64,000 bases of DNA. Source: Lentzea albida. GTDB lineage: Bacteria; Actinomycetota; Actinomycetes; Mycobacteriales; Pseudonocardiaceae. This document shows positions 1 to 64,000 of the stretch, one piece after another. The position numbers were made by a program, and so were the translations under genes. A model generated the notes under the pieces. That model did not search any database. It was not told the origin of the DNA and worked only from the letters and a program-made list of their open reading frames with translations. Within the stretch, counting starts at the first letter, position 1, and every line of letters starts with the position of its first letter. The DNA lies in the NCBI RefSeq assembly GCF_900111005.1, contig NZ_FOFV01000014.1:62001-126000 (forward strand), in the 5' to 3' direction.

Positions 1-557
1 GTAGTCGAGGATCCGGCGTCCCCTGCGCGATCTCGGGGCCGGGGCGGAACGGCGCCGGGCGGCGGGGAGGCTCTGCGCCGCAACCCTGTTCCGCTTTCGG
101 TGATGAACCTGCCGTCGTACTGCCACGGCCCTCTTCCTCGGCCGACAACGGTCCTTTGTGGACTTCAATGGCAGTGCACGGATTTCGAGTCTCTTTCGCT
201 CCGCAATCGGCGACGTGCGGTTCGCTCGCCTGGGTTGGCACATTTTTGTCCATTGTGGCGGCAGCGGCGTGCGTCGGGTGTGTTCGCCCGTTCCAGTGAA
301 GTTCTGGGCGGGGTTCGTCCCGGTTGGACGCTGGTGGCCAGGCCATTGGCGAAGGTGGTCGCTATTCCAGGCCGTTGCGAAGACTTCGATGTGCCGGTGT
401 GGACTGTTAACGGAATTTCTCGCGTCGTCGATACGACGGTCGACGAGTGATCGTCACCGCTGCGTACAGAAACGAACGTCTTCCGCGGTGTGCTGAACCG
501 ATGTGCGTTCGGGCTGCCGATAATCCTTGCAGCTGCGAAAGAGGGATGTGATGCACG
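1..557. other. Left edge, no confident gene
   Basis: I see no reading frame here with convincing protein character on either strand. The first ~90 bases on the minus strand translate to a basic stretch ending RRGRRILDY, which resembles the cytoplasmic start of some actinobacterial penicillin-binding proteins and could be the 5' end of a gene leaving the window, but no good start codon is visible. The segment from about 130 to 555 is less GC-rich than the genes and probably holds the promoter for the FHA operon that follows. Confidence 0.4.
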
Positions 558-1262
558 ATGTGGGCACTGCTGCACCGAGCCCGCGTTGCATTTGCGAATG
601 GTCGTGCGGATCCCGCAGGGCTGTCCGCGGCGGACGGTGAGTTCCGCAACCGCCGTCAGGTGCTGCTACGTCGTGCGGCGCGCGCTGTGATGTCGTTGCC
701 GGACAGCGACAAGACCCGGTTCGTGGTCCTGTGCGTGCATCCCGCGGACATGGCGCTCGTGGGCCGCGACCTGATCGATGACGAGCGGTCGTTGAACGTC
801 CAGGTGCTGGAGTTGGGCGGTGCCGCGGTCCGGATCCGGGAGTACCGCGAGGACTCCGGCGTCCTGCTGGGCAGAGCGCGGGTGACGATCGCGGGGCAGG
901 ACGGGCCGAAGCCCGTCACGCACCTGCTGGAGCCGGGGGAGCCGGCTCGCGTGGGGCCGAGGCAGCAGGCGCGGCTCGTCTCGATCGACGCGCCGGGGCA
1001 GTGCTTCTCCCTGCCGGCCGGGGGAGGCGTGATCGGCAGGGACGCGGACGAGTGCGAGATCGTTCTGGACCTGCCCACGGTCTCCCGCAGGCACGTGCGG
1101 ATCGCGCCTCGGCTCGGCGGCTTCACCGTCGAGGACCTCAACAGCGCGAACGGGATGACGATCAACTCCCGGACGACCGAGCTCGGAGTGCTGGTCCACG
1201 GCGACATCCTCGGGCTCGGCAGGAAGGTTCGGTTGCGGTTGGAGCTGCATGGGAACGCCTGA
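558..1262 (+). CDS. FHA domain protein
   Basis: Predicted 234-residue cytoplasmic protein with one C-terminal forkhead-associated domain at about residues 149-230. The phosphothreonine-binding signature is intact: GRD, then SRRH about 20 residues later, then the NG turn (SANGMTIN). The N-terminal 140 residues match nothing I recognise. FHA domains read Ser/Thr phosphorylation, and a kinase-like protein is encoded two genes downstream, so this is probably one of its partners or substrates. The next gene overlaps it by 14 bases, indicating an operon. An in-frame ATG at 690 is an alternative start; the earlier ATG is kept because the extra 44 residues look protein-like and a weak AGAGGG lies upstream. 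Confidence 0.8.
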   Translation: MWALLHRARVAFANGRADPAGLSAADGEFRNRRQVLLRRAARAVMSLPDSDKTRFVVLCVHPADMALVGRDLIDDERSLNVQVLELGGAAVRIREYREDSGVLLGRARVTIAGQDGPKPVTHLLEPGEPARVGPRQQARLVSIDAPGQCFSLPAGGGVIGRDADECEIVLDLPTVSRRHVRIAPRLGGFTVEDLNSANGMTINSRTTELGVLVHGDILGLGRKVRLRLELHGNA

Positions 1263-2064
1263 CGCCGAGGACTTCGTCCCGGCACCGGGTGAGTCCGTCG
1301 TGGCGGTGTGGCGTGACGACCGCTGCGTGCACGTGGTCAGGCTCGGGCTCGACGAGGACCTGCTCGTCGGCCGCGGGACCGATCTCGGCGACGACCGGGT
1401 CAGCGCCCGGTCACGGGTCCTGCGCATCCCGTCCGACCAGTCGTTCATCTCGCGCAAACACCTCGTTGTGCGCAACGGCGTCTCGGCCGCCTCCCTCTTC
1501 GTGCTCGCTGAAGTGCGCAATCCGGGCAAGACGAGGCACTGGGGTGAGCTGACCTGGCGCTCCGTCGGCGCGGGCAGCCGGGTGGAACCGCGGCACGGTC
1601 TGCTGGCGTTCCGGCTTCCCGACCGCCCGGCCTGGGTGCTCACGGTGCACTCCGGCGATCGGCGAGCCGGTCGTGGCCCGCTCGCCGGTCCGGACGACGA
1701 GATCACCGAACTCGAAGGCGCGCCACCGCCGATCGTGGTCTCGCCCACGCAACGCGAGGCGTTGGTCGTGCCGCTGATCGATGCCGTCCGCTGGCCTCCC
1801 TCGGCCGAGCCGGGGCGAGTGCGGGCCTGGTCCGAGGTGCCGGGTGGCGCGTCCCACCGGGTCGCCTACCACCGGCTCGCCGCGGCGGCCGACGCGAACG
1901 CCGCGTTCCCGTGGTCCGACATCGGCCGCAGGGGCGCGGATCCCGAGCTGCTCGAAGACCTCGTCGTCACGGGATCGATCAGTTACGCCGATGTCCGGCG
2001 CCTCCGTCCGTGGCGCCTGTCCGCGCCGGAGGGTCTCGTTTCCGCCGTTCAGCACGAGAACTGA
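1249..2064 (+). CDS. FHA-like protein of the kinase operon
   Basis: Predicted 271 residues. The N-terminal third carries an FHA-like pattern: VGRG near residue 40 and ISRKH about 30 residues later, so a phosphopeptide-binding fold is likely, although spacing is looser than in the upstream protein and no clear NG turn is seen. The C-terminal half is unrecognised; it is charged, has no membrane segments, and ends in a region resembling a small helical module. It overlaps the upstream FHA gene and lies 16 bases before the kinase gene, so all three are probably co-transcribed. Presumed role: a second phospho-dependent adaptor for the same kinase. Confidence 0.7.
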   Translation: MGTPDAEDFVPAPGESVVAVWRDDRCVHVVRLGLDEDLLVGRGTDLGDDRVSARSRVLRIPSDQSFISRKHLVVRNGVSAASLFVLAEVRNPGKTRHWGELTWRSVGAGSRVEPRHGLLAFRLPDRPAWVLTVHSGDRRAGRGPLAGPDDEITELEGAPPPIVVSPTQREALVVPLIDAVRWPPSAEPGRVRAWSEVPGGASHRVAYHRLAAAADANAAFPWSDIGRRGADPELLEDLVVTGSISYADVRRLRPWRLSAPEGLVSAVQHEN

Positions 2065-2080
2065 GTGAGGTAGGACCACA

Positions 2081-4585
2081 GTGAACAGCCCTGGTCTGGA
2101 GTCCGACGTGCTGGCGACGGCCAAGCCCCGCTGGCCCCTGCAGCCGATCTGGTTGCTGGGAAACGGTTTCGCGTGGCTCGGCGGCGCGTCCTGGCGCGGG
2201 ATCACCAGCCGGCACGACCGTTCGTCGTACCAGTTGTCCGGCTTCTTCGTGCTCCTGAACGGCTTCATCGCCTGGGGCCTGTTCTCGCTCGCCGCGGTCG
2301 GCATGGGGGTGGCGCCGAGTTTCGCCGCGGCGCTGCCCTACACGTTCGCGTGGGGTCTGTTCGTCGCGCTGTTCGACCGGGCCATCTCGGCGAGGACGGT
2401 CGACCCGTCGCAGGGCAAGGGCGTCACCACGACCGGTTACGTCGTGCGCGGACTGGTCGCCTGCATGTTGGGATTCATCATCGCGGAGGCGGGCGCGATG
2501 GCGTTCTTCCGGGACGACATCGAGCGAACGATGCGCGACACGATCTCCCGCCAGGTGCAGGACTCGGCGGTCGGTGTCCTCGGTACCCAGGACGCCCCTA
2601 CCGCCAGAGCGGCTGCGCTCGACGAGATGCGCGGGCAACGCGACAAGTTGCAGAACGACCTGACCGCGGCCGAGGCGAAAGCGGCCGAAGCGGGCCGCAT
2701 CGCCGTGTGTGAACGTGAGCCGGACGGCTGCGACGACCTCGTGCGAGCCGGCAAGGTCACCGGGAAGCGCGGCGAGGGGGACAAGACTCGGCTGCGCGAC
2801 GCGGAGAAGGCCGCGGCCGAAGCGGAACGGGACAAGGCGCGCCAGGAGTGGGAGACCAAGGGCAAACCGCTCGACCCCAAGATCAGCGAGCTGGAGAAGA
2901 AGCTCGCCGAGGAGGTCGGTGTGGTCACCACGGCCGCGCAGGCCAGCCAGGGCATGCCCGCCCGCTGGCGCGCGATGCTCGACTTCACCAGGAAAGACCC
3001 GGCCGCGGCGTTCCTGCACCTGCTCATCGTGGTCTTCTGCGTGCTGCTCGACCTGGTCCCGTTGCTGCTCAAGATCTGGAGGGGGCAGACGGGCTACGAC
3101 ATGAACGTGGTGGCGAGCCGGAACCTGACCCGCGCCAGACTCGACCGCGCGGTCATCAAGGACCGCTTGACCGGCGACGCGGAGATCGAGGAGGTGAGGG
3201 TGATGGCGGCGGCACGCCTGGAGATCGTGACGAAGCGGGAGAAGCGCAGGGTCGAGGCGGCACTGGCGCGGCTGGACGCTGAACCGCTCCCCGACGACGA
3301 GCCGGCGGCCCCGGTCGAGCAGCCCGGCCCCGCCGACCGCGCCGACAGCGGCGCGGAGCCCGACGCCGGTGAGGACATGCAGATCCCCGATCACTGGAGC
3401 GACGAGGACCGGGAGCTGGTGACGCACCTCTTCGCGGGCCGCTACCGCGCGATCGAACCGCTGGAGGGAGCGGACCGCGGTGCGTTCGGCCGCATGCTGC
3501 TCGGCCGCGACCTCCAGACGCGCAAGCGCGTCGTCATCAAGGCCGTCCGCGACCAGGAGGGCGACCAGCGGAAGCTGTTCCGCAGCCCGCTGCGCCGCAT
3601 GTGGCAGCGCGAGATCGAGGCGGCGGCCAAGCTGCACCACCAGAACATCGGTCAGATCCTCGCCTCCGGACGTGAGCTCGGCTACCTGTGGACGGTCTCC
3701 CCGCTCTACCAACCGGGCAGCCTGGTGCAGTGGATCGAGAGCACGACCGAGCGGTCGATGAACGCCTACACGCTGAGGCACTCGATCGACCACGTCCTGC
3801 AGCTGACCAGGGCGCTGGTCCACGCCCACAACAAGAAGGTCACCCATGGCGACATCAAGCCGACGAACGCCGTCCTGGACGGCCCGACGCTGATGCTGGT
3901 GGACTGGGGCTTCGCCCGTGTGCTGAACCAGGTCGAGCAGAACGACGAGGCCTTCGGGGGCACCCCGCTCTACACGGCGCCGGAGGCGCTGCTGCGCCGC
4001 GACTTCGACGCCGAGCTGGCGGACGTCTACTCGATCGGCGCCACCTGGTACTTCCTGCTCACCGGCCGACCTCCGTACCACGACGTCCCGAGAGACCTGG
4101 GAGCGAAGGAGATCGCGAGGCGGATCTCCGACGGCAAGGTCAAGTGCGAACGGCTCGACGAGCTGGTCCCGGCACTGCCGAGCCAGGTCGTCTCGCTCGT
4201 GCACGACCTGATCGAGGTCGTTCCGCGGCACCGCCTGTCGTTCGACCGGGATGAGCGGCCGGCGATGCGGCTGGAGCGCGCCATCAAGGAGATCGAGCCC
4301 CTGCTGGGCTCGACCAGCGGGTTCTCGGCGCCGGTCGGCCCCGAGGCGGCGGGCAGGCGCTCCGCGGTGAGCGCTCTGCCTCGCACTCTGCTGGAGGACA
4401 CGAGTTCGCAGCTCGACGCGGATGCCGCCAAGCCGGCCCACACCGCCACCAACGGCCGTCTGGAGACGCCGATGCCGACGCAGCTCGACAGCACGGCGTT
4501 GCTGGACGGCACCACAAGGCTGAACGGTGCCGCCGTCCCGGAACTGGCAGCGACTCGGCAGGAGGACGATGTGACGGAGCTTTGA
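2081..4585 (+). CDS. DUF4407 membrane protein fused to Ser/Thr kinase domain
   Basis: Predicted 834 residues, GTG start preceded by GTGAGGTAGG. The N-terminal ~330 residues form a DUF4407-type module: hydrophobic segments near residues 55-75, 85-105 and 123-140, a long charged, probably coiled region (about 180-290), and another membrane segment near 305-330. A eukaryotic-type protein kinase domain follows from about 453 to 740. Visible kinase features are the VAIK-like lysine (VVIKAV), the catalytic loop HGDIKPTN near 589 and the activation segment with APE-like TAPEAL near 631. The Mg-binding DFG is DWG, seen in some functional kinases. The N-lobe glycine loop is weak. DUF4407 plus kinase in one chain, after two FHA genes, suggests a membrane phosphosignalling unit. 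Confidence 0.85.
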   Translation: MNSPGLESDVLATAKPRWPLQPIWLLGNGFAWLGGASWRGITSRHDRSSYQLSGFFVLLNGFIAWGLFSLAAVGMGVAPSFAAALPYTFAWGLFVALFDRAISARTVDPSQGKGVTTTGYVVRGLVACMLGFIIAEAGAMAFFRDDIERTMRDTISRQVQDSAVGVLGTQDAPTARAAALDEMRGQRDKLQNDLTAAEAKAAEAGRIAVCEREPDGCDDLVRAGKVTGKRGEGDKTRLRDAEKAAAEAERDKARQEWETKGKPLDPKISELEKKLAEEVGVVTTAAQASQGMPARWRAMLDFTRKDPAAAFLHLLIVVFCVLLDLVPLLLKIWRGQTGYDMNVVASRNLTRARLDRAVIKDRLTGDAEIEEVRVMAAARLEIVTKREKRRVEAALARLDAEPLPDDEPAAPVEQPGPADRADSGAEPDAGEDMQIPDHWSDEDRELVTHLFAGRYRAIEPLEGADRGAFGRMLLGRDLQTRKRVVIKAVRDQEGDQRKLFRSPLRRMWQREIEAAAKLHHQNIGQILASGRELGYLWTVSPLYQPGSLVQWIESTTERSMNAYTLRHSIDHVLQLTRALVHAHNKKVTHGDIKPTNAVLDGPTLMLVDWGFARVLNQVEQNDEAFGGTPLYTAPEALLRRDFDAELADVYSIGATWYFLLTGRPPYHDVPRDLGAKEIARRISDGKVKCERLDELVPALPSQVVSLVHDLIEVVPRHRLSFDRDERPAMRLERAIKEIEPLLGSTSGFSAPVGPEAAGRRSAVSALPRTLLEDTSSQLDADAAKPAHTATNGRLETPMPTQLDSTALLDGTTRLNGAAVPELAATRQEDDVTEL

Positions 4586-4725
4586 CGTCCTGGCTCGTCG
4601 CGAACGTTCCTGCCTGACGGGACCGGTAGCAGCAGGGGTGCACGTGCCGATCGGCGCCCCTGCGGGCATGACCTCCGGCGTGCGACGTGGCCGGTCGGGA
4701 CTTCGGCGCACGCAGGCGCTTTTCC

Positions 4726-4731
4726 TAGCGT
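4726..4731 (+). promoter_or_regulatory. Candidate -10 box (leaderless) for 4739 gene
   Basis: TAGCGT lies 7 bases before the GTG start at 4739, with no Shine-Dalgarno between. This is the spacing expected if transcription begins at or next to the start codon. No clear -35 is visible. Confidence 0.4.
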
Positions 4732-4738
4732 CGGTGGC

Positions 4739-5302
4739 GTGACGGACAACAGGATCGTCTTGCCGAGGTTCGGGGCGGTGTGCGGGGTGGTGCTCGCGCT
4801 GTCCATCGGGGTGCCGGGGGCCGTGGAGGCCTTCACCGGGGAGACGGCGTTCACCAGCGCGGTGATCGGGCTGGGGACGGCGTTCGGGGTGCCCGCGGTG
4901 CTGGCGTTGCACGGGCACCAAGCGCACGCGTCGGGGCGGTTCGGGGTGTTCGCCTTCGGGGCGAACCTGCTCGGGCTCGGGGTGTTCACCGGGGTGGCGT
5001 TCGCCTTGAACCTCGTGGTGTTCTTCCTGGAACCGGGGTCGGTGGTGCCGTTCACCCAGGTGGTGCTGAAGGCCGGGTCGCTGGTGTTCGTGGCCGGCTC
5101 CGCGTTGTTCGGGGCGTCGATGGTGCGGGCGAAGGTGTTCCCCGCGGTGCCGGCCTGGGGTTACGGGATCGGGTTCGTGTCGCTGGCGGTGTTCGCGGTG
5201 CTGCCGGACACGCCGGTGTCGGCGCTGGTGCACGTGGCGTGCGCGGCGGTGCTGGTGTGGCTTTCGGTGACGGTCTGGTCCGCTCGGCCGGCACTAGCCT
5301 GA
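4739..5302 (+). CDS. Polytopic membrane protein
   Basis: Predicted 187 residues, almost entirely hydrophobic, with about six membrane segments and short loops; no catalytic motif is visible. I do not recognise the family. GTG start, probably leaderless. It ends 5 bases before the start of a histidine kinase gene that has its own -10-like box, so it may be co-expressed with that two-component system. An accessory membrane partner or target of the kinase is possible, but nothing in the sequence proves it. Confidence 0.65.
   Translation: MTDNRIVLPRFGAVCGVVLALSIGVPGAVEAFTGETAFTSAVIGLGTAFGVPAVLALHGHQAHASGRFGVFAFGANLLGLGVFTGVAFALNLVVFFLEPGSVVPFTQVVLKAGSLVFVAGSALFGASMVRAKVFPAVPAWGYGIGFVSLAVFAVLPDTPVSALVHVACAAVLVWLSVTVWSARPALA
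5295..5300 (+). promoter_or_regulatory. Candidate -10 box (leaderless) for histidine kinase
   Basis: TAGCCT sits 7 bases before the ATG at 5308 and overlaps the end of the preceding gene; no ribosome-binding site is seen. Confidence 0.35.
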
Positions 5303-5307
5303 GCGGC

Positions 5308-6402
5308 ATGTGGACCTCGCGACCGGCGTTCTGGGTGTCGCCCGTGATGTGCGCGGCGGTGCTGGTCGCGGGTGTGTACGCGGCGGTGTCGGGGCTTGGT
5401 CGCACCAACGTGCCGTTGCTGGCCGGTGGGCTGGCGGTGCTCGTGGTCGTGGACCTCGTCGAGTTCCGGCGGTACCCGGTGCGCACGCCGAGGCGCGTCG
5501 CGGCGGGACTGCTGGTGCTGCGGGTGGTCGTGTACGTCGGACTGGCCCATGTGGACGGTTCGGGGCTGGCGCGGGTGCTGTTGCTGCTCGTGCCGTTCAC
5601 GGCCTACTTCGCGTTCGGGCCGGGGGTGGCGATCGGGTTGGCCGCGGCCTGCCTGGCGGTGGCCGTGGTGAGCACGCCCGACTGGTACGCGCACGTCGAA
5701 CAGGCGTCGGACCTGGTGATGTTCGCGGTGGGGCTGGTGCTCACCATCACGATGGCCGCGGTGGCCGTGCGGGAACGCGACGGGCGGATCCGGCTGCAGG
5801 AGTCGCATCGGACGGTCGCGGAGCTGTCGGCGGCGGCGGAACGGGCTCGGGTGGCGCGGGACCTGCACGACGACCTCGGCCACCACCTGACGGCGATCGT
5901 GGTGCTGCTGGAGAAGGCCGCCGTGTTCCACGACCGCGAACCCGGCACGGCCAAGACCGCGGTGCTCGACGCCGAACGGTCCGCGCGGAGGGCGCTGGGG
6001 GAGGTGCGGGAGTCGGTCCGGTCGCTGCGGTCGTTCCACCTGCCGTCCGCGCTGGACGAACTCGTTGCGGGACAAGGGGATGTGACGCTGACCGTCAGCG
6101 GGTCGCCGGAGCGGCACGACACCGGTGCGTTGCACGCGCTGTACCGGGCGGCGCAGGAGGGCATCACGAACTCGCGCCGGCACGCCGCCGCGACGCGCAT
6201 CGACGTCGCGGTCGAGCTCGACGCCGAGCGGGCACGGCTGGTCGTGGCCGATGATGGACGGGGCATGGGTGCCGCGGCGGAGGGGCTCGGGTTGCTCGGG
6301 ATGCGGGAACGGGTCGCGCTCGCCGGCGGCAGGGTCGACCTCGCCAGCACGGCGGCGGGGACGCGGCTGACCGTCACGATCCCCGTGGCGAGGCCGGCGT
6401 GA
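5308..6402 (+). CDS. NarL-type sensor histidine kinase
   Basis: Predicted 364 residues. The first ~150 residues contain about five membrane segments; the rest is a HisKA_3/HATPase kinase core. The phosphoacceptor box reads [17 protein letters not shown], and the ATP-binding part shows the N-box-like [17 protein letters not shown] and GLLGMRERV. It should sense an unknown envelope signal and phosphorylate the regulator whose gene overlaps its end by 4 bases (GTGA). The ATG at 5308 is chosen because the frame is open far upstream only inside the previous gene; the membrane region begins right after this ATG. Confidence 0.9.
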
Positions 6403-7022
6403 CGCGCGTGCTGGTCGTCGACGACCAGCGGCTGATCCGCGAGGGCATCGCGTCGTTGCTCGGGATCCAGCCCGGCGTCGAGGTCGTCGGCACCGCCGCC
6501 GACGGGCACGAGGCCGTGGAGCAGGCCGTGCTGCTGGCGCCGGACGTGGTGCTCATGGACGTGCGGATGCCGGGGATGGACGGCGTCGAGGCGGTGGCGT
6601 CGCTGCGCAGGCGGGCGCCCGCGTGCAAGGTCGTCATGCTGACGACGTTCGACGACGAGGACTACGTCGTGCGGTCGCTGCGGGCGGGCGCGAGCGGGTA
6701 CCTGCTCAAGGACCTGCCGTCGCAGGAGCTCGCCGCGGCGGTCAAGCTGGCCGCGGCGGGGGTGGCGCAGTTCGACCCGGCCGCGGCGGCACGGCTGGCG
6801 GCGGTGCTGGACAGGTCCGGTGGTGAGCGCGAACCGCTGACCGTGCGCGAGGTCGAGGTGCTGCGGCTGGTCGCGAGCGGGGCGACGAACAAGGAGATCG
6901 CCGAGCGGTTGTACCTGTCCGAGGGCACGGTGAAGAACCACATCTCGCGCATTCTGGGCAGGCTCGGACTGCGGGACAGGACACAAGCGGCGCTTTATGC
7001 CCAGTCGCGCGGACTTGTGTAA
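6399..7022 (+). CDS. NarL/LuxR-type response regulator
   Basis: Predicted 207 residues. Receiver domain at residues 1-120 with acidic pocket VDD near the N-terminus, phosphoacceptor aspartate in [10 protein letters not shown] and conserved lysine in YLLKDL. A C-terminal LuxR-type helix-turn-helix ([20 protein letters not shown]) follows. The GTG start overlaps the kinase stop codon, so translation is coupled. It is the cognate partner of the upstream kinase. Targets are unknown; the flanking membrane protein and the secreted protein downstream are reasonable candidates. Confidence 0.92.
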
Positions 7023-7054
7023 CGACGCGTCGCGATCGCCACGATGTGGCGGCC

Positions 7055-7774
7055 ATGACCGTTTTCACGCAGCTGTCGAAGGCTGCCGCGATCGCGGCCG
7101 GCACCCTGCTGGTGGTGTCCGCGTGCGGCACGCGGGAGCCCACCGAACTCGCGGCCGTCGCCTCCACCACGAGGACCACGGCCACCACGGCCGTCACCAC
7201 GACGACCACGACGACGACCCCTCCGCCGGTCACCGTGCAGTCCGTTGTGGACGGTCGGACGGTCGTGCTGTCCAGTGGGGTCAAGGTTCAGGTCTCGGGG
7301 CTCGCGGCGCCGGGTGAGTGCTGGGCGGGGTCGGCGACCGACTTCGCGACGAAGAGGTTGGTGGGCAAGGCCGTCCGGGTGGTGGCGTCGGGCCTGCCCG
7401 CCGATGCCGTGGTGTCGAGCCTGCAGGTGGTGGGTGGCGGGGACTACGCGATCCTCGCCGTGAGCGAGGGCGCCGCGCGTGCGGCGGCGGGGGCGGGAGC
7501 GGCGATCGAGGCCGCGGAGGCGGCTGCCAAGACGGCCGCGCTGGGCTTCTGGGGACCGTCGTGTGGCGGCCTCGACGTGAAGCCCGCACCTCCTGCACCG
7601 CAACCCGTCGCACCGCAGCCGCAGCCGCAACCTCAGCCGGTACCGGTTCCCGCGCCCGCCTACTTCGCGAACTGCGCCGCGGCCAAGGCGGCCGGCGCGG
7701 CACCGCTGCACCGGGGATCACCCGGCTACCGCGCGGGGCTCGACCGGGACGGGGACGGCGTCGCCTGCGAGTGA
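7055..7774 (+). CDS. Lipoprotein with nuclease-like and Excalibur domains
   Basis: Predicted 239 residues. A signal peptide ends in the lipobox VVSAC, so it should be anchored outside the membrane. A Thr/Pro-rich linker follows, then a region resembling the staphylococcal-nuclease OB fold (VVDGRTVVLSSGVKVQVSGL... ECWAGSAT), without an obvious full set of nuclease catalytic residues. The C-terminus is an Excalibur calcium-binding domain with FANCAAAKAAG and the DRDGDGVACE loop. A Pro/Gln-rich linker separates the two. ATG 7055 is preferred over GTG 7046 because both give the same signal peptide and ATG is closer to the charged n-region. Probably a calcium-dependent surface protein; the enzymatic role is uncertain. 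Confidence 0.75.
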   Translation: MTVFTQLSKAAAIAAGTLLVVSACGTREPTELAAVASTTRTTATTAVTTTTTTTTPPPVTVQSVVDGRTVVLSSGVKVQVSGLAAPGECWAGSATDFATKRLVGKAVRVVASGLPADAVVSSLQVVGGGDYAILAVSEGAARAAAGAGAAIEAAEAAAKTAALGFWGPSCGGLDVKPAPPAPQPVAPQPQPQPQPVPVPAPAYFANCAAAKAAGAAPLHRGSPGYRAGLDRDGDGVACE

Positions 7775-7787
7775 CCCGGCACCTCAC

Positions 7788-7821
7788 CCGCTGACACTTC
7801 GGTGGCCCCCGGTGTCAGCGG
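7788..7821 (+). terminator. Stem-loop after Excalibur lipoprotein gene
   Basis: Perfect 10-bp stem CCGCTGACAC / GTGTCAGCGG at 7788-7797 and 7812-7821 with a 14-base loop, 14 bases after the stop codon. There is no U-tract, as is common for actinobacterial terminators. Confidence 0.6.
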
Positions 7822-7906
7822 AATGTCAGCGCCTCGCGGAATTCTTCGGCCGTAACGAAGATTCCCCTGCACAGGCCGGGGGACCTGTGAGCGAAAAGGG
7901 TCGATC

Positions 7907-8773
7907 GTGCTGAAGAAGTTCACCTTTGTGGCGTTGATGGGCGCGCTGGTCACCGCGTCCTTCGGTGCCGGTGTCGCCAACGCGGCGACGGAGCGCAACG
8001 GTTCCTGCGAGTCGGGCGAGTTCTGCCTCTACTACAACAGCGACCAGGCCGGTTCGGTGTCCGACTTCGCGGGCTCGGTCGCGGACTACGGCGACTCGCA
8101 GCCGAGCTGCTACGAGTTCAAGAGCGCGGGCAACGGCCAGGGCGTGTGCGTGAAGAACAACGCCGCGTCGGTCTGGAACAAGACGAACAAGGCCGTCACG
8201 GTCTTCTACAACAGCAACTACGGTGGCGCGAAGCAGACGTTCGCGGCCGGCGCCAAGGGCAACCTGAAGGCCGAGCTCAAGAACGAGAACGCCTCGCACC
8301 GCATCGGTGACGCCGGGGGCGACCCGGATCCGGCTCCGGGCACCTACCCGGCGCCGGAGGCGAACCCGCACCCGGAGGCGACGGCGAAGGCGCCCAACGC
8401 GACCAAGCGGACGCAGTTCATCGACGACCAGATCGCCTCCAAGACCGGCGAGAAGCAGTGCTGGGTGGGCGACTACCGCAGCTACGAGTCGGCGACGAGC
8501 AACCACAACACGGGCAACGCGCTCGACTGCACCATCTCGAACGCGATCGGCACCTACCCGACCGAGTCGCAGAAGGCCCAGGGCTGGAAGCTGGCCTACT
8601 GGCTGCAGAAGTACGCGTCGAAGCTCGACGTCCGCTACGTGATCTGGCAGGGCAAGATCTGGAGCGTCGCCCGCGCGTCCGAGGGCTGGCGCACCTACAC
8701 CGCCGGCACCGGTGTCACCAACGGTCACTACGACCACGTGCACGTCTCCGTGCAGAACCCGCACGGCGACTGA
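7907..8773 (+). CDS. Secreted I36-inhibitor/peptidase-like fusion
   Basis: Predicted 288 residues, GTG start with AAAAGGG 6 bases upstream. A Sec signal peptide ends near ANA-ATE. Residues ~30-115 resemble the peptidase inhibitor family I36 / crystallin-like fold of actinobacterial secreted proteins (cysteines, FCLYYNSD, VFYNSNYGG). A Pro/Glu-rich linker leads to a C-terminal domain (about 165-288) of the ARB-07466 / M15-like type, with NHNTGNALDC and HYDHVHVSV resembling the metal-binding histidine clusters of D-Ala-D-Ala peptidases. It is therefore probably exported and acts on, or binds, cell wall. Which part is catalytic cannot be settled from the sequence. Confidence 0.8.
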   Translation: MLKKFTFVALMGALVTASFGAGVANAATERNGSCESGEFCLYYNSDQAGSVSDFAGSVADYGDSQPSCYEFKSAGNGQGVCVKNNAASVWNKTNKAVTVFYNSNYGGAKQTFAAGAKGNLKAELKNENASHRIGDAGGDPDPAPGTYPAPEANPHPEATAKAPNATKRTQFIDDQIASKTGEKQCWVGDYRSYESATSNHNTGNALDCTISNAIGTYPTESQKAQGWKLAYWLQKYASKLDVRYVIWQGKIWSVARASEGWRTYTAGTGVTNGHYDHVHVSVQNPHGD

Positions 8774-8789
8774 TCTGAGCGGACCGAAG

Positions 8790-8819
8790 AAGGCGAGCGC
8801 ACTCCGGTGCGCTCGCCTT
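8790..8819. terminator. Bidirectional terminator between convergent genes
   Basis: Perfect 13-bp stem AAGGCGAGCGCAC / GTGCGCTCGCCTT with a TCCG loop, and A/T runs on each side, so it can serve the secreted-protein gene and the convergent PucR gene. Confidence 0.85.
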
Positions 8820-8828
8820 TCAGGCGTT

Positions 8829-10100
8829 TCAGTTCCTCAGGTCGTGCACGATCAACGACGCCGAGAGCAGCCTGATGTCGGTGGGGTCGGCGGGGTTGTA
8901 GCCGGTGAGCTCGGCGACGCGGCGCAGGCGGTAGTTGAGCGTGTTGCGGTGCAGGTGCAGTTCGTCGGCCGTGCGGTGGCGGTTGTGGTCGCTGTTGATG
9001 AACGTCCGCAGCGTGTGCAGCAGGTCCGGGTGCTCGGACAGCCGGTCCATCACGCGTGCCAGGCGCTTGCGGCCGGGGCCGGGACGGCAGAGCTGGTACT
9101 CCAGCAGCACGTCGTCGAGGACGTACGCGCCGGGGTGCCGGCCGAGGCGCTGGGCGAGCTCGGCGATGTCGGCGGCCTGCCGGGCGGCGGCCGGGACGTC
9201 CTCCCTGCTCTCGGCGGCCGCGATCCCGCCGATCAGGCCGGTGCCGGCGGCGGTGTGCAGGGTGCGGACGAGCTCGGCCGCGCTCTCCAGTTCGTCGTCG
9301 ACGCCGTCTGCGGTGGTCGGCAGGAGCACCGTGCCACCGTCGTGGTCCAACGCCGAGAGGGCGTGCTTCGGCAGTTCGGCTCGTAGGCGGCGCACGAGGC
9401 CATGAGCGGCGAGCCGTGCGTCGGCGCCATCGGCCAACGGCGGCGCCTCGACGCGCACGGCGACCACGACGTGGTGGCCGGACAGCTCCAGCCCGATCCG
9501 TTCGGCGAGGGGCTCGGCCTCCCTGCCGGTCAGCAGGGCGGCGACCAGCGCCCGCCCCGCCTCGCGGCGTTCGGCGTGCAGGGCCTGCTGCTCGGCGAGG
9601 TACGACCCGGCCACCGCGGGCACGGCGACGCTCAGGTACCGCAGCAGCGCCGGCACCGTCGCGAGCAGGTCCGGCACCTCCTCCGGTTCGGCGACGGCGG
9701 CCATCGCCTCCCAGCCGACGGTCGCGGCGACGTGGTAGGTGCTGAGCACGATGTCGAGCGGAACGCCCTGCTGGGCGCGCCGCACGGCCGTGGCGATCTG
9801 CATGTCGAGCTCCTCGGCCGCCGGGGGCCGTTGCTCCCGCAGCGCGCGCAGGAAGACCTGCAGGTGGCGGGTCACCGCCTCGGTGATCTCGCGGTCGACC
9901 AGCTGGTGCGGCAGCTGCCGGTAGGTCGCGGATCTGGCGAAGAACGCCTCCAGCACCTTCTCCGCGATGCGGGGGATCTGGGTCGCGGCACGGTCGTAGA
10001 GCGGTGCGGCGGGGTCCGGGGCGGGGATGTCGACCACCGCCAGAGGCTTGCGCATCCGGCCGCTCGGGGCGATAGCCCGTTCCGGTCTGGTTGTGTGCAC
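8829..10100 (-). CDS. PucR-family transcriptional regulator
   Basis: Predicted 423 residues (408 if the in-frame ATG at 10055 is used; neither start has a clear ribosome-binding site). The central part has the GGDEF-like/CdaR regulatory region. The C-terminus carries the PucR helix-turn-helix with the signature FINSDHNRHRTADELHLHRN followed by TLNYRLRRVAELTG. Family members respond to metabolites and control catabolic genes or their own neighbours. It is divergent from the gene at 10153, with palindromes in the short gap between them, so that gene or PucR itself is the likely target. Confidence 0.88.
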   Translation of the reverse strand: MHTTRPERAIAPSGRMRKPLAVVDIPAPDPAAPLYDRAATQIPRIAEKVLEAFFARSATYRQLPHQLVDREITEAVTRHLQVFLRALREQRPPAAEELDMQIATAVRRAQQGVPLDIVLSTYHVAATVGWEAMAAVAEPEEVPDLLATVPALLRYLSVAVPAVAGSYLAEQQALHAERREAGRALVAALLTGREAEPLAERIGLELSGHHVVVAVRVEAPPLADGADARLAAHGLVRRLRAELPKHALSALDHDGGTVLLPTTADGVDDELESAAELVRTLHTAAGTGLIGGIAAAESREDVPAAARQAADIAELAQRLGRHPGAYVLDDVLLEYQLCRPGPGRKRLARVMDRLSEHPDLLHTLRTFINSDHNRHRTADELHLHRNTLNYRLRRVAELTGYNPADPTDIRLLSASLIVHDLRN

Positions 10101-10122
10101 GAAAGAGGGACCCCGGCGTTGT

Positions 10123-10143
10123 GCACGTGCCTCAAACGTTTGA
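10123..10143. promoter_or_regulatory. Tandem palindromes in divergent gap
   Basis: GCACGTGC (10123-10130) is followed directly by the perfect 12-bp palindrome TCAAACGTTTGA (10132-10143). They sit between the PucR gene and the divergent gene at 10153, a position suited to a PucR operator. Confidence 0.4.
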
Positions 10144-10152
10144 CCCTATCGA

Positions 10153-10518
10153 GTGACGGAAGTCGAGGACGGCTCCTGCGCGCAGCCAGAATCGGACGTT
10201 GTGAGCAGCGTCGAGGAATGCATGAAGTTGTTGCTGCGTCGCGGGTTCAAGCGAAGCGTCGTGCACGACCGGTTCACCTGCACCAACGCCGTGATGTTCA
10301 GACGGGTGTGGCGTGGCACCAACGAGACGGTGCTCGCGCTGTCGGAGACCGAGGCCCTGGCCTACCGCGTGCGGGAGACCGACGCGGACCCCGCGGACCC
10401 GTTCGTCGTGGACCCGGACCTGACGCTGTGGCAGTGCGGCGGCGAGTTCCTGGACGTCGCGGCCCAGCTCCTGGAGTTACCGGCAGCGCCTGGTCACTCG
10501 GCGTTCGAGGGGAAGTAG
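10153..10518 (+). CDS. Small hypothetical protein
   Basis: Predicted 121 residues, no signal peptide or membrane segment. I do not recognise the family. It is acidic, with a central region rich in alternating beta-like residues (FTCTNAVMFRRVWRG, ETVLALSETEALAYRV) and a C-terminal helix, and could be a small alpha/beta domain. GTG start at 10153; GTG at 10201 is an alternative. It is followed 12 bases later by the NYN-domain gene, which has its own -10-like box, so co-transcription is possible but not required. Confidence 0.55.
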   Translation: MTEVEDGSCAQPESDVVSSVEECMKLLLRRGFKRSVVHDRFTCTNAVMFRRVWRGTNETVLALSETEALAYRVRETDADPADPFVVDPDLTLWQCGGEFLDVAAQLLELPAAPGHSAFEGK

Positions 10519-10524
10519 TAATCT
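10519..10524 (+). promoter_or_regulatory. Candidate -10 box (leaderless) for NYN gene
   Basis: TAATCT overlaps the stop region of the previous gene and lies 6 bases before the GTG start at 10531; no ribosome-binding site is present. Confidence 0.4.
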
Positions 10525-10530
10525 CGGCTG

Positions 10531-11373
10531 GTGGGTGAGACCGTCCGGATCGGAGTGTTCTACGACGGCACGTGGTTCGCCTACCTCAGCGATTTCTACG
10601 CCACCGCGCACCCCCGAGGCGCGCGCATCGCCCTCGACGGCCTGCACGACGCGGTGCGCTGGTACGTCCACACCGAGACGGGCCGTCCGCTCGACGAGTG
10701 CGTGGTCGCGGAGGCCCACTACGTGCGCGGCCGCATCGACACGCCCGCCGAGTCGTTCGACCGGGCCCTGGCCGCCGCCGGCATCACGCGCCACGACCTG
10801 CCGCTGCACAACGGCAAGGAGAAGGGCGTCGACGTCCAGCTCGCGCTGGAGGCGTGGGACAGGGCGATGACGGTGCCGCTGCAGTGGGTGGTGCTGCTGA
10901 CCGGCGACTCGGACTTCGCGCCCCTGGCGTCCCGGCTGACGGCGCGGGGCGTGCACGTGATCGTGCCGGTGGTCGACATCAGGACCGTGCAGGCGCCTCC
11001 CGCGTGGACTCCGCGCACCGCCGCGCCGCTGCGTGCCGCCACGCCGTTCACGCCCGGTTTCGACGAGCTGTTCGCGCCCGGCGACCAGGCCGACTACCCG
11101 TTGCGGCGCGCGTTCGTGCGGTCGTCGCAGGCGGTGGCGTCACCGGTGGGGGCGCCGCGCGGTCGTCGCAAGGGCACCGTGGCGAGCTGGAAGACCGGGC
11201 AGGCGCACGGGTTCATCACGGACACGCGCGGCGGGTCGTGGTTCGTCTCGCGCGACGAGCTGCCGTCGGGACTGACGTTGCTGCTCGCGGGCACGCCCGT
11301 GTCGTTCACCGGGTCGCCCGCGCCGATGCCCGGCCGCAAGTACCCGAGGGCGCAGGCCGTCCGGCCCGAATGA
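10531..11373 (+). CDS. NYN-domain RNase fused to cold-shock-like domain
   Basis: Predicted 280 residues. Residues ~1-165 form a NYN (PIN-like) nuclease fold: GVFYDGTWF at the N-terminus with the first acidic residue, KEKGVDVQLALEAWD in the middle, and LLTGDSDFAPLASRL supplying the conserved DSD metal-binding pair. Residues ~212-278 (KGTVASWKTGQAHGFITDTRG, then FVSRDELPSG) look like a cold-shock/OB RNA-binding domain. The combination suggests a metal-dependent RNase guided by an RNA-binding module. GTG start, probably leaderless. The fusion is unusual; a single-domain NYN protein would end near residue 170. Confidence 0.8.
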   Translation: MGETVRIGVFYDGTWFAYLSDFYATAHPRGARIALDGLHDAVRWYVHTETGRPLDECVVAEAHYVRGRIDTPAESFDRALAAAGITRHDLPLHNGKEKGVDVQLALEAWDRAMTVPLQWVVLLTGDSDFAPLASRLTARGVHVIVPVVDIRTVQAPPAWTPRTAAPLRAATPFTPGFDELFAPGDQADYPLRRAFVRSSQAVASPVGAPRGRRKGTVASWKTGQAHGFITDTRGGSWFVSRDELPSGLTLLLAGTPVSFTGSPAPMPGRKYPRAQAVRPE

Positions 11374-11443
11374 CATTTGTCATCCGGACCTCGTGACTGG
11401 GCTTCACTACTGACGAGCGCCCGTTCCGGCCAGGCTTCCGGGC

Positions 11444-12334
11444 ATGGAAACGGTGCTGGAGGTGCGAGGGGCACGGCACAAATACGGTGCCACGCAGGCG
11501 TTGGACGGCGTTGATCTCGACGTCGCCGCGGGGGAGTGCGTGGCGCTGCTCGGGCCGAACGGCGCGGGCAAGACGACGCTGGTGAACCAGGTGATCGGCC
11601 TGCTCCCGGCAGGAGACGGCGAGGTGCGCGTGTGCGGCGGGGACCCGCGCGTCGCGGCGACCCGCCGGCGGCTCGGGGTGGTGCAGCAGGCGCTCGGCTT
11701 CCCGAACACGTTGAAGGTGTCCGAGCTGGTCACGGGAGCCGCGGTGCGCGCGGGCAAGCCCCGTGCGGCGGCCGGGCCGGTGATGGCGGAGCTCGACCTG
11801 ACGGAGCTGGCGGGACGGCGCGCGTCGAAGCTCTCGGGTGGTCAGAAGCAACGGCTGCAGCTCGCGATGGCGCTGGTCGGCGACCCGCGGCTGCTGGTGC
11901 TGGACGAACCGACCGCGGGCCTGGACGTGCCTGCCCGCAGGCGGTTCTGGCAGATCCTCGCGGAGCGGCGCGAGCGCGGCACCGGCGTGCTGCTGACCAC
12001 CCACATCATCGAGGAGTCGTCGGCCGTCGCCGATCGCGTCGTCGTGCTCGACCGCGGCCGCGTGCTCGCCGGGGGCACGCCGGACGAACTGGTGGCGCGG
12101 CTGCCCGACCGCACGGTGATCGCCCGGACAGGGTTGGGCTTGGAACGCCTCCAAGCGCTGCCAGGCGTTGTGTCGCTGCGCACCGACGGCGAGCACGTTC
12201 GCCTGGGCACGCGCGCTCCGGAGGCGTTGCTGCGGGTGCTGCTCGCGGAGGACCCCGGCCTCACCGATCTTCGGGTCGAGGGCGCCGGGCTGGAAGAAGC
12301 GGTGGCGGGTCTGATCGAGAGAGGTGCGGCATGA
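11444..12334 (+). CDS. ABC transporter ATP-binding protein
   Basis: Predicted 296 residues. All ATPase motifs are present: Walker A GPNGAGKTT near residue 41, signature LSGGQKQR, Walker B LLVLDEPTAGLD and the switch histidine in LLTTHII. It belongs to the drug/antibiotic-export (DrrA-like) group, with a C-terminal extension typical of that group. The permease gene overlaps its end (ATGA), and a kinase/regulator pair follows in the same run of genes. This is the layout of actinobacterial exporters controlled by a dedicated two-component system sensing envelope or drug stress. Confidence 0.93.
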   Translation: METVLEVRGARHKYGATQALDGVDLDVAAGECVALLGPNGAGKTTLVNQVIGLLPAGDGEVRVCGGDPRVAATRRRLGVVQQALGFPNTLKVSELVTGAAVRAGKPRAAAGPVMAELDLTELAGRRASKLSGGQKQRLQLAMALVGDPRLLVLDEPTAGLDVPARRRFWQILAERRERGTGVLLTTHIIEESSAVADRVVVLDRGRVLAGGTPDELVARLPDRTVIARTGLGLERLQALPGVVSLRTDGEHVRLGTRAPEALLRVLLAEDPGLTDLRVEGAGLEEAVAGLIERGAA

Positions 12335-13064
12335 GCGCGGGGGTCTTCGGTGTCGAGGTCGCGGACGAGCTGAGGGGTATCGTCCGCGAACCGGCCGCGT
12401 TGTTCTTCTCGATCGTCATGCCGGTGGCGTTCTTCGCGCTGTTCGTGTCGCTGTTCGGGAAGTTCGGCGACGGCGGCCTGTCCGCGGGCACGACGATGAT
12501 CGCCACGTTCGGCGCGTTCGGTGTCATCTCCGTCGTGCTGATGAACCCCGGCCTCGGGGTGGCGTCCGATCGGGAACGCGGTTGGCTGCGCTCCAAGCAG
12601 GTGTCCGCGGTGCCGATCGGCGTGACGCTGGCGGCGAAAGTGGTGGCGTCACTGCCCTACGCGGCCGGGGTGATCATCGCGATGACGGTGACGGCGGCGC
12701 TGACCGGTGCGTTGAACGCGCCCCTGCCCGCGTTGCTGCGGGTGCTCGTCGTGCTGGTGGTGGGCGCGCTGCCGTTCGCGCTGCTGAGCCTCGCGGTCGG
12801 GTTCCAGGTCGGGGCGGGGGCGGGCGCGGCGCTGCTCAACGCGGTCCTCATCCCGACGTCCGTCGTGTCGGGACTGTGGATGCCGCTCGACATCATGCCC
12901 GCGTTCTTCCGCGACGTGGCGGTGTTCCTGCCGAACTTTCACCTGTCCGAACTGGCCCGCGCGCAGCTCGCCGGTGGTCCCGTGCTCACCCACGTGCTCG
13001 TGCTGCTGGGTTTCGCGATCGTGGCCGCGGTGCTCGCGGCCGTGTCGTATCGTCATGCGCGGTC

Positions 13065-13068
<4 letters not shown>
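12331..13068 (+). CDS. ABC-2 type permease
   Basis: Predicted 245 residues with about six membrane segments, characteristic of ABC-2 exporters (DrrB-like). The motif region GLWMPLDIMPAFFRDVAVFLP resembles the conserved C-terminal permease signature. The ATG at 12331 overlaps the ATPase stop codon, and its own stop overlaps the start of the kinase gene, so all are translated in series. It forms the membrane channel for the upstream ATPase. The substrate is unknown; lipids or hydrophobic drugs are usual for the family. Confidence 0.9.
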
Positions 13069-14125
<1,057 letters not shown>

Positions 14126-14129
<4 letters not shown>

Positions 14130-14719
14130 TCAGGGTCGTGCTGGCGGAGGACCAGGCGATGGTGCGCGGCGCGTTCGCCCAGCTGCTCGACCTGCAGCCG
14201 GACGTGACGGTCGTCGCGACCGCGGGCGACGGCGACGAAGCCCTTGCGGCCGTGGCGGAACACCGGCCGGACGTGCTGCTGACCGACATCGAGATGCCTG
14301 GCCGCACGGGGTTGGACGTGGCGCAGGAGCTGCGCGGGCGGACCCGCGTCCTGATCATCACGACGTTCGCCCGCAGCGGGTACCTGCGGCGCGCAATGGA
14401 CGCCGGCGTCGCGGGGTACGTGCTGAAGGACGCGCCGATCGCGGAGCTCGTGTCGGCGTTGCGCCGCGTGCACGCCGGTGAGCGCGTGGTGGCGCCGGAG
14501 CTCGCGATGGCCGCGTGGGACAGCGCGGATCCGTTGACCCCGCGGGAACGCGAGCTGTTGCAGGAGGTCCAGACCGGGGCGAGCAACGCGGACATCGCCG
14601 TGCGGCTGAACCTGGCGGAGGGGACCGTCCGCAACTACCTGTCGACGGCGATGGCGAAGCTGGGGGCGCGCAACCGGTCGGAGGCGGCGAGGACCGCGAA
14701 GGAACGCGGCTGGCTCTAA
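14126..14719 (+). CDS. DesR-like response regulator
   Basis: Predicted 197 residues, GTG start overlapping the kinase stop. The receiver has the acidic pair AED near residue 8, the phosphoacceptor aspartate in VLLTDIEMPG and the lysine in YVLKDA. The LuxR-type helix-turn-helix (LTPRERELLQEVQTGASNAD) is C-terminal. It presumably controls the upstream exporter operon. Its TAA stop overlaps the TAG stop of the convergent alkylation-repair gene by 3 bases within CTAA (14716-14719). Confidence 0.92.
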
Positions 14720-15378
14720 CCCTTGCGCCGCACCATCTCGTTGATCCAGATCGGCGCGAACGGCGACGTGCAGTTCGGCGGCGTCGGGTAGTCCTTGAGG
14801 ACCTCCAGGCGTTCGCCGATCTCCAGCGCGCGGGCCCGCAGCGCCGGGTGCTCGATCCCGATCTGCGCCAGGCAGTGGTTCTGCGCCCACTGCAGGCGTG
14901 GCGGGGCGTCCTTCATGTCCTTCTCGATGACGTCGAGCAGACCGTCGAGGTCGAGGCCCTCCGGCTTCTTCGCCACGCGGTCGATCGTGAGGGCCCAGCC
15001 GGCGCTCGCGACCACCGGGTCCGGGTCGTCGAACCACAGCACGCGCAGGGCCTCGGCGTGCGGGCTCTTCTTCACCACGTAGTTCACGAGCCAGTCGTGC
15101 ACCTTGGGGCGCACGGCCTCGCGCAGCATGGCGTCCAGCTCGTCGTGGGAGAACGCCTTGGGGCGGCAGACCAGCAGCGCCAGCAGCCTGGCCGCGGTGT
15201 CGCCGGTCGCCCACAGTTCGAGCGCCAGGTCCTGCTGGGTCTTGAGGCGCTTCGCGATCGCGCGGAGCTTGCCGAGGTTCACGCCGTGGTCGTCGCCGTG
15301 CTTCTCGTTGACCGCACGTGCTTTCGGGTCGTCCAGTGCCGCCAGTTCGGCCATCAGGCCCGTCACCGTCTCCGCCAC
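14716..15378 (-). CDS. DNA alkylation repair (AlkD-like) protein
   Basis: Predicted 220 residues, GTG start, all-helical HEAT-like repeats of the AlkC/AlkD-type DNA alkylation repair family: repeated helical pairs such as VHDWLVNYVVKKSPHAEAL and PDPVVASAGWALTIDRVAKK. Members that are active remove N3- or N7-alkylated purines without base flipping. I cannot assign the catalytic acid with confidence. The C-terminal sequence NCTSPFAPIWINEMVRRK is well conserved in actinobacterial versions of this family as far as I recall. The end overlaps the convergent response regulator gene. Confidence 0.75.
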   Translation of the reverse strand: MAETVTGLMAELAALDDPKARAVNEKHGDDHGVNLGKLRAIAKRLKTQQDLALELWATGDTAARLLALLVCRPKAFSHDELDAMLREAVRPKVHDWLVNYVVKKSPHAEALRVLWFDDPDPVVASAGWALTIDRVAKKPEGLDLDGLLDVIEKDMKDAPPRLQWAQNHCLAQIGIEHPALRARALEIGERLEVLKDYPTPPNCTSPFAPIWINEMVRRKG

Positions 15379-15471
15379 CGCTCGACCTCCCGTTCGCCAC
15401 CGGTGCCCGACAGCCTACGAGCCCGGAACGCGGGTCGTGCCCCGAGACACGACCCGCGAGCAGAGGGGTGG

Positions 15472-15987
15472 TCAGCCGATGGTGAACTCCTGGGCGCGGT
15501 GGGTGATGCAGGTGTTCTGGTGCAGCTTGGACTTGTTGTCGAAGTTCCTGCCGTCGATCTCGAGGCAGAGGCCGCTGTGACGGGCCCGGAACTTCGTCGT
15601 GCCGGTCGCGGTCGTCTCGACGAGGAACTGCTGGTTCCACTTGGTGGCGCTGCAGGTGTACTGGATGGCGTCCGCGGTCGGGTCCTGGCTCGAGTCCCAG
15701 ATGTCGACGCACTTGCCGCTGTGCGCGACCTTGAGCCGCACGGCGTCGCTGCCGTCGCCGACCTGCTCGAGCGTCCACTGCTGGTGCGACTTCGACGCGT
15801 CGCAGGTGTACTGGACGATCGCGGTCTTGTTGTCGCGGCTGCCGTCGGCGACGTCGAGGCACTTGGCGCTGTGGGAGTTGCGCAGCAGGTCGTAGGTGAT
15901 GGCGGCGGACGAGGTCCCCGCGCCCGCGAACGCCGTCGCGGCGGCGGCCAGCGCGATCGCTGCGCTGATGCGGCGAAGAGAAGTCAT
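15472..15987 (-). CDS. Secreted ricin-type lectin
   Basis: Predicted 171 residues. Signal peptide (MTSLRRISAAIALAAAATAF) with cleavage near SSA-AIT. The mature protein is one beta-trefoil ricin-B lectin domain: three repeats with cysteine pairs (SAKCLDVADGS, GKCVDIWDSS, GLCLEIDGRN) and the QxW-like QQWTL, NQQFLV and AQEFTI. It should bind galactose-containing or related glycans outside the cell. No catalytic module is attached, which is common for small actinobacterial lectins. It is divergent from the BTAD regulator gene, with ~110 bases between. Confidence 0.88.
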   Translation of the reverse strand: MTSLRRISAAIALAAAATAFAGAGTSSAAITYDLLRNSHSAKCLDVADGSRDNKTAIVQYTCDASKSHQQWTLEQVGDGSDAVRLKVAHSGKCVDIWDSSQDPTADAIQYTCSATKWNQQFLVETTATGTTKFRARHSGLCLEIDGRNFDNKSKLHQNTCITHRAQEFTIG

Positions 15988-16099
15988 GGTGTCCTCCGAA
16001 GCTCTGATCGGGTCCCTGCGACCGATCTGTCGCGGCGGAGCTTTCCCACCCGGTGTTCGGCGGGGATTCGGTGATCGTGTGATCGGCAGGTCAGGGGCG

Positions 16100-16894
16100 G
16101 TGGAGTTCGGACTGCTCGGCGACGTCGAGGTCCGCGTGGACGGGCGGGTCGTGGACGTCGGTCACGCCCGGCAGCGGTGCGTGCTCGCGGTGCTGCTGGT
16201 GGAGGTGAACCGGCTGGTGCCGGTCGACGCGCTCGTCGACCGGGTGTGGGGCGAGCACGTGCCGCACCGGGCGCGCAACGCGGCCGCCGGGTACGTGTCA
16301 CGGCTGCGGCAGGCGCTGCCGGGGGTGCGGATCACCGGGCGGCAGGGCGGGTACGTGCTGACCGCCGACCCGATGTCCGTCGACCTGCACCGGTTCCACG
16401 CGTTGCTGGAACGGACGCCGGACGAGGCGGTGCTCGGCGAGGCGCTGCGGCTGTGGCGGGGCGAACCCTTCTCCACTGTGGACACACCGTGGTTCTCGGC
16501 GCTGCGGACGGCGTTGGAGGCGCGGCGGTTCGCGGCCGTGCTCGACCGCAACGACCTGCTGCTCGCACGAGGACGGCACGCGGGGCTGCCGGCCGAGCTG
16601 GAGGCGATGGCGGACGCGTTCCCGCTCGACGAACGGCTGGCCGGGCAGCTGGTGCTGGCGCTGTACCGGTGCGGCCGGCAGGCCGACGCGTTGATGCGCT
16701 ACGACCAGGTCCGCGTGCGGCTGGCCGACGAGCTCGGCGCCGATCCGGGGCCCGAGCTCCGCCTGCTGCACCAGCGGATCCTCACCGCGGACCTGGAACC
16801 GCCCGGCCGGGTGGACACCCTGTGGAGCTCGGTCGAGCGCCTGCGCCGGGACCTCGACGACCTGACCCGGCGGCTCCACCGGCTGACCGGCTGA
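16100..16894 (+). CDS. BTAD-domain (SARP/AfsR-like) regulator
   Basis: Predicted 264 residues. The N-terminal OmpR-type winged helix (EFGLLGDVEVRVDGRVVDVG ... RNAAAGYVSRLRQAL) is followed by the bacterial transcriptional activation domain with its tetratricopeptide-like helices (LVLALYRCGRQADALMRYDQ, LADELGADPGPELRLLHQRI). It is the short SARP form without an ATPase. Such proteins activate secondary-metabolite or morphogenesis genes. The GTG at 16100 is chosen because the protein then begins MEFGLLG as in relatives, with AGGTCAGGGG just upstream; the frame is open further upstream but runs over the lectin gene. A short C-terminal coiled stretch follows the BTAD. Confidence 0.85.
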   Translation: MEFGLLGDVEVRVDGRVVDVGHARQRCVLAVLLVEVNRLVPVDALVDRVWGEHVPHRARNAAAGYVSRLRQALPGVRITGRQGGYVLTADPMSVDLHRFHALLERTPDEAVLGEALRLWRGEPFSTVDTPWFSALRTALEARRFAAVLDRNDLLLARGRHAGLPAELEAMADAFPLDERLAGQLVLALYRCGRQADALMRYDQVRVRLADELGADPGPELRLLHQRILTADLEPPGRVDTLWSSVERLRRDLDDLTRRLHRLTG

Positions 16895-16904
16895 CCGGCT
16901 GACC

Positions 16905-17270
16905 TCAGTCGCTCAGCGCCGCGACCACCGGGCACTGCTCCCGCACGCCGTTCTCGGCGACGTCGAGCAATGCGAGGCGCACCCGCTCCAGGTCGCGCAT
17001 CCGCTGTTCGATCTCGGCGACCTTGCCGGTGACGACGTCGCCCACGTCGGGCTTGGTGGACGCGCTGAGGAGCTGCTCGACCTCGGTCAGCGTGAAGCCG
17101 AGCCGGGCGGCGCGGCGGATGAACCTCAACCGCCGCAACGCCTCCTGGTCGTAGTGGCGGTAGCCGCCGTGGGTGCGGGCGGTGGGCACGACGAGGCCGC
17201 GGCGTTCGTAGAACCGCACGGTGCTGATGCCCACCCCGGCGGCGCGGGCCAGTTCGGATATGCGCACCAC
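16905..17270 (-). CDS. MerR-family regulator
   Basis: Predicted 121 residues. N-terminal MerR winged helix-turn-helix (ISELARAAGVGISTVRFYER, then RRGLVVP and the wing GGYRHYDQEAL) followed by the dimerisation helix. The C-terminus EQCPVVAAL resembles mercury-sensing MerR, but only the last of the three metal cysteines is present (Cys113); the equivalents of MerR Cys82 and Cys117 are absent, so mercury sensing is unlikely. It is encoded 6 bases after a membrane protein gene and behind a classic MerR operator/promoter at 17645-17675. It probably activates this two-gene operon. Confidence 0.85.
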   Translation of the reverse strand: MVRISELARAAGVGISTVRFYERRGLVVPTARTHGGYRHYDQEALRRLRFIRRAARLGFTLTEVEQLLSASTKPDVGDVVTGKVAEIEQRMRDLERVRLALLDVAENGVREQCPVVAALSD

Positions 17271-17276
17271 CGGAAA

Positions 17277-17636
17277 CTACCTCCGCAGCAACGCGCGGAG
17301 CTGGGCCGCGCCCCAGAACAGCTCCAGCACGAGGAACCCGGCCAGCGCGGGCGTGTGGCCCTGCAGCAGCGCCCACGTGAACCAGACGCTGAACAGCGCG
17401 CGGCCGGCCGTGTCCGCGGCGATCAGCAACGGCTGGGGGCGCAGCCAGCGGACGATCGACCACATCACCACGACCGTGCCGAACAGCGTCGCGAACAGGA
17501 GTGTCTGGGACGTGTGGGGTGTGCCGAGCAGGTCGAGTGCGAGTGCGGCGGTCCAGGGCGTGACGAACGAGATGCTCGCCACGAAGTCGTACAGGGCTCC
17601 GGCTCGGCCCCAGCGGGCTACGGGATCTTGCGTCAT
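17277..17636 (-). CDS. Small membrane protein in MerR operon
   Basis: Predicted 119 residues with about four hydrophobic segments and no recognisable catalytic motif. The start ATG at 17636 lies about 9 bases after the likely -10 region, so the mRNA may be almost leaderless; a GTG three codons upstream (17645) falls inside the promoter and is unlikely. The MerR gene follows directly. The product is probably the effector of that regulator's response, for example a small transporter or quinone-linked membrane protein, but I do not recognise the family. Confidence 0.65.
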   Translation of the reverse strand: MTQDPVARWGRAGALYDFVASISFVTPWTAALALDLLGTPHTSQTLLFATLFGTVVVMWSIVRWLRPQPLLIAADTAGRALFSVWFTWALLQGHTPALAGFLVLELFWGAAQLRALLRR

Positions 17637-17644
17637 GCCGGTCA

Positions 17645-17675
17645 CGATGCGCCCTGCACCGTGGTGCAGGGTCAA
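17645..17675 (-). promoter_or_regulatory. MerR-type operator within promoter
   Basis: A perfect 20-bp palindrome, CCCTGCACCGTGGTGCAGGG (17652-17671), lies between a minus-strand TTGACC (-35, 17675-17670) and a weak -10 region about 19 bases further on. A dyad inside an over-long spacer is the MerR arrangement. Confidence 0.75.
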
Positions 17676-17714
17676 GCTACTTTGGCGGTGAGTTCGCTTA
17701 TCCGGGGGAGACGA

Positions 17715-18455
17715 GTGACCGGTCAGATCGTCCGCCACGCCGCCCAGGTCGAGGCCGTGCGCGTGCGGTTCGCGGCCGTGCACGAGGCCAGCGCGGTCGT
17801 CGTGGGCGACGAGACCGTCTACGGGCGGCTGTGCCGGTGGATCATCGGCACGGTGCTGGAGAAGCACGCCCGGCAGGACGAGCTGGTCTCCTACGTCGAG
17901 GAGAACCTGCGGCTGATCGTCGCCGGCCTGCACGACCTCTACGGGGTACGGCGGCCGCAACCGGATCCCGTGCGCGAGGCCGCCGTGCCGTCGCTGGTGG
18001 CGCCGGTCGAGGACTCGGCGCGGGCGGCGATGGAGCGGATCGGGCCGTTGCGGGAGGTGCTGGACGACCTCACCGGGCTGCCCGACGTCATCGCCGCGCA
18101 CGCCACGACCTGGTACAACATCGCGGCCGAGCAGCGGGCCATGGCCGAGGAGCTCGAGGCGTTCCTGGAGCACGACGTCCCCGCGTGGACCGGCGCCGAG
18201 GAGCACGTGCGGCTGATGGGCCACAACGTCGAGGCGATCCGGGGGCTCGCGTCGGTGTCGGCGGCGTTCGGGGAGATCACCGAGAGCGTCGGGGTGCTCG
18301 TCGCGCAGACCCGGCGGCTCGTGCGGGAGCTGGTGATCGGCCTGGCCGTGGCGCCGTCGGAGGCGACGCTGTGGCGGCTGGCGTGCCGGATCGCGGTGTA
18401 CGGAGTGGCGCTGGAGGCCACCCTCACGCAGCTGGAGAACCGGCTCGACGGCTAG
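17715..18455 (+). CDS. Helical WXG100/ESX-like protein candidate
   Basis: Predicted 246 residues, GTG start with GGGGGAG directly upstream. It is helical throughout, without signal peptide or membrane segment. The middle (about residues 90-210: SARAAMERIGPLREVLDDL, TTWYNIAAEQRAMAEELEAF, VPAWTGAEEHVRL) has the long amphipathic helix pairs and a turn containing tryptophan and glycine (AWTG) seen in WXG100/PPE-like substrates of type VII secretion in actinobacteria. No partner gene or ESX machinery is in the window, so this is a resemblance only. Its TAG overlaps the stop of the convergent small membrane gene within CTAG. Confidence 0.55.
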   Translation: MTGQIVRHAAQVEAVRVRFAAVHEASAVVVGDETVYGRLCRWIIGTVLEKHARQDELVSYVEENLRLIVAGLHDLYGVRRPQPDPVREAAVPSLVAPVEDSARAAMERIGPLREVLDDLTGLPDVIAAHATTWYNIAAEQRAMAEELEAFLEHDVPAWTGAEEHVRLMGHNVEAIRGLASVSAAFGEITESVGVLVAQTRRLVRELVIGLAVAPSEATLWRLACRIAVYGVALEATLTQLENRLDG

Positions 18456-18664
18456 GCCCTGCGGGCCCGGCGGCGGGCGATCTGCGGCAGGAACCACATG
18501 TAGACGCCCGTTCCCATCAGGACGAACAGCGGCAGCAGCGGCACGTACGACACCCACACCGCCTCGGCGTTCACGGTGAGCGCGACCGCGGTGAACACCA
18601 CGGTGGCCATGAAGACCATGCTCACGACGCGGTGGAACTGGCGGATTCCCTTGCTACCGGCCAT
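18452..18664 (-). CDS. Two-pass small membrane protein
   Basis: Predicted 70 residues with two hydrophobic segments separated by a short loop (AEAVWVSYVP) and a strongly basic C-terminus (RRRARRA), suggesting a cytoplasmic tail. GGGAGGA lies 6 bases before the ATG. I do not recognise the family. It diverges from the large LuxR-type regulator gene. Confidence 0.6.
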   Translation of the reverse strand: MAGSKGIRQFHRVVSMVFMATVVFTAVALTVNAEAVWVSYVPLLPLFVLMGTGVYMWFLPQIARRRARRA

Positions 18665-18753
18665 TTCTCTGTCCTCCCTGGATGGTGGTGAGGACCACGG
18701 TAGGACCGGGTGCCCTGCGCCGCTTCTCGATTCCTGACCGGCTGGTCCACGAG

Positions 18754-18759
18754 TACCCT
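18754..18759 (+). promoter_or_regulatory. Candidate -10 box (leaderless) for LAL regulator
   Basis: TACCCT lies 8 bases before the ATG at 18768, with no ribosome-binding site between. Confidence 0.35.
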
Positions 18760-18767
18760 CGGGCGCC

Positions 18768-21509
18768 ATGCAGTCCCCGGTGCTGGTCGGTCGCGCGGAG
18801 GAGACCTCCGCACTGCGGGCGGCGGTCACGAGGGCCGAGCACGGTCGTGGCGGCGCGGTGTTCCTGGTGGGGGAACCCGGGATCGGCAAGTCGCGGCTGG
18901 CGTCCGAGACCGCCGGGCACGCGTCGCGACGCGGGTTGCGGGTGCTGAAGGGGCGCGCGAGCCGCGCGGTGCCGCTCAGGGCCTTGTGCGAGGCGGTCCT
19001 GTCAGCGTTCCGCAGAGGCGGGGCACCGGACGAGACGCAGCTCGGCGCGTACCTGCCCGTGCTGCTGCGGATGACGCCGGACGCGCCCGCGGGCGTGCCG
19101 GACCCGGCGGTCGTCAGGGCCGAGGCGGTGCTGCGGTTGCTCACGGCGGAGAAGACCGTTCTGCTGCTGGAAGATCTGCACGAGGCGGATGACGAGACGC
19201 TGGCCGTCGTCGACTACCTGCTCGACAACCTCGCGGACGCGCCGGTGCTGTTGCTCGCCACGACGCGGCCGCATCCCGAAGGCGCGCAACGACTCGTGGA
19301 CGCGGCCACCGCGCGGCGCACCGCCACGACGCTGCGGCTCACCGGGCTGGGCGCCGCCGAGGTCGCCGAGCTCGCCCGCCACTGCCTGGGCGAACCGGTG
19401 CCGGACGACGTGGTGCGGCAGCTGGTCGCGGTCTCGGACGGAGTGCCGTTCGTCGTGGAGGAGCTGCTCGACGGCGACCTGCGGGCCGTGCCCCCGACAG
19501 TCGCGGCGGCCACGCTCCAGCGGGTCGACGCGCTCGGACCTGGGAGCAGGGCGGTGCTGGAGGCCGCCGCGCTCTTCGGCCGGACGTTCCCGCTCGACGT
19601 CGTCGCTGCCGTCGTGGACAGCGCGGACGTGTCGGAGGCGGTGCTGGAGGCCGAGCGCGCGCAGCTCCTGCACGGCCACCAGTTCCGGCACGCGCTGACC
19701 GCCGACGCGATCACGGGGCGGATGACGCCGACCGCGCGGGCGGCGCTCGCCCGCAGAGCCGCCGAGGCCGCGGAGGCTTTGCGGCCCGGCGAACCGGAGC
19801 TCGTCGCGGAGCTGTGGGAGGCGGGCGGTGAGACCGCGAAGGCCGTGCGGTGCCTGGTGCGGGCCGGACGGCACGCGGGGGCGCTCGGCCGGTTCGGCAT
19901 CGCCGTCGAACTGCTCGAACGCGGGCAGGCGCTGACGGACGAACCGGACCTCGCCGCGGACCTGCTCGACGCGCTCGCCGCCGTGCTGCCGCTGGCCGCG
20001 GTCGTGGTCCCCGCCGACAACGGGGCGAGGGCCTTCGCGCTGGGAGAACGACTGCAGCAGTCGCTGACCGAGTCGCACGCCGAGCCTCGGCGCCGCGGCG
20101 CCGTCCGGCTCGCGCAGGCCAGGGTCGCCGCCGTCGCCGGTCAGTGGGAACGAGGTCTCGACCTGCTGGAGACGGCCGGGGAGACCTCGCCGGCCGTCGA
20201 CGTCGTCAAGGCCGCGCTGCTGCTCGGCCTCAACCAGCTCGACCTGCTGCCCAAGGCCCGCGCCCTGGCCGAGCGCGCCGCCGCCACGGGCACCCCGGAG
20301 ATCGTCTGCGAGGCCCTCGAGGTGCTCACCCGCTGCACGCGGGGGCAGGACCTGGCCGAGGCGCGCCAGCACGTCCAGCGCTGGCTCCGGACGGCCGAGC
20401 AGCACGGGCTCGCGGCGTGGCGGCTGCGGGCGTTGCTGGAGCTGGGCATCACCGACAAGTACCTGACGACCGGCGTCGGCACCCTGCTCGCCGCCCGGCA
20501 GGCCGCGCTCGACACCGGCGCGATCGTCATCCTGATCGCCGCCGACCTGCATCTGGGCGCCACGTACCTGGTCCGCGGTGAGTACGAGAAGTCCGCGTGG
20601 CACGGCGCGAGCGCGGGGGAGGCGGCCGGGAAGCTGGGGCTGCACGCCCTCGGGGGTCTCGCCGTCGCGATCGAGGCGGGCATCGCGGCCGTGCACGGCG
20701 ACAGGAGGGCGACCGACCGGGCGCTGGCGCGGCTGCGCGACCACGGGGAGTCCGAGGAGATCTGGTCGTACAGCTCGGCGGTCTGCGCGCTGATGGAGGA
20801 GCGGTACGACCGGGCGCTGGCCGAGTTCGACGAGGTGGAGAAGGCCGTCGTGGAACCGCGCATCCTCCGCGGCACCTTCTACCAGGGGCCGCGGCTGCTG
20901 GTCCGGGTCGCGCTCGGCCTCGCCGGTCGACCCGAGTTCGACCGGCTCGCCGAGTCGCACCTCTCGCAGGTCCAGCTGCACCGCACGTACTTCGCGTGGA
21001 GCCGCGCGATCCTGCTGGGCCGCGAGGGCCGCACGGCCGAGGCGAACGCCGCCGCGGCCGAGGCACTCGACCTGAGCAAGGGCCTCGGTCTGCCCCGGTA
21101 CCTGGGCCTGCGGCTGGCCGGCCCGCGGGCGCTGGCGGACGGCTGGGGCGAGCCGCTGGAGTGGCTGGGCGAGGCCGAGGAGTACTTCCACCAGCTCGGC
21201 GTGCCCGCCGTCGCCGCCGCGTGCCGGGCGGTGCTGCGCGAGGCGGGCGCACCGAAGCAACGCCGCCGCCGCGACCACGAGACCGTGCCCGCAGCGCTGC
21301 GCAAAGCGGGCGTCACCGTCCGCGAGTACGAGGTGCTGTGCCTGGTCGTCGAACGGTTCGGCAACGCCGAGATCGCCGAGCGGCTCTTCCTGTCCCCGCG
21401 GACGGTCGAACGCCACGTCGCGAGCCTCAAGGCCCGCACTGGACGCCGGACCCGTGCCGACCTGATCAGCCACGCCCGCCCGTCAATTGGGGGCTCCACC
21501 CCCATGTGA
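18768..21509 (+). CDS. LAL-family LuxR regulator
   Basis: Predicted 913 residues, the usual size of large ATP-binding LuxR regulators (MalT-like). The N-terminal AAA-type ATPase has Walker A GEPGIGKSR near residue 36 and Walker B VLLLEDLHEAD near 126. A long helical TPR-like sensor region fills about 300-840, and the LuxR helix-turn-helix (VTVREYEVLCLVVERFGNAE, then SPRTVERHVASLKARTGRRT) is C-terminal. Such proteins often control secondary-metabolite clusters. The indigoidine operon starts about 6 kb downstream on the other strand, so it is a possible, unproven, target. A stem-loop follows the gene. Confidence 0.9.
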   Translation: MQSPVLVGRAEETSALRAAVTRAEHGRGGAVFLVGEPGIGKSRLASETAGHASRRGLRVLKGRASRAVPLRALCEAVLSAFRRGGAPDETQLGAYLPVLLRMTPDAPAGVPDPAVVRAEAVLRLLTAEKTVLLLEDLHEADDETLAVVDYLLDNLADAPVLLLATTRPHPEGAQRLVDAATARRTATTLRLTGLGAAEVAELARHCLGEPVPDDVVRQLVAVSDGVPFVVEELLDGDLRAVPPTVAAATLQRVDALGPGSRAVLEAAALFGRTFPLDVVAAVVDSADVSEAVLEAERAQLLHGHQFRHALTADAITGRMTPTARAALARRAAEAAEALRPGEPELVAELWEAGGETAKAVRCLVRAGRHAGALGRFGIAVELLERGQALTDEPDLAADLLDALAAVLPLAAVVVPADNGARAFALGERLQQSLTESHAEPRRRGAVRLAQARVAAVAGQWERGLDLLETAGETSPAVDVVKAALLLGLNQLDLLPKARALAERAAATGTPEIVCEALEVLTRCTRGQDLAEARQHVQRWLRTAEQHGLAAWRLRALLELGITDKYLTTGVGTLLAARQAALDTGAIVILIAADLHLGATYLVRGEYEKSAWHGASAGEAAGKLGLHALGGLAVAIEAGIAAVHGDRRATDRALARLRDHGESEEIWSYSSAVCALMEERYDRALAEFDEVEKAVVEPRILRGTFYQGPRLLVRVALGLAGRPEFDRLAESHLSQVQLHRTYFAWSRAILLGREGRTAEANAAAAEALDLSKGLGLPRYLGLRLAGPRALADGWGEPLEWLGEAEEYFHQLGVPAVAAACRAVLREAGAPKQRRRRDHETVPAALRKAGVTVREYEVLCLVVERFGNAEIAERLFLSPRTVERHVASLKARTGRRTRADLISHARPSIGGSTPM

Positions 21510-21543
21510 GGGTCCTGAGCAGCGGGAAGACTCCACGATCAGC

Positions 21544-21581
21544 CGGCGGCGCCGAACTCGGAGGGGTGTTCGGCGCCGCCG
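21544..21581 (+). terminator. Stem-loop after LAL regulator gene
   Basis: Perfect 14-bp stem CGGCGGCGCCGAAC / GTTCGGCGCCGCCG with a 10-base loop, 34 bases after the stop codon. Confidence 0.75.
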
Positions 21582-21680
21582 AGACCCATGCCGGAAAATC
21601 TCCTGGCGCGAGATGTCGATTCCCGCCATCTCCCGTTCGACGCATTGATGACAGCAAGCGCGAACACCAAGGAGAACCAG

Positions 21681-22253
21681 ATGCGCACCCTCATCGCCAC
21701 CGCTTTCGTCTCCCTCGACGGCGTCGTCGAGGCACCCGGTGGCGAGCCCGGCCACCGCAGCTCCGGCTGGACCTTCAAGGACATCGAGTTCGACGAGGCC
21801 GCCTACGAGATCAAGGGCCGTGAGCAGGAGGAGGCCACGGCGATGATGATGGGCCGGGTCAGCTACGAGGCGTTCTCCCCGGTGTGGCCGACGCTCGACT
21901 ACTTCCCGCAGTACAACGTGATGCCGAAGTTCGTCGTCTCCAGCACGCTGGAGGAAGACCAGCTGGTCGACAACTGGGGCGACATCACGATCCTGCGGTC
22001 GCTCGACGACGTGGCCGCGCTGAAGGAGACCGAGGGCGGCCCGATCTCCATCCACGGCAGCGCGACGCTGAACCGCAACCTCTCCGACGCGGGCCTGATC
22101 GACCGCTACCACCTGCTGGTGTTCCCGGTGCTGCTCGGCGCGGGCAAGCGGCTGTTCAGCGAGACCGACAAGGACAAGCAGCTGCTGAAGGTCGTCGAGA
22201 GCGAGTCGTACTCGAACGGCATCCAGAAGCTGGTCTACGAAGTCGTGCGCTGA
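21681..22253 (+). CDS. Dihydrofolate-reductase-like (RibD C-terminal) protein
   Basis: Predicted 190 residues of the RibD C-terminal/DHFR superfamily common in actinobacteria. Visible family features are the start LIATAFVSLDGVVEAPGG, MMMGRVSYEAF, KFVVSSTL, the glycine-containing ISIHGSATLNRNL and YHLLVFPVLLGAGKRLF. Members are NADPH-dependent reductases, mostly of unknown substrate. ATG 21681 is preferred over an ATG at 21588 because AAGGAGA lies just before it and relatives begin here. The 3' end overlaps the convergent HAD phosphatase gene by 19 bases. Confidence 0.85.
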   Translation: MRTLIATAFVSLDGVVEAPGGEPGHRSSGWTFKDIEFDEAAYEIKGREQEEATAMMMGRVSYEAFSPVWPTLDYFPQYNVMPKFVVSSTLEEDQLVDNWGDITILRSLDDVAALKETEGGPISIHGSATLNRNLSDAGLIDRYHLLVFPVLLGAGKRLFSETDKDKQLLKVVESESYSNGIQKLVYEVVR

Positions 22254-22900
22254 ACGGCGGCCACCGCCTCGCCGAACGAACCGGCGAGGCAGGTGGGTTC
22301 CGCGCTGAGCAGCTGGTCGACGCCGTGCACCCCGTAGGTGACAGCGACGGACGACATCCCGGCACCGTGCGCCATGTCGATGTCGTACGTCGTGTCGCCG
22401 ACCATCACGGCGTTGCGCGGCGCCACCCCGAGCCGGTCCAGCACGAGCAGACCGGCACCGGGGTCGGGCTTCGGGTGCGCGACCTCGTCCGCCCCGACGA
22501 CGACGGAGAACTCGTCGCGCAGGCCGGCCGCCGTGAGCAGCTCCTCGGCGGGCGCGATGAACCTGTTCGTCGCCACGGCGAGCAGGAAGCCGTTGTCCCG
22601 CAACGACCTCAGCCCGTCGTACACGCCGGGGAACACGAGCCCGGTCGCCACCGGCAGCACGATCTTGCGGAACGTCGGCCGGTAGAGGTCGACGCACCGG
22701 GACACCACCGGCTCGTCCTCGGGCACGCCGAGGACCTTCGCGAACGCGGCCGGCAGGCCGAGGCCGATCGTGCCGCGGATCGTCGGGGAGTCCGCGGTGG
22801 GCAGGTCGAGCTGGGCGAACACGGCGGCGAACGTCGTGACGATCCCGCGCGGGGTGTCGACGAGCGTGCCGTCGAGGTCGAAGATCGCGCACCGTCTCAT
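22235..22900 (-). CDS. HAD phosphatase (IndB-type) of indigoidine operon
   Basis: Predicted 221 residues. Haloacid dehalogenase fold with motif I FDLDGTLVDT near the N-terminus (nucleophile Asp and general-acid Asp), motif II in LAVATNR, and motifs III/IV in KPDPGAGLL and MVGDTTYDIDMA. Related proteins are 5'-monophosphate phosphatases such as phosphoglycolate phosphatase. HAD proteins of this type (IndB) accompany indigoidine synthetases, and in minimycin clusters the phosphatase acts on a C-nucleotide. It overlaps the IndA-like gene by 4 bases (ATGA) and ends the operon, overlapping the convergent DHFR-like gene. Confidence 0.85.
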   Translation of the reverse strand: MRRCAIFDLDGTLVDTPRGIVTTFAAVFAQLDLPTADSPTIRGTIGLGLPAAFAKVLGVPEDEPVVSRCVDLYRPTFRKIVLPVATGLVFPGVYDGLRSLRDNGFLLAVATNRFIAPAEELLTAAGLRDEFSVVVGADEVAHPKPDPGAGLLVLDRLGVAPRNAVMVGDTTYDIDMAHGAGMSSVAVTYGVHGVDQLLSAEPTCLAGSFGEAVAAVQRTTS

Positions 22901-23664
22901 CCGGAGAACTCCTTCGCGTGGGCGGCGGCCAGCTCTCCCGCGACCTCGGCGACGGTGACCAGCACCGCGGCGTCCTCCTTGGAGAACGTGGAGGTGTCCT
23001 CGGTGCCGTCGACCTCGTCCGAGGCCTTGGTCGGGGTGGTGACGACGAACGAGCCGCGGTTGCCGAGGGCCCAGTGCGCCTCGACGGCCCTGACCAGCAC
23101 CCGGAGGTCGTCGACGCGGTGCGGGCTGCGCAGTCCGCTGGAGACGCGGAGGTGGCCCGGGAAGTCGTCGGACCGGTAGGCCACGACCGGAACGCCCTGC
23201 GACTCCAGGAACTCCAGCGCGGCACGGGGATCGTTCTCCGCGCCCGCGCAGACCACCACGACCCCGGACCGCGTGAGGTGCACGAGGTCCGCGCCGATCG
23301 TGGCCGAGGACACGAACTTCAGCCCCGCGAGCGCGGCCGCGACCACCGACGACGAGACGGTCGTCGCGGCCGGCGTCCCGTGGGCCAGCACGACCGGGAG
23401 GTCCCGGCCGCCGACGACCGGAACCGCCCGCGCGGAGGCGAACCTGTCGAGGTCGACGTCCGAGAGGCCGACGAGGATCCGTCCCTTGTCGACACCGATC
23501 GTGGCCGGCACCGACCCGCTCGCCCGGATCGCGTCCTCGGCCCGGCGCGCGGTCTCGGCACCGTCCGGGCCGCGGGTGATCACGCCCGACGGGAGCGCCA
23601 CGACGGGCTGGCCCGCCGTGACCGCCTCGGCCACTTCCTCGCAGTACACCAGCGGAATGCGCAT
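22897..23664 (-). CDS. Degenerate PsuG/IndA-family protein
   Basis: Predicted 255 residues, clearly in the pseudouridine-5'-phosphate glycosidase (Indigoidine_A) family: GQPVVALPSGVITRG, VPATIGVDKGRILVGLS, GRDLPVVLAHG, TTVSSSVVAAALAGLKF and VVVVCAGA. Compared with E. coli PsuG recalled from memory (312 residues), the key residues are changed: Glu31 is Pro (ALPSG for ALEST), Lys93 aligns with Val, the Schiff-base Lys166 is Glu (VVCAGAEN for VVCAGAKS), and the loop before the metal Asp149 is shortened by a dozen residues. Asp149 itself remains in GADL. It is therefore probably not a working glycosidase. ATG at 23664, 7 bases after the tautomerase gene. Confidence 0.85.
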   Translation of the reverse strand: MRIPLVYCEEVAEAVTAGQPVVALPSGVITRGPDGAETARRAEDAIRASGSVPATIGVDKGRILVGLSDVDLDRFASARAVPVVGGRDLPVVLAHGTPAATTVSSSVVAAALAGLKFVSSATIGADLVHLTRSGVVVVCAGAENDPRAALEFLESQGVPVVAYRSDDFPGHLRVSSGLRSPHRVDDLRVLVRAVEAHWALGNRGSFVVTTPTKASDEVDGTEDTSTFSKEDAAVLVTVAEVAGELAAAHAKEFSG

Positions 23665-23671
23665 CGGCACC

Positions 23672-23896
23672 TCAGTAGGTCGGGGTCTTGCGCAGGAGTT
23701 CCTTGCGTTCCACGATCTCCGGCGCGTAGACCTGGTCCTGCCACGCCTGCGGGTCGACGGGTTCCAGCGCGATGGACACGACGCCCTCGTCACAGCCGAA
23801 CGCGCGCGTCACCGCCCCGGTGATGGCCGCGACCAGCTCGGACGCCTGCTCTTCGTTGAGCGGGGCAGGGAAGTGCTTGATGTTCACGTGCGGCAT
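23672..23896 (-). CDS. PptA-like 4-oxalocrotonate tautomerase
   Basis: Predicted 74 residues with the tautomerase hallmark of a proline directly after the start methionine (MPHVNIKHFPAPLNEEQ). It resembles E. coli PptA in length and in the pattern SIALEPVDPQAWQDQVY. The small beta-alpha-beta subunit forms oligomers with the N-terminal proline as base. It is the second gene of the indC operon, 10 bases after it, with GAGGAG upstream. Indigoidine formation is thought to pass through an amino-pyridinedione that tautomerises before dimerising, so a tautomerase is plausible here. I cannot say it is standard in such clusters. Confidence 0.85.
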   Translation of the reverse strand: MPHVNIKHFPAPLNEEQASELVAAITGAVTRAFGCDEGVVSIALEPVDPQAWQDQVYAPEIVERKELLRKTPTY

Positions 23897-23906
23897 GCCG
23901 GACTCC

Positions 23907-26900
23907 TCACGACTGGCCTCCCGTGATGGCGAGGGTGACGGCTTTGGTGACGGCCGCGATCAGTTCGGCCATCTGGTCGGCGGACAGCACCACCGGCACG
24001 CGGTCGGCCTCCTGGCGCACCGCGGCGCGGCGCCGCATCGACGTGAGCAGCTCGTCGACGTCGGGCTCGCGCAGCAGGCTGTAGTGGTCGGCCTCGAGCT
24101 CGACGACGACCGGGCCGTCGGCGGAGAAGCCCTCGCTGCCCTCGATGAACGAGTAGTCGTCGCCCCGCGCCTTGAAGATGGTGAGCGGCGCGGAGATCGT
24201 GCGCTCGGCCAGCTCGCTGAACGTGTACTTGAAGGAGAACGTCTCGGTGACGATCTTCGTGATGCGGCGGACCAGCTCGCGGTCGAGGTCGGGGAACTCG
24301 CCGCTGATGAAGCCGGAGAACGTGTACTCGTCCTTCGAGACCTCCAGGCAGCGGGCGAGGCGCGGGTCGGTGATGCTGCCCGCGAAGACCGAGAACAGGA
24401 TCGTCACGAACGCCCTGTTGCCGAAGGACGCCTCGTCGCTGTCGCGCTCCGACCGGACCTCCGGTGATCCCGGCGCGATCAGGTGGAGGGTCGCGACCTC
24501 CTCGCCCGCCTGCTCCAGCTGGTAGGCCGTCTCGAACGCGACCCGCGCGCCGAAGGAGTAGCCCCACAGCGTGTACGGGCCCTCCGGCTGGACCTTCCTG
24601 ATCGCCTCGATGTCGTTGGCGGCCATCTCGCGGATCGTGCTGTACGGCGTCTCGCCCTCGTTGATGCCGTGCGCCTGCACGCCGTAGAACGGGCGCTCCG
24701 ACCGGCTGGCGAGCGTGCGCAGGTTCATCGGGTAGCCGCCGAGACCGGGCCAGCAGAACACCGGCGGTCCGTCCCCGTTCGCCTGCAACGGGACGAGGCG
24801 GGAGACCGGACCCTCGTGCAGGCCGTCGACCCGGCGCGACAGCTGCTCGATCGTCGGCGACTCGAACAGGACCTGCAACGGCAGGCTGCTGCCGAACTCC
24901 TTGTTGATGCGGTTGACCAGGCCGACCGCGATCAGCGAGTTGCCGCCGGTCTCGAAGAAGTCGTCGTGCGTCGAGACGGTCTCGCGCTTCATCAGCTTCT
25001 TCCACATCTCGCTGATGCGGCGTTCGGTGATGGTGCGCGGCGCGACGAACGGCCGGTCCTGGTCGTCGGCGTCGGTCTTGTCCGACGCCTCCAGGGCCTT
25101 GACGTCGATCTTGCCGTTCGCGGTGACCGGCAGCGCGTCGAGGACCACGACCTTGTTCGGGATCATGTAGTCCGGCAGGAAGTTGACCAGGTCGTCGCGG
25201 ATCAGCTCGGCCGGTCCCTTCATGTGGACGACGTCCTCCTTCATGCCGGGGCTGCGGCGCTGGGCGTAGGAGACCTTGCCGCCCAGGAAGAAGTACGACG
25301 GTCCGGGTTCCTCGCCGATGTCGGTCAGGATGCCGTTGATGCGCCGGGCCGAGGGCAGGTCGTTGTCCGACTTCGAGCTGTAGCCCGACGACATGAACCC
25401 GAGGTCGACGTCGTTGGCGGACAACCGGTGCATGGTCCGGCCGAGGTCGACGTAGCGCCGCCAGTCCTCCGCGGACCTGCTGATCGCGGTGACGCCGAAG
25501 CTCGCCCGCTCGTAGACCGCCTGGTTGATGGCGATGACGTGCTTGCGCAGCACCAGTTCGTCCGACACGCGCTCGAACTCGCCGTCCGAGTACCGGTACT
25601 GGCCGCCGGGCAGGTTCGCGACGCGGCCGGGGTGCGTCTGGACGTAGAGGTCGACGTCGTCCTCGTGGACACCGGTGTACGCGCACAGCTCGAACGTGCC
25701 GAGGTAGTAGTCCTCGTCGGAGACCTCCAGCAGCTCCTTGGTCTCCGGCGTGTGCGCGGCGGCCCGGACGTCGAGGCCGTAGCCCGGCAGGACCTCCTCG
25801 AAGAGCCCGACCATGTGGCCGGTCTCGATCTCGAGCACCTCGAGGATGTTGTTGAGGTACACCGACTCGATGGCGGCCTTGCGTCCGATGAAGTGGAACT
25901 TCGCCTGCGTCCCAACGCTTTCGGCGACCGGCGCGATCAGCACGAGCTGGTGGCGCAGCGGGTGGTAGTAGTACAGCCCGGCCGGCAGGTTCGCGACGTG
26001 GTGCAGTTCCAGGTAGAGCTGGGTCGCGTAGAGCGAACCCGGCGAGGCGTACCCGTACTTCGGCAGCAGGCGCTGGTCGCTGAAGTGCGCGCCGAAGTAG
26101 CGCAGGATCTCGCCCAGCTCCAGGACGTCGACCTTCTCCGGCGCCTTCGAACCGGCACCGGAGGGCTTGCGCTCCAGCAACCGCCGCAGGTCGTCGTCGG
26201 TGACCTGGCCGCCCTCGTAGAAGCGGTAGGACTTGCGCGAGAACACGACTTTGCGTTGCAGGCAGGACGCTTCCTCGCCGGGCAGGTCGACCGTGTGCCG
26301 CCCGCCGAGGTCGTCGCGCACGCCGGGGTTCGAGAGCTGCGCGCGGACCTGCAGGCGGCTGGCCTTCGACTGGTGGTGCGAGCCGGCGTTGCCCTGGTCC
26401 ATCAGGGCGGCTTCCTTGGGGTTCAGCTCGACGCACGCGATCAGGTTCTGGAACCCGGTGCGCTGGTCCTCCTTCACGATCACCGCGGCGTTGCGCACCC
26501 AGTCGTGGGTCTCGATCGCCAGCCGGATCTCGTCCAGCTCGACGCGGTAGCCGCGCAGCTTGACCTGGCTGTCGGCGCGCCCGGCGAACTGCACGGTGCC
26601 GTCGAGGTTCTGCGTCACCAGGTCGCCGGTGCGGAACATGCCGTCCACGAAGCGTTCCCGCGTCAGCTCGGGCTGGTGCAGGTACCCGCGGGCGACCTGG
26701 ACGCCGCCGATGTACAGCTCCCCGATCTCGCCGGGCGTGACCACGTCCCGGTTCTCGTCGAGCACCAGGTAGGTCGTGCCCGCGACAGGAAGGCCGATGG
26801 AGATGGACTTCGGGGCCTCGGCCAGTTCGTCGGGGTCGACCACGTGCGACGACGAGTTGATCGTCGTCTCCGTCGGCCCGTAGACGTTGATGAGCGCGAC

Positions 26901-27770
26901 ACCGGGCATCTCCGCGACGAACGCCTGCGCCAGCGTGCGCGACAACGCCTCGCCGCCGCTGAAGACCTGCTCCAGCGACGTGACCGTGCCGAACTCCTCG
27001 GTGTCGATCAACGCCTGGAGCAGTGTCGGCACGCACTGCAACGTCGTCACGCCGTGCTCGCGCATCGTCTCGATCAGCATCTCCGGGTCGCGGTAGATGC
27101 CGGGACGGCCCATCACCACCGTGCTGCCGACCGCGGGCGCGAGGATCTCCCACTGCGCCGCGTCGAAGCTCATCGGCGTCTTCTGGACCACGCGCTTGGT
27201 GTCGTCGATGGCGTGGAAGTCGTGCAGCCACTGCATCTGGTTGACGATGCTGCGGTGCTCGATCATCACGCCCTTGGGCCGGCCGGTGCTGCCCGAGGTG
27301 TAGATGATGTACGCCAGGCTGTCGTGCGCGGGGGAGAAGCCGTCGTCGAACGCCTCGTCGCAGTCGGCGAGGGTGACGACCCGCGTCGTGGCGGGCGCGA
27401 GCTCCGTCAGGCGCTGCTTGAGCGCGGGCTGCGTCACGACGACCTTCGTGCGCGAGTCCTCGATCATGTACCGGAGGCGTTCCTCGGGGTACTCCGGGCT
27501 CAGCGGCAGGTAGGCGCCACCGCCGCAGAGGATCCCCCACGCGCCGACGACGAGGTCGAGCGAGGGTTCGACGAAGATGCCGACGCAGTCGTCCTCGCTG
27601 ATCCCGAGCCGGCGGAGGTGTGTCGCCAGCGCGGAACTCTGTTCGAAGAGCTCGCCGTAGGTGATGCTTTCCTCGCCGAAGACGACGGCTGTGCGATCGG
27701 GGTGTTCCTCCACCTGCTTGCGCAGCAGGTCGGGAAGGCAGCCGCCGTCCACTTCAGCTTCCTGCGACAT
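23907..27770 (-). CDS. indC: Indigoidine synthetase (A-Ox-T-TE NRPS)
   Basis: Predicted 1287 residues, close to BpsA/IndC. Single-module NRPS that activates L-glutamine, cyclises and oxidises it and releases the precursor of the blue pigment indigoidine. Adenylation domain ~10-480 with the A3 core AYIIYTSGSTGRPKG (153-167) and the A8 region RGYRVELDEIRL. A flavin oxidase (McbC/SagB-like) domain is inserted at about 520-800, then A10 LPVTANGKID near 883. Carrier domain at ~925-1000 with GGNSLIAV (phosphopantetheine serine). Thioesterase with GYSFGA near 1071. The last ~27 residues (VLSADQMAELIAAVTKAV) resemble the tautomerase helix. Start at ATG 27770 with GGGGGA upstream. No condensation domain, as expected. 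Confidence 0.95.
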   Translation of the reverse strand: MSQEAEVDGGCLPDLLRKQVEEHPDRTAVVFGEESITYGELFEQSSALATHLRRLGISEDDCVGIFVEPSLDLVVGAWGILCGGGAYLPLSPEYPEERLRYMIEDSRTKVVVTQPALKQRLTELAPATTRVVTLADCDEAFDDGFSPAHDSLAYIIYTSGSTGRPKGVMIEHRSIVNQMQWLHDFHAIDDTKRVVQKTPMSFDAAQWEILAPAVGSTVVMGRPGIYRDPEMLIETMREHGVTTLQCVPTLLQALIDTEEFGTVTSLEQVFSGGEALSRTLAQAFVAEMPGVALINVYGPTETTINSSSHVVDPDELAEAPKSISIGLPVAGTTYLVLDENRDVVTPGEIGELYIGGVQVARGYLHQPELTRERFVDGMFRTGDLVTQNLDGTVQFAGRADSQVKLRGYRVELDEIRLAIETHDWVRNAAVIVKEDQRTGFQNLIACVELNPKEAALMDQGNAGSHHQSKASRLQVRAQLSNPGVRDDLGGRHTVDLPGEEASCLQRKVVFSRKSYRFYEGGQVTDDDLRRLLERKPSGAGSKAPEKVDVLELGEILRYFGAHFSDQRLLPKYGYASPGSLYATQLYLELHHVANLPAGLYYYHPLRHQLVLIAPVAESVGTQAKFHFIGRKAAIESVYLNNILEVLEIETGHMVGLFEEVLPGYGLDVRAAAHTPETKELLEVSDEDYYLGTFELCAYTGVHEDDVDLYVQTHPGRVANLPGGQYRYSDGEFERVSDELVLRKHVIAINQAVYERASFGVTAISRSAEDWRRYVDLGRTMHRLSANDVDLGFMSSGYSSKSDNDLPSARRINGILTDIGEEPGPSYFFLGGKVSYAQRRSPGMKEDVVHMKGPAELIRDDLVNFLPDYMIPNKVVVLDALPVTANGKIDVKALEASDKTDADDQDRPFVAPRTITERRISEMWKKLMKRETVSTHDDFFETGGNSLIAVGLVNRINKEFGSSLPLQVLFESPTIEQLSRRVDGLHEGPVSRLVPLQANGDGPPVFCWPGLGGYPMNLRTLASRSERPFYGVQAHGINEGETPYSTIREMAANDIEAIRKVQPEGPYTLWGYSFGARVAFETAYQLEQAGEEVATLHLIAPGSPEVRSERDSDEASFGNRAFVTILFSVFAGSITDPRLARCLEVSKDEYTFSGFISGEFPDLDRELVRRITKIVTETFSFKYTFSELAERTISAPLTIFKARGDDYSFIEGSEGFSADGPVVVELEADHYSLLREPDVDELLTSMRRRAAVRQEADRVPVVLSADQMAELIAAVTKAVTLAITGGQS

Positions 27771-27894
27771 CTCAGAAATCCCCCAAGGTAGCAAACGGCA
27801 CCAGCGGGTACGTGAGCTGACTACCTCGAGAAATCTACGAACGCCGGCTCGAAACCCGCTGGAGCGCCTTGTCTTCCGGCCGGGACGGGACCGC

Positions 27895-27933
27895 GGAGAC
27901 CCCCGCCGGACCAGCGCTCCGGCGGGGGTCTCC
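27895..27933 (-). terminator. Strong hairpin after beta-propeller gene
   Basis: Perfect 16-bp stem GGAGACCCCCGCCGGA / TCCGGCGGGGGTCTCC with a 7-base loop, 3 bases past the stop of the minus-strand gene at 27937. It isolates indC from upstream transcription; about 120 bases remain for the indC promoter. Confidence 0.85.
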
Positions 27934-27936
27934 ACC

Positions 27937-28950
27937 TCAGCTCAGGGGCCGGGAGAACACCTCCAGGCGGGGTCGCGGGTCGGTCGTGCCCTGCAGGACC
28001 GCGTAGAGCCGCTGGGAGTCCGCCGACCAGGCCAGGCCCCGGTCGGCCGGCACGGCACCGCCCAGGTCGTAGGACCTCGTCGCAACGGTGCCCCCGACCG
28101 GGAAGATCGTGATCGCCTTGCTCCTCGTGGTGTAGGCGCCGGTGGCGACGTGCGTGGTGTTCGGGGACGGCGCCACGGCGTTCGGGTACGGCCCCGTGCT
28201 GTAGGAGCCGCGGCCGGACAGGTCCTCGGTCGCGAAGCCCTGCACCTGCGTTCGGGAGCCCGCCGCGGTGTACATGCCCGTGCCGTCCGGGCTCAGCGCG
28301 ACGTCGGTCAGGTTGCCGCCGGGTGCGTCGCCGGAGGCGCCCGGCGTCAGGCCGCCGGCCTCGGCCCGGTAGACGTGCACGCCGGACAGGCTCGTGGTGA
28401 GCTGGCCCGCCACCACGGTCGTTCCGGCCGAGGTGACGAGCGGCGCGCCCTGGAACAGCACGTCGCCCTGTTCGTCGAGGGTGACGGGGGTGGCGGCCGC
28501 CGGGTCGAGCCTGCCGACGCCGCCGTTCCACTCGTCCTCGCAGCCGTAGCCGAACCACACCACGGTGCCGGTGCGCGCCAGGTGTGCCGGGCACGTCCGG
28601 GCGCCCGTGGGATAGCGGGCCGTCTCGGCGAACGTCGTGGTGTCGATGGCGGAGATCGCGTCTCCCGCCGCCTGCGCCACGTAGAGCGTCCTGGCGTCCT
28701 CGCTCAGCACGAGGCCGCTCGCCCCGAACTGGTTGTCGATCTTCTTCTTGACGCGTCCGTGCTCGTCGACCACCACGACGCTGTTCGACGACCTCCCGCC
28801 GCTGACGAACACCCGCTCGCGGGCGTCGTCCACGGCCAGGTCGCCGAATCCGGGCAGCGGCAGCACGTCGCCGCCCGTCGCCCGCGCCGCGGTGACCGCC
28901 GAACCGAGTGCGAGCACGGTCATGCCGATGATCATTGCTCTGCGAATCAC
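27937..28950 (-). CDS. Secreted beta-propeller protein
   Basis: Predicted 337 residues. Signal peptide (VIRRAMIIGMTVLALGSAV) with cleavage near ARA-TGG. The rest consists of repeated blade-like units typical of YVTN/SMP-30-like propellers: LAVDDARERVFVSGG, GLVLSEDARTLYVAQAAGD, VALSPDGTGMYTAAGS, GLAWSADSQRLYAVLQG. No catalytic residues or anchoring motif. Probably a surface ligand-binding or scaffold protein. GTG at 28950 is chosen as it follows GGGGGT and gives a proper signal peptide; the frame stays open upstream to 29130. It is divergent from the RHS gene, sharing a 17-bp palindrome in the gap. Confidence 0.8.
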   Translation of the reverse strand: MIRRAMIIGMTVLALGSAVTAARATGGDVLPLPGFGDLAVDDARERVFVSGGRSSNSVVVVDEHGRVKKKIDNQFGASGLVLSEDARTLYVAQAAGDAISAIDTTTFAETARYPTGARTCPAHLARTGTVVWFGYGCEDEWNGGVGRLDPAAATPVTLDEQGDVLFQGAPLVTSAGTTVVAGQLTTSLSGVHVYRAEAGGLTPGASGDAPGGNLTDVALSPDGTGMYTAAGSRTQVQGFATEDLSGRGSYSTGPYPNAVAPSPNTTHVATGAYTTRSKAITIFPVGGTVATRSYDLGGAVPADRGLAWSADSQRLYAVLQGTTDPRPRLEVFSRPLS

Positions 28951-28976
28951 CTTGACCCCCAAGGTCCGTGCACTAG

Positions 28977-28993
28977 ATGTCCACAGTGGACAT
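28977..28993. promoter_or_regulatory. Palindrome between propeller and RHS genes
   Basis: ATGTCCACAGTGGACAT, perfect 8-bp arms around one base, 27 bases upstream of the propeller start and about 245 bases before the RHS start. Candidate operator for one or both divergent genes. The remaining ~245 bases up to the RHS gene show no other gene. Confidence 0.45.
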
Positions 28994-29238
28994 TTCCCCC
29001 TGGTGCAGTGCCTCGATAGTGGCCCGGCTGCACCGAGTCGCGCAACGCCAGGCGAGCGGATTGCGCCGATCGGCGGATGGCGAGCGGTGGCGGTGTCACT
29101 ACCGTCGGTGGTGCTTGCCGGGGGATTCACCGTTGTGTCCGGGTTGGGGAACCCGGCGCCTGTAGCCGAAACGCCTGTCGCACAAGCACGTGCCGGCGTC
29201 TGTCCGGCTGCCCCCTGGCGCGTAGGGGGAGGGTGGCT

Positions 29239-32200
29239 GTGGGGACAGTCCGAAAAGCCGGAACGATCGCACTGCTCGTCGCGCTGGTCGCGGCCGGCTC
29301 ACCGGTGCAGGCGGCACCGGTTCCAACTCGCTTGGAACAGCGGCAGAACGCGGAGCTCCGCTCGCAGATCCGTTGTGTCACAACAGATGCGGTGTCATCC
29401 GCGAGATCCGCGACGACGGCGCCGGTGCCACGTGCGCCACAGGCGGTGGCGGAGACATCACCCGCCTACTCGGCTCTGCTCACGCCACAGCGGATGATTC
29501 CCGGCGAGGAGTACTCGGTCGAGGTCGAAGTCACCAACACGACCGCGGCGGCGTTGTCCAAGGCCGACATCGTCCTTTCGTACCAATGGAAACTCCCCGA
29601 CGGCACGGACTACACGACACCGTCGAACCGCGCCGACACGGCGCTGCCGGAGGACCTCGCGCCCGGCCGGTCGGTGACACTGCAGGCGAGGGTCAAGGCG
29701 CCCACGGGCACCGGCCTCGGCCCGCAACGCGAGTCGTTCGTGCTGGACTGGGACCTGCGCGACAAGCGCACGGGCAAGTGGCTCTCGGAGACCGCCGGGG
29801 TGCCGGTGCTGAGCCAGCCGGTCACCGCCGAGCACCCGACGTCGGACCAGCTCGGGCTGGAGAAGTTCTACCAGTACAACGGGATCGACGCCGGCACCGG
29901 CTGGTCCGCGACGGTCAACCAGTACTCGGGCAACGCCGTCGTCGGCCTCAACGCCTACACCAACCCGAACCTGGGCCTGAGCACGTTCGTCCGGCTCAAC
30001 TACAACAGCCTGGACGCTTCGAACTCCTACCTCGGCACCGGCTGGTCGCTCACCACGTCGAGCCTGCACCGGCTCGGCTCACCGTTGCAGTTCCACCGCC
30101 CGTTGCTGAGCGATCCCGACCATCCGGCGAAGGTCACGCTGATCGACGGTGACGGCACGAGCCACTGGTTCGAGCTGAACAAGAACGGCAGCCACGACAA
30201 GACGAAGTGGACCTACGACAGCCCCGCCGGAGTGCACCTGCGGCTCGCCCGCGCCGGAGGCCAGGACAAGGCGCGGACCTGGGTGATGACGCACCCGGAC
30301 CGCACGAAGAACTTCTTCGACGCCGACGGCTACCAGACCGCCATCGCCGACAAGAACGGCAACGAGCTCAAGTTCACCTACGTCCGCACGACGCACGGCA
30401 ACCGCAACACCGGCGTGCTCACCGAGATCACCGACGCGTCCGGCCGCCGCGTGCTCACGCTCGACTACTACCAGCGCGGCGACGACTTCTTCTCGTTCGT
30501 GGACGACGTGAAGGTGTTCGGCAGGGACCTGGCGAACACGTCGATCACGAGCCAGCTCCGGTCGATCACCGACGTGAGCGGTCGCCGGACCACCTTCGCC
30601 TACAGCGATCGCGGTCAGCTGCAGGAGGTCGTGGACGGCGCGGACACGCCGGGGCAGAAGGTCGTCTCCTTCTTCTACGCCGATCCCCGCGACCACGACT
30701 CGAAGCTGGTGCGCGTCAACGACGCGCTGGGCCGCGGCACCCAGCTGAAGTACTACGAGGACCTCGGCGACCCCGTGCGCAGGCACCGCCTGCAGCACCT
30801 CGTCGACCGGCGCGGTCACACGACCGGGTTCGAGTACCACGACGTCGACGGGCGCAACGGCGAGGCCATGTCGTCCACCGTCACCGACGCGAACCGCAAC
30901 GGCACGAAGTTCCTCCTCGACGGGTTCGGCAGGCCCACGAAGCAGACGAACGCCAAGGGCGAGACGACCGATCTCGCCTGGGACGACGACAACAACGTCC
31001 GTCTGATGCGCGAGCACAACGGCGCCACGTCGACGTGGAGGTACGACCCGAAGACCGGGTACCCGCTGGAGATCAGGGACGCCGAGGCGAACGTCCACGA
31101 CACCGCGCCGACGAGGCTCGGCTACCGCACCGGGCCGGACGGGTACACCGCCGAACTCTCCGAGAAGACCACCCCGGAGGGTCGCAAGTGGACGTTCGGG
31201 CACGACGAGCGCGGCAACCTGACCTCGCTCACCGACCCGCTGGGCAACGTCAGCAGGAACGAGTACGACGACGCCGGCCGGCTGGTCGTCGCGACCGATG
31301 CCAACGGCCACGCGACCCGGTTCGAGGACTTCGACCCGACCGGCTACCCGCGCCGCTCGGTCGACGCGCTGGGCTGCGTCACGACCACGGCCTACGACGT
31401 GCTCGGCAACGTCGTGTCGATCACCGACGCCAAGCGGAAGACCAGCACCTACACCTACGACGTCTTCAGCCGTCCCGGCACGACCAGGGTCCCGCAGGAC
31501 GCGGCCGCCGGGAAGTTCCTCGTCACCCCAGGACCGCGCTACGACCAGAACGACAACGTCCTGGTGAAGACCGCTGCCAACGGTGCCGTGTCGACCGCGA
31601 CCTACGGCGCGATGGACGAGATCACGTCCGTGACGTCGCCGAAGGACAGCGCGACCGGCAAGGTCAGGACGGCGACCTACGAGTACGACGCCGTCGGCAA
31701 CCTCGTGAAGGACACGGCGCCCGAGGGCACGCTGACGAGGAACGACGACAAGGACTTCGCCACCACCTACACCTACGACCAGCTCAACCGGCTGGTCGCG
31801 ACGACGCTCGCGACCGGGGACAGGTCGACCACCACGTTCGACGTCGTGGGCAACGTGGTCGCCGAGACGAGCCCGCTCGGCAGGACCTCGAAGTCGGAGT
31901 TCGACCTCAACCACCGCGTGACCAGGGTGATCGATGCGGCCGGCCACAGCACGCGGTCCGAGTACGACCGCGACGGCAACGTGGTCGCGGCGATCGACCA
32001 GGACGGCAACAGGACCGTGCGCGTGCTGGACGGACGCGCGATGGTGCGGGAGATCAGGTCGCCGCACGCCGAGAACGTCGAGCGGGTCAAGCGGTTCGAG
32101 TACGACGCCGTCGGCAACAGGACGAAGACGGTCACGCCCAAGGGAGTCGAGACCGCGGACGACCCCGAGGACTTCACCGAGCAGGTGGTCTACGACGAGC

Positions 32201-35175
32201 TGAACCGCGTCAAGGAGAAGCTGGCACTCTTCGACAAGGACGACGCGCGGGTCAAGACGCCGGACCGCACGCTCTACGGCTACGACGAGGTCGGCAACGT
32301 CGTCGAGACCAGCGCACCGCCGTCGGGCGGCCAGAGCGTCCGCAACGTCACCACGAACACCTACTTCGACAACGGCTGGCTGAAGTCGTCCACCGACCCG
32401 TGGAACATCACCGCCACCTACGAGTACAACGCGATCGGCAACCAGACCAAACGCGTGCTGACCGCGGCGGGCGGGTCGGCCACGCGGTCGATGGAGTGGG
32501 AGTACACCCCGGACGGAAAGCAGTTGTCGCGCAAGGACGACGGCGTTCCGGTGGGCAGGGACGTGCTCGTCGTCGACAACTCCGACCAGGCGGTCGAGGT
32601 GCAGGGCGAGTGGGGTACGGCGGGCACGGCCGGGGGTGACCACGAGGGGTTCGACTACCGCACGCACGACGCGGGCGACGGCGGCGACTCCTTCCGCTGG
32701 CTCGTCGACGTGCCGCGCACCGGCAGGTACGAGGTGTTCGTCCGCTACGCGGGCGCGGCCACCGCGAAGAACGCCTCCTACGCGGTCGAGCACGACGGCG
32801 GCACGGAGACCAAGCAGGTCGACCAGACCCAGCAGGCGGGGCAGTGGGTGTCGCTCGGCAGCTTCGGCTTCACCGAGGACGCGGTCAAGAAGATCACGCT
32901 GTCCGACCGGGCGAACGGCACCGTCGTCGCCGACGCCGTGAAGGTCGTCCGCGACGGCAGCGGTGAGGCCGACAACGAGCAGAAGACGTTCGGCTTCTCC
33001 TACGACGCCAACGGCAACCTCGTCGAGATGACCGACAGCAGCTCCACCGCGAAGGTCAGCAGGTACGTGGTCGGCTACACGCAGCTCGACCAGATCAAGC
33101 AGGTCGAGGAGATCGGGGCCGGCAACAAGGTCACCAGCTACACCTACGACGCCGACGGGAACCCCAAGACCCGTGAACATCCCTCGCAGTCGTCGGCGTT
33201 CGAGTACGACGCCCGCAACCTGATCACCAAGGTCACCAACACGGCCCGCACGCCGGGTGCCGAGGCGCAGGTGGCCACCTTCACCTACACCGCGCGTCGC
33301 CAGGTCCTGAAGGAGACCAAGGCCAACGGGAACTCCGTCGACTACCAGTACTTCCTCGACGGGCAGCAACGGCACTACGCCGAGAAGAAGCCCGACGGCA
33401 CGCTCGTCAACGAGCACACGATCTCCTACGACGCGAACGGCCAGCGAGTCAAGGACATCGCGAAGACGATGAACGCCGACAACAACTCGGCGTACCTCGA
33501 CCGCACGCTCACCTACGAGTACGACCCGGTGAACCGCCTGCGCAAGCAGGTCAAGTCCGATGCCTCCGGCACCGAGCTCAAGACCGAGTCGTACGTCCAC
33601 GACGCCAACGGCAACGTCGTCGAGCAGACGCTCGAGGGCAAGACGACGAAATACACCATCGACCGCAACAGGGTCACCTCCGCGTCCGTCGACGGTCAGA
33701 CGGCGAGGCACTCGTACGACCCGTTCGGCCGGCTGGACAAGGTGACCGCCCTCGGCAAGACGATCGAGAAGTACCGCTACGACGGCTTCGACCGGGTCGC
33801 CGAGCACCAGAAGCTCAAGGACGGCAGCACCGACCTCGTCACCATCAGGTTCGCCTACGACCCGATCGACCGGACGACCACGCGGGTCGACGGGGACAAG
33901 ACGACCGAGTACGCCTACCTCGGCCTGTCGTCGGAGGTGCTGACCGAGCAGCTCGGCGGCAAGCTGACGAAGTCGTACCAGCACAGCCCGAACGGCAGGC
34001 GGCTGTCGCAGACGACCCACAAGGACGACGGCACCACCGAGCAGGCGCAGTACGGTTTCAACCCGCACACCGACGTCGAGCTCCTCACCGACGCCGGCGG
34101 CAACACCAAGTCCACCTACGGGTACACGGCCTACGGCAAGGACGACGAGGACTCGTTCACCGGCATCGACAAGCCGGACCCGCAGCAGCCGGGCAAGGAG
34201 CCGTACAACTTCTACCGCTTCAACGGCAAGCGCTGGGACAGCACCACCGGCGGCTACGACATGGGGTTCCGCGACTACGACCCCGGCCTGAACAGGTTCC
34301 TCACGCGTGACAGCTACAACGGCGCGCTGGCGGACCTGAAGCTGGGCACGAGCGCGTGGACCGGCAACCGGTACGCGTTCACCGGCGGCAACCCGATCAG
34401 CCGCGTGGAGGTCGACGGGCACTGCTGGGCGTGGAGCTTCCTCTGCGACGCGGGCGAGGCCGTCGGGGACGCGGCGGACGCGGTGGGCGACGCGGCCGAC
34501 GCCACGTTCGACTACCTCGGCGACCACATCGACGACATCGGCGGCATGATCGGCGGTGCCGGCCTGATGGTCGGCGGCGGTGCCCTGGTGGTCGTCAGCA
34601 CGCCGCTGCTCGCCACCCCGGTCGTCTGCGCCACCGGCGTGCTGTGCCCGGTCGGAGTGGGCGGTGCCGCGCTCGGAGCGGCCGGCATCCTCACGGGCGG
34701 CACCATCGCCGTCGGCGGAGCCGCGTTGTTCGCCCAGAGCCTCGGCGGGATGTTCGAGAGCTCCAGCAGTTCCAGCTCGTCGAGCAGTTCGAGCTCGCCG
34801 GGCAAGGAGATGGCGCCGGAGTCCCCGAACATCGAGAAGGGCAACTGGCGGGGCAGGTACCAGGCGGAGCTGTGGAGGCAGGGCAAGCCGCGGTTGCCGG
34901 ACGACTGGGACGCACACCACGCGATCCCGCAGGAGTACCGCAACCACCCGGAGTTCAAGGACTTCGACTTCGACGCGCCCTCGAACATCCGCGGTGTGCC
35001 CGGCAGCCGGGCGAACGTCCCGAACCACGGCCGGCCGGACAACCACCACCAGGACATCACGAACCGGTGGGCGGAGTTCGGCAGGCAGAACCCGAACGCG
35101 AGCCGGTCGCAGATCGAGCAGTTCGCCCGGCGCATCGACGAGGAGTTCTCCGGTTCGTTCTGGTATTGGCCGTGA
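29239..35175 (+). CDS. Secreted RHS-repeat protein with C-terminal nuclease toxin
   Basis: Predicted 1978 residues. Signal peptide at the N-terminus (TIALLVALVAAGSPVQA), then a beta-rich domain (~75-190). Dozens of YD/RHS repeats follow from about 320 to 1730 (units such as YDAVGNLVKD, YDDAGRLVVA), interrupted at about 1107-1240 by a golvesin-like beta domain (RTGRYEVFVRYAG). The RHS core ends at MGFRDYDPGLNRFLTRDSYN near 1675-1695. A glycine-rich hydrophobic stretch (~1767-1837), a run of serines (~1840-1853) and a variable C-terminal domain follow. That last domain has DAHHAIPQEYR and NHGRPDNHHQD, matching HNH/EndoVII-type nuclease toxins. GTG 29239 follows GGGGGAGGG; GTG 29233 is an alternative. 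Confidence 0.9.
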   Translation: MGTVRKAGTIALLVALVAAGSPVQAAPVPTRLEQRQNAELRSQIRCVTTDAVSSARSATTAPVPRAPQAVAETSPAYSALLTPQRMIPGEEYSVEVEVTNTTAAALSKADIVLSYQWKLPDGTDYTTPSNRADTALPEDLAPGRSVTLQARVKAPTGTGLGPQRESFVLDWDLRDKRTGKWLSETAGVPVLSQPVTAEHPTSDQLGLEKFYQYNGIDAGTGWSATVNQYSGNAVVGLNAYTNPNLGLSTFVRLNYNSLDASNSYLGTGWSLTTSSLHRLGSPLQFHRPLLSDPDHPAKVTLIDGDGTSHWFELNKNGSHDKTKWTYDSPAGVHLRLARAGGQDKARTWVMTHPDRTKNFFDADGYQTAIADKNGNELKFTYVRTTHGNRNTGVLTEITDASGRRVLTLDYYQRGDDFFSFVDDVKVFGRDLANTSITSQLRSITDVSGRRTTFAYSDRGQLQEVVDGADTPGQKVVSFFYADPRDHDSKLVRVNDALGRGTQLKYYEDLGDPVRRHRLQHLVDRRGHTTGFEYHDVDGRNGEAMSSTVTDANRNGTKFLLDGFGRPTKQTNAKGETTDLAWDDDNNVRLMREHNGATSTWRYDPKTGYPLEIRDAEANVHDTAPTRLGYRTGPDGYTAELSEKTTPEGRKWTFGHDERGNLTSLTDPLGNVSRNEYDDAGRLVVATDANGHATRFEDFDPTGYPRRSVDALGCVTTTAYDVLGNVVSITDAKRKTSTYTYDVFSRPGTTRVPQDAAAGKFLVTPGPRYDQNDNVLVKTAANGAVSTATYGAMDEITSVTSPKDSATGKVRTATYEYDAVGNLVKDTAPEGTLTRNDDKDFATTYTYDQLNRLVATTLATGDRSTTTFDVVGNVVAETSPLGRTSKSEFDLNHRVTRVIDAAGHSTRSEYDRDGNVVAAIDQDGNRTVRVLDGRAMVREIRSPHAENVERVKRFEYDAVGNRTKTVTPKGVETADDPEDFTEQVVYDELNRVKEKLALFDKDDARVKTPDRTLYGYDEVGNVVETSAPPSGGQSVRNVTTNTYFDNGWLKSSTDPWNITATYEYNAIGNQTKRVLTAAGGSATRSMEWEYTPDGKQLSRKDDGVPVGRDVLVVDNSDQAVEVQGEWGTAGTAGGDHEGFDYRTHDAGDGGDSFRWLVDVPRTGRYEVFVRYAGAATAKNASYAVEHDGGTETKQVDQTQQAGQWVSLGSFGFTEDAVKKITLSDRANGTVVADAVKVVRDGSGEADNEQKTFGFSYDANGNLVEMTDSSSTAKVSRYVVGYTQLDQIKQVEEIGAGNKVTSYTYDADGNPKTREHPSQSSAFEYDARNLITKVTNTARTPGAEAQVATFTYTARRQVLKETKANGNSVDYQYFLDGQQRHYAEKKPDGTLVNEHTISYDANGQRVKDIAKTMNADNNSAYLDRTLTYEYDPVNRLRKQVKSDASGTELKTESYVHDANGNVVEQTLEGKTTKYTIDRNRVTSASVDGQTARHSYDPFGRLDKVTALGKTIEKYRYDGFDRVAEHQKLKDGSTDLVTIRFAYDPIDRTTTRVDGDKTTEYAYLGLSSEVLTEQLGGKLTKSYQHSPNGRRLSQTTHKDDGTTEQAQYGFNPHTDVELLTDAGGNTKSTYGYTAYGKDDEDSFTGIDKPDPQQPGKEPYNFYRFNGKRWDSTTGGYDMGFRDYDPGLNRFLTRDSYNGALADLKLGTSAWTGNRYAFTGGNPISRVEVDGHCWAWSFLCDAGEAVGDAADAVGDAADATFDYLGDHIDDIGGMIGGAGLMVGGGALVVVSTPLLATPVVCATGVLCPVGVGGAALGAAGILTGGTIAVGGAALFAQSLGGMFESSSSSSSSSSSSSPGKEMAPESPNIEKGNWRGRYQAELWRQGKPRLPDDWDAHHAIPQEYRNHPEFKDFDFDAPSNIRGVPGSRANVPNHGRPDNHHQDITNRWAEFGRQNPNASRSQIEQFARRIDEEFSGSFWYWP

Positions 35176-35181
35176 CCGTCC

Positions 35182-35211
35182 GCGGGGAGGCCCGGACCCG
35201 GGCCTCCCCGC
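35182..35211 (+). terminator. Terminator between toxin and immunity genes
   Basis: Perfect 12-bp stem GCGGGGAGGCCC / GGGCCTCCCCGC with a 6-base loop followed by CTTT, 6 bases after the RHS stop codon. Confidence 0.8.
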
Positions 35212-35223
35212 CTTTCCCGCGAG

Positions 35224-35229
35224 TAAGGT
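35224..35229 (+). promoter_or_regulatory. Candidate -10 box of immunity gene
   Basis: TAAGGT, 7 bases before the GTG at 35237 and just beyond the toxin terminator. The immunity gene can therefore be transcribed independently and leaderlessly. Confidence 0.45.
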
Positions 35230-35236
35230 GCGATTC

Positions 35237-35749
35237 GTGAACGGCTTCGACTACGAGCAGTGGCTGACGTCGGTGGACGGCCTCGCGGCGCGCTTCGTCG
35301 CCGGGTTCACCGCCCGGTTCGGGTACCCGCCCGGTGAGAACGGGGTCAGGCGCGCGGCCGGGCCTGTGCCGGACGGGGTGGCGGACCTGCCCGCACCGCT
35401 GGCCGAGTTCTACCGCCACGTCGCCGAAGTGTCCTTTCCGGACCTGCGGCAGGGGCTCTTCGTCGCCCCGGCGAAGGCCGTGGTGGACGGGCGGGACGGC
35501 AGGTGGCCCGTCCGGATCGAGGGATCCGAGCGCATCGACGTGGTGAGCTTCGGATCCGACGGCGGCGGAACGCACTTCGCGCTCGGGCTGCCGGGTGGCG
35601 CGCCCGTGTACGCGCTCCCACCGAGTGCCGTCGACCGTGAGGGCGTGTACGACGACCACGACTCGCGGGCGCGGGTGATCGCGGCGACGCTGCCCGAGTT
35701 CCTCACCGAACTGCACGATCTGCTCTCGTCCGCAACTTCTGCGGAGTGA
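35237..35749 (+). CDS. SUKH-type (SMI1/KNR4) immunity protein
   Basis: Predicted 170 residues, cytosolic. The pattern LPAPLAEFYRHVAEVSFPD near residue 57, then VVSFGSDGGGTHFALGL, PVYALPPSAVD and a C-terminal helix LPEFLTELHDLL, is the SUKH superfamily fold (W/LP..L..FY..., F.SDGGG..FA). SUKH proteins neutralise nuclease toxins of polymorphic toxin systems. It follows the RHS nuclease gene immediately, so it is almost certainly the cognate immunity protein. A terminator and its own -10 box separate it from the toxin, allowing antidote without toxin. Confidence 0.85.
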   Translation: MNGFDYEQWLTSVDGLAARFVAGFTARFGYPPGENGVRRAAGPVPDGVADLPAPLAEFYRHVAEVSFPDLRQGLFVAPAKAVVDGRDGRWPVRIEGSERIDVVSFGSDGGGTHFALGLPGGAPVYALPPSAVDREGVYDDHDSRARVIAATLPEFLTELHDLLSSATSAE

Positions 35750-35900
35750 TCCCTGGTAACGCGGTCTTCTCCGCGATCGGTCCACAGGCGAGCGAATGCC
35801 GGACCGTCCACAACGGTGTTGGGTTGACGCCGACTTCGGCGGGCGGGGCCACCAGGTGGATGTGTTCGAGCACGTGGCCGATCGGTCCGCGTGACGGGCG

Positions 35901-36194
35901 TCAGGAGTCGGCTGAGCCCTTGCGGTCGGTGTGGCCCAGCGACCGCTCCGGCGCCACCCGGTCCCGCACGAGCTGCTTGAGCACGGCGAGGTCCGGGAAG
36001 CCCTCCTGCTCCTTGCGCGACCACAGGGTCTCGCCGTCGAGCCGCACGTCGAACACGCCGCCGGTGCCGGGGATCAGCGCGACCTCGCCCAGCTCCGCGG
36101 TGAACGTGGTCAGCAGCTCCTGGGCCGTCCACCCGGCACGCAGCAGCCAGCGGCACTGCGTGCAGTACTCGATCTCCAGACGCGGTGTTCTCAC
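35901..36194 (-). CDS. SelW/Rdx-family thioredoxin-like protein
   Basis: Predicted 97 residues, GTG start. The N-terminal redox site CTQCRW is the CxxC version of the CxxU motif of selenoprotein W, followed by the family's PGTGGVFDVRLDGETLWSRK and a helix ending in VLKQLVRDRV. It should be a small cytosolic redox adaptor. The start overlaps the stop of the upstream XRE gene (GTGA), so the two are translated in series and the regulator may respond to redox state. The 150 bases after its 3' end, up to the convergent SUKH gene, show no gene. Confidence 0.88.
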   Translation of the reverse strand: MRTPRLEIEYCTQCRWLLRAGWTAQELLTTFTAELGEVALIPGTGGVFDVRLDGETLWSRKEQEGFPDLAVLKQLVRDRVAPERSLGHTDRKGSADS

Positions 36195-37054
36195 GCCTTA
36201 GTAGTAACAGAGCGGGAGGCGTCGGTACCCCAGTTGGCCAGCAGCTGCAGCCCCTCGGCGGACGGGGAGCCGGGCTCGGCGTGGTAGGTGTTGAGGAACA
36301 TACCGGGCTCGGCCGGCATCGCCAGCGCCTCGTAGGACAGCGTCAGCTCGCCCACGAGCGGGTGGCGCACCACCTTCGTGCCGAAGCTCTTGTCCTTGAC
36401 CTCGTGCGCGGCCCAGAGCTGCCGGAACAGGTCGCTCTTCAGCGACAGCTCGCCGACCAGGGCGGCCATCTCGGGGTCGTCGATGCAGCAGGCGGCGTCC
36501 GAGCGCAGGAACGCGACGATGTCGGCGGCCTTGGCCTCCCAGTTGACGAAGAGCTCCTGGTAGCGGGGCCGCAGGAAGATCAGGCGCGCCCAGTTGCGGT
36601 CGCGTGGCTCGAGCTCGCCCCAGTCGCCGAACAACGCCTCGGCCATGGGGTTCCACGCGAGGATGTCCGTGCGCCGCCCGCTGATGTACGCGGGCACGCC
36701 GATGCTGTCGAGCAGGTGCCGCAACGCGGGCCGCACCATCGTGCGCGTGGCGGCCTTCTTCTTCGGGCGCTTGCTGCTGGTCAGGTTGCCCAGGTAGTCG
36801 CGCTCGGCGTCGGTGAGCCGCAACGCGCGGGCGATCGAGTCCAGGACCTCGGTCGAGACGTTGCGCCCGTTGCCCTGCTCCAGGCGCGTGTAGTAGGCGA
36901 CGGACACGCCCGCGAGCTGCGCCAGTTCCTCCCGGCGCAGGCCCGGTACGCGGCGGGCCCGGCCGTACTGCGGCAGCCCCACGTCGTCCGGCGACAGCCG
37001 TGCGCGGCGGCTGCGCAGGAAGTCGCTCAGCTCGGTGCGCGGATCGACGGTCAT
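36191..37054 (-). CDS. XRE regulator with MmyB-like ligand domain
   Basis: Predicted 287 residues. N-terminal helix-turn-helix of the XRE type (RREELAQLAGVSVAYYTRLE) in the characteristic context RARRVPGL, followed by a MmyB-like ligand-binding domain (~110-280: ILAWNPMAEALFGDW, NWARLIFLRP, HPLVGELTLSYEAL). Many actinobacterial members bind fatty acids or other hydrophobic ligands and control a divergent oxidoreductase; here the divergent gene is the alcohol dehydrogenase at 37201. Start ATG 37054 has a GATACT box 6 bases upstream, suggesting a leaderless mRNA. Confidence 0.88.
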   Translation of the reverse strand: MTVDPRTELSDFLRSRRARLSPDDVGLPQYGRARRVPGLRREELAQLAGVSVAYYTRLEQGNGRNVSTEVLDSIARALRLTDAERDYLGNLTSSKRPKKKAATRTMVRPALRHLLDSIGVPAYISGRRTDILAWNPMAEALFGDWGELEPRDRNWARLIFLRPRYQELFVNWEAKAADIVAFLRSDAACCIDDPEMAALVGELSLKSDLFRQLWAAHEVKDKSFGTKVVRHPLVGELTLSYEALAMPAEPGMFLNTYHAEPGSPSAEGLQLLANWGTDASRSVTTKA

Positions 37055-37200
37055 GGGGCCGAGTATCCCCGCGTCCCGGGGAGCGTGCCTGACATTGCTG
37101 GTAGTAGGCACAGCGCGCATACGAAAACCAGGTGCCTGGGTAATCCTCGCGGACGGGAGCAGTGTCGTCACCGACACGACGAAACGAGGAGAACAGCCTG

Positions 37201-38241
37201 ATGAGCACCGTCGCTGCCTACGCCGCGCCCGCACCCAAGGCGCCGCTGGAGCGCACGACCATCGAGCGTCGCGCGGTCGGCGCGCACGACGTCCTGATCG
37301 ACATCAAGTTCGCCGGCATCTGCCACTCCGACATCCACCAGGTCGACGAGGGCTGGGGCGAGGCCATCTTCCCGATGGTGCCCGGCCACGAGATCGCGGG
37401 CGTGGTCGTCGAGGTCGGTTCCGAGGTCACCCGCCACGCCGTCGGCGACCACGTCGGCGTCGGCTGCATGGTCGACTCGTGCCGCGAGTGCGACTTCTGC
37501 AAGCGCGGGCTGGAGCAGTACTGCGCCAACGGCAACACCATGACCTACAACGGCGTCGACCGCCGCGGCGACGTCACGTACGGCGGCTACTCGCAGCAGA
37601 TCGTCGTCGACGAGAACTACGTCGTGCGCATCCCGGACTCGCTGCCGCTGGACGTCGCCGCGCCGCTGCTGTGCGCCGGCATCACGCTGTACTCGCCGCT
37701 CAAGCACTGGGGCGTCGGACCGGGCAAGAAGGTCGCCGTCGTCGGCCTGGGCGGCCTCGGCCACATGGGCGTGAAGATCGCCGCCGCGCTGGGCGCCGAG
37801 GTGACCGTGCTGTCGCAGTCGCTGCGCAAGAAGGAGGACGGGCTCAAGCTCGGCGCCCACGACTACCGCGCCACGAGCGACCCGGCCACGTTCACCGAGC
37901 TCAAGGGTAAGTTCGACGTGATCGTCTCCACGGTGTCCGCGCCGCTCGACTTCACCGCCTACCTCGGCCTGCTCAAGACCGACGGCGCGCTGGTGAACGT
38001 CGGCGCGCCGGAGGAGCCGGTCTCGATCAACCTGTTCGGGCTGCTCGGCGGCCGCAAGACGCTCGCCGGTTCGATGATCGGCGGCATCGCGGAGACCCAG
38101 GAGATGCTGGACTTCTGCGCCGAGCACGACCTGGGCGCGGAGATCGAGCTGATCAGCGCCGACCAGATCAACACCGCCTACGAGCGCGTGCAGTCGAGCG
38201 ACGTGCGCTACCGGTTCGTGATCGACACCGCCACCATCTGA
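37201..38241 (+). CDS. Zinc-dependent alcohol dehydrogenase (CAD/YahK type)
   Basis: Predicted 346 residues of the medium-chain dehydrogenase family. The catalytic zinc site is in [10 protein letters not shown] and PGHEIAG, the structural zinc site in [15 protein letters not shown], and the NADP Rossmann motif is [11 protein letters not shown] near residue 180. This is the cinnamyl-alcohol-dehydrogenase-like group that reduces aldehydes with NADPH. AGGAGAA lies about 8 bases before the ATG. It is divergent from the XRE/SelW operon, and the 146-base gap between them is the probable operator region (two GTGCCTG repeats at 37085 and 37132). Confidence 0.92.
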
Positions 38242-38260
38242 GTGCCGGCGCCGTGCCCGC

Positions 38261-38632
38261 TCAGGAGGGCGGGCACGGCCTTCCGGTCTCGTAGGCCGCC
38301 GTGGCGCTCACGATCACGTTGTCGAGCTGCAGGAGCGTCTCCTGCAGCTCTTCGATCTGCTTGACCACCGACGACCGATGTCCCCGGAGCTTGTCGATGA
38401 CGTGCGGCGCGCCCACGCCCGTCACCACGCACGGCAGCATCTCGAGGATCGACGCGCTGGAGATCCCGGCCGCGTAGAGCTGCTGGATCAGCCGCACCCT
38501 GCCGACGGCGTGCTCCTCGTAGTGCCGCTGCCCGCTCTCGCTGCGTTGAGCTGCGAGAAGGCCCTGCTCCTCGTAGTAGCGCAACGCGCGCACGCTCACG
38601 CCTGTGCGTTCCGCGAGCTCACCGATGCGCAT
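38261..38632 (-). CDS. MerR-family regulator divergent from OYE gene
   Basis: Predicted 123 residues. MerR winged helix (RIGELAERTGVSVRALRYYE, then EQGLLAAQRS and the wing GQRHYEEHAV) and a coiled-coil dimerisation helix (RSSVVKQIEELQETLLQLDN). Two cysteines are present: Cys73 before the coil (MLPCVVTG) and Cys119 in the C-terminal ETGRPCPPS. The ATG at 38632 has GGAGG 6 bases upstream and gives a standard MerR N-terminus; a GTG at 38647 is an alternative. It presumably controls the divergent ene-reductase gene through the dyad at 38655-38685, as in other MerR/OYE pairs that respond to electrophiles. Confidence 0.85.
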   Translation of the reverse strand: MRIGELAERTGVSVRALRYYEEQGLLAAQRSESGQRHYEEHAVGRVRLIQQLYAAGISSASILEMLPCVVTGVGAPHVIDKLRGHRSSVVKQIEELQETLLQLDNVIVSATAAYETGRPCPPS

Positions 38633-38654
38633 TGAGACCTCCGCCACAAAAGCT

Positions 38655-38685
38655 ACCTCTGACGTTAGTGTCAGGTTTCTAGCCT
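38655..38685. promoter_or_regulatory. MerR/OYE operator-promoter region
   Basis: CTGAC-6-GTCAG dyad (38659-38663 / 38670-38674) centred in ACCTCTGACGTTAGTGTCAG, followed by TAGCCT (38680-38685), a -10-like box 7 bases before the ATG at 38693. Suited to MerR binding and a leaderless OYE mRNA. Confidence 0.55.
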
Positions 38686-38692
38686 AGCTCTC

Positions 38693-39742
38693 ATGCTGCT
38701 CACGAGCTACCGACTCGGCAACCTGACCCTCCCGAACCGCGTCGTCATGGCACCGATGACCCGCTCACGGGCCGTTGACGGCGTTCCGACCGCGGAGACG
38801 GCCACCTACTACGCCCAGCGCGCCACCGCCGGACTCATCGTCACCGAAGGCGTGCACCCGAGCGCGGTCGGCCAGGCCGGTCCGGCCATGCCCGGCCTGC
38901 ACACCGACGAGCAGGTGGCGGCGTGGCGCGTGGTCACCGACGCGGTGCACGCCAACGGCGGCCGCATCTTCGCCCAGCTCATGCACGGCGGCCGCATCGG
39001 GCACGTCGAGGTCGCGGGCCACCAGCCCGTCGGCCCGTCCGCGATCGCCGCAGACGCCCAGGTCTTCACGCCCACCGGCATGCGGCCGGCACCGGTGCCC
39101 CACGCGCTGACGACGGCCGAGGTCGCCGACCAGGTCCAGGCGTTCGGCGACGCGGCACGACGGGCCGTCGAGGCCGGGTTCGACGGGGTCGAGCTGCACG
39201 GCGCCAACGGGTACCTGATCCAGCAGTTCCTGTCCTCCAGCGCGAACGAGCGCACCGACGGCTACGGCGGCTCGACCGCCGGGCGCATCCGGTTCGCCGT
39301 CGAGGCGGTCGAGGCGGCGGTGGACGCCATCGGGGCGGACCGCGTCGGCATCCGGCTGTCACCCGGTGGCCAGATCCAGGGCATCGTCGAGGACAACGTG
39401 CCGGTGCTCTACGGCGAGCTGCTGAAGGCGTTGCCGGACATCGCCTACATCCACGTCATGGCCACCGCGGACGACGAGGTGCTGATGGACCTGCGCAAGG
39501 CGTGGCCGACCGCGTTCCTGTTCAACCCCGGCGGCCAGATCGGCCCGGAGGAGGGCACCCTGGAGCAGGGGCGGCGCTGGCTCGCCAACGGCGCCGACCT
39601 GATCAGCTACGGCCGCGCCTACCTCGGCAACCCCGACCTGGTCGAACGGTTCCGGCTGGGCCTGCCGCTGCGCGTCACCGACCGCGAGACGTGGTTCGGA
39701 GCGCCCAACGGGTACGTCGACTACCCGAGCTATCAGCACTGA
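38693..39742 (+). CDS. Old yellow enzyme family alkene reductase
   Basis: Predicted 349 residues, TIM barrel with FMN. Typical features: LPNRVVMAPMTRSRA at the N-terminus, LMHGGRIGH (His), FDGVELHGANGYLIQQFLSS with the substrate-binding residues, DGYGGSTAGRIRF, and the phosphate-binding GADLISYGRAYLGNPDLVER. It resembles NemA/OYE enzymes that reduce activated alkenes, nitroesters or maleimide-like electrophiles with NAD(P)H. The gene overlaps the convergent TetR gene by 10 bases at its 3' end. Confidence 0.95.
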   Translation: MLLTSYRLGNLTLPNRVVMAPMTRSRAVDGVPTAETATYYAQRATAGLIVTEGVHPSAVGQAGPAMPGLHTDEQVAAWRVVTDAVHANGGRIFAQLMHGGRIGHVEVAGHQPVGPSAIAADAQVFTPTGMRPAPVPHALTTAEVADQVQAFGDAARRAVEAGFDGVELHGANGYLIQQFLSSSANERTDGYGGSTAGRIRFAVEAVEAAVDAIGADRVGIRLSPGGQIQGIVEDNVPVLYGELLKALPDIAYIHVMATADDEVLMDLRKAWPTAFLFNPGGQIGPEEGTLEQGRRWLANGADLISYGRAYLGNPDLVERFRLGLPLRVTDRETWFGAPNGYVDYPSYQH

Positions 39743-40320
39743 AGCGCGCGCACCAGGTGGTCGACGAGCCGTTCCAGGTAGTCGGGTTCCACGGGAGCGC
39801 GCCGGACGGACAGCCGCCAGTAGACCGGTGCCGCGACCAGGTCCAGCGCGATCTCGACGTCGAGGTCGGCCGGCAGCTCGCCGCGTGCCACCGCGCGCCG
39901 GAGGGTCACGGCACCGAGCGCGCGCCGGGGTTCGCCGATCGTCGCCGCGATCGCCTCGGACAACGCCGGGTTGCGGACGGCCTCGGCGGTGAGGTCGGGG
40001 AGGATCGTGGCGAACCGGGGGTGTGTCAGCCAGTCGTGCACGGCCGTGACCGTGGCCAGCAGGTCGCCGCGCAGTGACCCGGTGTCCGGGACCTCGGCCA
40101 GCGGCACGGAGAACTCCGAGAGCGCCGCGACGACCATGTCCTGCTTCGACGGCCACCGCCGGTACAGCGCGCTCTTGCCGACCTCCGCGCGCTTGGCGAC
40201 GGCCTCCATCGACAGCCGGCCATAACCGTTGCGGGCGAGTTCGTCGAACACGGCGTCGGTGATCGCCTGCGTCACCTGGGGCTGCAGCACGGCGGCGCCG
40301 GTCGGGGTGCGCTTGGTCAT
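39733..40320 (-). CDS. TetR-family repressor
   Basis: Predicted 195 residues. N-terminal TetR helix-turn-helix (GYGRLSMEAVAKRAEVGKSA, then LYRRWPSKQDMVVAAL) and an all-helical ligand domain ending in PVEPDYLERLVDHLVRAL. Start ATG 40320 has a perfect TATGAT 7 bases upstream, so it is likely leaderless. Next to that box lies one arm of a 20-bp inverted repeat, the other arm lying in front of the divergent gene pair at 40411. It probably represses itself and that pair. Confidence 0.9.
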   Translation of the reverse strand: MTKRTPTGAAVLQPQVTQAITDAVFDELARNGYGRLSMEAVAKRAEVGKSALYRRWPSKQDMVVAALSEFSVPLAEVPDTGSLRGDLLATVTAVHDWLTHPRFATILPDLTAEAVRNPALSEAIAATIGEPRRALGAVTLRRAVARGELPADLDVEIALDLVAAPVYWRLSVRRAPVEPDYLERLVDHLVRALQC

Positions 40321-40338
40321 GGCGCACATCATAGGACT

Positions 40339-40391
40339 GGACGAGACGGTCCCGTCCCGCCTAAGTTGGACGGGACGGGACCGTCTCGTCC
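40339..40391. promoter_or_regulatory. TetR double operator, perfect 20-bp inverted repeat
   Basis: Arms GGACGAGACGGTCCCGTCCC (40339-40358) and GGGACGGGACCGTCTCGTCC (40372-40391) are exact reverse complements around 13 bases. Each arm contains its own 12-bp palindrome (GACGG-TC-CCGTC). The left arm abuts the TetR -10 box. The right arm fills the spacer of a possible TTGGAC (40366-40371) / TCCATT (40389-40394) promoter for the SnoaL-like gene. Confidence 0.75.
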
Positions 40392-40410
40392 ATTTCTTTC
40401 GGAGGCTGTC

Positions 40411-40791
40411 GTGGACCTCATCCCGAGGGCGCTGCAACTGCTGCTGGACAAGGACATGCTCGGGTTCGCGGGCCTGTGGGCGCCCGACGGCGTGATGGAG
40501 TTCCCCTTCGCCCCGCCCGGCTGGCCCGCCAGGCTGGAGGGCCGTGCCGCGATCGAGGACTACCTGCGCGACTACCCGAAGACGCTCGACATCCAGGGCT
40601 TCCCGAAGCAGGTCGTGCACGTGACGACCGATCCGGACGTCGTCGTCGCCGAGTTCGACGCGGAAGGGGTGGTGGTCGCGTCCGGCAAGCCGTACCGGGC
40701 GTCGTACATCGCCGTCGTCACGACCCGCGACGGCGAGATCGCGCACTACCGCGACTACTGGAACCCGTTGCTGGCACAGGAGCTCGCGTGA
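40411..40791 (+). CDS. SnoaL-like (NTF2 fold) protein
   Basis: Predicted 126 residues in the SnoaL/NTF2-like cone-shaped fold: helical start MDLIPRALQLLLDKDMLGFA, then GVMEFPFAPPGWPARLEGRA and GEIAHYRDYWNPL, the usual C-terminal pattern. Family members are small cyclases, isomerases or binding proteins. GTG start with GGAGG 5 bases upstream. It overlaps the next gene by 4 bases (GTGA), and both are probably controlled by the divergent TetR protein. Confidence 0.88.
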   Translation: MDLIPRALQLLLDKDMLGFAGLWAPDGVMEFPFAPPGWPARLEGRAAIEDYLRDYPKTLDIQGFPKQVVHVTTDPDVVVAEFDAEGVVVASGKPYRASYIAVVTTRDGEIAHYRDYWNPLLAQELA

Positions 40792-41591
40792 CCACGTTGA
40801 TCATCGGCGGTACCGGCACGACCGGCAGCCGGCTCGCGTCCCTGCTGCCCGGCGCCCGTGTCGCCACCCGGAAACCGGAGCGCGCCGACCAGGTCCGCTT
40901 CGACTGGAACGCGCCCGGGACGTTTGACGGCGCCCTGGAGGGGATAGATCGTCTCTACCTGATCCCCCCGGTCGGTGTCGTCGACCCCGCGCCGGTGGTC
41001 GAGTCGCTGCTCACGCGAGCGCGGCTCGTGCGGCGAGTGGTGCTGCTCAGCTCGTCCGCGGTGCCGGAGAGCGCCACGGGGATGGGCGCTCTCCCAGCAC
41101 TCGTGCGCGCGATGCCGGAGTGGGCGGTGCTGCGGCCGTCGTGGTTCATGCAGAACTTCACCGGCGACCACCTCGTGGCGGCCGGGGTCCGCACCGGCGA
41201 GGTCGTGACGGCCACCGGGGACGGCAGGGTCGGGTTCGTCGACGCCGCCGACATCGCCGCCGTGGCCGCCCGCGCGTTGACGGACCCGTTGCCGCACAAC
41301 ACCGAACACCTCATCACCGGCCCGGAGGCGCTCAGCTACGCGGACGCCGCCGCGATCATCACCGACGTCACCGGCAGGACCGTCCGGCACCGTTCGGTCG
41401 GCACCGCGGAGTTGGCGGAGCGCATCGCCGCCGTGCTGCCGCGCGAGTTCGCCGAGGTGCTGGCACGTCTGGACGAGGACATCCGCGGGGGAGCGGAGGA
41501 CCGCGTCACCACCACCGTCGAGGACGTGACGGGCAGGCCGGCCCGGTCGTTCCGCGACTTCGTCAGCGCAACGCTGCGCACGGAACGATGA
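40788..41591 (+). CDS. NmrA-like NAD(P)-binding protein
   Basis: Predicted 267 residues. Atypical short-chain dehydrogenase fold with the N-terminal dinucleotide motif IIGGTGTTGSRLASLL, VLLSSSAVPESATGMG, LRPSWFMQNF and the GFVDAADIAAVAARAL motif typical of NmrA/AgnL4/ergot-alkaloid EasG-like proteins. The active-site YxxxK is not evident. It could be a reductase acting with the SnoaL-like partner or an NADP-sensing regulator. GTG start overlapping the upstream stop; its 3' end overlaps the convergent membrane protein gene by 29 bases. Confidence 0.88.
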   Translation: MTTLIIGGTGTTGSRLASLLPGARVATRKPERADQVRFDWNAPGTFDGALEGIDRLYLIPPVGVVDPAPVVESLLTRARLVRRVVLLSSSAVPESATGMGALPALVRAMPEWAVLRPSWFMQNFTGDHLVAAGVRTGEVVTATGDGRVGFVDAADIAAVAARALTDPLPHNTEHLITGPEALSYADAAAIITDVTGRTVRHRSVGTAELAERIAAVLPREFAEVLARLDEDIRGGAEDRVTTTVEDVTGRPARSFRDFVSATLRTER

Positions 41592-42879
41592 AGAACCAGT
41601 CCTGCGGCTCGTGCTCGAGCCGTGCGTTCTCCTTGCCTGCCGCGCACTCGGCACGGGCGTTGGCCACGCTCTCGTCCCACGGGACGCCGTCCAGCACCGT
41701 GCCGGGTTCGCGCAGGTGGGCGAAGACGCTGACGACCACGAGGATTCCGACGAGGTAGCGGCTCCCGGCGACCACCGCGCGCTCCCAGGTCCGTGCCGGC
41801 ACCGCGTCGAGGCCGACGAAGATCGCGGTGAACAGGAACAGGCACGGCGCGATGCTGTAGCGCTGCGCGGCCATCACGACGCCCGGCGCCTGCACCTGCA
41901 GGACCTGCGCCCAGTTCAGCACCAGGCACGCGACGATCAGCACCACGCTGAAGGCCGTTGCGACCAGCACCAGCGCCCGGCCGTGCCGATCGCCGAACCG
42001 CAGGGCCGCCGCGATCGGCACGGCGGCGACCAGCACCGCCGCGAGGATCACGAGGTTCCCGTTCGCCGGGTAGAACTCGCTGACCCGCTCGGAGCCCGTG
42101 AACGCGACCACGGGCACCCGCAGCAGGCTCGCGAGCAGCACCTGCACCGGGTCCACCTCGTCGTGGGAGTACGGCGTCCTGGACGCGAACACCATCGTCA
42201 GACCCTGCACGGCCAGCGCGGCGAGGAACGCGATCGGCACCTCCCGGCGCGGCTGGGGGAGCCGCACGAGCGCGATCGGTGCCAGCAGGAAGATCAGCGG
42301 GCTGGTCAGGGCGGAGAGGACCACGAACACCGCGACCGGCACACGCGGGGCGTTGCGCCACAACAACGCCCAGAAGGTGCCGTAGAGCAGGAACCAGTGC
42401 AGGTTCGTCACGTTGTTCAACGTCTCGGAGTTGCCCGCGGGCAGCACGACGACGAGCGCCGCCAGCGCGAACCGCGCGGGCGCCGACCGGAGGTACGCCT
42501 TCGAGCCCGCGAACGTGATCAACGCGACGAGGGCGCGCAGCACCGCCGAGCAGACCGCGAACCCCGCCGCCGCCTGCTCGACCGGCAGCAGCGCGACCAG
42601 TTCGGCGACCAGGCGCGGCAGTGCGTGCAGGTAGCCGCCGTACGGGTCGGCGAGGTTCGACAGGGCGGGCGAGCTCAGCGCGTCGAGCAGGAACCGGGCG
42701 CCGTCCTCGGCCCACAGGTGGTCGAGCCTGGCCCAGCCGGCCGGGATCAGCAGCAGGAACGCCACGGAGGCCACGAACGCGGCACCGTGGCCGAGCCACG
42801 CCAGTTCGTGCCGCGGCTCGTCCGGCAGGGGCAGGACGCCGTCCGCCAGATCCGCGCGCCGTAATGTCGTTGATGTCAT
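41563..42879 (-). CDS. Large polytopic membrane protein
   Basis: Predicted 438 residues with about ten membrane segments. Residues just after the first segment (DHLWAEDGARFLLDALSS) include an acidic pair resembling the Asp/Glu loop of GT-C glycosyltransferases, and the topology fits that superfamily, but no clear family is recognised. ATG 42879 is chosen because GGGGGA lies about 8 bases upstream; an ATG at 42894 lacks a ribosome-binding site. The next minus-strand gene upstream encodes a lipoprotein with a sugar-active-enzyme-like propeller, so both may act on cell-surface glycans. Confidence 0.7.
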   Translation of the reverse strand: MTSTTLRRADLADGVLPLPDEPRHELAWLGHGAAFVASVAFLLLIPAGWARLDHLWAEDGARFLLDALSSPALSNLADPYGGYLHALPRLVAELVALLPVEQAAAGFAVCSAVLRALVALITFAGSKAYLRSAPARFALAALVVVLPAGNSETLNNVTNLHWFLLYGTFWALLWRNAPRVPVAVFVVLSALTSPLIFLLAPIALVRLPQPRREVPIAFLAALAVQGLTMVFASRTPYSHDEVDPVQVLLASLLRVPVVAFTGSERVSEFYPANGNLVILAAVLVAAVPIAAALRFGDRHGRALVLVATAFSVVLIVACLVLNWAQVLQVQAPGVVMAAQRYSIAPCLFLFTAIFVGLDAVPARTWERAVVAGSRYLVGILVVVSVFAHLREPGTVLDGVPWDESVANARAECAAGKENARLEHEPQDWFFIVPCAALR

Positions 42880-42927
42880 CTTTCGGTCCCCCATGTCCGA
42901 TTCGACGTCGGTGGAGAACCTAGCCGG

Positions 42928-44430
42928 TCAGCGCCGGACGAGATCCGGCAGGCGTTCGTACTCCGCCCACTTCTCGGCGGACACCTGCGTGATCGTCGAC
43001 GAGTTCAGCGTCGCGACCTCGGGGGACCCGACCACCCACAGCCTGCCGTCGAGCAGGAGCCCGACCTGGCCGTCCGGGCGGCTCACCGCGGGAGCCCCGG
43101 CCGGGACGGTGAACGCGAGCTTGAGGCCGTCGACTCCCTGCGGCCGTGAACCGAGCACACCGCGCGAGAACCTCTCGGCCACCGACCGGCGCTCGAAGCG
43201 CATCACGCTGCCGCCCACGACGACGTCGAGCGTGCGTTCCGGGGACGGCACCGCGAACCCGTTGAGCGCCCTCGCCTCACTCGTGGTGGCGCACCCCTTG
43301 AGACCGACCGCGTCGATGCCGAAGTGGGCGATGTTCGTCGGGCCCGCCGGACCCTCGACGGTGCCGCGCAGCACGTCGATCGCCACGCGCCCGCACGGGT
43401 CCCGCGGGTCGACCACCGCGTGCCCCTCCGGGGTGCGCAACAGGCCGGGACCTTCCTTCCAGGGGCCGGGGATCACCACGGGCTCGAACGGGTGGCGGGT
43501 GAAGTCCCTGTTCCAGAAGGTGATCGTGGTGCCCGCGTCGGTCTCGTGGGCGATGGCGAACGAGCCCGCCGCCTCGATCCACATCCAGTCCGCGCTGAAC
43601 GCCTCGACGACCGATCGCGTGCGCGGGCTGTTGTTCGACGTCACCGGCTTGAAGCCCTGCGTGCCGAGCGCCTCGACGCCCTTGGCGAACGTCGGGTCCT
43701 GCGACCGCAGCACGTACTGGCCGGCGCCGTTCTGGTGCGAGGCGAGACCGGTGGTGTCGGTGAACATCAGGTACACCCAGCCGTCGAGGTAGACGGCCGA
43801 CTGCTGGCCCGCGCCGTAGGTGTTCTCGCGGATGTTGTCCCCGGCGGGACCCAGCAGCGCCTGGCCGCCGTTCGCCCGCGTCCAGCTGACGCCGTCCTTG
43901 CTGGAGGCGACGCCGACCGAGCTGCCGTTCGCGTGGTTGTCCCGCGCCGCGCCCGTGTAATACATGTAGTACGTGTCGCCGATCTTGATCAGCGACGGGT
44001 CGCACGTGTGCATCGCGTCGAAGCTGCCGCCGCTGCCGGAGAACACCGGGACCGCCGTCGAGAACGGTCCGCCGACGGCAGAGCCCTCGCTGTAGAGGAT
44101 GTCGTCGCCGCCGGGAGGGGCCGCGCTGAGCTGGCTGCACCACCACGCGCGCACGCGGTCGCCGTCGACCATCACGGCGGGCGCGTAGTTGTACGGCGCG
44201 TCACCGGCGCCGGCGATCACCGTTCCGCCGCTCTGCCTGCCGTTCTCCACGCCGAGGGTGATCTTGTTCCGGGGTGGTGCTGCCGGAGGCGCCTTCTTCG
44301 TCGACGTGGGCTGCTGCGACTCGACCGCCACACCGATCGGGTCGCCGACCGCCGCGTTGGTGCACGCCGTGACCGCACTGAGAAGCGTGAGCGCAGCGAG
44401 CAACGCGACAGGTGGGCGACTCAGGGGCAC
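42928..44430 (-). CDS. Lipoprotein with GH43-like beta-propeller
   Basis: Predicted 500 residues. Signal peptide with lipobox LSAVTAC, so it is anchored outside the membrane. The mature part resembles the five-bladed propeller of glycoside hydrolase families 43/62/68: DAMHTCDPSLIKIGDTYYMY, YYTGAARDNHANGSSVGVAS, SKDGVSWTRANGG and QQSAVYLDGWVYLMFTDT. A DPS motif and several acidic residues are visible, but I cannot assign the catalytic triad. Arabinan- or xylan-type side chains are possible substrates. GTG start with a perfect TATGAT box (44442-44437, minus strand) 6 bases upstream, so leaderless. Confidence 0.75.
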   Translation of the reverse strand: MPLSRPPVALLAALTLLSAVTACTNAAVGDPIGVAVESQQPTSTKKAPPAAPPRNKITLGVENGRQSGGTVIAGAGDAPYNYAPAVMVDGDRVRAWWCSQLSAAPPGGDDILYSEGSAVGGPFSTAVPVFSGSGGSFDAMHTCDPSLIKIGDTYYMYYTGAARDNHANGSSVGVASSKDGVSWTRANGGQALLGPAGDNIRENTYGAGQQSAVYLDGWVYLMFTDTTGLASHQNGAGQYVLRSQDPTFAKGVEALGTQGFKPVTSNNSPRTRSVVEAFSADWMWIEAAGSFAIAHETDAGTTITFWNRDFTRHPFEPVVIPGPWKEGPGLLRTPEGHAVVDPRDPCGRVAIDVLRGTVEGPAGPTNIAHFGIDAVGLKGCATTSEARALNGFAVPSPERTLDVVVGGSVMRFERRSVAERFSRGVLGSRPQGVDGLKLAFTVPAGAPAVSRPDGQVGLLLDGRLWVVGSPEVATLNSSTITQVSAEKWAEYERLPDLVRR

Positions 44431-44446
44431 GTGCCCATCATAGAGA

Positions 44447-45100
44447 TCAGGTCACCCGGACGGGTGAAGTCCGCCGTTGTGGGCCCGTACGACCGCCGTG
44501 AGCAGGACGAACTCCGGCCGCTTTCGCTGTCGGTGCGTCGTGGTCTCGCCGGTCCGGCACATCCCGCGACCGCCCGCGGTCCTCAGCCGAGCGGTGGGTG
44601 CTGCCGGAGCGCGCAACGGCGGCGAACCAGGCCGGGAAGCGTGCCGGGGCGCCTTCCTGCCGCAGCACGGACGCCGCGCCGGTCAACGGGAACGTTGCGG
44701 CGTGCGTGAGCGCCCGGTCGTAGAGGGCGGGCCGGACCCGTTCGACCAGCGGCCAGCCGTAGGCGGCGAACGCGGCCGCGTCGAGGGCCGGATCGCGGAG
44801 GCAGGCGAAGTCCCAGTCGATGATCCCGCTGACCTCTCCGCCGCGCCGGCGGAGGTTCACCGGTGCCAGGTCGCCGTGCACGAAGCCCACTGCCTTCGGC
44901 AGCTCCCGCGGGGCGCAGCGGTTCTTCCAGCAGGGCACCAAGTTCGGCGCACGGCCGCTGGGCCGCCAGCGCGTTGAGCACGTCGCGGACGGCTTCGTCG
45001 CCCACGGTCTTCCGGTCCTCGAGGACCTCCGGCACGGCGAACGGCGCCACCCACCTGCCCGGCAGCACCACGACGTCGCTGAACGTGCCGCGTGCCCCGT
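44447..45100 (-). pseudogene. Frameshifted phosphotransferase (APH) remnant
   Basis: The 5' part reads in one frame (FSDVVVLPGRWVAPFAVPEV, then GDEAVRDVLNALAAQRPCAE). The 3' part reads in another and contains the APH catalytic loop FVHGDLAPVNLRR and the DFG-equivalent IIDWDFACLRDPALDAAAFA. Joining the frames needs one base removed within the run CCCGCGGGGCG near 44905-44915. The 5' part also lacks a good start and an N-lobe. The remnant is therefore truncated and frameshifted, though a sequencing slip in this GC-rich run is possible. Related intact proteins phosphorylate aminoglycosides or small hydroxylated substrates. Confidence 0.6.
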
Positions 45101-45130
45101 GGGCGCCCGGTGTCCTGGGCAGCTCCTCCC

Positions 45131-45775
45131 TCAACTCCCCAAGTAGCGGACGACGGCCATCACGCGGCGGCTCAGGCCGGACGAGCCGGAGAGGCCGAGC
45201 TTGTCGAAGATCGCGTTGATGTGCTTCTCCGCGGCGCTCTGCGAGATGTGCAGCGTCTCGGCGATGCGCGTGTTCGTGAGGCCCTGCGCCATCAGTTCGA
45301 GCACGTCCTTCTCCCGTGCGGTCAGCGTGTCGAGCGGGTCGACGTGTGTCGTCCTGGTCAGCAGCCTGCGCACGACCTCCGGGTCGAACGCGGCACCACC
45401 CGCCGCGACCCTCTCGAGTGCCTCCAGGAACTCGTCGACCTGCGCCACCCGGTCCTTGAGCAGGTAGCCGACCTTGCCGCCGGTGCTCGTCATCAGTTCG
45501 GTGGCGTAGCGGTTCTCGACGTACTGGGAGAGCACGAGCACGCTGACCTCCGGCCACCGCTCGCGGATCTCCAGCGCGGCGCGCATGCCGTCGTCCTTGT
45601 GGTCCGGTGGCATCCGGACGTCGGTGACCACCACGTCCGGCCGGTGTTCCCCGGTGGCCCTGAGCAGTTCGGGTGCGGTGCCGACAGCGGCCACGACGTC
45701 GTGGCCCTCCTCGGTGAGCAGGCGGATCAGCCCCTCGCGCAGCAGCGTCGAGTCCTCGGCCAGGATCACTCGCAC
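45131..45775 (-). CDS. NarL/LuxR-type response regulator
   Basis: Predicted 214 residues. Receiver with AEDSTLLREGL at the N-terminus, phosphoacceptor Asp in VVVTDVRMPP, a small insertion (DHKDDGMRA) and the conserved lysine in YLLKDRV; LuxR helix-turn-helix at the C-terminus (LTAREKDVLELMAQGLTNTR). The insertion after the phosphorylation site is typical of the subgroup paired with kinases like the one encoded just upstream. GTG start at 45775 overlaps the kinase 3' end by 10 bases. Confidence 0.92.
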   Translation of the reverse strand: MRVILAEDSTLLREGLIRLLTEEGHDVVAAVGTAPELLRATGEHRPDVVVTDVRMPPDHKDDGMRAALEIRERWPEVSVLVLSQYVENRYATELMTSTGGKVGYLLKDRVAQVDEFLEALERVAAGGAAFDPEVVRRLLTRTTHVDPLDTLTAREKDVLELMAQGLTNTRIAETLHISQSAAEKHINAIFDKLGLSGSSGLSRRVMAVVRYLGS

Positions 45776-46926
45776 GGCACCCTCGCGTAGATCGTGGTGG
45801 GACCGCCTTCGGGACTGGTCACCTCGAACTCCCCGTCCACCGCCCTGACCCTCCTGGCCAGCCCCGACAACCCGCTGCCGGCCGGGTCGGCGCCGCCGAC
45901 GCCGTCGTCCCACACCATGACCGTGATGCCCTTCGCGTCCGGCCACACCGAGATCTCGACCACCGAGGGGTCCGCGTGCTTGGCCGCGTTGGTGACCGCC
46001 TCGGACACCACGAAGTAGATCACCGTCTCCAGCGCGGTGCCCGGCGACGCCTTGAGCTCGTTGCTGATCTCGACCCGCACGCTCGACCGCTCGGCCAGCA
46101 CCTCCAGCGCCGCGTCCAGGCCCGCGTCGTCGAGCACGGCGGGGTAGACCCTGGTCGCGACCTCCCGCAACTCGTCGATCGCCTCGCCCGCCGTGTCCTG
46201 CGCCTGGTCCAGCAGCTCCTGCAACTGCTCCTCGCCCTTCGCCCGCCGCGCCCTGCCGATCAGCATCCCGAGCGCGACGAGCCGCTGCTGGACGCCGTCG
46301 TGCAGGTCGCGCTCGATGCGCCGCCGCTCGTCGTCGATCGCCTCGATCACGCCCGCCCGCGTGCTGGTCAGCTCGGCGACCCGCCGGCGCAGCAACGCCT
46401 GCTGGTTCGTCCCGAGCATCTCGGTGGCGAGCCACCTGTCGAGCGCCGCCACCCCCACGACACCGGCCGTCGTCACGAAGACGGCCAGCACACCGGGGAC
46501 CGCCACCAGCCCGATCAGGTCCAGGGACACCCGGTCCCCGTCCTCGACCAGGCCCCAGTCGCCGTCGAACAGCCACGCCGTCACCATCGAGATCGCGACG
46601 GCGTACCAGAACGCCAGCATCAAGATCACGCCGGCGCCGAGCCCGCCGACCAGCCACCGCACCGCGAGGTAGCGGCGGCATCTCGTGCGCGTCAACGGGT
46701 TCGTGTGCACGGCCCGGTCGAACAGCGCGATCCTGCGCAACTCGTACCCGGTCTGCCGGACCGCGCCCGCACCGCTGATCGCGGCGGCGAGCCCCAGCAG
46801 CCCCGTCAGCGACCCGATCGCGAGCCCGAAGAGCATCCGGAACCAGCCCCGCACCAGCGAACCCGCACCGAGCTGCCCTTCCTGATGCACGTTCGCCACC
46901 GTACCGACCGGCACACGCCCCGGCAT
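45766..46926 (-). CDS. Sensor histidine kinase
   Basis: Predicted 386 residues. Three or four membrane segments in the first ~170 residues; kinase core with DDERRRIERDLHDGVQQRLV as the H-box, EAVTNAAKHADP as the N-box, and DDGVGGADP / GLSGLARRV in the ATP lid. This is the large actinobacterial group with the DLHDGVQQRL signature. The ATG at 46926 overlaps an 18-bp palindrome, so the true start may be one of the GTG codons at 46899 or 46890; the membrane region is unaffected. Co-transcribed with its regulator. Confidence 0.9.
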   Translation of the reverse strand: MPGRVPVGTVANVHQEGQLGAGSLVRGWFRMLFGLAIGSLTGLLGLAAAISGAGAVRQTGYELRRIALFDRAVHTNPLTRTRCRRYLAVRWLVGGLGAGVILMLAFWYAVAISMVTAWLFDGDWGLVEDGDRVSLDLIGLVAVPGVLAVFVTTAGVVGVAALDRWLATEMLGTNQQALLRRRVAELTSTRAGVIEAIDDERRRIERDLHDGVQQRLVALGMLIGRARRAKGEEQLQELLDQAQDTAGEAIDELREVATRVYPAVLDDAGLDAALEVLAERSSVRVEISNELKASPGTALETVIYFVVSEAVTNAAKHADPSVVEISVWPDAKGITVMVWDDGVGGADPAGSGLSGLARRVRAVDGEFEVTSPEGGPTTIYARVPCE

Positions 46927-46942
46927 TGCGGTTTACCGCAAT
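46925..46942. promoter_or_regulatory. 18-bp palindrome at kinase start
   Basis: ATTGCGGTTTACCGCAAT, perfect 8-bp arms, with a second TGCGGTTT copy at 46950. It lies between the kinase operon and the divergent DedA gene, suited to binding by the NarL-type regulator. Confidence 0.6.
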
Positions 46943-47008
46943 ATCGGCCTGCGGTTTCCCACACCATTTCCGACGGACAACCTCATGGTCCCGAGCCTTC
47001 CCCCTTCC

Positions 47009-47014
47009 TAGCGT
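47009..47014 (+). promoter_or_regulatory. Candidate -10 box for DedA gene
   Basis: TAGCGT, about 40 bases before the DedA ATG, leaving a short leader that holds the GGAGGGG ribosome-binding site near 47040. Confidence 0.4.
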
Positions 47015-47053
47015 TGATCCCGAGCGATTCGTCCACACAGGAGGGGAAGTCGA

Positions 47054-47695
47054 ATGCTGGCTGACTGGGCCGTTTCACTGATGGAGTCGCTGGGAGGCGT
47101 GGGCGCCGCCGTGGTCGTGGGCCTCGACAACCTGTTCCCGCCCATACCGAGCGAACTGGTGCTGCCCCTGGCCGGCTTCTCCGCGAGCAAGGGCGTGTTC
47201 AGCCTGTCCGAGGCCCTGTTCTGGACCACGCTCGGCTCGGTGGCCGGCGCCGTGATCGTCTACTGGGCGGGTCTGCTGCTGGGCCGTGACCGAACCCGGG
47301 CCCTGGTGGCCCGCATCCCGCTGGTCCGCGTGACCGACTTCGACCGGACAGAAGCCTGGTTCGCCCGCCACGGCACGAAAGCCGTGTTCTTCGGCAGGAT
47401 GGTGCCGCTGTTCCGCAGCTTCATCTCCCTGCCCGCGGGCGTGGAACGCATGAACCTCCCGAAGTTCCTGCTGCTCACCACTCTCGGCAGCCTGATCTGG
47501 AACACCCTCTTCGTCGGGGCGGGCTACCTGCTCGGCGAGAACTGGCACCGCGTCGAGTCCTACGCGGGCATCTTCCAGAAGCTCGTGATCGCCGCCGTCG
47601 CCGTCGCCGTCGCGCTCTTCGTGATCACCCGGCTGCGCCAGCGCACGAAGGGCGACCCGGAGGCGACCGCGGTGTTACCCCGCGTGCGGCGGTGA
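47054..47695 (+). CDS. DedA-family membrane protein
   Basis: Predicted 213 residues. DedA/SNARE-associated (VTT) family: the re-entrant region LDNLFPPIPSELVLPLAGF, FWTTLGSVAGAVIVYWAG, then RHGTKAVFFGRMVPLFRSFI with the conserved FGR..P..R motif and LGSLIWNTLFVGAGY. These proteins act as lipid (undecaprenyl-phosphate or phosphatidylethanolamine) flippases or transporters. It is divergent from the kinase/regulator pair with an 18-bp palindrome in the gap, so it may belong to the same envelope-stress regulon. Confidence 0.92.
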   Translation: MLADWAVSLMESLGGVGAAVVVGLDNLFPPIPSELVLPLAGFSASKGVFSLSEALFWTTLGSVAGAVIVYWAGLLLGRDRTRALVARIPLVRVTDFDRTEAWFARHGTKAVFFGRMVPLFRSFISLPAGVERMNLPKFLLLTTLGSLIWNTLFVGAGYLLGENWHRVESYAGIFQKLVIAAVAVAVALFVITRLRQRTKGDPEATAVLPRVRR

Positions 47696-48023
47696 AGCCC
47701 GGTGCGCGGGCCGGCCGGGTTCAGCGGCTGCGCCACTCCTCCCGGAGATCGCGGGCGGCTTCCCGTGTCGCTCGCGCACCGGGGCCGGTCGCGGCATCCG
47801 CGGCCGTGCACCTCGTCCGCCGCGTGGAGGTCCTGCCGCACTGCGGAAGCAGCTCGGCCTACCCGCCCCGCGCCACCAGGAGTCCGAAGTGGACATACGA
47901 ACCAGTCCATCGCTCTCGTCTTCGGAGCGGGGTCGTGATGCCCGGCCTCCGAGCCCCACCCCCGAACGCGAAAGCGCCCCAGGCCGGGGAACCGGCCTGG
48001 GGCGCCTGGAGAACGCGCTGAGG
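47696..48023. other. Gene-free stretch before katG 3' end
   Basis: No convincing coding frame on either strand over about 330 bases; composition is more irregular than in neighbouring genes. It may hold decayed coding sequence. Its right end contains the katG terminator. Confidence 0.5.
47971..48005 (-). terminator. Terminator of katG
   Basis: Perfect 14-bp stem GCGCCCCAGGCCGG / CCGGCCTGGGGCGC (47974-47987, 47992-48005) with a GGAA loop; on the minus strand it is followed by TTT. Confidence 0.85.
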
Positions 48024-50273
<2,250 letters not shown>

Positions 50274-50717
50274 TCAGGAACTTTTCGCGGCGGTCGTGCA
50301 CTCGGGGCAGGAGCCCCAGTAGATGACCTCGGCCTCGTCGATGACGAACCCGTGGTCGTCGGATGCGTCCAGGCAGGGCGCGTGGCCGACCGCGCAGTCG
50401 ACGTCGGCGATGGCACCGCAGGATCTGCACACGACGTGGTGGTGGTTGTCCCCGACGCGCGCCTCGTAGCGGGCGACCGAGCCCTGGGGCTCGATCTTGC
50501 GCAGCAGGCCGGCTCCGGTCAGTGCGCGGAGCACGTCGTACACGGCCTGGTGGGAGACCGCGCCGAGGTTCTGACGCACGACGCCGATGATCGAGTCCGT
50601 GTCGGCGTGCGGGTGGGAGTGCACCGCGGACAGCACGGCCATCCGCGGAGCCGTCACCCGAAGCGACGCTCCACGCAACATGCGCTCGAAATCGGAAGTC
50701 GTGGGCACGGACGCCAC
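50274..50717 (-). CDS. furA: FurA-type peroxide-responsive repressor
   Basis: About 147 residues. Fur fold with DNA-binding helix RVTAPRMAVLSAVHSHPHAD and SHQAVYDVLRALTGAGLLRK, the metal-binding NHHHVVCRSCGAIADVDCAV and a second cysteine pair WGSCPECTT. It matches the FurA/CatR group that controls katG. The start is ambiguous: GTG 50717 is used; GTG 50708 and TTG 50744 are alternatives. TTGACT at 50744-50739 (minus strand) could be a -35 box, which would argue against the TTG start. Encoded directly upstream of katG, so it regulates the pair. Confidence 0.9.
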   Translation of the reverse strand: MASVPTTSDFERMLRGASLRVTAPRMAVLSAVHSHPHADTDSIIGVVRQNLGAVSHQAVYDVLRALTGAGLLRKIEPQGSVARYEARVGDNHHHVVCRSCGAIADVDCAVGHAPCLDASDDHGFVIDEAEVIYWGSCPECTTAAKSS

Positions 50718-50775
50718 ACTGCCGTCTTTTCTGGATTGAGTCAAGTTAACGAACGATGCAAGTCACCCGATCCGG

Positions 50776-52170
50776 TCACCGCCGCACGGCGGACACGGCC
50801 TCGGCCAGCCGCCGGACACCCTCGGCGAGCACGTGCTCGGGCGCGCCGCCATAGGTCAAACGGAGAAAGCTGCCCGGTGGTTCAGCGGCGAACCACGGTC
50901 GTCCGGGGAACACCACGACGTCCCGCGCCGCGGCCGCCGTCGTCAGCTCCAGGTCGTCCACGCCCTCCGGCAACGCCGCCCACAGGTGCAGGCCGCCGGA
51001 CGACCTGGCGATCTCGAACTCGGGCAGGTGCTCGCCGATCGCCCGCGCCAGCGCGTCGCGGCGGGACCGCAGCGCCTGCTGCAGCGTGCGGAGGTGCCGT
51101 CGCCAGGCCGGGGACGTCACGAAGTCGATCGCCGCGTCCTGCAACGGCCCCGCGACGTACAGGTCCTGCCGGGACCGCGTGTTCTTGAGCCGGGTGCCCG
51201 CCGGTCCGCGCGCCCCGATCGCGGCGACGCGCAGTCCGGGCGCGGCGACCTTGGTGAGCGAGCGGACGTGGACGACGTGGCCGTCGGTGTCCTGCGAGAC
51301 CAGCGTCGGCGGCGCGGTGCCGTCGATGGTGAAGCCGCGCGCCCAGTCGTCCTCGACCAGGAACGCGCCCACGCGGCGGACGATCCGCATGACCTCGGCG
51401 CGACGCTCGTCGGACAGCACGGCACCGTGCGGGTTCGCGTGCAACGGCTGGCAGTAGAAGACCTTCGCGCCGGTCCGTTCGAACGCTGCCTGCAACAGGT
51501 CGGGCCGCACGCCGTCCTGGTCCGCGGGCACGGGCACGACCTTGAGTCCCGCGTCCCGCGCCGCGGCGATCGCGCCGAGGTAGGTGGGCGACTCGACGAG
51601 CACGGCGTCACCCCGGTCGCCGAGCCCGCGGAACACCGTGGCGAGCGCCTCCTGGGCGCCCGCGCACACCGTGATGTCCCCGGCCCTGAGCTCGCCGCCG
51701 GCCTCCTTCGCGAACCACGCGCGCAGCTCCTCGCGACCCTCGACCGGCACGCGCCCCCAGCTCGCGGGCCGGCGCGCGGCACGGGCGAGCGCCGCCCCGA
51801 GCGCGTCGGTGGGTTGCAGCTCGGGGTCGAGGTAGCCGCTGGTCAGTGGGATGGCCTCGGGCTTCGGCACGGCGACCAGGTTCGCCACCAGGTCCTCACC
51901 CGGCCGGCCCTCGCCGAGCGCGACGGCCTGCCACGAGAGGTCGTGGCCCGGGGTGGACGCGCGCGAGGCGACGAAGCTGCCCCGGCCGGGCCGCACCTCG
52001 ACCAGCCCTTCGGCGGCCACCCGCTGGATGGCCTGCTGGACCGTCGCGGGCGAGGCCCGGTGCCGCGCCATCAGGTCGCGCACCGAGGGCATCCGGTCAC
52101 CGGCGCGACCGGCACGTGCCGCCGCTCTCAGGTCCTCGATAACGCGAGCGGCTGCGTTATCCTCATTCAT
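50776..52170 (-). CDS. MocR-type regulator (GntR-HTH plus aminotransferase)
   Basis: Predicted 464 residues. N-terminal GntR winged helix (MPSVRDLMARHRASPATVQQ, then RPGRGSFVAS) joined to a type I PLP aminotransferase-like domain from about residue 100. The PLP lysine region is VRSLTKVAAPGLRVAAIG, and FYCQPLHANPHGAVLSDERR resembles the NPxG/T motif. MocR proteins use PLP or an amino-acid adduct as effector. Start ATG 52170 shares bases with the start of the divergent transporter, and TACTCT lies 8 bases upstream. GATAAC/GTTATC repeats in the gap are probable operators. A DMT transporter is a frequent MocR target. Confidence 0.92.
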   Translation of the reverse strand: MNEDNAAARVIEDLRAAARAGRAGDRMPSVRDLMARHRASPATVQQAIQRVAAEGLVEVRPGRGSFVASRASTPGHDLSWQAVALGEGRPGEDLVANLVAVPKPEAIPLTSGYLDPELQPTDALGAALARAARRPASWGRVPVEGREELRAWFAKEAGGELRAGDITVCAGAQEALATVFRGLGDRGDAVLVESPTYLGAIAAARDAGLKVVPVPADQDGVRPDLLQAAFERTGAKVFYCQPLHANPHGAVLSDERRAEVMRIVRRVGAFLVEDDWARGFTIDGTAPPTLVSQDTDGHVVHVRSLTKVAAPGLRVAAIGARGPAGTRLKNTRSRQDLYVAGPLQDAAIDFVTSPAWRRHLRTLQQALRSRRDALARAIGEHLPEFEIARSSGGLHLWAALPEGVDDLELTTAAAARDVVVFPGRPWFAAEPPGSFLRLTYGGAPEHVLAEGVRRLAEAVSAVRR

Positions 52171-52190
52171 GAGAGCCAAGAGTAACGTTA
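52138..52190. promoter_or_regulatory. MocR operator and overlapping divergent promoters
   Basis: Inverted repeat GATAACGC (52138-52145) / GCGTTATC (52154-52161), followed by TAACGTTA (52183-52190). TATCCT (52158-52163) lies 5 bases before the transporter ATG; minus-strand TACTCT (52184-52179) lies 8 bases before the MocR ATG. Both start codons share CATG at 52168-52171. Confidence 0.6.
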
Positions 52191-53125
52191 TCGTGCCAGC
52201 GGGGGTAACACTCGGCGCGCTCGGCGTCCTGGGTTTCAGCTTCTCCCTGCCCGCGACCCGGCTGGCGGTGGCAGGTCTGGACCCGTGGTTCGTCGCGTTC
52301 GGCCGCGCACTGGTCGCCGGCGTCCTGGCCATCGCCTACCTCGCGTTATCGCGCGCGCCCCGCCCGACGGTGACACAGCTCCGCCGCCTGGTCGTCGTCG
52401 CGATCGGCATCGTGATCGGCTTCCCGCTCTTCACCTCCCTGGCCCTCACCACCCAGACCTCGGCCCACGGCGCCGTCGTGATCGCCGTCCTCCCCATGTC
52501 CACGGCGATCTGGGCGGTCCTGCGCGCCTCGGAACGCCCGCCCCTCGCGTTCTGGCTCTCGAGCGGCGCCGGCCTGCTCGCCGTCCTGGCGTTCGTGGCC
52601 ACCGGCGGCGGCCTCTCCGGCTCGCTGGGCGTCGCCGACCTCTACCTCTTCGTCGCGGTTGTGCTGTGCGGCTTGGGATACGCCGAAGGAGGCGCGCTGT
52701 CCCGCGAGCTGGGCGGAGCCAGGACCGTCTGCTGGGCCCTGGTCGTCTCCCTGCCCGTGACGATCCCGATCTCCTTGTACACAGCGGACTTCTCCCGCGC
52801 CGACGGCGTCGTGTGGCTCAGTTTCGCCTACGTGGCCCTGATCTCGATGTTCCTGGGCTTCTTCGCCTGGTACGCGGGCCTGGCCGCGGGCGGTGTCGCC
52901 AAGATCGGCCAGATCCAGCTGGCGCAGCCCGTCCTCACGCTGCTGTGGTCCGCGGCGGTGCTGGGGGAACCGGTCGGCTGGCCCGCTCTGGTCACGGCGG
53001 CGGTCGTGCTCGTCTGCGTGGTGCTGACCCAGCGCAGCCGCGTGCCGGGCGGCCCGGAATTGTCAGACCCCCCTGCCATGCTCGAACCATGCCCGTCGAA
53101 GTCGCGAGCAAGCGACGCAAGGTGA
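52169..53125 (+). CDS. DMT-family (EamA) transporter
   Basis: Predicted 318 residues with ten membrane segments in two EamA repeats, as in drug/metabolite transporters. Typical parts are FVAFGRALVAGVLAIAYLAL, ALTTQTSAHGAVVIAVLPM and the second-repeat LAQPVLTLLWSAAVLGEPV. Amino-acid or metabolite efflux is common in this family. The start codon overlaps that of the divergent MocR gene, so the two form a single regulatory unit. The 3' end overlaps the next gene by 37 bases in another frame. Confidence 0.9.
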   Translation: MRAKSNVIVPAGVTLGALGVLGFSFSLPATRLAVAGLDPWFVAFGRALVAGVLAIAYLALSRAPRPTVTQLRRLVVVAIGIVIGFPLFTSLALTTQTSAHGAVVIAVLPMSTAIWAVLRASERPPLAFWLSSGAGLLAVLAFVATGGGLSGSLGVADLYLFVAVVLCGLGYAEGGALSRELGGARTVCWALVVSLPVTIPISLYTADFSRADGVVWLSFAYVALISMFLGFFAWYAGLAAGGVAKIGQIQLAQPVLTLLWSAAVLGEPVGWPALVTAAVVLVCVVLTQRSRVPGGPELSDPPAMLEPCPSKSRASDAR

Positions 53126-53667
53126 ACCGCCCGGACGCCGTGGTCGTCGACGTGACCTCGCGCGGTCCTGAGCCGTGGGTGCGCTTCAGCCCGTTCTTCC
53201 CGCACGGCGGCATCCCGGTGCCGTTGTCACCGGGCGTGACGAGCGAGTCGGTCGAAGGTCTGTGGCAGGCGCTGAAGGTCTTCGAGGATGAGGACGTCGG
53301 CCCGGCGAAGCTCGCGGTCACGTCGATGAAGGGCCTCAGGCGCACGGTGCGCCGCCTCGGCCCGGTGCGCGGGCATCGGGCCGGCATCGAAGGCGACCAC
53401 CTGCTCGACTACCCGACCCGCCGGGAGATCTACTTGCCGGCGTACCGCTGGGTTCTGGAGCACCGGGTGCGAACCGAGGTGGCGCAGCTGCGCGAGCTGG
53501 CCACGTCGGCCGATGTCGTACTGCTCGACTACACGACGAACGGGGACGTGGAGGATCTCAGCAGGCCGCTGTCACACGCCGCGCTGATCGTTGATCATCT
53601 GATGGACCGCGGCGGTCAGCGCGCGTCCAGAGCCAGCGTGCGCTCCGCTGACTCGATCAGTTCCTGA
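53089..53667 (+). CDS. Conserved hypothetical protein (DUF6939-like)
   Basis: Predicted 192 residues, no membrane segment. Features such as WVRFSPFFPHGGIPVPLSPG near the N-terminus and PTRREIYLPAYRWVLEHRV in the middle are shared by a family of uncharacterised actinobacterial proteins that I recall as DUF6939. Function unknown. The ATG at 53089 is inside the end of the transporter gene; no closer start fits. Its 3' end overlaps the convergent Shedu gene by 52 bases, which makes the last ~17 residues doubly coding. Confidence 0.65.
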   Translation: MPVEVASKRRKVNRPDAVVVDVTSRGPEPWVRFSPFFPHGGIPVPLSPGVTSESVEGLWQALKVFEDEDVGPAKLAVTSMKGLRRTVRRLGPVRGHRAGIEGDHLLDYPTRREIYLPAYRWVLEHRVRTEVAQLRELATSADVVLLDYTTNGDVEDLSRPLSHAALIVDHLMDRGGQRASRASVRSADSISS

Positions 53668-54800
53668 TACGTCATCACCTCGATGCGGCTCAGGGTCGCG
53701 TTGTACGTGCGAAACGCACCGGAGATCTCTTCGGCCGTGTAGGGACCTCGGACGAAGGACGGGTGTCCGATCAACACCGTTGCGAAGGACCGGCGGCATT
53801 CGATCCCGTGTTCCGTGAGGATTCGCTCGCGGTTCTCGTCCAGTGAACGGAGGTAGTTCGCGACCTGGGTCATGGCCCGGTGAACATCGATCCCGACTGC
53901 GGGATGGGAGCGCGGTTTCTCGATCAGACCGGGGACGTCGGCCTTCTTCAGCTCAACGACGTGCAGTGCTCCGTCCCCGCGCAGCAGCGGGATGTCGAGC
54001 TCGTCGCCGGGTGCCAGCCGGCGACGTGACAGTTCCTCGACGTAACGACCACCGAAGATCCACGTCTGCTGCTTGAGCTCATCATGGATGTCCTTCTCGC
54101 TGCTACCAGGACTTTCCACGACCGACCGGAGACGATCGAGGGCGGTTTTCCGACGATGCCACTGGACGGCTTGGGCCAGTGCCTCAGCACCGGGCACATC
54201 GGCGAGTTCCTCTGCGAGCTCTTCGGTGAGGTGTTCTCGCGTCCCTGGGTCTTCCGCGAGCACGAGCTGAATCCGGCTGAACCAGGTCAGGGAGTCCGGA
54301 ATGTTCCTCGGCAACTTCACACCACCGAGCCGGTCCTCTCCGATCTTCCACCGCTCCATCACTCTGGACACGTCACGCATCCAACGCCGGGCATCGTCGG
54401 CGGTCGCGTCCGGGCGGTGTCTGGTGAACTCGGTGAGCAGTTCGGTGCACCTCTGCAGGCCGATCTGGAGCATCGAACGCATCATCTGCTCGCTGGACTC
54501 TTTTGTGCCCGGCTCGTAGAAGTGTTCGAGAAGAGTCAATGGTATTTCGCCCGCCGCGTACTCGGCGAAGTCCGTCAACCGATTGCTGATCTCGGGCTCA
54601 TCTGCCTGGCCGGCGGCGAGCGCAGCCGCCTTCAAGTGGGTCACGAGCGGTTTGCCGCGGTGGTAGGGCGGACCGTCACCAGAGCCGGCCGTGATGAAGG
54701 CGATCGCGTCATCGAGGTGCTGACCCACCTCGGAAGACCTGGTCATCGCCTTGGCTTCCTTGAGGAATTGCAGGAGCACGAAACCGGATCGGTAATTCAC
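53616..54800 (-). CDS. Shedu-type defence protein (SduA, DUF4263)
   Basis: Predicted 394 residues. The C-terminal part (about 235-390) is a Shedu/DUF4263 nuclease-like domain: EKDIHDELKQQTWIFGGRYV, then LAPGDELDIPLL and LHVVELKKADVPGLIEK, giving the acidic residue and ExK of a PD-(D/E)xK site, followed by VHRAMTQVANYLRSLDENRE with the conserved glutamine. The N-terminal ~230 residues are helical and variable, as in other single-gene Shedu systems. GTG 54800 has a CACACT box 6 bases upstream; ATG 54746, with AGGAAG upstream, is an alternative. It is a candidate anti-phage gene. Confidence 0.8.
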   Translation of the reverse strand: MNYRSGFVLLQFLKEAKAMTRSSEVGQHLDDAIAFITAGSGDGPPYHRGKPLVTHLKAAALAAGQADEPEISNRLTDFAEYAAGEIPLTLLEHFYEPGTKESSEQMMRSMLQIGLQRCTELLTEFTRHRPDATADDARRWMRDVSRVMERWKIGEDRLGGVKLPRNIPDSLTWFSRIQLVLAEDPGTREHLTEELAEELADVPGAEALAQAVQWHRRKTALDRLRSVVESPGSSEKDIHDELKQQTWIFGGRYVEELSRRRLAPGDELDIPLLRGDGALHVVELKKADVPGLIEKPRSHPAVGIDVHRAMTQVANYLRSLDENRERILTEHGIECRRSFATVLIGHPSFVRGPYTAEEISGAFRTYNATLSRIEVMTYQELIESAERTLALDAR

Positions 54801-54822
54801 GCATCGAGTGTGGCACGGGCGA

Positions 54823-54828
54823 TACGGT
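54823..54828 (+). promoter_or_regulatory. Candidate -10 box for 54836 gene
   Basis: TACGGT, 7 bases before GTG 54836, in the 35-base gap opposite the Shedu gene promoter. Confidence 0.4.
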
Positions 54829-54835
54829 GTCGTTC

Positions 54836-55171
54836 GTGACTGACGAACTCGGGCGCGAGATGCGTGCGTTGCTCTCGAAGATGAGCGGATATCCGATCGG
54901 TGAATCCGACTACGTCTCCTACTTCGTGAACGAGCACGGAGAGCGACTGGTGTTCGTGCGAGGTCGGAAGAAGAAGACGGCGGTGCTGCTGCACTCGGAC
55001 CTGGGGTGGGAGCCGAAGCAGATCGCTGGCCCGCCGACCAGCGGAGGGGCGAACAAGGATCTTCCTGCCGGAGTTCGGCGCTTCTTCGGCGACGTGCCGG
55101 TCGCGGGCGACATCATCCTCAACCACCCGGAAGCCCTGTGGCTCAAGGCGTGCCTGATGGCGACCGACTAA
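54836..55171 (+). CDS. Small hypothetical protein divergent from Shedu gene
   Basis: Predicted 111 residues, soluble, mixed helix and strand. I do not recognise it. It has ERLVFVRGRKKKTAVLLHSD, a lysine-rich turn, and a glycine-rich GPPTSGGANKDLPAG loop. GTG 54836 is preferred over GTG 54827 because it fits the -10 box spacing. Its position opposite a defence gene, with a shared promoter gap, suggests but does not prove a link. Another ~100 bases after it contain no gene. Confidence 0.55.
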   Translation: MTDELGREMRALLSKMSGYPIGESDYVSYFVNEHGERLVFVRGRKKKTAVLLHSDLGWEPKQIAGPPTSGGANKDLPAGVRRFFGDVPVAGDIILNHPEALWLKACLMATD

Positions 55172-55274
55172 GGCTGCCCTGGTTGGTCACCGTGATCGTG
55201 GTGGCACGAGAGCGGACCGGCCGCCTCGCGATGCCCGATTTATACTTTCCGCTCTTCGGCTTTGGGGGTCGGTT

Positions 55275-55622
55275 GTGGCGACGACGAACAAGCAGCTCTT
55301 CAGGATCGTGGACGGGCTCGCCGAGGCGACGCGCTCGTCGGGGCAGCAGTACGACACGTTCCGCGTGCGCGGCAAGGTGTTCGGGTACTACTGGCCCCGC
55401 ACGCAGACGGTCGGGTTGAAGCAGACGCTGTCCGAGCAGCTGGCCCTGGTGGCGGAGCGGCCCGACGTGTTCGAGGTGCAGTTCACGGCGGGCGGGTTCG
55501 GCTGGGTCGTGGCGTACCTCGAGGGCGTCGAGGCGGACGAGATGAAGGAACTGGTCTTCGAGGCGTGGCGGTTGTCGGCTCCGGAGGAGCTGATCGCCCA
55601 GGTGCCGGACCTCGCGCGATGA
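55275..55622 (+). CDS. MmcQ/YjbR-like protein
   Basis: Predicted 115 residues with the MmcQ/YjbR double-wing fold: RVRGKVFGYYWPRTQTVGLK, LALVAERPDVFEVQFTAGGF, and GWVVAYLEGVEADEMKELVF with VFEAWRLSAPEEL. Members may bind DNA or small molecules; function is unclear. GTG start. It overlaps the next gene by 4 bases (ATGA), so the two are co-translated. Confidence 0.9.
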   Translation: MATTNKQLFRIVDGLAEATRSSGQQYDTFRVRGKVFGYYWPRTQTVGLKQTLSEQLALVAERPDVFEVQFTAGGFGWVVAYLEGVEADEMKELVFEAWRLSAPEELIAQVPDLAR

Positions 55623-55978
55623 CCAGGGTCAAGTTCGAGCTGCCCGCGGACGACCTGGCGCGGGCGACGGCGTTCTACCGCGACGTGTTCGGGTGGTCGG
55701 CGCAGCGGTTGCCGTTCGACTACGTGCTCGTCGACTCCAGCGGGAGGCCGGTCGACGTCGCGGACGCGGACGGCGGGATCTCGCCGCGCAGCGAGTTCGT
55801 GCAGGGGCCGGTGCTGATGATCGACGTGCCGAGCATCGACGAGGTGGCGCGGAAGGTCGAGGCGGCCGGTGGTGAGCTCCTCAACGCCAAGGAGCGCGTC
55901 GGCGACTTCGGGTTCTCGCAGTACGTCAAGGACAGCGAGGGCAGCGTGCTCTGCCTGTGGGAGTCGATTCCGGGCTGA
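55619..55978 (+). CDS. VOC (glyoxalase/bleomycin-resistance) family protein
   Basis: Predicted 119 residues with one VOC domain: RVKFELPADDLARATAFYRD, VFGWSAQRLPFDYVLVD, and the C-terminal GFSQYVKDSEGSVLCLWES with the usual DPEGN-like turn as DSEGS. A metal-binding glutamate is present in the last strand; the others are not certain. Substrate unknown. Coupled to the upstream YjbR-like gene. Confidence 0.9.
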   Translation: MTRVKFELPADDLARATAFYRDVFGWSAQRLPFDYVLVDSSGRPVDVADADGGISPRSEFVQGPVLMIDVPSIDEVARKVEAAGGELLNAKERVGDFGFSQYVKDSEGSVLCLWESIPG

Positions 55979-55981
55979 CGC

Positions 55982-56830
55982 TCAGCGGAACAGGATGCGC
56001 GTGATCTCCGTGTCCGTCTCACGACCCTCGTCGTAGGCGCCCTCGCCCCGGAGGTCGTTCATGATCGCGAGTGTGTACCGCTCGTCCTTCCCGACGAACC
56101 CGACGGAGTTCATGACCCAGCCGCCGTCCTCCTCCGACCAGCCGTTCTTCGCGCCGGAGTCGGGGCCCCAGACACCCCACTGCTGCACCGGGCCGACGTC
56201 ACGCATCTGCCCGACGATGTAGTCGCGGTCGGCGGCGGGCACGGCGTCGAGGACGTGGTTCATCAGCCGGTCGAGGTCGTTCGCCGTGCACTTCTCGAAG
56301 CCCCAGTAGGGGAACGTGGACGAATACCCCTTCTGCGGCACCAGGTCGGTCATCCCGTACTTGGCGAACGCCGCGTTGAACGTCGTGCCGTTGTACTTCT
56401 TCCACAGCGAGTCCGCCGCGTCGTCATCGGACGTGTGCAGCATCGCGCTCATCAGCGTGCGGTCGCCGGCGCTCAGCGTGATCTTGCCGGCGCGGTGGCG
56501 TTCGAGCAGGTTGACGACCATGGCGAGCTTGATCGTCGAGGCCGTCCACGTCAGGTCGCCCGCGTGCTCGTTGCGCCAGACCACGCCGGTCTTGCGGTCG
56601 CGCAGCACGAAACCGACGGATCCGGGCCTGGTCTCGGCGTAGTCCTCGGCGGCTCTGATGCGCTTCTGGAAGTCGCACTCGAACCCGCTGTCGGGCAGCG
56701 GGCAGACCTCGGGCGTCGCGACGAGGGGCGCCGCCGCCGGCGTGTGCGCGGCGGCGGGTGGTTCCGCCGTCACTGCGTGACCGCAGGCCGTGAGGGCGAG
56801 CGCGCACGCGACGAGCATCGGACGGAGCAT
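55982..56830 (-). CDS. Beta-lactamase-like serine hydrolase lipoprotein
   Basis: Predicted 282 residues. Signal peptide with lipobox ALTAC. The mature protein has the class A/PBP pattern: active-site TASTIKLA (SxxK), TSDDDAADS in place of SDN, and AKNGW in place of KTG. The Omega-loop glutamate motif is not evident. It more likely belongs to the beta-lactamase2 serine hydrolases that modify cell wall or have lost beta-lactam activity than to true beta-lactamases. ATG 56830 gives a standard lipoprotein start; GTG 56836 is close. Confidence 0.85.
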   Translation of the reverse strand: MLRPMLVACALALTACGHAVTAEPPAAAHTPAAAPLVATPEVCPLPDSGFECDFQKRIRAAEDYAETRPGSVGFVLRDRKTGVVWRNEHAGDLTWTASTIKLAMVVNLLERHRAGKITLSAGDRTLMSAMLHTSDDDAADSLWKKYNGTTFNAAFAKYGMTDLVPQKGYSSTFPYWGFEKCTANDLDRLMNHVLDAVPAADRDYIVGQMRDVGPVQQWGVWGPDSGAKNGWSEEDGGWVMNSVGFVGKDERYTLAIMNDLRGEGAYDEGRETDTEITRILFR

Positions 56831-56902
56831 GCGCGGCACGCTAACGGGTCCGATCGGACGTAGTCGACCGCCATCCGGCCGCCGCGGCCGTGCTGGCACC
56901 GA

Positions 56903-56967
56903 GTCAAAGATGTTTGACACGGTGTCTGGTTCGCTTTACCTTGGTGATGTCAGGTTTCTTTGACATC
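56903..56967 (+). promoter_or_regulatory. Promoter with two dyads for membrane/XRE pair
   Basis: TTGACA (56914-56919), 17-base spacer and TACCTT (56937-56942) form a good sigma-A-type promoter. GTCAAA-GATG-TTTGAC (56903-56918) covers the -35; GATGTCA / TGACATC (56946-56952, 56961-56967) covers the start region. TTTGACA occurs twice. Confidence 0.75.
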
Positions 56968-56979
56968 AGGAGCGGGACC

Positions 56980-57402
56980 ATGGCGTTCGAAGAGAAGCGG
57001 GCGTGGGCGTTGGCGGTCATCTCCGTGGTCGGATATGCCTTGTACGTCGTGCTTGTGGTGAATGGCGCGGCGGGCAGACCGCTCGTGAATGCGCCGTACG
57101 TCACACCGATGCTGTGGACGATCGGGCTCGGCGTCGTCGCCGGCATCGTGTCGGGCATCTGGTTCGGCATCGCCGCGCGCAACGACGGCCTGCAGGCCGA
57201 CGAGCGCGACCGCGAGATCGGCCGGATCGCCGACAACATCGGCCAGTCGTTCGTCGTCATCGGCGGCGTGTCCGCGATGGCGCTGGCGATGATCGAGGCC
57301 CCGCACTTCTGGATCGCGAACGTGCTCTACCTGTGCTTCGTGCTGTCCGCGGTGCTCGGCTCGCTGGCGAAGATCGCGCTCTACCAGCGGGGAATGCTGT
57401 GA
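56980..57402 (+). CDS. Small membrane protein (XRE-linked)
   Basis: Predicted 140 residues with four membrane segments, separated by a charged loop (RNDGLQADERDREIGRIADN). This layout is typical of small membrane proteins encoded just before a short XRE regulator in many Gram-positive bacteria. ATG 56980 has AGGAGCGG upstream. It overlaps the XRE gene by 4 bases. Likely a partner of, or controlled by, that regulator; function unknown. Confidence 0.75.
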   Translation: MAFEEKRAWALAVISVVGYALYVVLVVNGAAGRPLVNAPYVTPMLWTIGLGVVAGIVSGIWFGIAARNDGLQADERDREIGRIADNIGQSFVVIGGVSAMALAMIEAPHFWIANVLYLCFVLSAVLGSLAKIALYQRGML

Positions 57403-57617
57403 AACCGACGAAGGTCACGAACTCCATCCGTGCGCTGCGGTTCGCGCACGGCGAGATGAAGCAGGCCGACCTCGCCGCGGCCGTCGGCGTGACGCGGCAG
57501 ACGCTGATCGCCATCGAACAGGGGAAGTACTCGCCCTCGCTGGAGGTCGCTTTCAAGATCGCGCGGGCGTTCGGGGTGTCGCTCGACGAGGTGTTCCAGT
57601 ACCCGGAGGAGGACTGA
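57399..57617 (+). CDS. Short XRE-family regulator
   Basis: Predicted 72 residues, a single Cro/C1 helix-turn-helix: SIRALRFAHGEMKQADLAAA, VGVTRQTLIAIEQGKY and SLEVAFKIARAFGVSLDEVF. It belongs to the group represented by YozG. GTG start overlaps the membrane protein stop; its TGA overlaps the dehydrogenase ATG by one base. Probably autoregulates through the dyads at 56903-56967. Confidence 0.92.
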   Translation: MKPTKVTNSIRALRFAHGEMKQADLAAAVGVTRQTLIAIEQGKYSPSLEVAFKIARAFGVSLDEVFQYPEED

Positions 57618-58561
57618 TGAAGGCTGTCGTGCAACGAAGATACGGATCGGCGGTGTTCGGTGAGCTCGCTGTGCCTGTGCCTCGGGAGGGCGAGGTTCTG
57701 CTGGAGGTGCGGGCGGCGGGCGTCGACATGGGCGTCTGGCACCTGCTCGAGGGCAAGCCGTACGTGGTGCGGATCCTCGGGTTCGGGTTCCGCGGACCGA
57801 AGTCGCCGGTGCCGGGACGGGACGTCTCCGGCGTCGTGAAGGAGGTCGGGCCGGGCGTCACCGCGTTCGCGGTGGGCGACGAGGTGTTCGGCACGTGCGA
57901 GGGGTCGTTCGCCGAGTACGCCGTCGCGCCGGTCTCGCGGCTGGCGCGCAAGCCGGAGGGGATCTCGTTCACCGAGGCGGCCGCGGTGCCGATCTCGGGA
58001 GGAACGGCGCTGGAAGGACTGCGCGGAGTCCGGCCCGGACAGCGGGTCCTGGTGCTCGGTGCGGGCGGCGGCGTCGGCTCGTACGGCGTCCAGATCGCGA
58101 AAGCCCTGGGCGCGCACGTGACCGGTGTGTGCAGCACGACCAAGGTCGAACTGGTGCGGTCACTGGGCGCCGACGAGGTCTTCGACCACACGGTCGCGGA
58201 CTTCACCGGCACGTACGACCTGATCCTGTCGTGCGGCGGGGCCAGGCCGTTGTCCAGGCTGCGCCGGGCGACGGTCGCGGGCGGCCGGATCGTCCTGGTC
58301 GGTTCCGAGGACGGGGGAGCGGTCACGGGCGGGTTCGAGAAGTCGCTGGCCTCGGTCCTGCAGAACCCCTTCATCAAGCAGAAGTTCGTCCCGCTGGTGG
58401 CGCGCGAGCGCGCCGAGATCTTCGACGAACTGCGCGTGCTGGTCGAGGCCGGCCGCGTGAAACCCGCCGTGGGCAAGGTCTTCCCGCTGTCCGAGGCGCT
58501 GGACGCGATCGACCACGTCTACTCGCGACGGTCGGCCGGCAAGACGGTCGTCGCGATCTGA
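57617..58561 (+). CDS. Quinone-oxidoreductase-like dehydrogenase
   Basis: Predicted 314 residues. Medium-chain dehydrogenase without zinc ligands, resembling QOR/zeta-crystallin: PGRDVSGVVKEVGPGVTAF, VFGTCEGSFAEYAVAP, and the NADPH motif VLGAGGGVGSYGVQIAKALG near residue 145. Co-transcription with the XRE/membrane pair is suggested by the one-base overlap. Substrate unknown. Its 3' end overlaps the convergent amidohydrolase gene by 43 bases. Confidence 0.9.
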   Translation: MKAVVQRRYGSAVFGELAVPVPREGEVLLEVRAAGVDMGVWHLLEGKPYVVRILGFGFRGPKSPVPGRDVSGVVKEVGPGVTAFAVGDEVFGTCEGSFAEYAVAPVSRLARKPEGISFTEAAAVPISGGTALEGLRGVRPGQRVLVLGAGGGVGSYGVQIAKALGAHVTGVCSTTKVELVRSLGADEVFDHTVADFTGTYDLILSCGGARPLSRLRRATVAGGRIVLVGSEDGGAVTGGFEKSLASVLQNPFIKQKFVPLVARERAEIFDELRVLVEAGRVKPAVGKVFPLSEALDAIDHVYSRRSAGKTVVAI

Positions 58562-59700
58562 CCACCGATCACCACGGTCGTCACGTGGTGCAACGCCGTG
58601 ATGTCCCGCATGGGATCTCCTTGCACGGCGATCACATCCGCGTCCCATCCCGGCTTCAGCGCGCCCTTGGTGACCCCGCAGGCCCTGGCCGCCCCACTGG
58701 TGGCGCTCGCCAGCACCACCGAGTTCGGCATCCCGGCCTCGACCATGTCGCCGAGGGCGTGGGCGGTGATCCCGTGGGCCTTGCCCGCGCCGATCCCGCC
58801 GTCGGTGCCGGAGACCGCGCGCACGCCGTGGTCGTACATGCGACCGACTGCGTTGATCTTGGCCGCCAGGCTCATCCCCATGCGCTCGAACGCCTCCCTG
58901 ATGTGCGGGGGCGGCGTCTCCGTGGAGCCGAGCGTGTGGCAGACGGCGATGTCGGCCTCGGCCAGCGCGTCCATCAGGTCGACGGGGACCACCATGGCCC
59001 CGCCGGACAGGCACGTGCAGTGCTCGATGCCGTCGACGCCCGCGGCCACGGACCGCTGCACGGCCGCGAGGCTGTGGGCGTGGGCGGTCACCGGGAGGCC
59101 GAGCGAGTGGGCCTCCTCGACCACCACGCGCAGTTCGTGCTCGGTGAACTGGCAGTCGTCGACGATCGTGCCGGGGGTCGCGAACCCGCCGCTGGCCATG
59201 ACCTTGACGACGTCGACCCGTCGCTCGGCCCGTTCCCGCACGGCCGAGCGGAGCGCCTCGTCGCCGGACGCCTCACCGCCCATCGACCAGCAGTGACCGC
59301 GCGGGCTCGTGATGGGCGGGCCGGAGGCGAGGACGCGCTGCCGGTGCCGGTCTCGCTGGTCCACCACGGCCCACGCGCGGTCGCCCAGGTCGCGGACGGT
59401 CGTGACACCGGCCCTCAGCTGCCGGTCGAGGCCGTCCGCGATCACCGCGTCGAGGTGTTCGGAGGTGAACTCGGGCAGGCGGTCCAGCGCACCGTTCTCG
59501 CTGTCCGCGCACAGGTGCACGTGGGTGTCGATCAGTCCGGGCAGGACGGTCGCGGTGCCGAGGTCGGCGACCTCGGCACCCGCCACGTCGGGGTGGCCGC
59601 GCTCGACGGCCCTGATCTTCCCGTCCTCGGTGACGACCGTGACGGGACCCGCGATCGACCGCTCACCGTCGAACGCGCGCGCAGCCCGCAGCGCCAGCAT
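58519..59700 (-). CDS. Amidohydrolase-family enzyme
   Basis: Predicted 393 residues. Metal-dependent amidohydrolase with the HxH of LPGLIDTHVHLC, the bridging-lysine region VDVVKVMASGG, histidines in VTAHAHS and GIEHCTCLSGG and the aspartate in AVSGTDGG. This is the imidazolonepropionase/Xaa-Pro dipeptidase-like subgroup common in actinobacteria. It is encoded 38 bases after the cyclohydrolase gene, which precedes it on the same strand, so co-transcription is possible. Substrate unknown. Confidence 0.9.
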   Translation of the reverse strand: MLALRAARAFDGERSIAGPVTVVTEDGKIRAVERGHPDVAGAEVADLGTATVLPGLIDTHVHLCADSENGALDRLPEFTSEHLDAVIADGLDRQLRAGVTTVRDLGDRAWAVVDQRDRHRQRVLASGPPITSPRGHCWSMGGEASGDEALRSAVRERAERRVDVVKVMASGGFATPGTIVDDCQFTEHELRVVVEEAHSLGLPVTAHAHSLAAVQRSVAAGVDGIEHCTCLSGGAMVVPVDLMDALAEADIAVCHTLGSTETPPPHIREAFERMGMSLAAKINAVGRMYDHGVRAVSGTDGGIGAGKAHGITAHALGDMVEAGMPNSVVLASATSGAARACGVTKGALKPGWDADVIAVQGDPMRDITALHHVTTVVIGGQIATTVLPADRRE

Positions 59701-59738
59701 CGGCCCAGTCTGAGCCCCGCGTGCCGGCAAAGCAACGG

Positions 59739-60374
59739 TCAGCGGGCGTGCGGCAGCGTCGTGAACCCCTCCACCTGGGGCAGGTCGTGCCCGAGCCGGT
59801 CGCGCTTCGCGGTCAGGTACGCGATGTTGTGCTGGTTGGGCTTCATCAGCGACGGCACCCGCGCGGTGACCGGGATCCCGTGGGACTCGAGCGCCGCGAT
59901 CTTGTCCGGGTTGTTCGACATCAGCCGCACGGACTGCACGCGCAGGTGCTTGAGCACGCGCGCCGCCGGGGTGTAGTCGCGCACGTCGACGGGGAGCCCG
60001 AGCGACGTGGCGGAGTCCAACGTGTCCAGTCCCTCGTCCTGCAGCACGTGCGTGCGGATCTTGTCCACCAGCCCGATGCCGCGGCCCTCGTGGCCGCGCA
60101 GGTAGACGAGGATGCCGCTGCCCTCGCGCACGATCGTGTTCAGCGCGGCGTCGAGCTGTTCCCCGCACTCGCAGCGCATGGCCCCGAAGATGTCGCCGGT
60201 CATGCACTCGGAGTGGATGCGCACCAGCACGTTCTCGCGCAACTTCGTCTTGCCGTGCACGAGAGCCATGTGTTCGTGGCCGTCCGCGCGGAACGCGACT
60301 GCGCGGAAGGTGCCACGCCGTGTCACCAGATCGGACTCCGCCACGTCTTCGTCGTTGAAGGCCTGCTCGAACAT
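59739..60374 (-). CDS. GTP cyclohydrolase II homologue, likely FAPy-forming
   Basis: Predicted 211 residues. GTP cyclohydrolase II fold with the zinc cysteines in SECMTGDIFGAMRCECGEQL (three Cys), the GTP loop YLRGHEGRGIGL and VRDYTPAARVL with the conserved Arg. Against E. coli RibA recalled from memory, Tyr105 (KIRAYALQD) is His here (KIRTHVLQD). In the S. coelicolor homologue SCO6655 the corresponding residue is Met and the product is the formylated pyrimidine FAPy rather than the riboflavin precursor. A dedicated, non-riboflavin enzyme is therefore likely. ATG 60374 has AAGGGGA upstream. Divergent from the PTPS homologue, with 92 bases between. Confidence 0.88.
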   Translation of the reverse strand: MFEQAFNDEDVAESDLVTRRGTFRAVAFRADGHEHMALVHGKTKLRENVLVRIHSECMTGDIFGAMRCECGEQLDAALNTIVREGSGILVYLRGHEGRGIGLVDKIRTHVLQDEGLDTLDSATSLGLPVDVRDYTPAARVLKHLRVQSVRLMSNNPDKIAALESHGIPVTARVPSLMKPNQHNIAYLTAKRDRLGHDLPQVEGFTTLPHAR

Positions 60375-60456
60375 CTCCGGTCCCCTTGTCGCCAGGCGCC
60401 TTCCGAACGTGCAGCTACGCTCGGATGGAGGTCGCACCGTAACCCGACCGCACAGC

Positions 60457-60461
60457 GGAGG
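60457..60461 (+). promoter_or_regulatory. Ribosome-binding site deciding a CTG start
   Basis: GGAGG ends 5 bases before CTG 60467. No ATG, GTG or TTG in frame has such a site, and the protein then begins LFSITVRDH as in homologues. Confidence 0.7.
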
Positions 60462-60466
60462 TCATC

Positions 60467-60877
60467 CTGTTCAGCATCACCGTCCGCGATCACGTGATGA
60501 TCGCCCACAGTTTCCGCGGCGAGGTCTTCGGTCCAGCGCAACGTCTGCATGGAGCAACGTTCCTGGTGGACGCAACGTTCAAACGGACTGAGCTCGATTC
60601 GGACAACATCGTCGTCGACATCGGACTCGCGACCCAGGAGCTCAGCGGCGTCCTGGCGGAGTTCAACTACCGCAACCTGGACGAAGAACCGCAGTTCGCG
60701 GGCATCAACACGTCCACGGAGTGGCTCGCGAAGCACATCGCCGACCAGCTCGCGGACAAGATCTCCGCGGGTGCCCTGGGTGAGGGCGCTCACGGGATCG
60801 ATGCGATCGCCGTCACACTCCACGAGTCGCATGTGGCGTGGGCGAGCTACGAACGTGCACTTCGTCCTTCCGGCTGA
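60467..60877 (+). CDS. Degenerate 6-pyruvoyl-tetrahydropterin synthase (QueD) homologue
   Basis: Predicted 136 residues in the T-fold PTPS/QueD family. Against E. coli QueD from memory: His16 is kept (IAHSF), His31 is kept (RLHGATF), but His33 is Ala, catalytic Cys27 is absent (GPAQRLHG for KCGRLHGH) and the catalytic His71 is lost (FNYRNLD). The substrate-binding Glu110 is kept (LHESH). This pattern matches S. coelicolor SCO6650, whose structure I recall as lacking zinc and the catalytic triad while keeping a pterin-type pocket. The start codon is CTG 60467, guided by GGAGG; GTG 60494 would lose nine conserved residues. The glycosyltransferase gene overlaps its end by 23 bases. Confidence 0.88.
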
Positions 60878-61826
60878 CGTCGCGGACCCCGGCAGTCCCA
60901 GCGGCGGCAACGTCTACGACCTGCGTGTGAGCGCGGGCCTGGAGCGTGTGCTCGTCGCTGGTGACTGGCCGCGTCCGAGCGACCCCACCGCGTTGGAGCA
61001 AGCGCTTGCGGCCATCCCGCGGGGAGACGTCGTGCTCCTCGACGGTCTCGTGAGCTGCGGACTGCCTGAAGTCGTCGTTCCCCACACGCGCAGGCTGGAG
61101 ATCGTCGTGCTCGTCCACCTGCCGCTGGCGGACGAGACCGGCCTCGACCCGGCGACCGCCGCGTTCCTGAACGAGAAGGAGGGCCAGGTCCTGCGGGCCG
61201 CGAGCGCGGTCGTCGCGACCAGCCCGACGGCCGCGCGGGACATCAGGACGCGGCACGGGCTCGACCACGTCCACGTGGTCGTCCCGGGCACCGATCCGGC
61301 GCCGCTCGCGCACGGCACGGACGGCGTGCACCACCTGCTCTGCGTCGCGTCCATCACACCCCGCAAAGGCCACGACCTGCTGGTCAGGGCGTTGCGGAGG
61401 ATCGACCGCGACTGGCGGCTGACGTGCGTGGGCCCGCACCGGCCGTTCCTGCGCGAACTGCCGCACGACGACCGCGTCAGCTTCCCCGGCCCCCTCGCCG
61501 GCGAGGCCCTGACCAGCGCGTATGTGGGTGCGGACCTCTTCGTCCTGGCCTCCCGCGCCGAGACCTACGGCATGGTCGTCACCGAGGCCCTCGCGCACGG
61601 TCTGCCGGTCATCGCGAGCGCCGTTCCGGACGCCCTCGGCGACGGCGGACTGCTCTTTCCCACCGAGGACGAAAATGCATTGGAAGCTGCACTAACGCGC
61701 TGGTTTGAAGATCAACAATTCCGGTCGGAGTTGCGTCGCAAAGCGCTCGCGCGGCGGGCCGTTCTGTCCACTTGGGACGAATCCACAGAGGACCTGCGGA
61801 GGGTGCTGGCTACGCTCCGGCCATGA
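60855..61826 (+). CDS. GT4-type glycosyltransferase
   Basis: Predicted 323 residues, GT-B fold of family GT4. The C-terminal donor-binding part has [20 protein letters not shown], the loop [14 protein letters not shown] and the EX7E motif in [20 protein letters not shown]. The N-terminal half is shorter than usual. It starts inside the PTPS-like gene (GTG 60855) and ends in an ATGA overlap with the methyltransferase gene, so they are one operon. It could glycosylate a pterin- or pyrimidine-like product of the pathway. Confidence 0.9.
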
Positions 61827-62602
61827 CCTTCTCCCCGGAATGGCTGGCACTGAGGGAAAACGCCGACGCACGGGCGCGCTCGACCGAGCTCGTGGACACC
61901 CTCCGCGAAACTCTGGTGAACCGAACCCCCCTGACCATCCGTGACCTCGGGTGTGGAACGGGATCGATGGGACGATGGCTCGCCGGCAGGCTCGGCGGCG
62001 TGCAGCACTGGGTGCTGCACGACCGCGACCCCCGGCTGCTCGGGCTGGCGGAGGCCGGCATGAGCGCCTTCGAGAACGTCACCGTCGAGACGCGTGAGGG
62101 CGACCTCACGTCCCTCGAAGCCTCCGACCTCGCGGGCGCCGACCTCGTCACGTGCTCCGCGTTGCTCGACCTGCTCACCGCCGAAGAGATGAACGAACTG
62201 GCCATGGCCTGCGTAGAAGCTCATGTGCCCGCACTGTTCACGCTCTCGGTGGCAGGCCGGATCGAACTGGATCCGGCCGAGCCGCTCGACGCCGCCTTCC
62301 AGGACGCGTTCAACGCCCACCAGCGTCGCGTCGTGGACGGGCGCCGTCTCCTCGGGCCCGACGCCCCCGCCGCCGCCGAAGAGGCGTTCGCGGCGGCAGG
62401 CGCCTCGGTCCGGACGGCTCAGAGCCCCTGGCGCATGAACGCCGACGCCCTGCAGCGGGAATGGCTGCGGGGCTGGGTCGGTGCCGCGGTGGAGCAGGAA
62501 CCCGCACTCGCCGCCGAGGCGCCCGAGTACCTGCGTCGCAGGTCAACGGCCTCCGCGGTGGTCCACCACGTCGACCTGCTGGCACTACCGGGAGCTGTGT
62601 GA
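61823..62602 (+). CDS. SAM-dependent methyltransferase
   Basis: Predicted 259 residues, class I fold. Motif I is IRDLGCGTGSMGRWLAG, motif II-like HWVLHDRDPRLLGLAEAGM, and LTSLEASDLAGADLVTCSAL the region binding the adenine. It belongs to the operon after the glycosyltransferase (ATGA overlap) and ends 1 base before the membrane protein gene. TACGCT lies 6 bases before the ATG and may be an internal promoter. The acceptor is unknown; the pathway's GTP-derived intermediate is a candidate. Confidence 0.9.
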   Translation: MTFSPEWLALRENADARARSTELVDTLRETLVNRTPLTIRDLGCGTGSMGRWLAGRLGGVQHWVLHDRDPRLLGLAEAGMSAFENVTVETREGDLTSLEASDLAGADLVTCSALLDLLTAEEMNELAMACVEAHVPALFTLSVAGRIELDPAEPLDAAFQDAFNAHQRRVVDGRRLLGPDAPAAAEEAFAAAGASVRTAQSPWRMNADALQREWLRGWVGAAVEQEPALAAEAPEYLRRRSTASAVVHHVDLLALPGAV

Positions 62603-62603
62603 G

Positions 62604-63566
62604 ATGAAGAAGTTCTGGCCGTGGCTCCGACTGCTGCTGGCGGTGGGCATCCTGGTGGCCCTGGGCGTGCGCCTGGGCACCGGTGCCTTCCTCGACGGAC
62701 TGCGCGCGATCGACGCGTTCTCCGTGGCCGCCGCGCTGGCGATCGGGCTCGTGACGACGGTGCTCAGCGCGGGTCGCTGGGTCCTCGTCGCGCGCCGCCT
62801 CGGCCTGCCGCTGACGTTGAAGACCGCCGTCGGCGACTACTACCGCGCCCAGCTCGTCAACGCCGTGCTGCCCGCCGGCGTGCTCGGTGACGTGCACCGC
62901 GCGGTCAACCACGGCCGGGAGTCGGGCGACGTCGGACGGGGCGTGCGCGCCGTGTTCTTCGAGCGCACCGCCGGCCAGGTCGTGCTCATCGGGATCGGGC
63001 TCGCGGTGCTGCTCACGCACCCCGCGCCCGGCCTCGACCTCGCACCCGACGGCACCACCGTCGCGCTCGTCCTCGCCGGTCTGGTCGCGCTCGTGGTCGT
63101 CGGCTGGCACATCCGGCCGGTGCGCAGGGCACTGGTCGACACCCTCGCCGACGGCATCAGGCTGCTGTCGTTCAGGACCTGGCCCGCGGTTCTCGGGCTG
63201 TCGGCCGCCGCGGTCGCGGGCTACGTCGCGCTGTTCCTGGTGGCCGCCCGCGCCGCCGGGTCGGACGCGACGACCACCCAGCTCGCGCCGGTCGTCGTGC
63301 TGGCGCTGCTGATCATGGCGATCCCGGTCAACATCGGCGGGTTCGGCCCGCGCGAGGCGTTCCTCGCGGTGGCGTTCGGCGCCGCCGGTCTGGGCGCGGC
63401 GCAGGGCTTCACCACGGGCATCGTCTACGGCGTGCTGGCGCTCATCGCCGCCCTGCCCGGCGCGGTCGTGCTGTTCCTGTCACGCCGTCCGAGGACCGAA
63501 CAGGTCGAGGTAGTGGCGGAACGAGTCGGCCAGACCCGCGAGCAGGAGCTCGCCCTTGCGCGCTGA
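62604..63566 (+). CDS. LPG-synthase-type (UPF0104) membrane protein
   Basis: Predicted 320 residues with about eight membrane segments and the PF03706 signatures: AVGDYYRAQLVNAVLPAGVL, GDVHRAV and the late VNIGGFGPREAFLA. The family includes the flippase half of lysyl-phosphatidylglycerol synthase and dolichol-linked proteins. In this operon it might export or flip the glycosylated product or a lipid-linked form of it. Its last 87 bases overlap the convergent creatininase-family gene. Confidence 0.9.
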   Translation: MKKFWPWLRLLLAVGILVALGVRLGTGAFLDGLRAIDAFSVAAALAIGLVTTVLSAGRWVLVARRLGLPLTLKTAVGDYYRAQLVNAVLPAGVLGDVHRAVNHGRESGDVGRGVRAVFFERTAGQVVLIGIGLAVLLTHPAPGLDLAPDGTTVALVLAGLVALVVVGWHIRPVRRALVDTLADGIRLLSFRTWPAVLGLSAAAVAGYVALFLVAARAAGSDATTTQLAPVVVLALLIMAIPVNIGGFGPREAFLAVAFGAAGLGAAQGFTTGIVYGVLALIAALPGAVVLFLSRRPRTEQVEVVAERVGQTREQELALAR

Positions 63567-64000
63567 CGCGAGGGACGGGCGCCCGACGACACCGGACCCG
63601 GTGTACGGCGCCAGACCCAGGGTGAGCATGTGCCGCCGGTCCTCCGCCAGGTGGTCAGAGGTTTCGTAGCCGGGACGGATGAGATCGGGGTGCGCGTGCA
63701 GCAGGATCGAGGTCTCCAGCTCGCCGGCGTGCATGTCGCTGTAGGCCGAGGTCTCGATGCCCGCCTTCTCCCGCGCGAACGCCCAGTCGTCCCGTCCGGG
63801 GAACAGCGCCAGCCCTTCACCCTCCTGCACGACGTTCGACAGCACGTAGTTGCCGCCGTGGCCGTTGACCAGCACGACGTGCTCGACACCGTTGCGCCGC
63901 AAGGACTCCGCGATGTCCTCGACCACTGAGATCAACGTGCGCGCGGAGATGCTGACGGTCCCCGGCCAGTCGGCGTGCTCCTGCGAGCACGAGAACTGGA
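63480..64000 (-). CDS. Creatininase-family hydrolase, 5' end outside window
   Basis: About 174 residues are visible; the frame stays open to the right edge, so the N-terminus is missing. Metal-binding motifs are present: SCSQEHADWPGTVSI, VNGHGGN and DMHAGELETS. The creatininase family includes archaeal ArfB, which removes the formyl group from FAPy, as well as creatinine and mycofactocin (MftE) hydrolases. Next to an atypical cyclohydrolase II predicted to make FAPy, a deformylase role is attractive. It overlaps the UPF0104 gene by 87 bases and is convergent to it. Confidence 0.85.
   Translation of the reverse strand, partial: QFSCSQEHADWPGTVSISARTLISVVEDIAESLRRNGVEHVVLVNGHGGNYVLSNVVQEGEGLALFPGRDDWAFAREKAGIETSAYSDMHAGELETSILLHAHPDLIRPGYETSDHLAEDRRHMLTLGLAPYTGSGVVGRPSLASARKGELLLAGLADSFRHYLDLFGPRTA

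Follow-up and report, generated by a model that had tools for sequence, protein, structure and literature searches.

One end of a ten-gene cluster that appears to use GTP to make a compound resembling a pyrimidine or pterin, perhaps fixed to the cell surface, lies within a 64,000-nucleotide stretch of the Lentzea albida genome (hereafter the window; positions 62,001 to 126,000 of NZ_FOFV01000014.1, assembly GCF_900111005.1). The window ends at position 64000, inside the creatininase gene (CREA), and four further genes (MDR, CDPA, RIBDC and SULF) all lie less than 5 kb beyond that point, the last position being 68617. In window numbering, the cluster comprises:

59739..60374, minus strand: GCH2, a GTP cyclohydrolase II (GCH II) whose residue in the E. 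coli Tyr105 column is His; FAPy is its predicted product (PF00925, 202.5 bits; alignment)
60467..60877, plus strand: PTPS, an SCO6650-type homologue without CxxxHGH, CTG start (PF01242, 81.4 bits; PDB 3d7j, E = 3e-66)
60855..61826, plus strand: GT, a GT4-type glycosyltransferase (PF13692, 92.5 bits)
61823..62602, plus strand: MT, a SAM methyltransferase (PF13649, 37.8 bits)
62604..63566, plus strand: FLIP, a flippase-like membrane protein, LPG_synthase_TM (PF03706, 106.4 bits)
63480..64193, minus strand, cut at 64000 by the window end: CREA, creatininase family, predicted FAPy deformylase (PF02633, 210.3 bits)
64162-65145, minus strand, past the window end: MDR dehydrogenase
65187-65921, plus strand, past the window end: CDPA, a CDP-alcohol phosphotransferase (PF01066, 54.1 bits)
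66296-66958, minus strand, past the window end: RIBDC, a RibD_C reductase
67037-68617, plus strand, past the window end: SULF, an LtaS-like membrane transferase

Profile searches and a check of the codons placed all six families of a preliminary description of this DNA where it had located them. That description had also treated four central genes as one overlapping operon, and the four plus-strand genes do overlap or nearly abut (a 23 bp overlap for PTPS/GT, ATGA for GT/MT and a 1 bp gap for MT/FLIP). PTPS starts with CTG here, whereas the corresponding codon of the other 40 orthologues is TTG, GTG or ATG.

Our preferred reading, held tentatively and at less than even confidence, is a conserved pathway in which a pyrimidine or pterin derived from GTP is decorated, lipid-linked and flipped, its head group being transferred or released outside. 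GCH II would open GTP; with its switch Tyr it would perform both steps, and without it, as here, it would stop at FAPy and the adjoining creatininase would take off the formyl group. In clusters with a RibD_C reductase, this one included, the ribosyl moiety would be reduced to ribityl without deamination, yielding 2,5-diamino-6-ribitylamino-pyrimidinone 5'-phosphate, as archaea do on the way to riboflavin and F420. Most likely, MDR and the PTPS-fold protein would next oxidise the sugar-derived chain and use the 5-amino group to close a pterin ring; rearrangement on the PTPS scaffold, as the preliminary description proposed, may play a part. After decoration by MT and GT, CDPA would couple the product, through an alcohol or a phosphate, to a lipid, the LPG-synthase-like protein would flip it, and the LtaS-like enzyme, where present, would transfer or release the head group outside. 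This outline draws on the enzymes encoded, the pairing of switch residue and creatininase, shared reading frames and predicted folds; from these we infer all the chemistry after APy, including pterin ring closure and the product itself.

Tyr at position 105 of E. coli RibA is required for the complete GCH II reaction to APy. The cluster enzyme matches the GCH II profile (TIGR00505, 212.4 bits against a cut-off of 205.85) and has His in that column of the alignment, so that it differs from canonical RibA and the altered specificity residue described earlier is real. The residue is non-Tyr (H, L, M or Q) in all 27 cluster GCH II encoded next to a creatininase, and Tyr is kept in all 32 without one. 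This pairing makes deformylation of FAPy the most likely role of the creatininase, and the earlier proposal of FAPy formation followed by deformylation gains support. The pairing has one or two evolutionary origins, which limits the deformylase inference: on the tree the loss of Tyr is a single change (65% support), with two clades at 99 and 100%, and independent origins of the loss were not borne out.

ArfB is a creatininase-family enzyme. CREA scores 37.5 bits with the ArfB profile (NF033501, cut-off 180) and 142.4 bits with that of MftE (TIGR03964, cut-off 172; 133.9-145.8 for three cluster orthologues), being closer to MftE than to ArfB and under both cut-offs; identity with the mycofactocin creatininase MftE was rejected on its score. 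No GCH II was found beside non-cluster CREA relatives in 8 loci, and in the phylogeny those relatives group apart from the CREA proteins of the clusters (85% support, subject to long-branch warnings).

The cyclohydrolase is not the organism's only riboflavin enzyme, a point on which the preliminary description had staked its reading: two further GCH II, both with Tyr, are encoded in the genome. Since GCH2 and RIBDC belong to riboflavin-pathway families, they might form a riboflavin-related shunt, supplying or salvaging riboflavin or F420 precursors, with the membrane genes as bystanders. We consider this very improbable, however, because of the two other Tyr-type enzymes, because a PF00383 deaminase is absent from the cluster in 10/10 genomes, and because such a shunt has no place for PTPS, MDR and GT; moreover, none of the neighbours inspected was recognised as a lumazine synthase, a riboflavin synthase or a member of an F420 family. 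A deaminase was seen at locus L150.

For RIBDC, the best NCBIfam match was the ArfC/RIB7 profile (TIGR01508, 121.7 bits, below the cut-off of 186.45), and the structure matches were PDB 6p8c and 2azn. At 7 loci GCH2 and RIBDC share one reading frame, an arrangement that points to a ribityl pyrimidine phosphate. Because this cluster and those of many relatives encode a RibD_C reductase, their product may carry a ribityl side chain. An in-cluster RIBDC occurs in only 5 of the 27 CREA loci, being absent from 22, and in 24 of 43 PTPS genomes a relative exists only as an unlinked copy. Such copies look like part of another, deaminating route, because a PF00383 domain lies directly beside them in 4/4 genomes checked and a Tyr-type GCH2 lies nearby in 3/6. 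Genome-wide co-occurrence of RIBDC and PTPS (35/43 PTPS genomes versus 35/253) was consequently dropped as support for the pathway, given the adjoining deaminase domains. One of the PTPS-genome sets includes a non-PTPS genome (G040).

The predicted front end, from GTP through FAPy and deformylation to a ribityl compound, resembles the archaeal ArfA-ArfB-ArfC route, where ribityl reduction precedes deamination (available text of PMC7017516). However, FAPy would arise here from a modified GCH II rather than from GCH III, CREA and RIBDC score under the ArfB and ArfC cut-offs, and the cluster continues to PTPS, MDR, GT and CDPA.

The cluster PTPS orthologue in S. coelicolor is SCO6650 (PDB 3d7j), and SCO6655 of the same organism is a FAPy-forming GCH II with Met as its switch residue. 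Within the accessible part of the openly licensed literature, we found no description of the cluster, nor of a pathway, deformylase, reductase, CDP-alcohol or LtaS-like partner for these two proteins. The cluster PTPS shares its fold family (PF01242) with the PTPS/QueD subfamilies (COG0720) but lacks CxxxxxHGH or CxxxHGH, the defining motif of PTPS-II/QueD in the available part of PMC5041015, which leaves the function of PTPS-V unclear. In place of CxxxHGH it has FGPAQ-xx-HG-x-T, found in 16/16 aligned sequences of the 41 homologues, in keeping with its earlier designation as non-catalytic.

MDR, PTPS and GT occur together at all 40 further loci from the source organism's class, hence at 41/41 with this one, and most of the remaining families are present in many of the 40; presence was scored with thresholds chosen for this analysis, on neighbour genes called with a light gene caller that misses genes. 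Both Actinomycetota and Alphaproteobacteria have the set, and parts of it are found in other taxa. The clustering is therefore not due to chance, and the co-occurrence in other genomes on which the earlier account depended is borne out. None of PTPS, MDR, GT, MT, FLIP, CDPA and SULF was found in 17 loci centred on unlinked CREA, RIBDC or GCH2 paralogues, in 3 of which (L157-L159) the paralogue sits at a contig end with one side visible. Many loci are cut at contig or stretch ends, making absence counts upper bounds. A second set consists of the best 80 of at least 584 loci, ranked by a divergent query, so that its taxonomic mix is biased; MT is missing from 28 of its 36 Actinomycetes loci, largely Arthrobacter and relatives, most of which carry little beyond MDR-PTPS-GT. 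L036 and L105 represent a single contig, and the pairs L113/L119 and L069/L070 are nearly identical over part of their length. L081 (a Solirubrobacterales MAG) and L080 (Microbacterium) have 2875 60-mers in common, which probably makes L081 a misbinned contig; Thermoleophilia were accordingly left out of the distribution. Recurrent actinobacterial neighbours (f7, f9, f10, f11, f13, f14, f16, f17 and others) appeared lineage-specific by eye.

CDP-alcohol phosphotransferases carry the motif D-xx-DG-xx-AR-x8-G-xxx-D-xxx-D, which is present in CDPA and invariant in 32/32 aligned sequences of 53 collected. SULF has a TM anchor and an alkaline-phosphatase-like domain of the LtaS fold, and is predicted to be an LtaS-like lipid head-group transferase. 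It shows 8-16% identity to LtaS, GacH and EptA in structural alignments and, unlike them, is fused or linked to CDPA and genes for a GTP-derived heterocycle. At 8 loci, all of which also carry a flippase gene, CDPA and the LtaS-like enzyme form one reading frame; this suggests that a compound is linked to lipid and flipped, and that its head group is then transferred on the outer side. We infer that this module acts on the product of the pathway; CDPA and SULF could act on another alcohol.

Were they to serve something else, GCH II, the creatininase, the PTPS scaffold, GT and MT could yield a soluble, methylated pterin or pyrimidine glycoside, exported by FLIP or other proteins. The constant MDR-PTPS-GT triad fits this account, as do the sparse Arthrobacter-type loci, the scarcity of SULF (14/41 class loci; 21/80 loci of the second set) and the lack of RIBDC at most CREA loci. 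We consider it somewhat unlikely, given CDPA in 35/41 and FLIP in 37/41 class loci, the fusions just described, and retention across phyla, unusual for a specialised metabolite. For the glycosylated, methylated pterin proposed earlier, the steps as far as deformylation gain support; a soluble product is probably an incomplete account, because the cluster also encodes MDR, CDPA and the LtaS-like enzyme.

A membrane redox cofactor or pigment, that is, a redox-active lipid made by the same front end with no surface modification, seems improbable. MDR is distantly BchC-like (TIGR01202, 39.7 bits, below the cut-off of 291.25), and cytochrome b561 and YceI families occur in 11/53 (all Alphaproteobacteria) and 4/53 of the loci examined, respectively; neither is general among these loci, however, and such a lipid would not need an LtaS-like transferase.

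Returning to the lipid-linked reading, its fullest form, which we regard as somewhat unlikely, is that several phyla have a GTP-cyclohydrolase-I-independent route to a lipid-linked, glycosylated, methylated pterin (or ribitylpyrimidine), flipped and attached to the envelope by an LtaS-type transferase. Such a route would run through GCH II, with a deformylase or without, ribityl reduction, oxidation by MDR and closure on the PTPS fold that lacks the catalytic motif; if true, it would add a new class to the known envelope components. More generally, the S. coelicolor proteins SCO6650 and SCO6655, studied singly, would gain a pathway, the predicted bacterial FAPy deformylase is open to direct assay, and the cross-phylum gene set would indicate an uncharacterised GTP-derived compound, possibly bound to the envelope.

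All six families that the preliminary description had placed at 59739..64000, and predicted to make a modified GTP-derived pterin or pyrimidine, are indeed there, at 59739-64193: a GTP cyclohydrolase II (GCH2), an SCO6650-type PTPS homologue (PTPS), a GT4 glycosyltransferase (GT), a SAM methyltransferase (MT), a flippase-like LPG_synthase_TM protein (FLIP) and a creatininase-family protein (CREA), the predicted FAPy deformylase. PTPS, GT, MT and FLIP form a single tight plus-strand operon, with GCH2 oriented away from it. The window ends inside CREA, a minus-strand gene reading back towards the operon, which overlaps the next gene, for an MDR dehydrogenase, by 32 bp; past 64000 the contig carries on as follows (window numbering):

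64162-65145, minus, MDR dehydrogenase (MDR; Pfam ADH_zinc_N, 28.5 bits, below cut-off)
65187-65921, plus, CDP-alcohol phosphotransferase (CDPA; Pfam CDP-OH_P_transf, 54.1 bits)
65863-66315, plus, DoxX-like gene
66296-66958, minus, RibD_C reductase (RIBDC; Pfam RibD_C, 125.8 bits)
67037-68617, plus, LtaS-like membrane transferase (SULF; Pfam Sulfatase, 24.7 bits, just below cut-off)

Upstream of the cluster lies a Beta-lactamase2-family protein (55982-56920, minus; PF13354, 32.6 bits), and an amidohydrolase-like frame, assigned by eye and outside the conserved set, adjoins GCH2 (58519-59700, minus).

The gene set is real and conserved. In the window's class (taken as Actinomycetes), 43 of 296 genomes, belonging to 18 of 106 genera, carry a PTPS orthologue. 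Across 41 class loci (40 fetched from 39 PTPS genomes, plus the window locus), profiles detected MDR, PTPS and GT in 41 each, FLIP in 37, CDPA in 35, GCH2 in 34, MT in 33, CREA in 24, RIBDC in 17 and SULF in 14; the last three PTPS genomes (loci L163-L165) have GCH2, CREA, FLIP, MT, GT, PTPS, MDR and CDPA. A second set, from a scan of named genomes, comprised the best 80 of at least 584 relatives: 36 from Actinomycetes, 35 from Alphaproteobacteria and 9 others (Saprospiria 3, Gammaproteobacteria 2, and one each from Planctomycetota, Myxococcota, an unplaced pseudomonadotal lineage and a Thermoleophilia MAG). The MAG locus (L081), on a contig binned as Solirubrobacterales, is probably misbinned, because it has 2875 60-mers in common with Microbacterium locus L080. 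These best 80 held PTPS in 80, MDR in 78, GT in 67, MT in 44, RIBDC in 41, CDPA in 31, FLIP in 25, GCH2 in 22, SULF in 21 and CREA in none. With the GT threshold lowered to 60 bits, the seven core genes (MDR, PTPS, GT, MT, GCH2, CDPA and FLIP) were co-located in 39/121 loci, and these plus RIBDC and SULF in 14/121, with examples from the window's class as well as from named Actinomycetota and Alphaproteobacteria; counting each of four pairs of overlapping or near-identical loci once left 37/117 and 13/117. None of PTPS, MDR, GT, MT, FLIP, CDPA or SULF was found in 17 control loci around unlinked CREA, RIBDC and GCH2 paralogues, three of them visible on one side only.

The column of E. coli RibA Tyr105 holds H, L, M or Q in 24/24 GCH2 enzymes with CREA in the locus and Tyr in 32/32 without it (23 non-Tyr and 31 Tyr once close pairs are removed); three additional CREA loci have Met. 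Genome-wide searches at E 1e-55 found a CREA relative in 0/10 class genomes with a Tyr-type cluster GCH2. The S. coelicolor enzyme SCO6655 reportedly stops at FAPy. If non-Tyr GCH2 ends at FAPy and CREA deformylates it, the observed pairing is the pattern to be expected. On the GCH2 tree, loss of Tyr with CREA appears to be one or two evolutionary events, since the CREA group needs one change (65% support) and comprises two clades at 99 and 100%; within these clades no reversion to Tyr or loss of CREA was seen, though the switch residue varies. GCH2 enzymes at least 65% identical to the window's occur in PTPS genomes only (8/8 besides its own genome), and CREA-like genes (E 1e-55) in 27/43 PTPS genomes versus 6/253 others; the fetched stretches of those six held no GCH2. 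The first chemistry of the pathway is supported at the level of sequence. In the literature, FAPy is produced by GCH III (PMC7288161), and FAPy deformylase and reductase-before-deaminase steps are named (PMC7017516).

The window's genome also has a third, Tyr-type GCH II (G000:C15:171749-172237; loci L003, L166), grouping with reductase-linked cluster enzymes of other genomes and with no other cluster families nearby.

The in-cluster RIBDC of the window's genome is without a deaminase domain; its top NCBIfam match, below cut-off, is to the archaeal-type reductase TIGR01508, and 6p8c and 2azn are among its matches in the PDB. Seven loci (L037, L038, L076, L082, L086, L088, L089) encode GCH2 and RIBDC in a single reading frame, and no PF00383 match lay inside the cluster in the 10 genomes searched. 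A reduction step is therefore a supported prediction for clusters with RIBDC, the window's included. RIBDC is absent from 22/27 CREA clusters, including 14/18 in family f18, taken for Streptomyces. Among the 43 PTPS genomes, 17 carry an in-cluster RIBDC; in 24 the sole relative (E 1e-35) is unlinked, and two (G002 and G258, Arthrobacter-type, both with other RibD_C proteins) have neither. The unlinked relative probably serves a different step, because a PF00383 deaminase domain directly adjoins it in 4/4 genomes searched. Six unlinked copies from PTPS genomes had GCH2 nearby in three (L167-L169, all Tyr) and none in the other fetched loci (L170, L171, L173). The reductase/PF00383 loci (G016:C1:4234073-4235065, G050:C1:5058844-5059833, G202:C1:4564003-4565051, G211:C1:4414137-4415191) suggest that actinobacteria have a second ribitylpyrimidine module, one that deaminates; in G050 and G016 both domains lie in one frame (length 383 and 394), with a Tyr-type GCH II nearby.

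For the middle steps, PTPS is without CxxxHGH, and one Glu near its C-terminus, invariant in 16/16 aligned sequences, is presumably the pterin anchor. MDR keeps a GxGxxG stretch; in the alignment as read, no cysteine column exceeds 54/67 sequences and none falls at the usual zinc positions. Its confident structure model (pLDDT 95.2) may hint weakly at polyol substrates, the link being weak because the nearest folds cover many dehydrogenase kinds (xylitol, sorbitol, idonate and butanediol, and also threonine, cinnamyl-alcohol and liver alcohol dehydrogenases). A dihydropterin would be the putative outcome if the chain were oxidised and the ring closed through the 5-amino group. PTPS-V function is called unclear in a paper that gives the PTPS subfamily motifs (PMC5041015); in searches of openly licensed literature, SCO6655 was named in one metabolic model and SCO6652 in one transcriptome paper.

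GT-GCH2 and GT-MT occur as single reading frames (L133, from Planctomycetota, L038 and L146). A cytochrome b561-family gene repeatedly lies near the cluster in Alphaproteobacteria (L104, L106, L107, L113, L119, L123, L125, L134, L142, L143, L147). An inositol-monophosphatase-family gene, perhaps the pathway phosphatase, turns up repeatedly in the region of the cluster, both in Rhodobacterales-type loci and in a single gammaproteobacterium (L090, L100, L101, L109, L125, L126, L134, L153). Beside or near the cluster, six loci (L100, L120, L134, L140, L141, L147) carry a GT2-family frame (PF13632), OpgH-like as read, which may bear on an envelope acceptor. We hypothesize that the product of the pathway is linked to the cell envelope.
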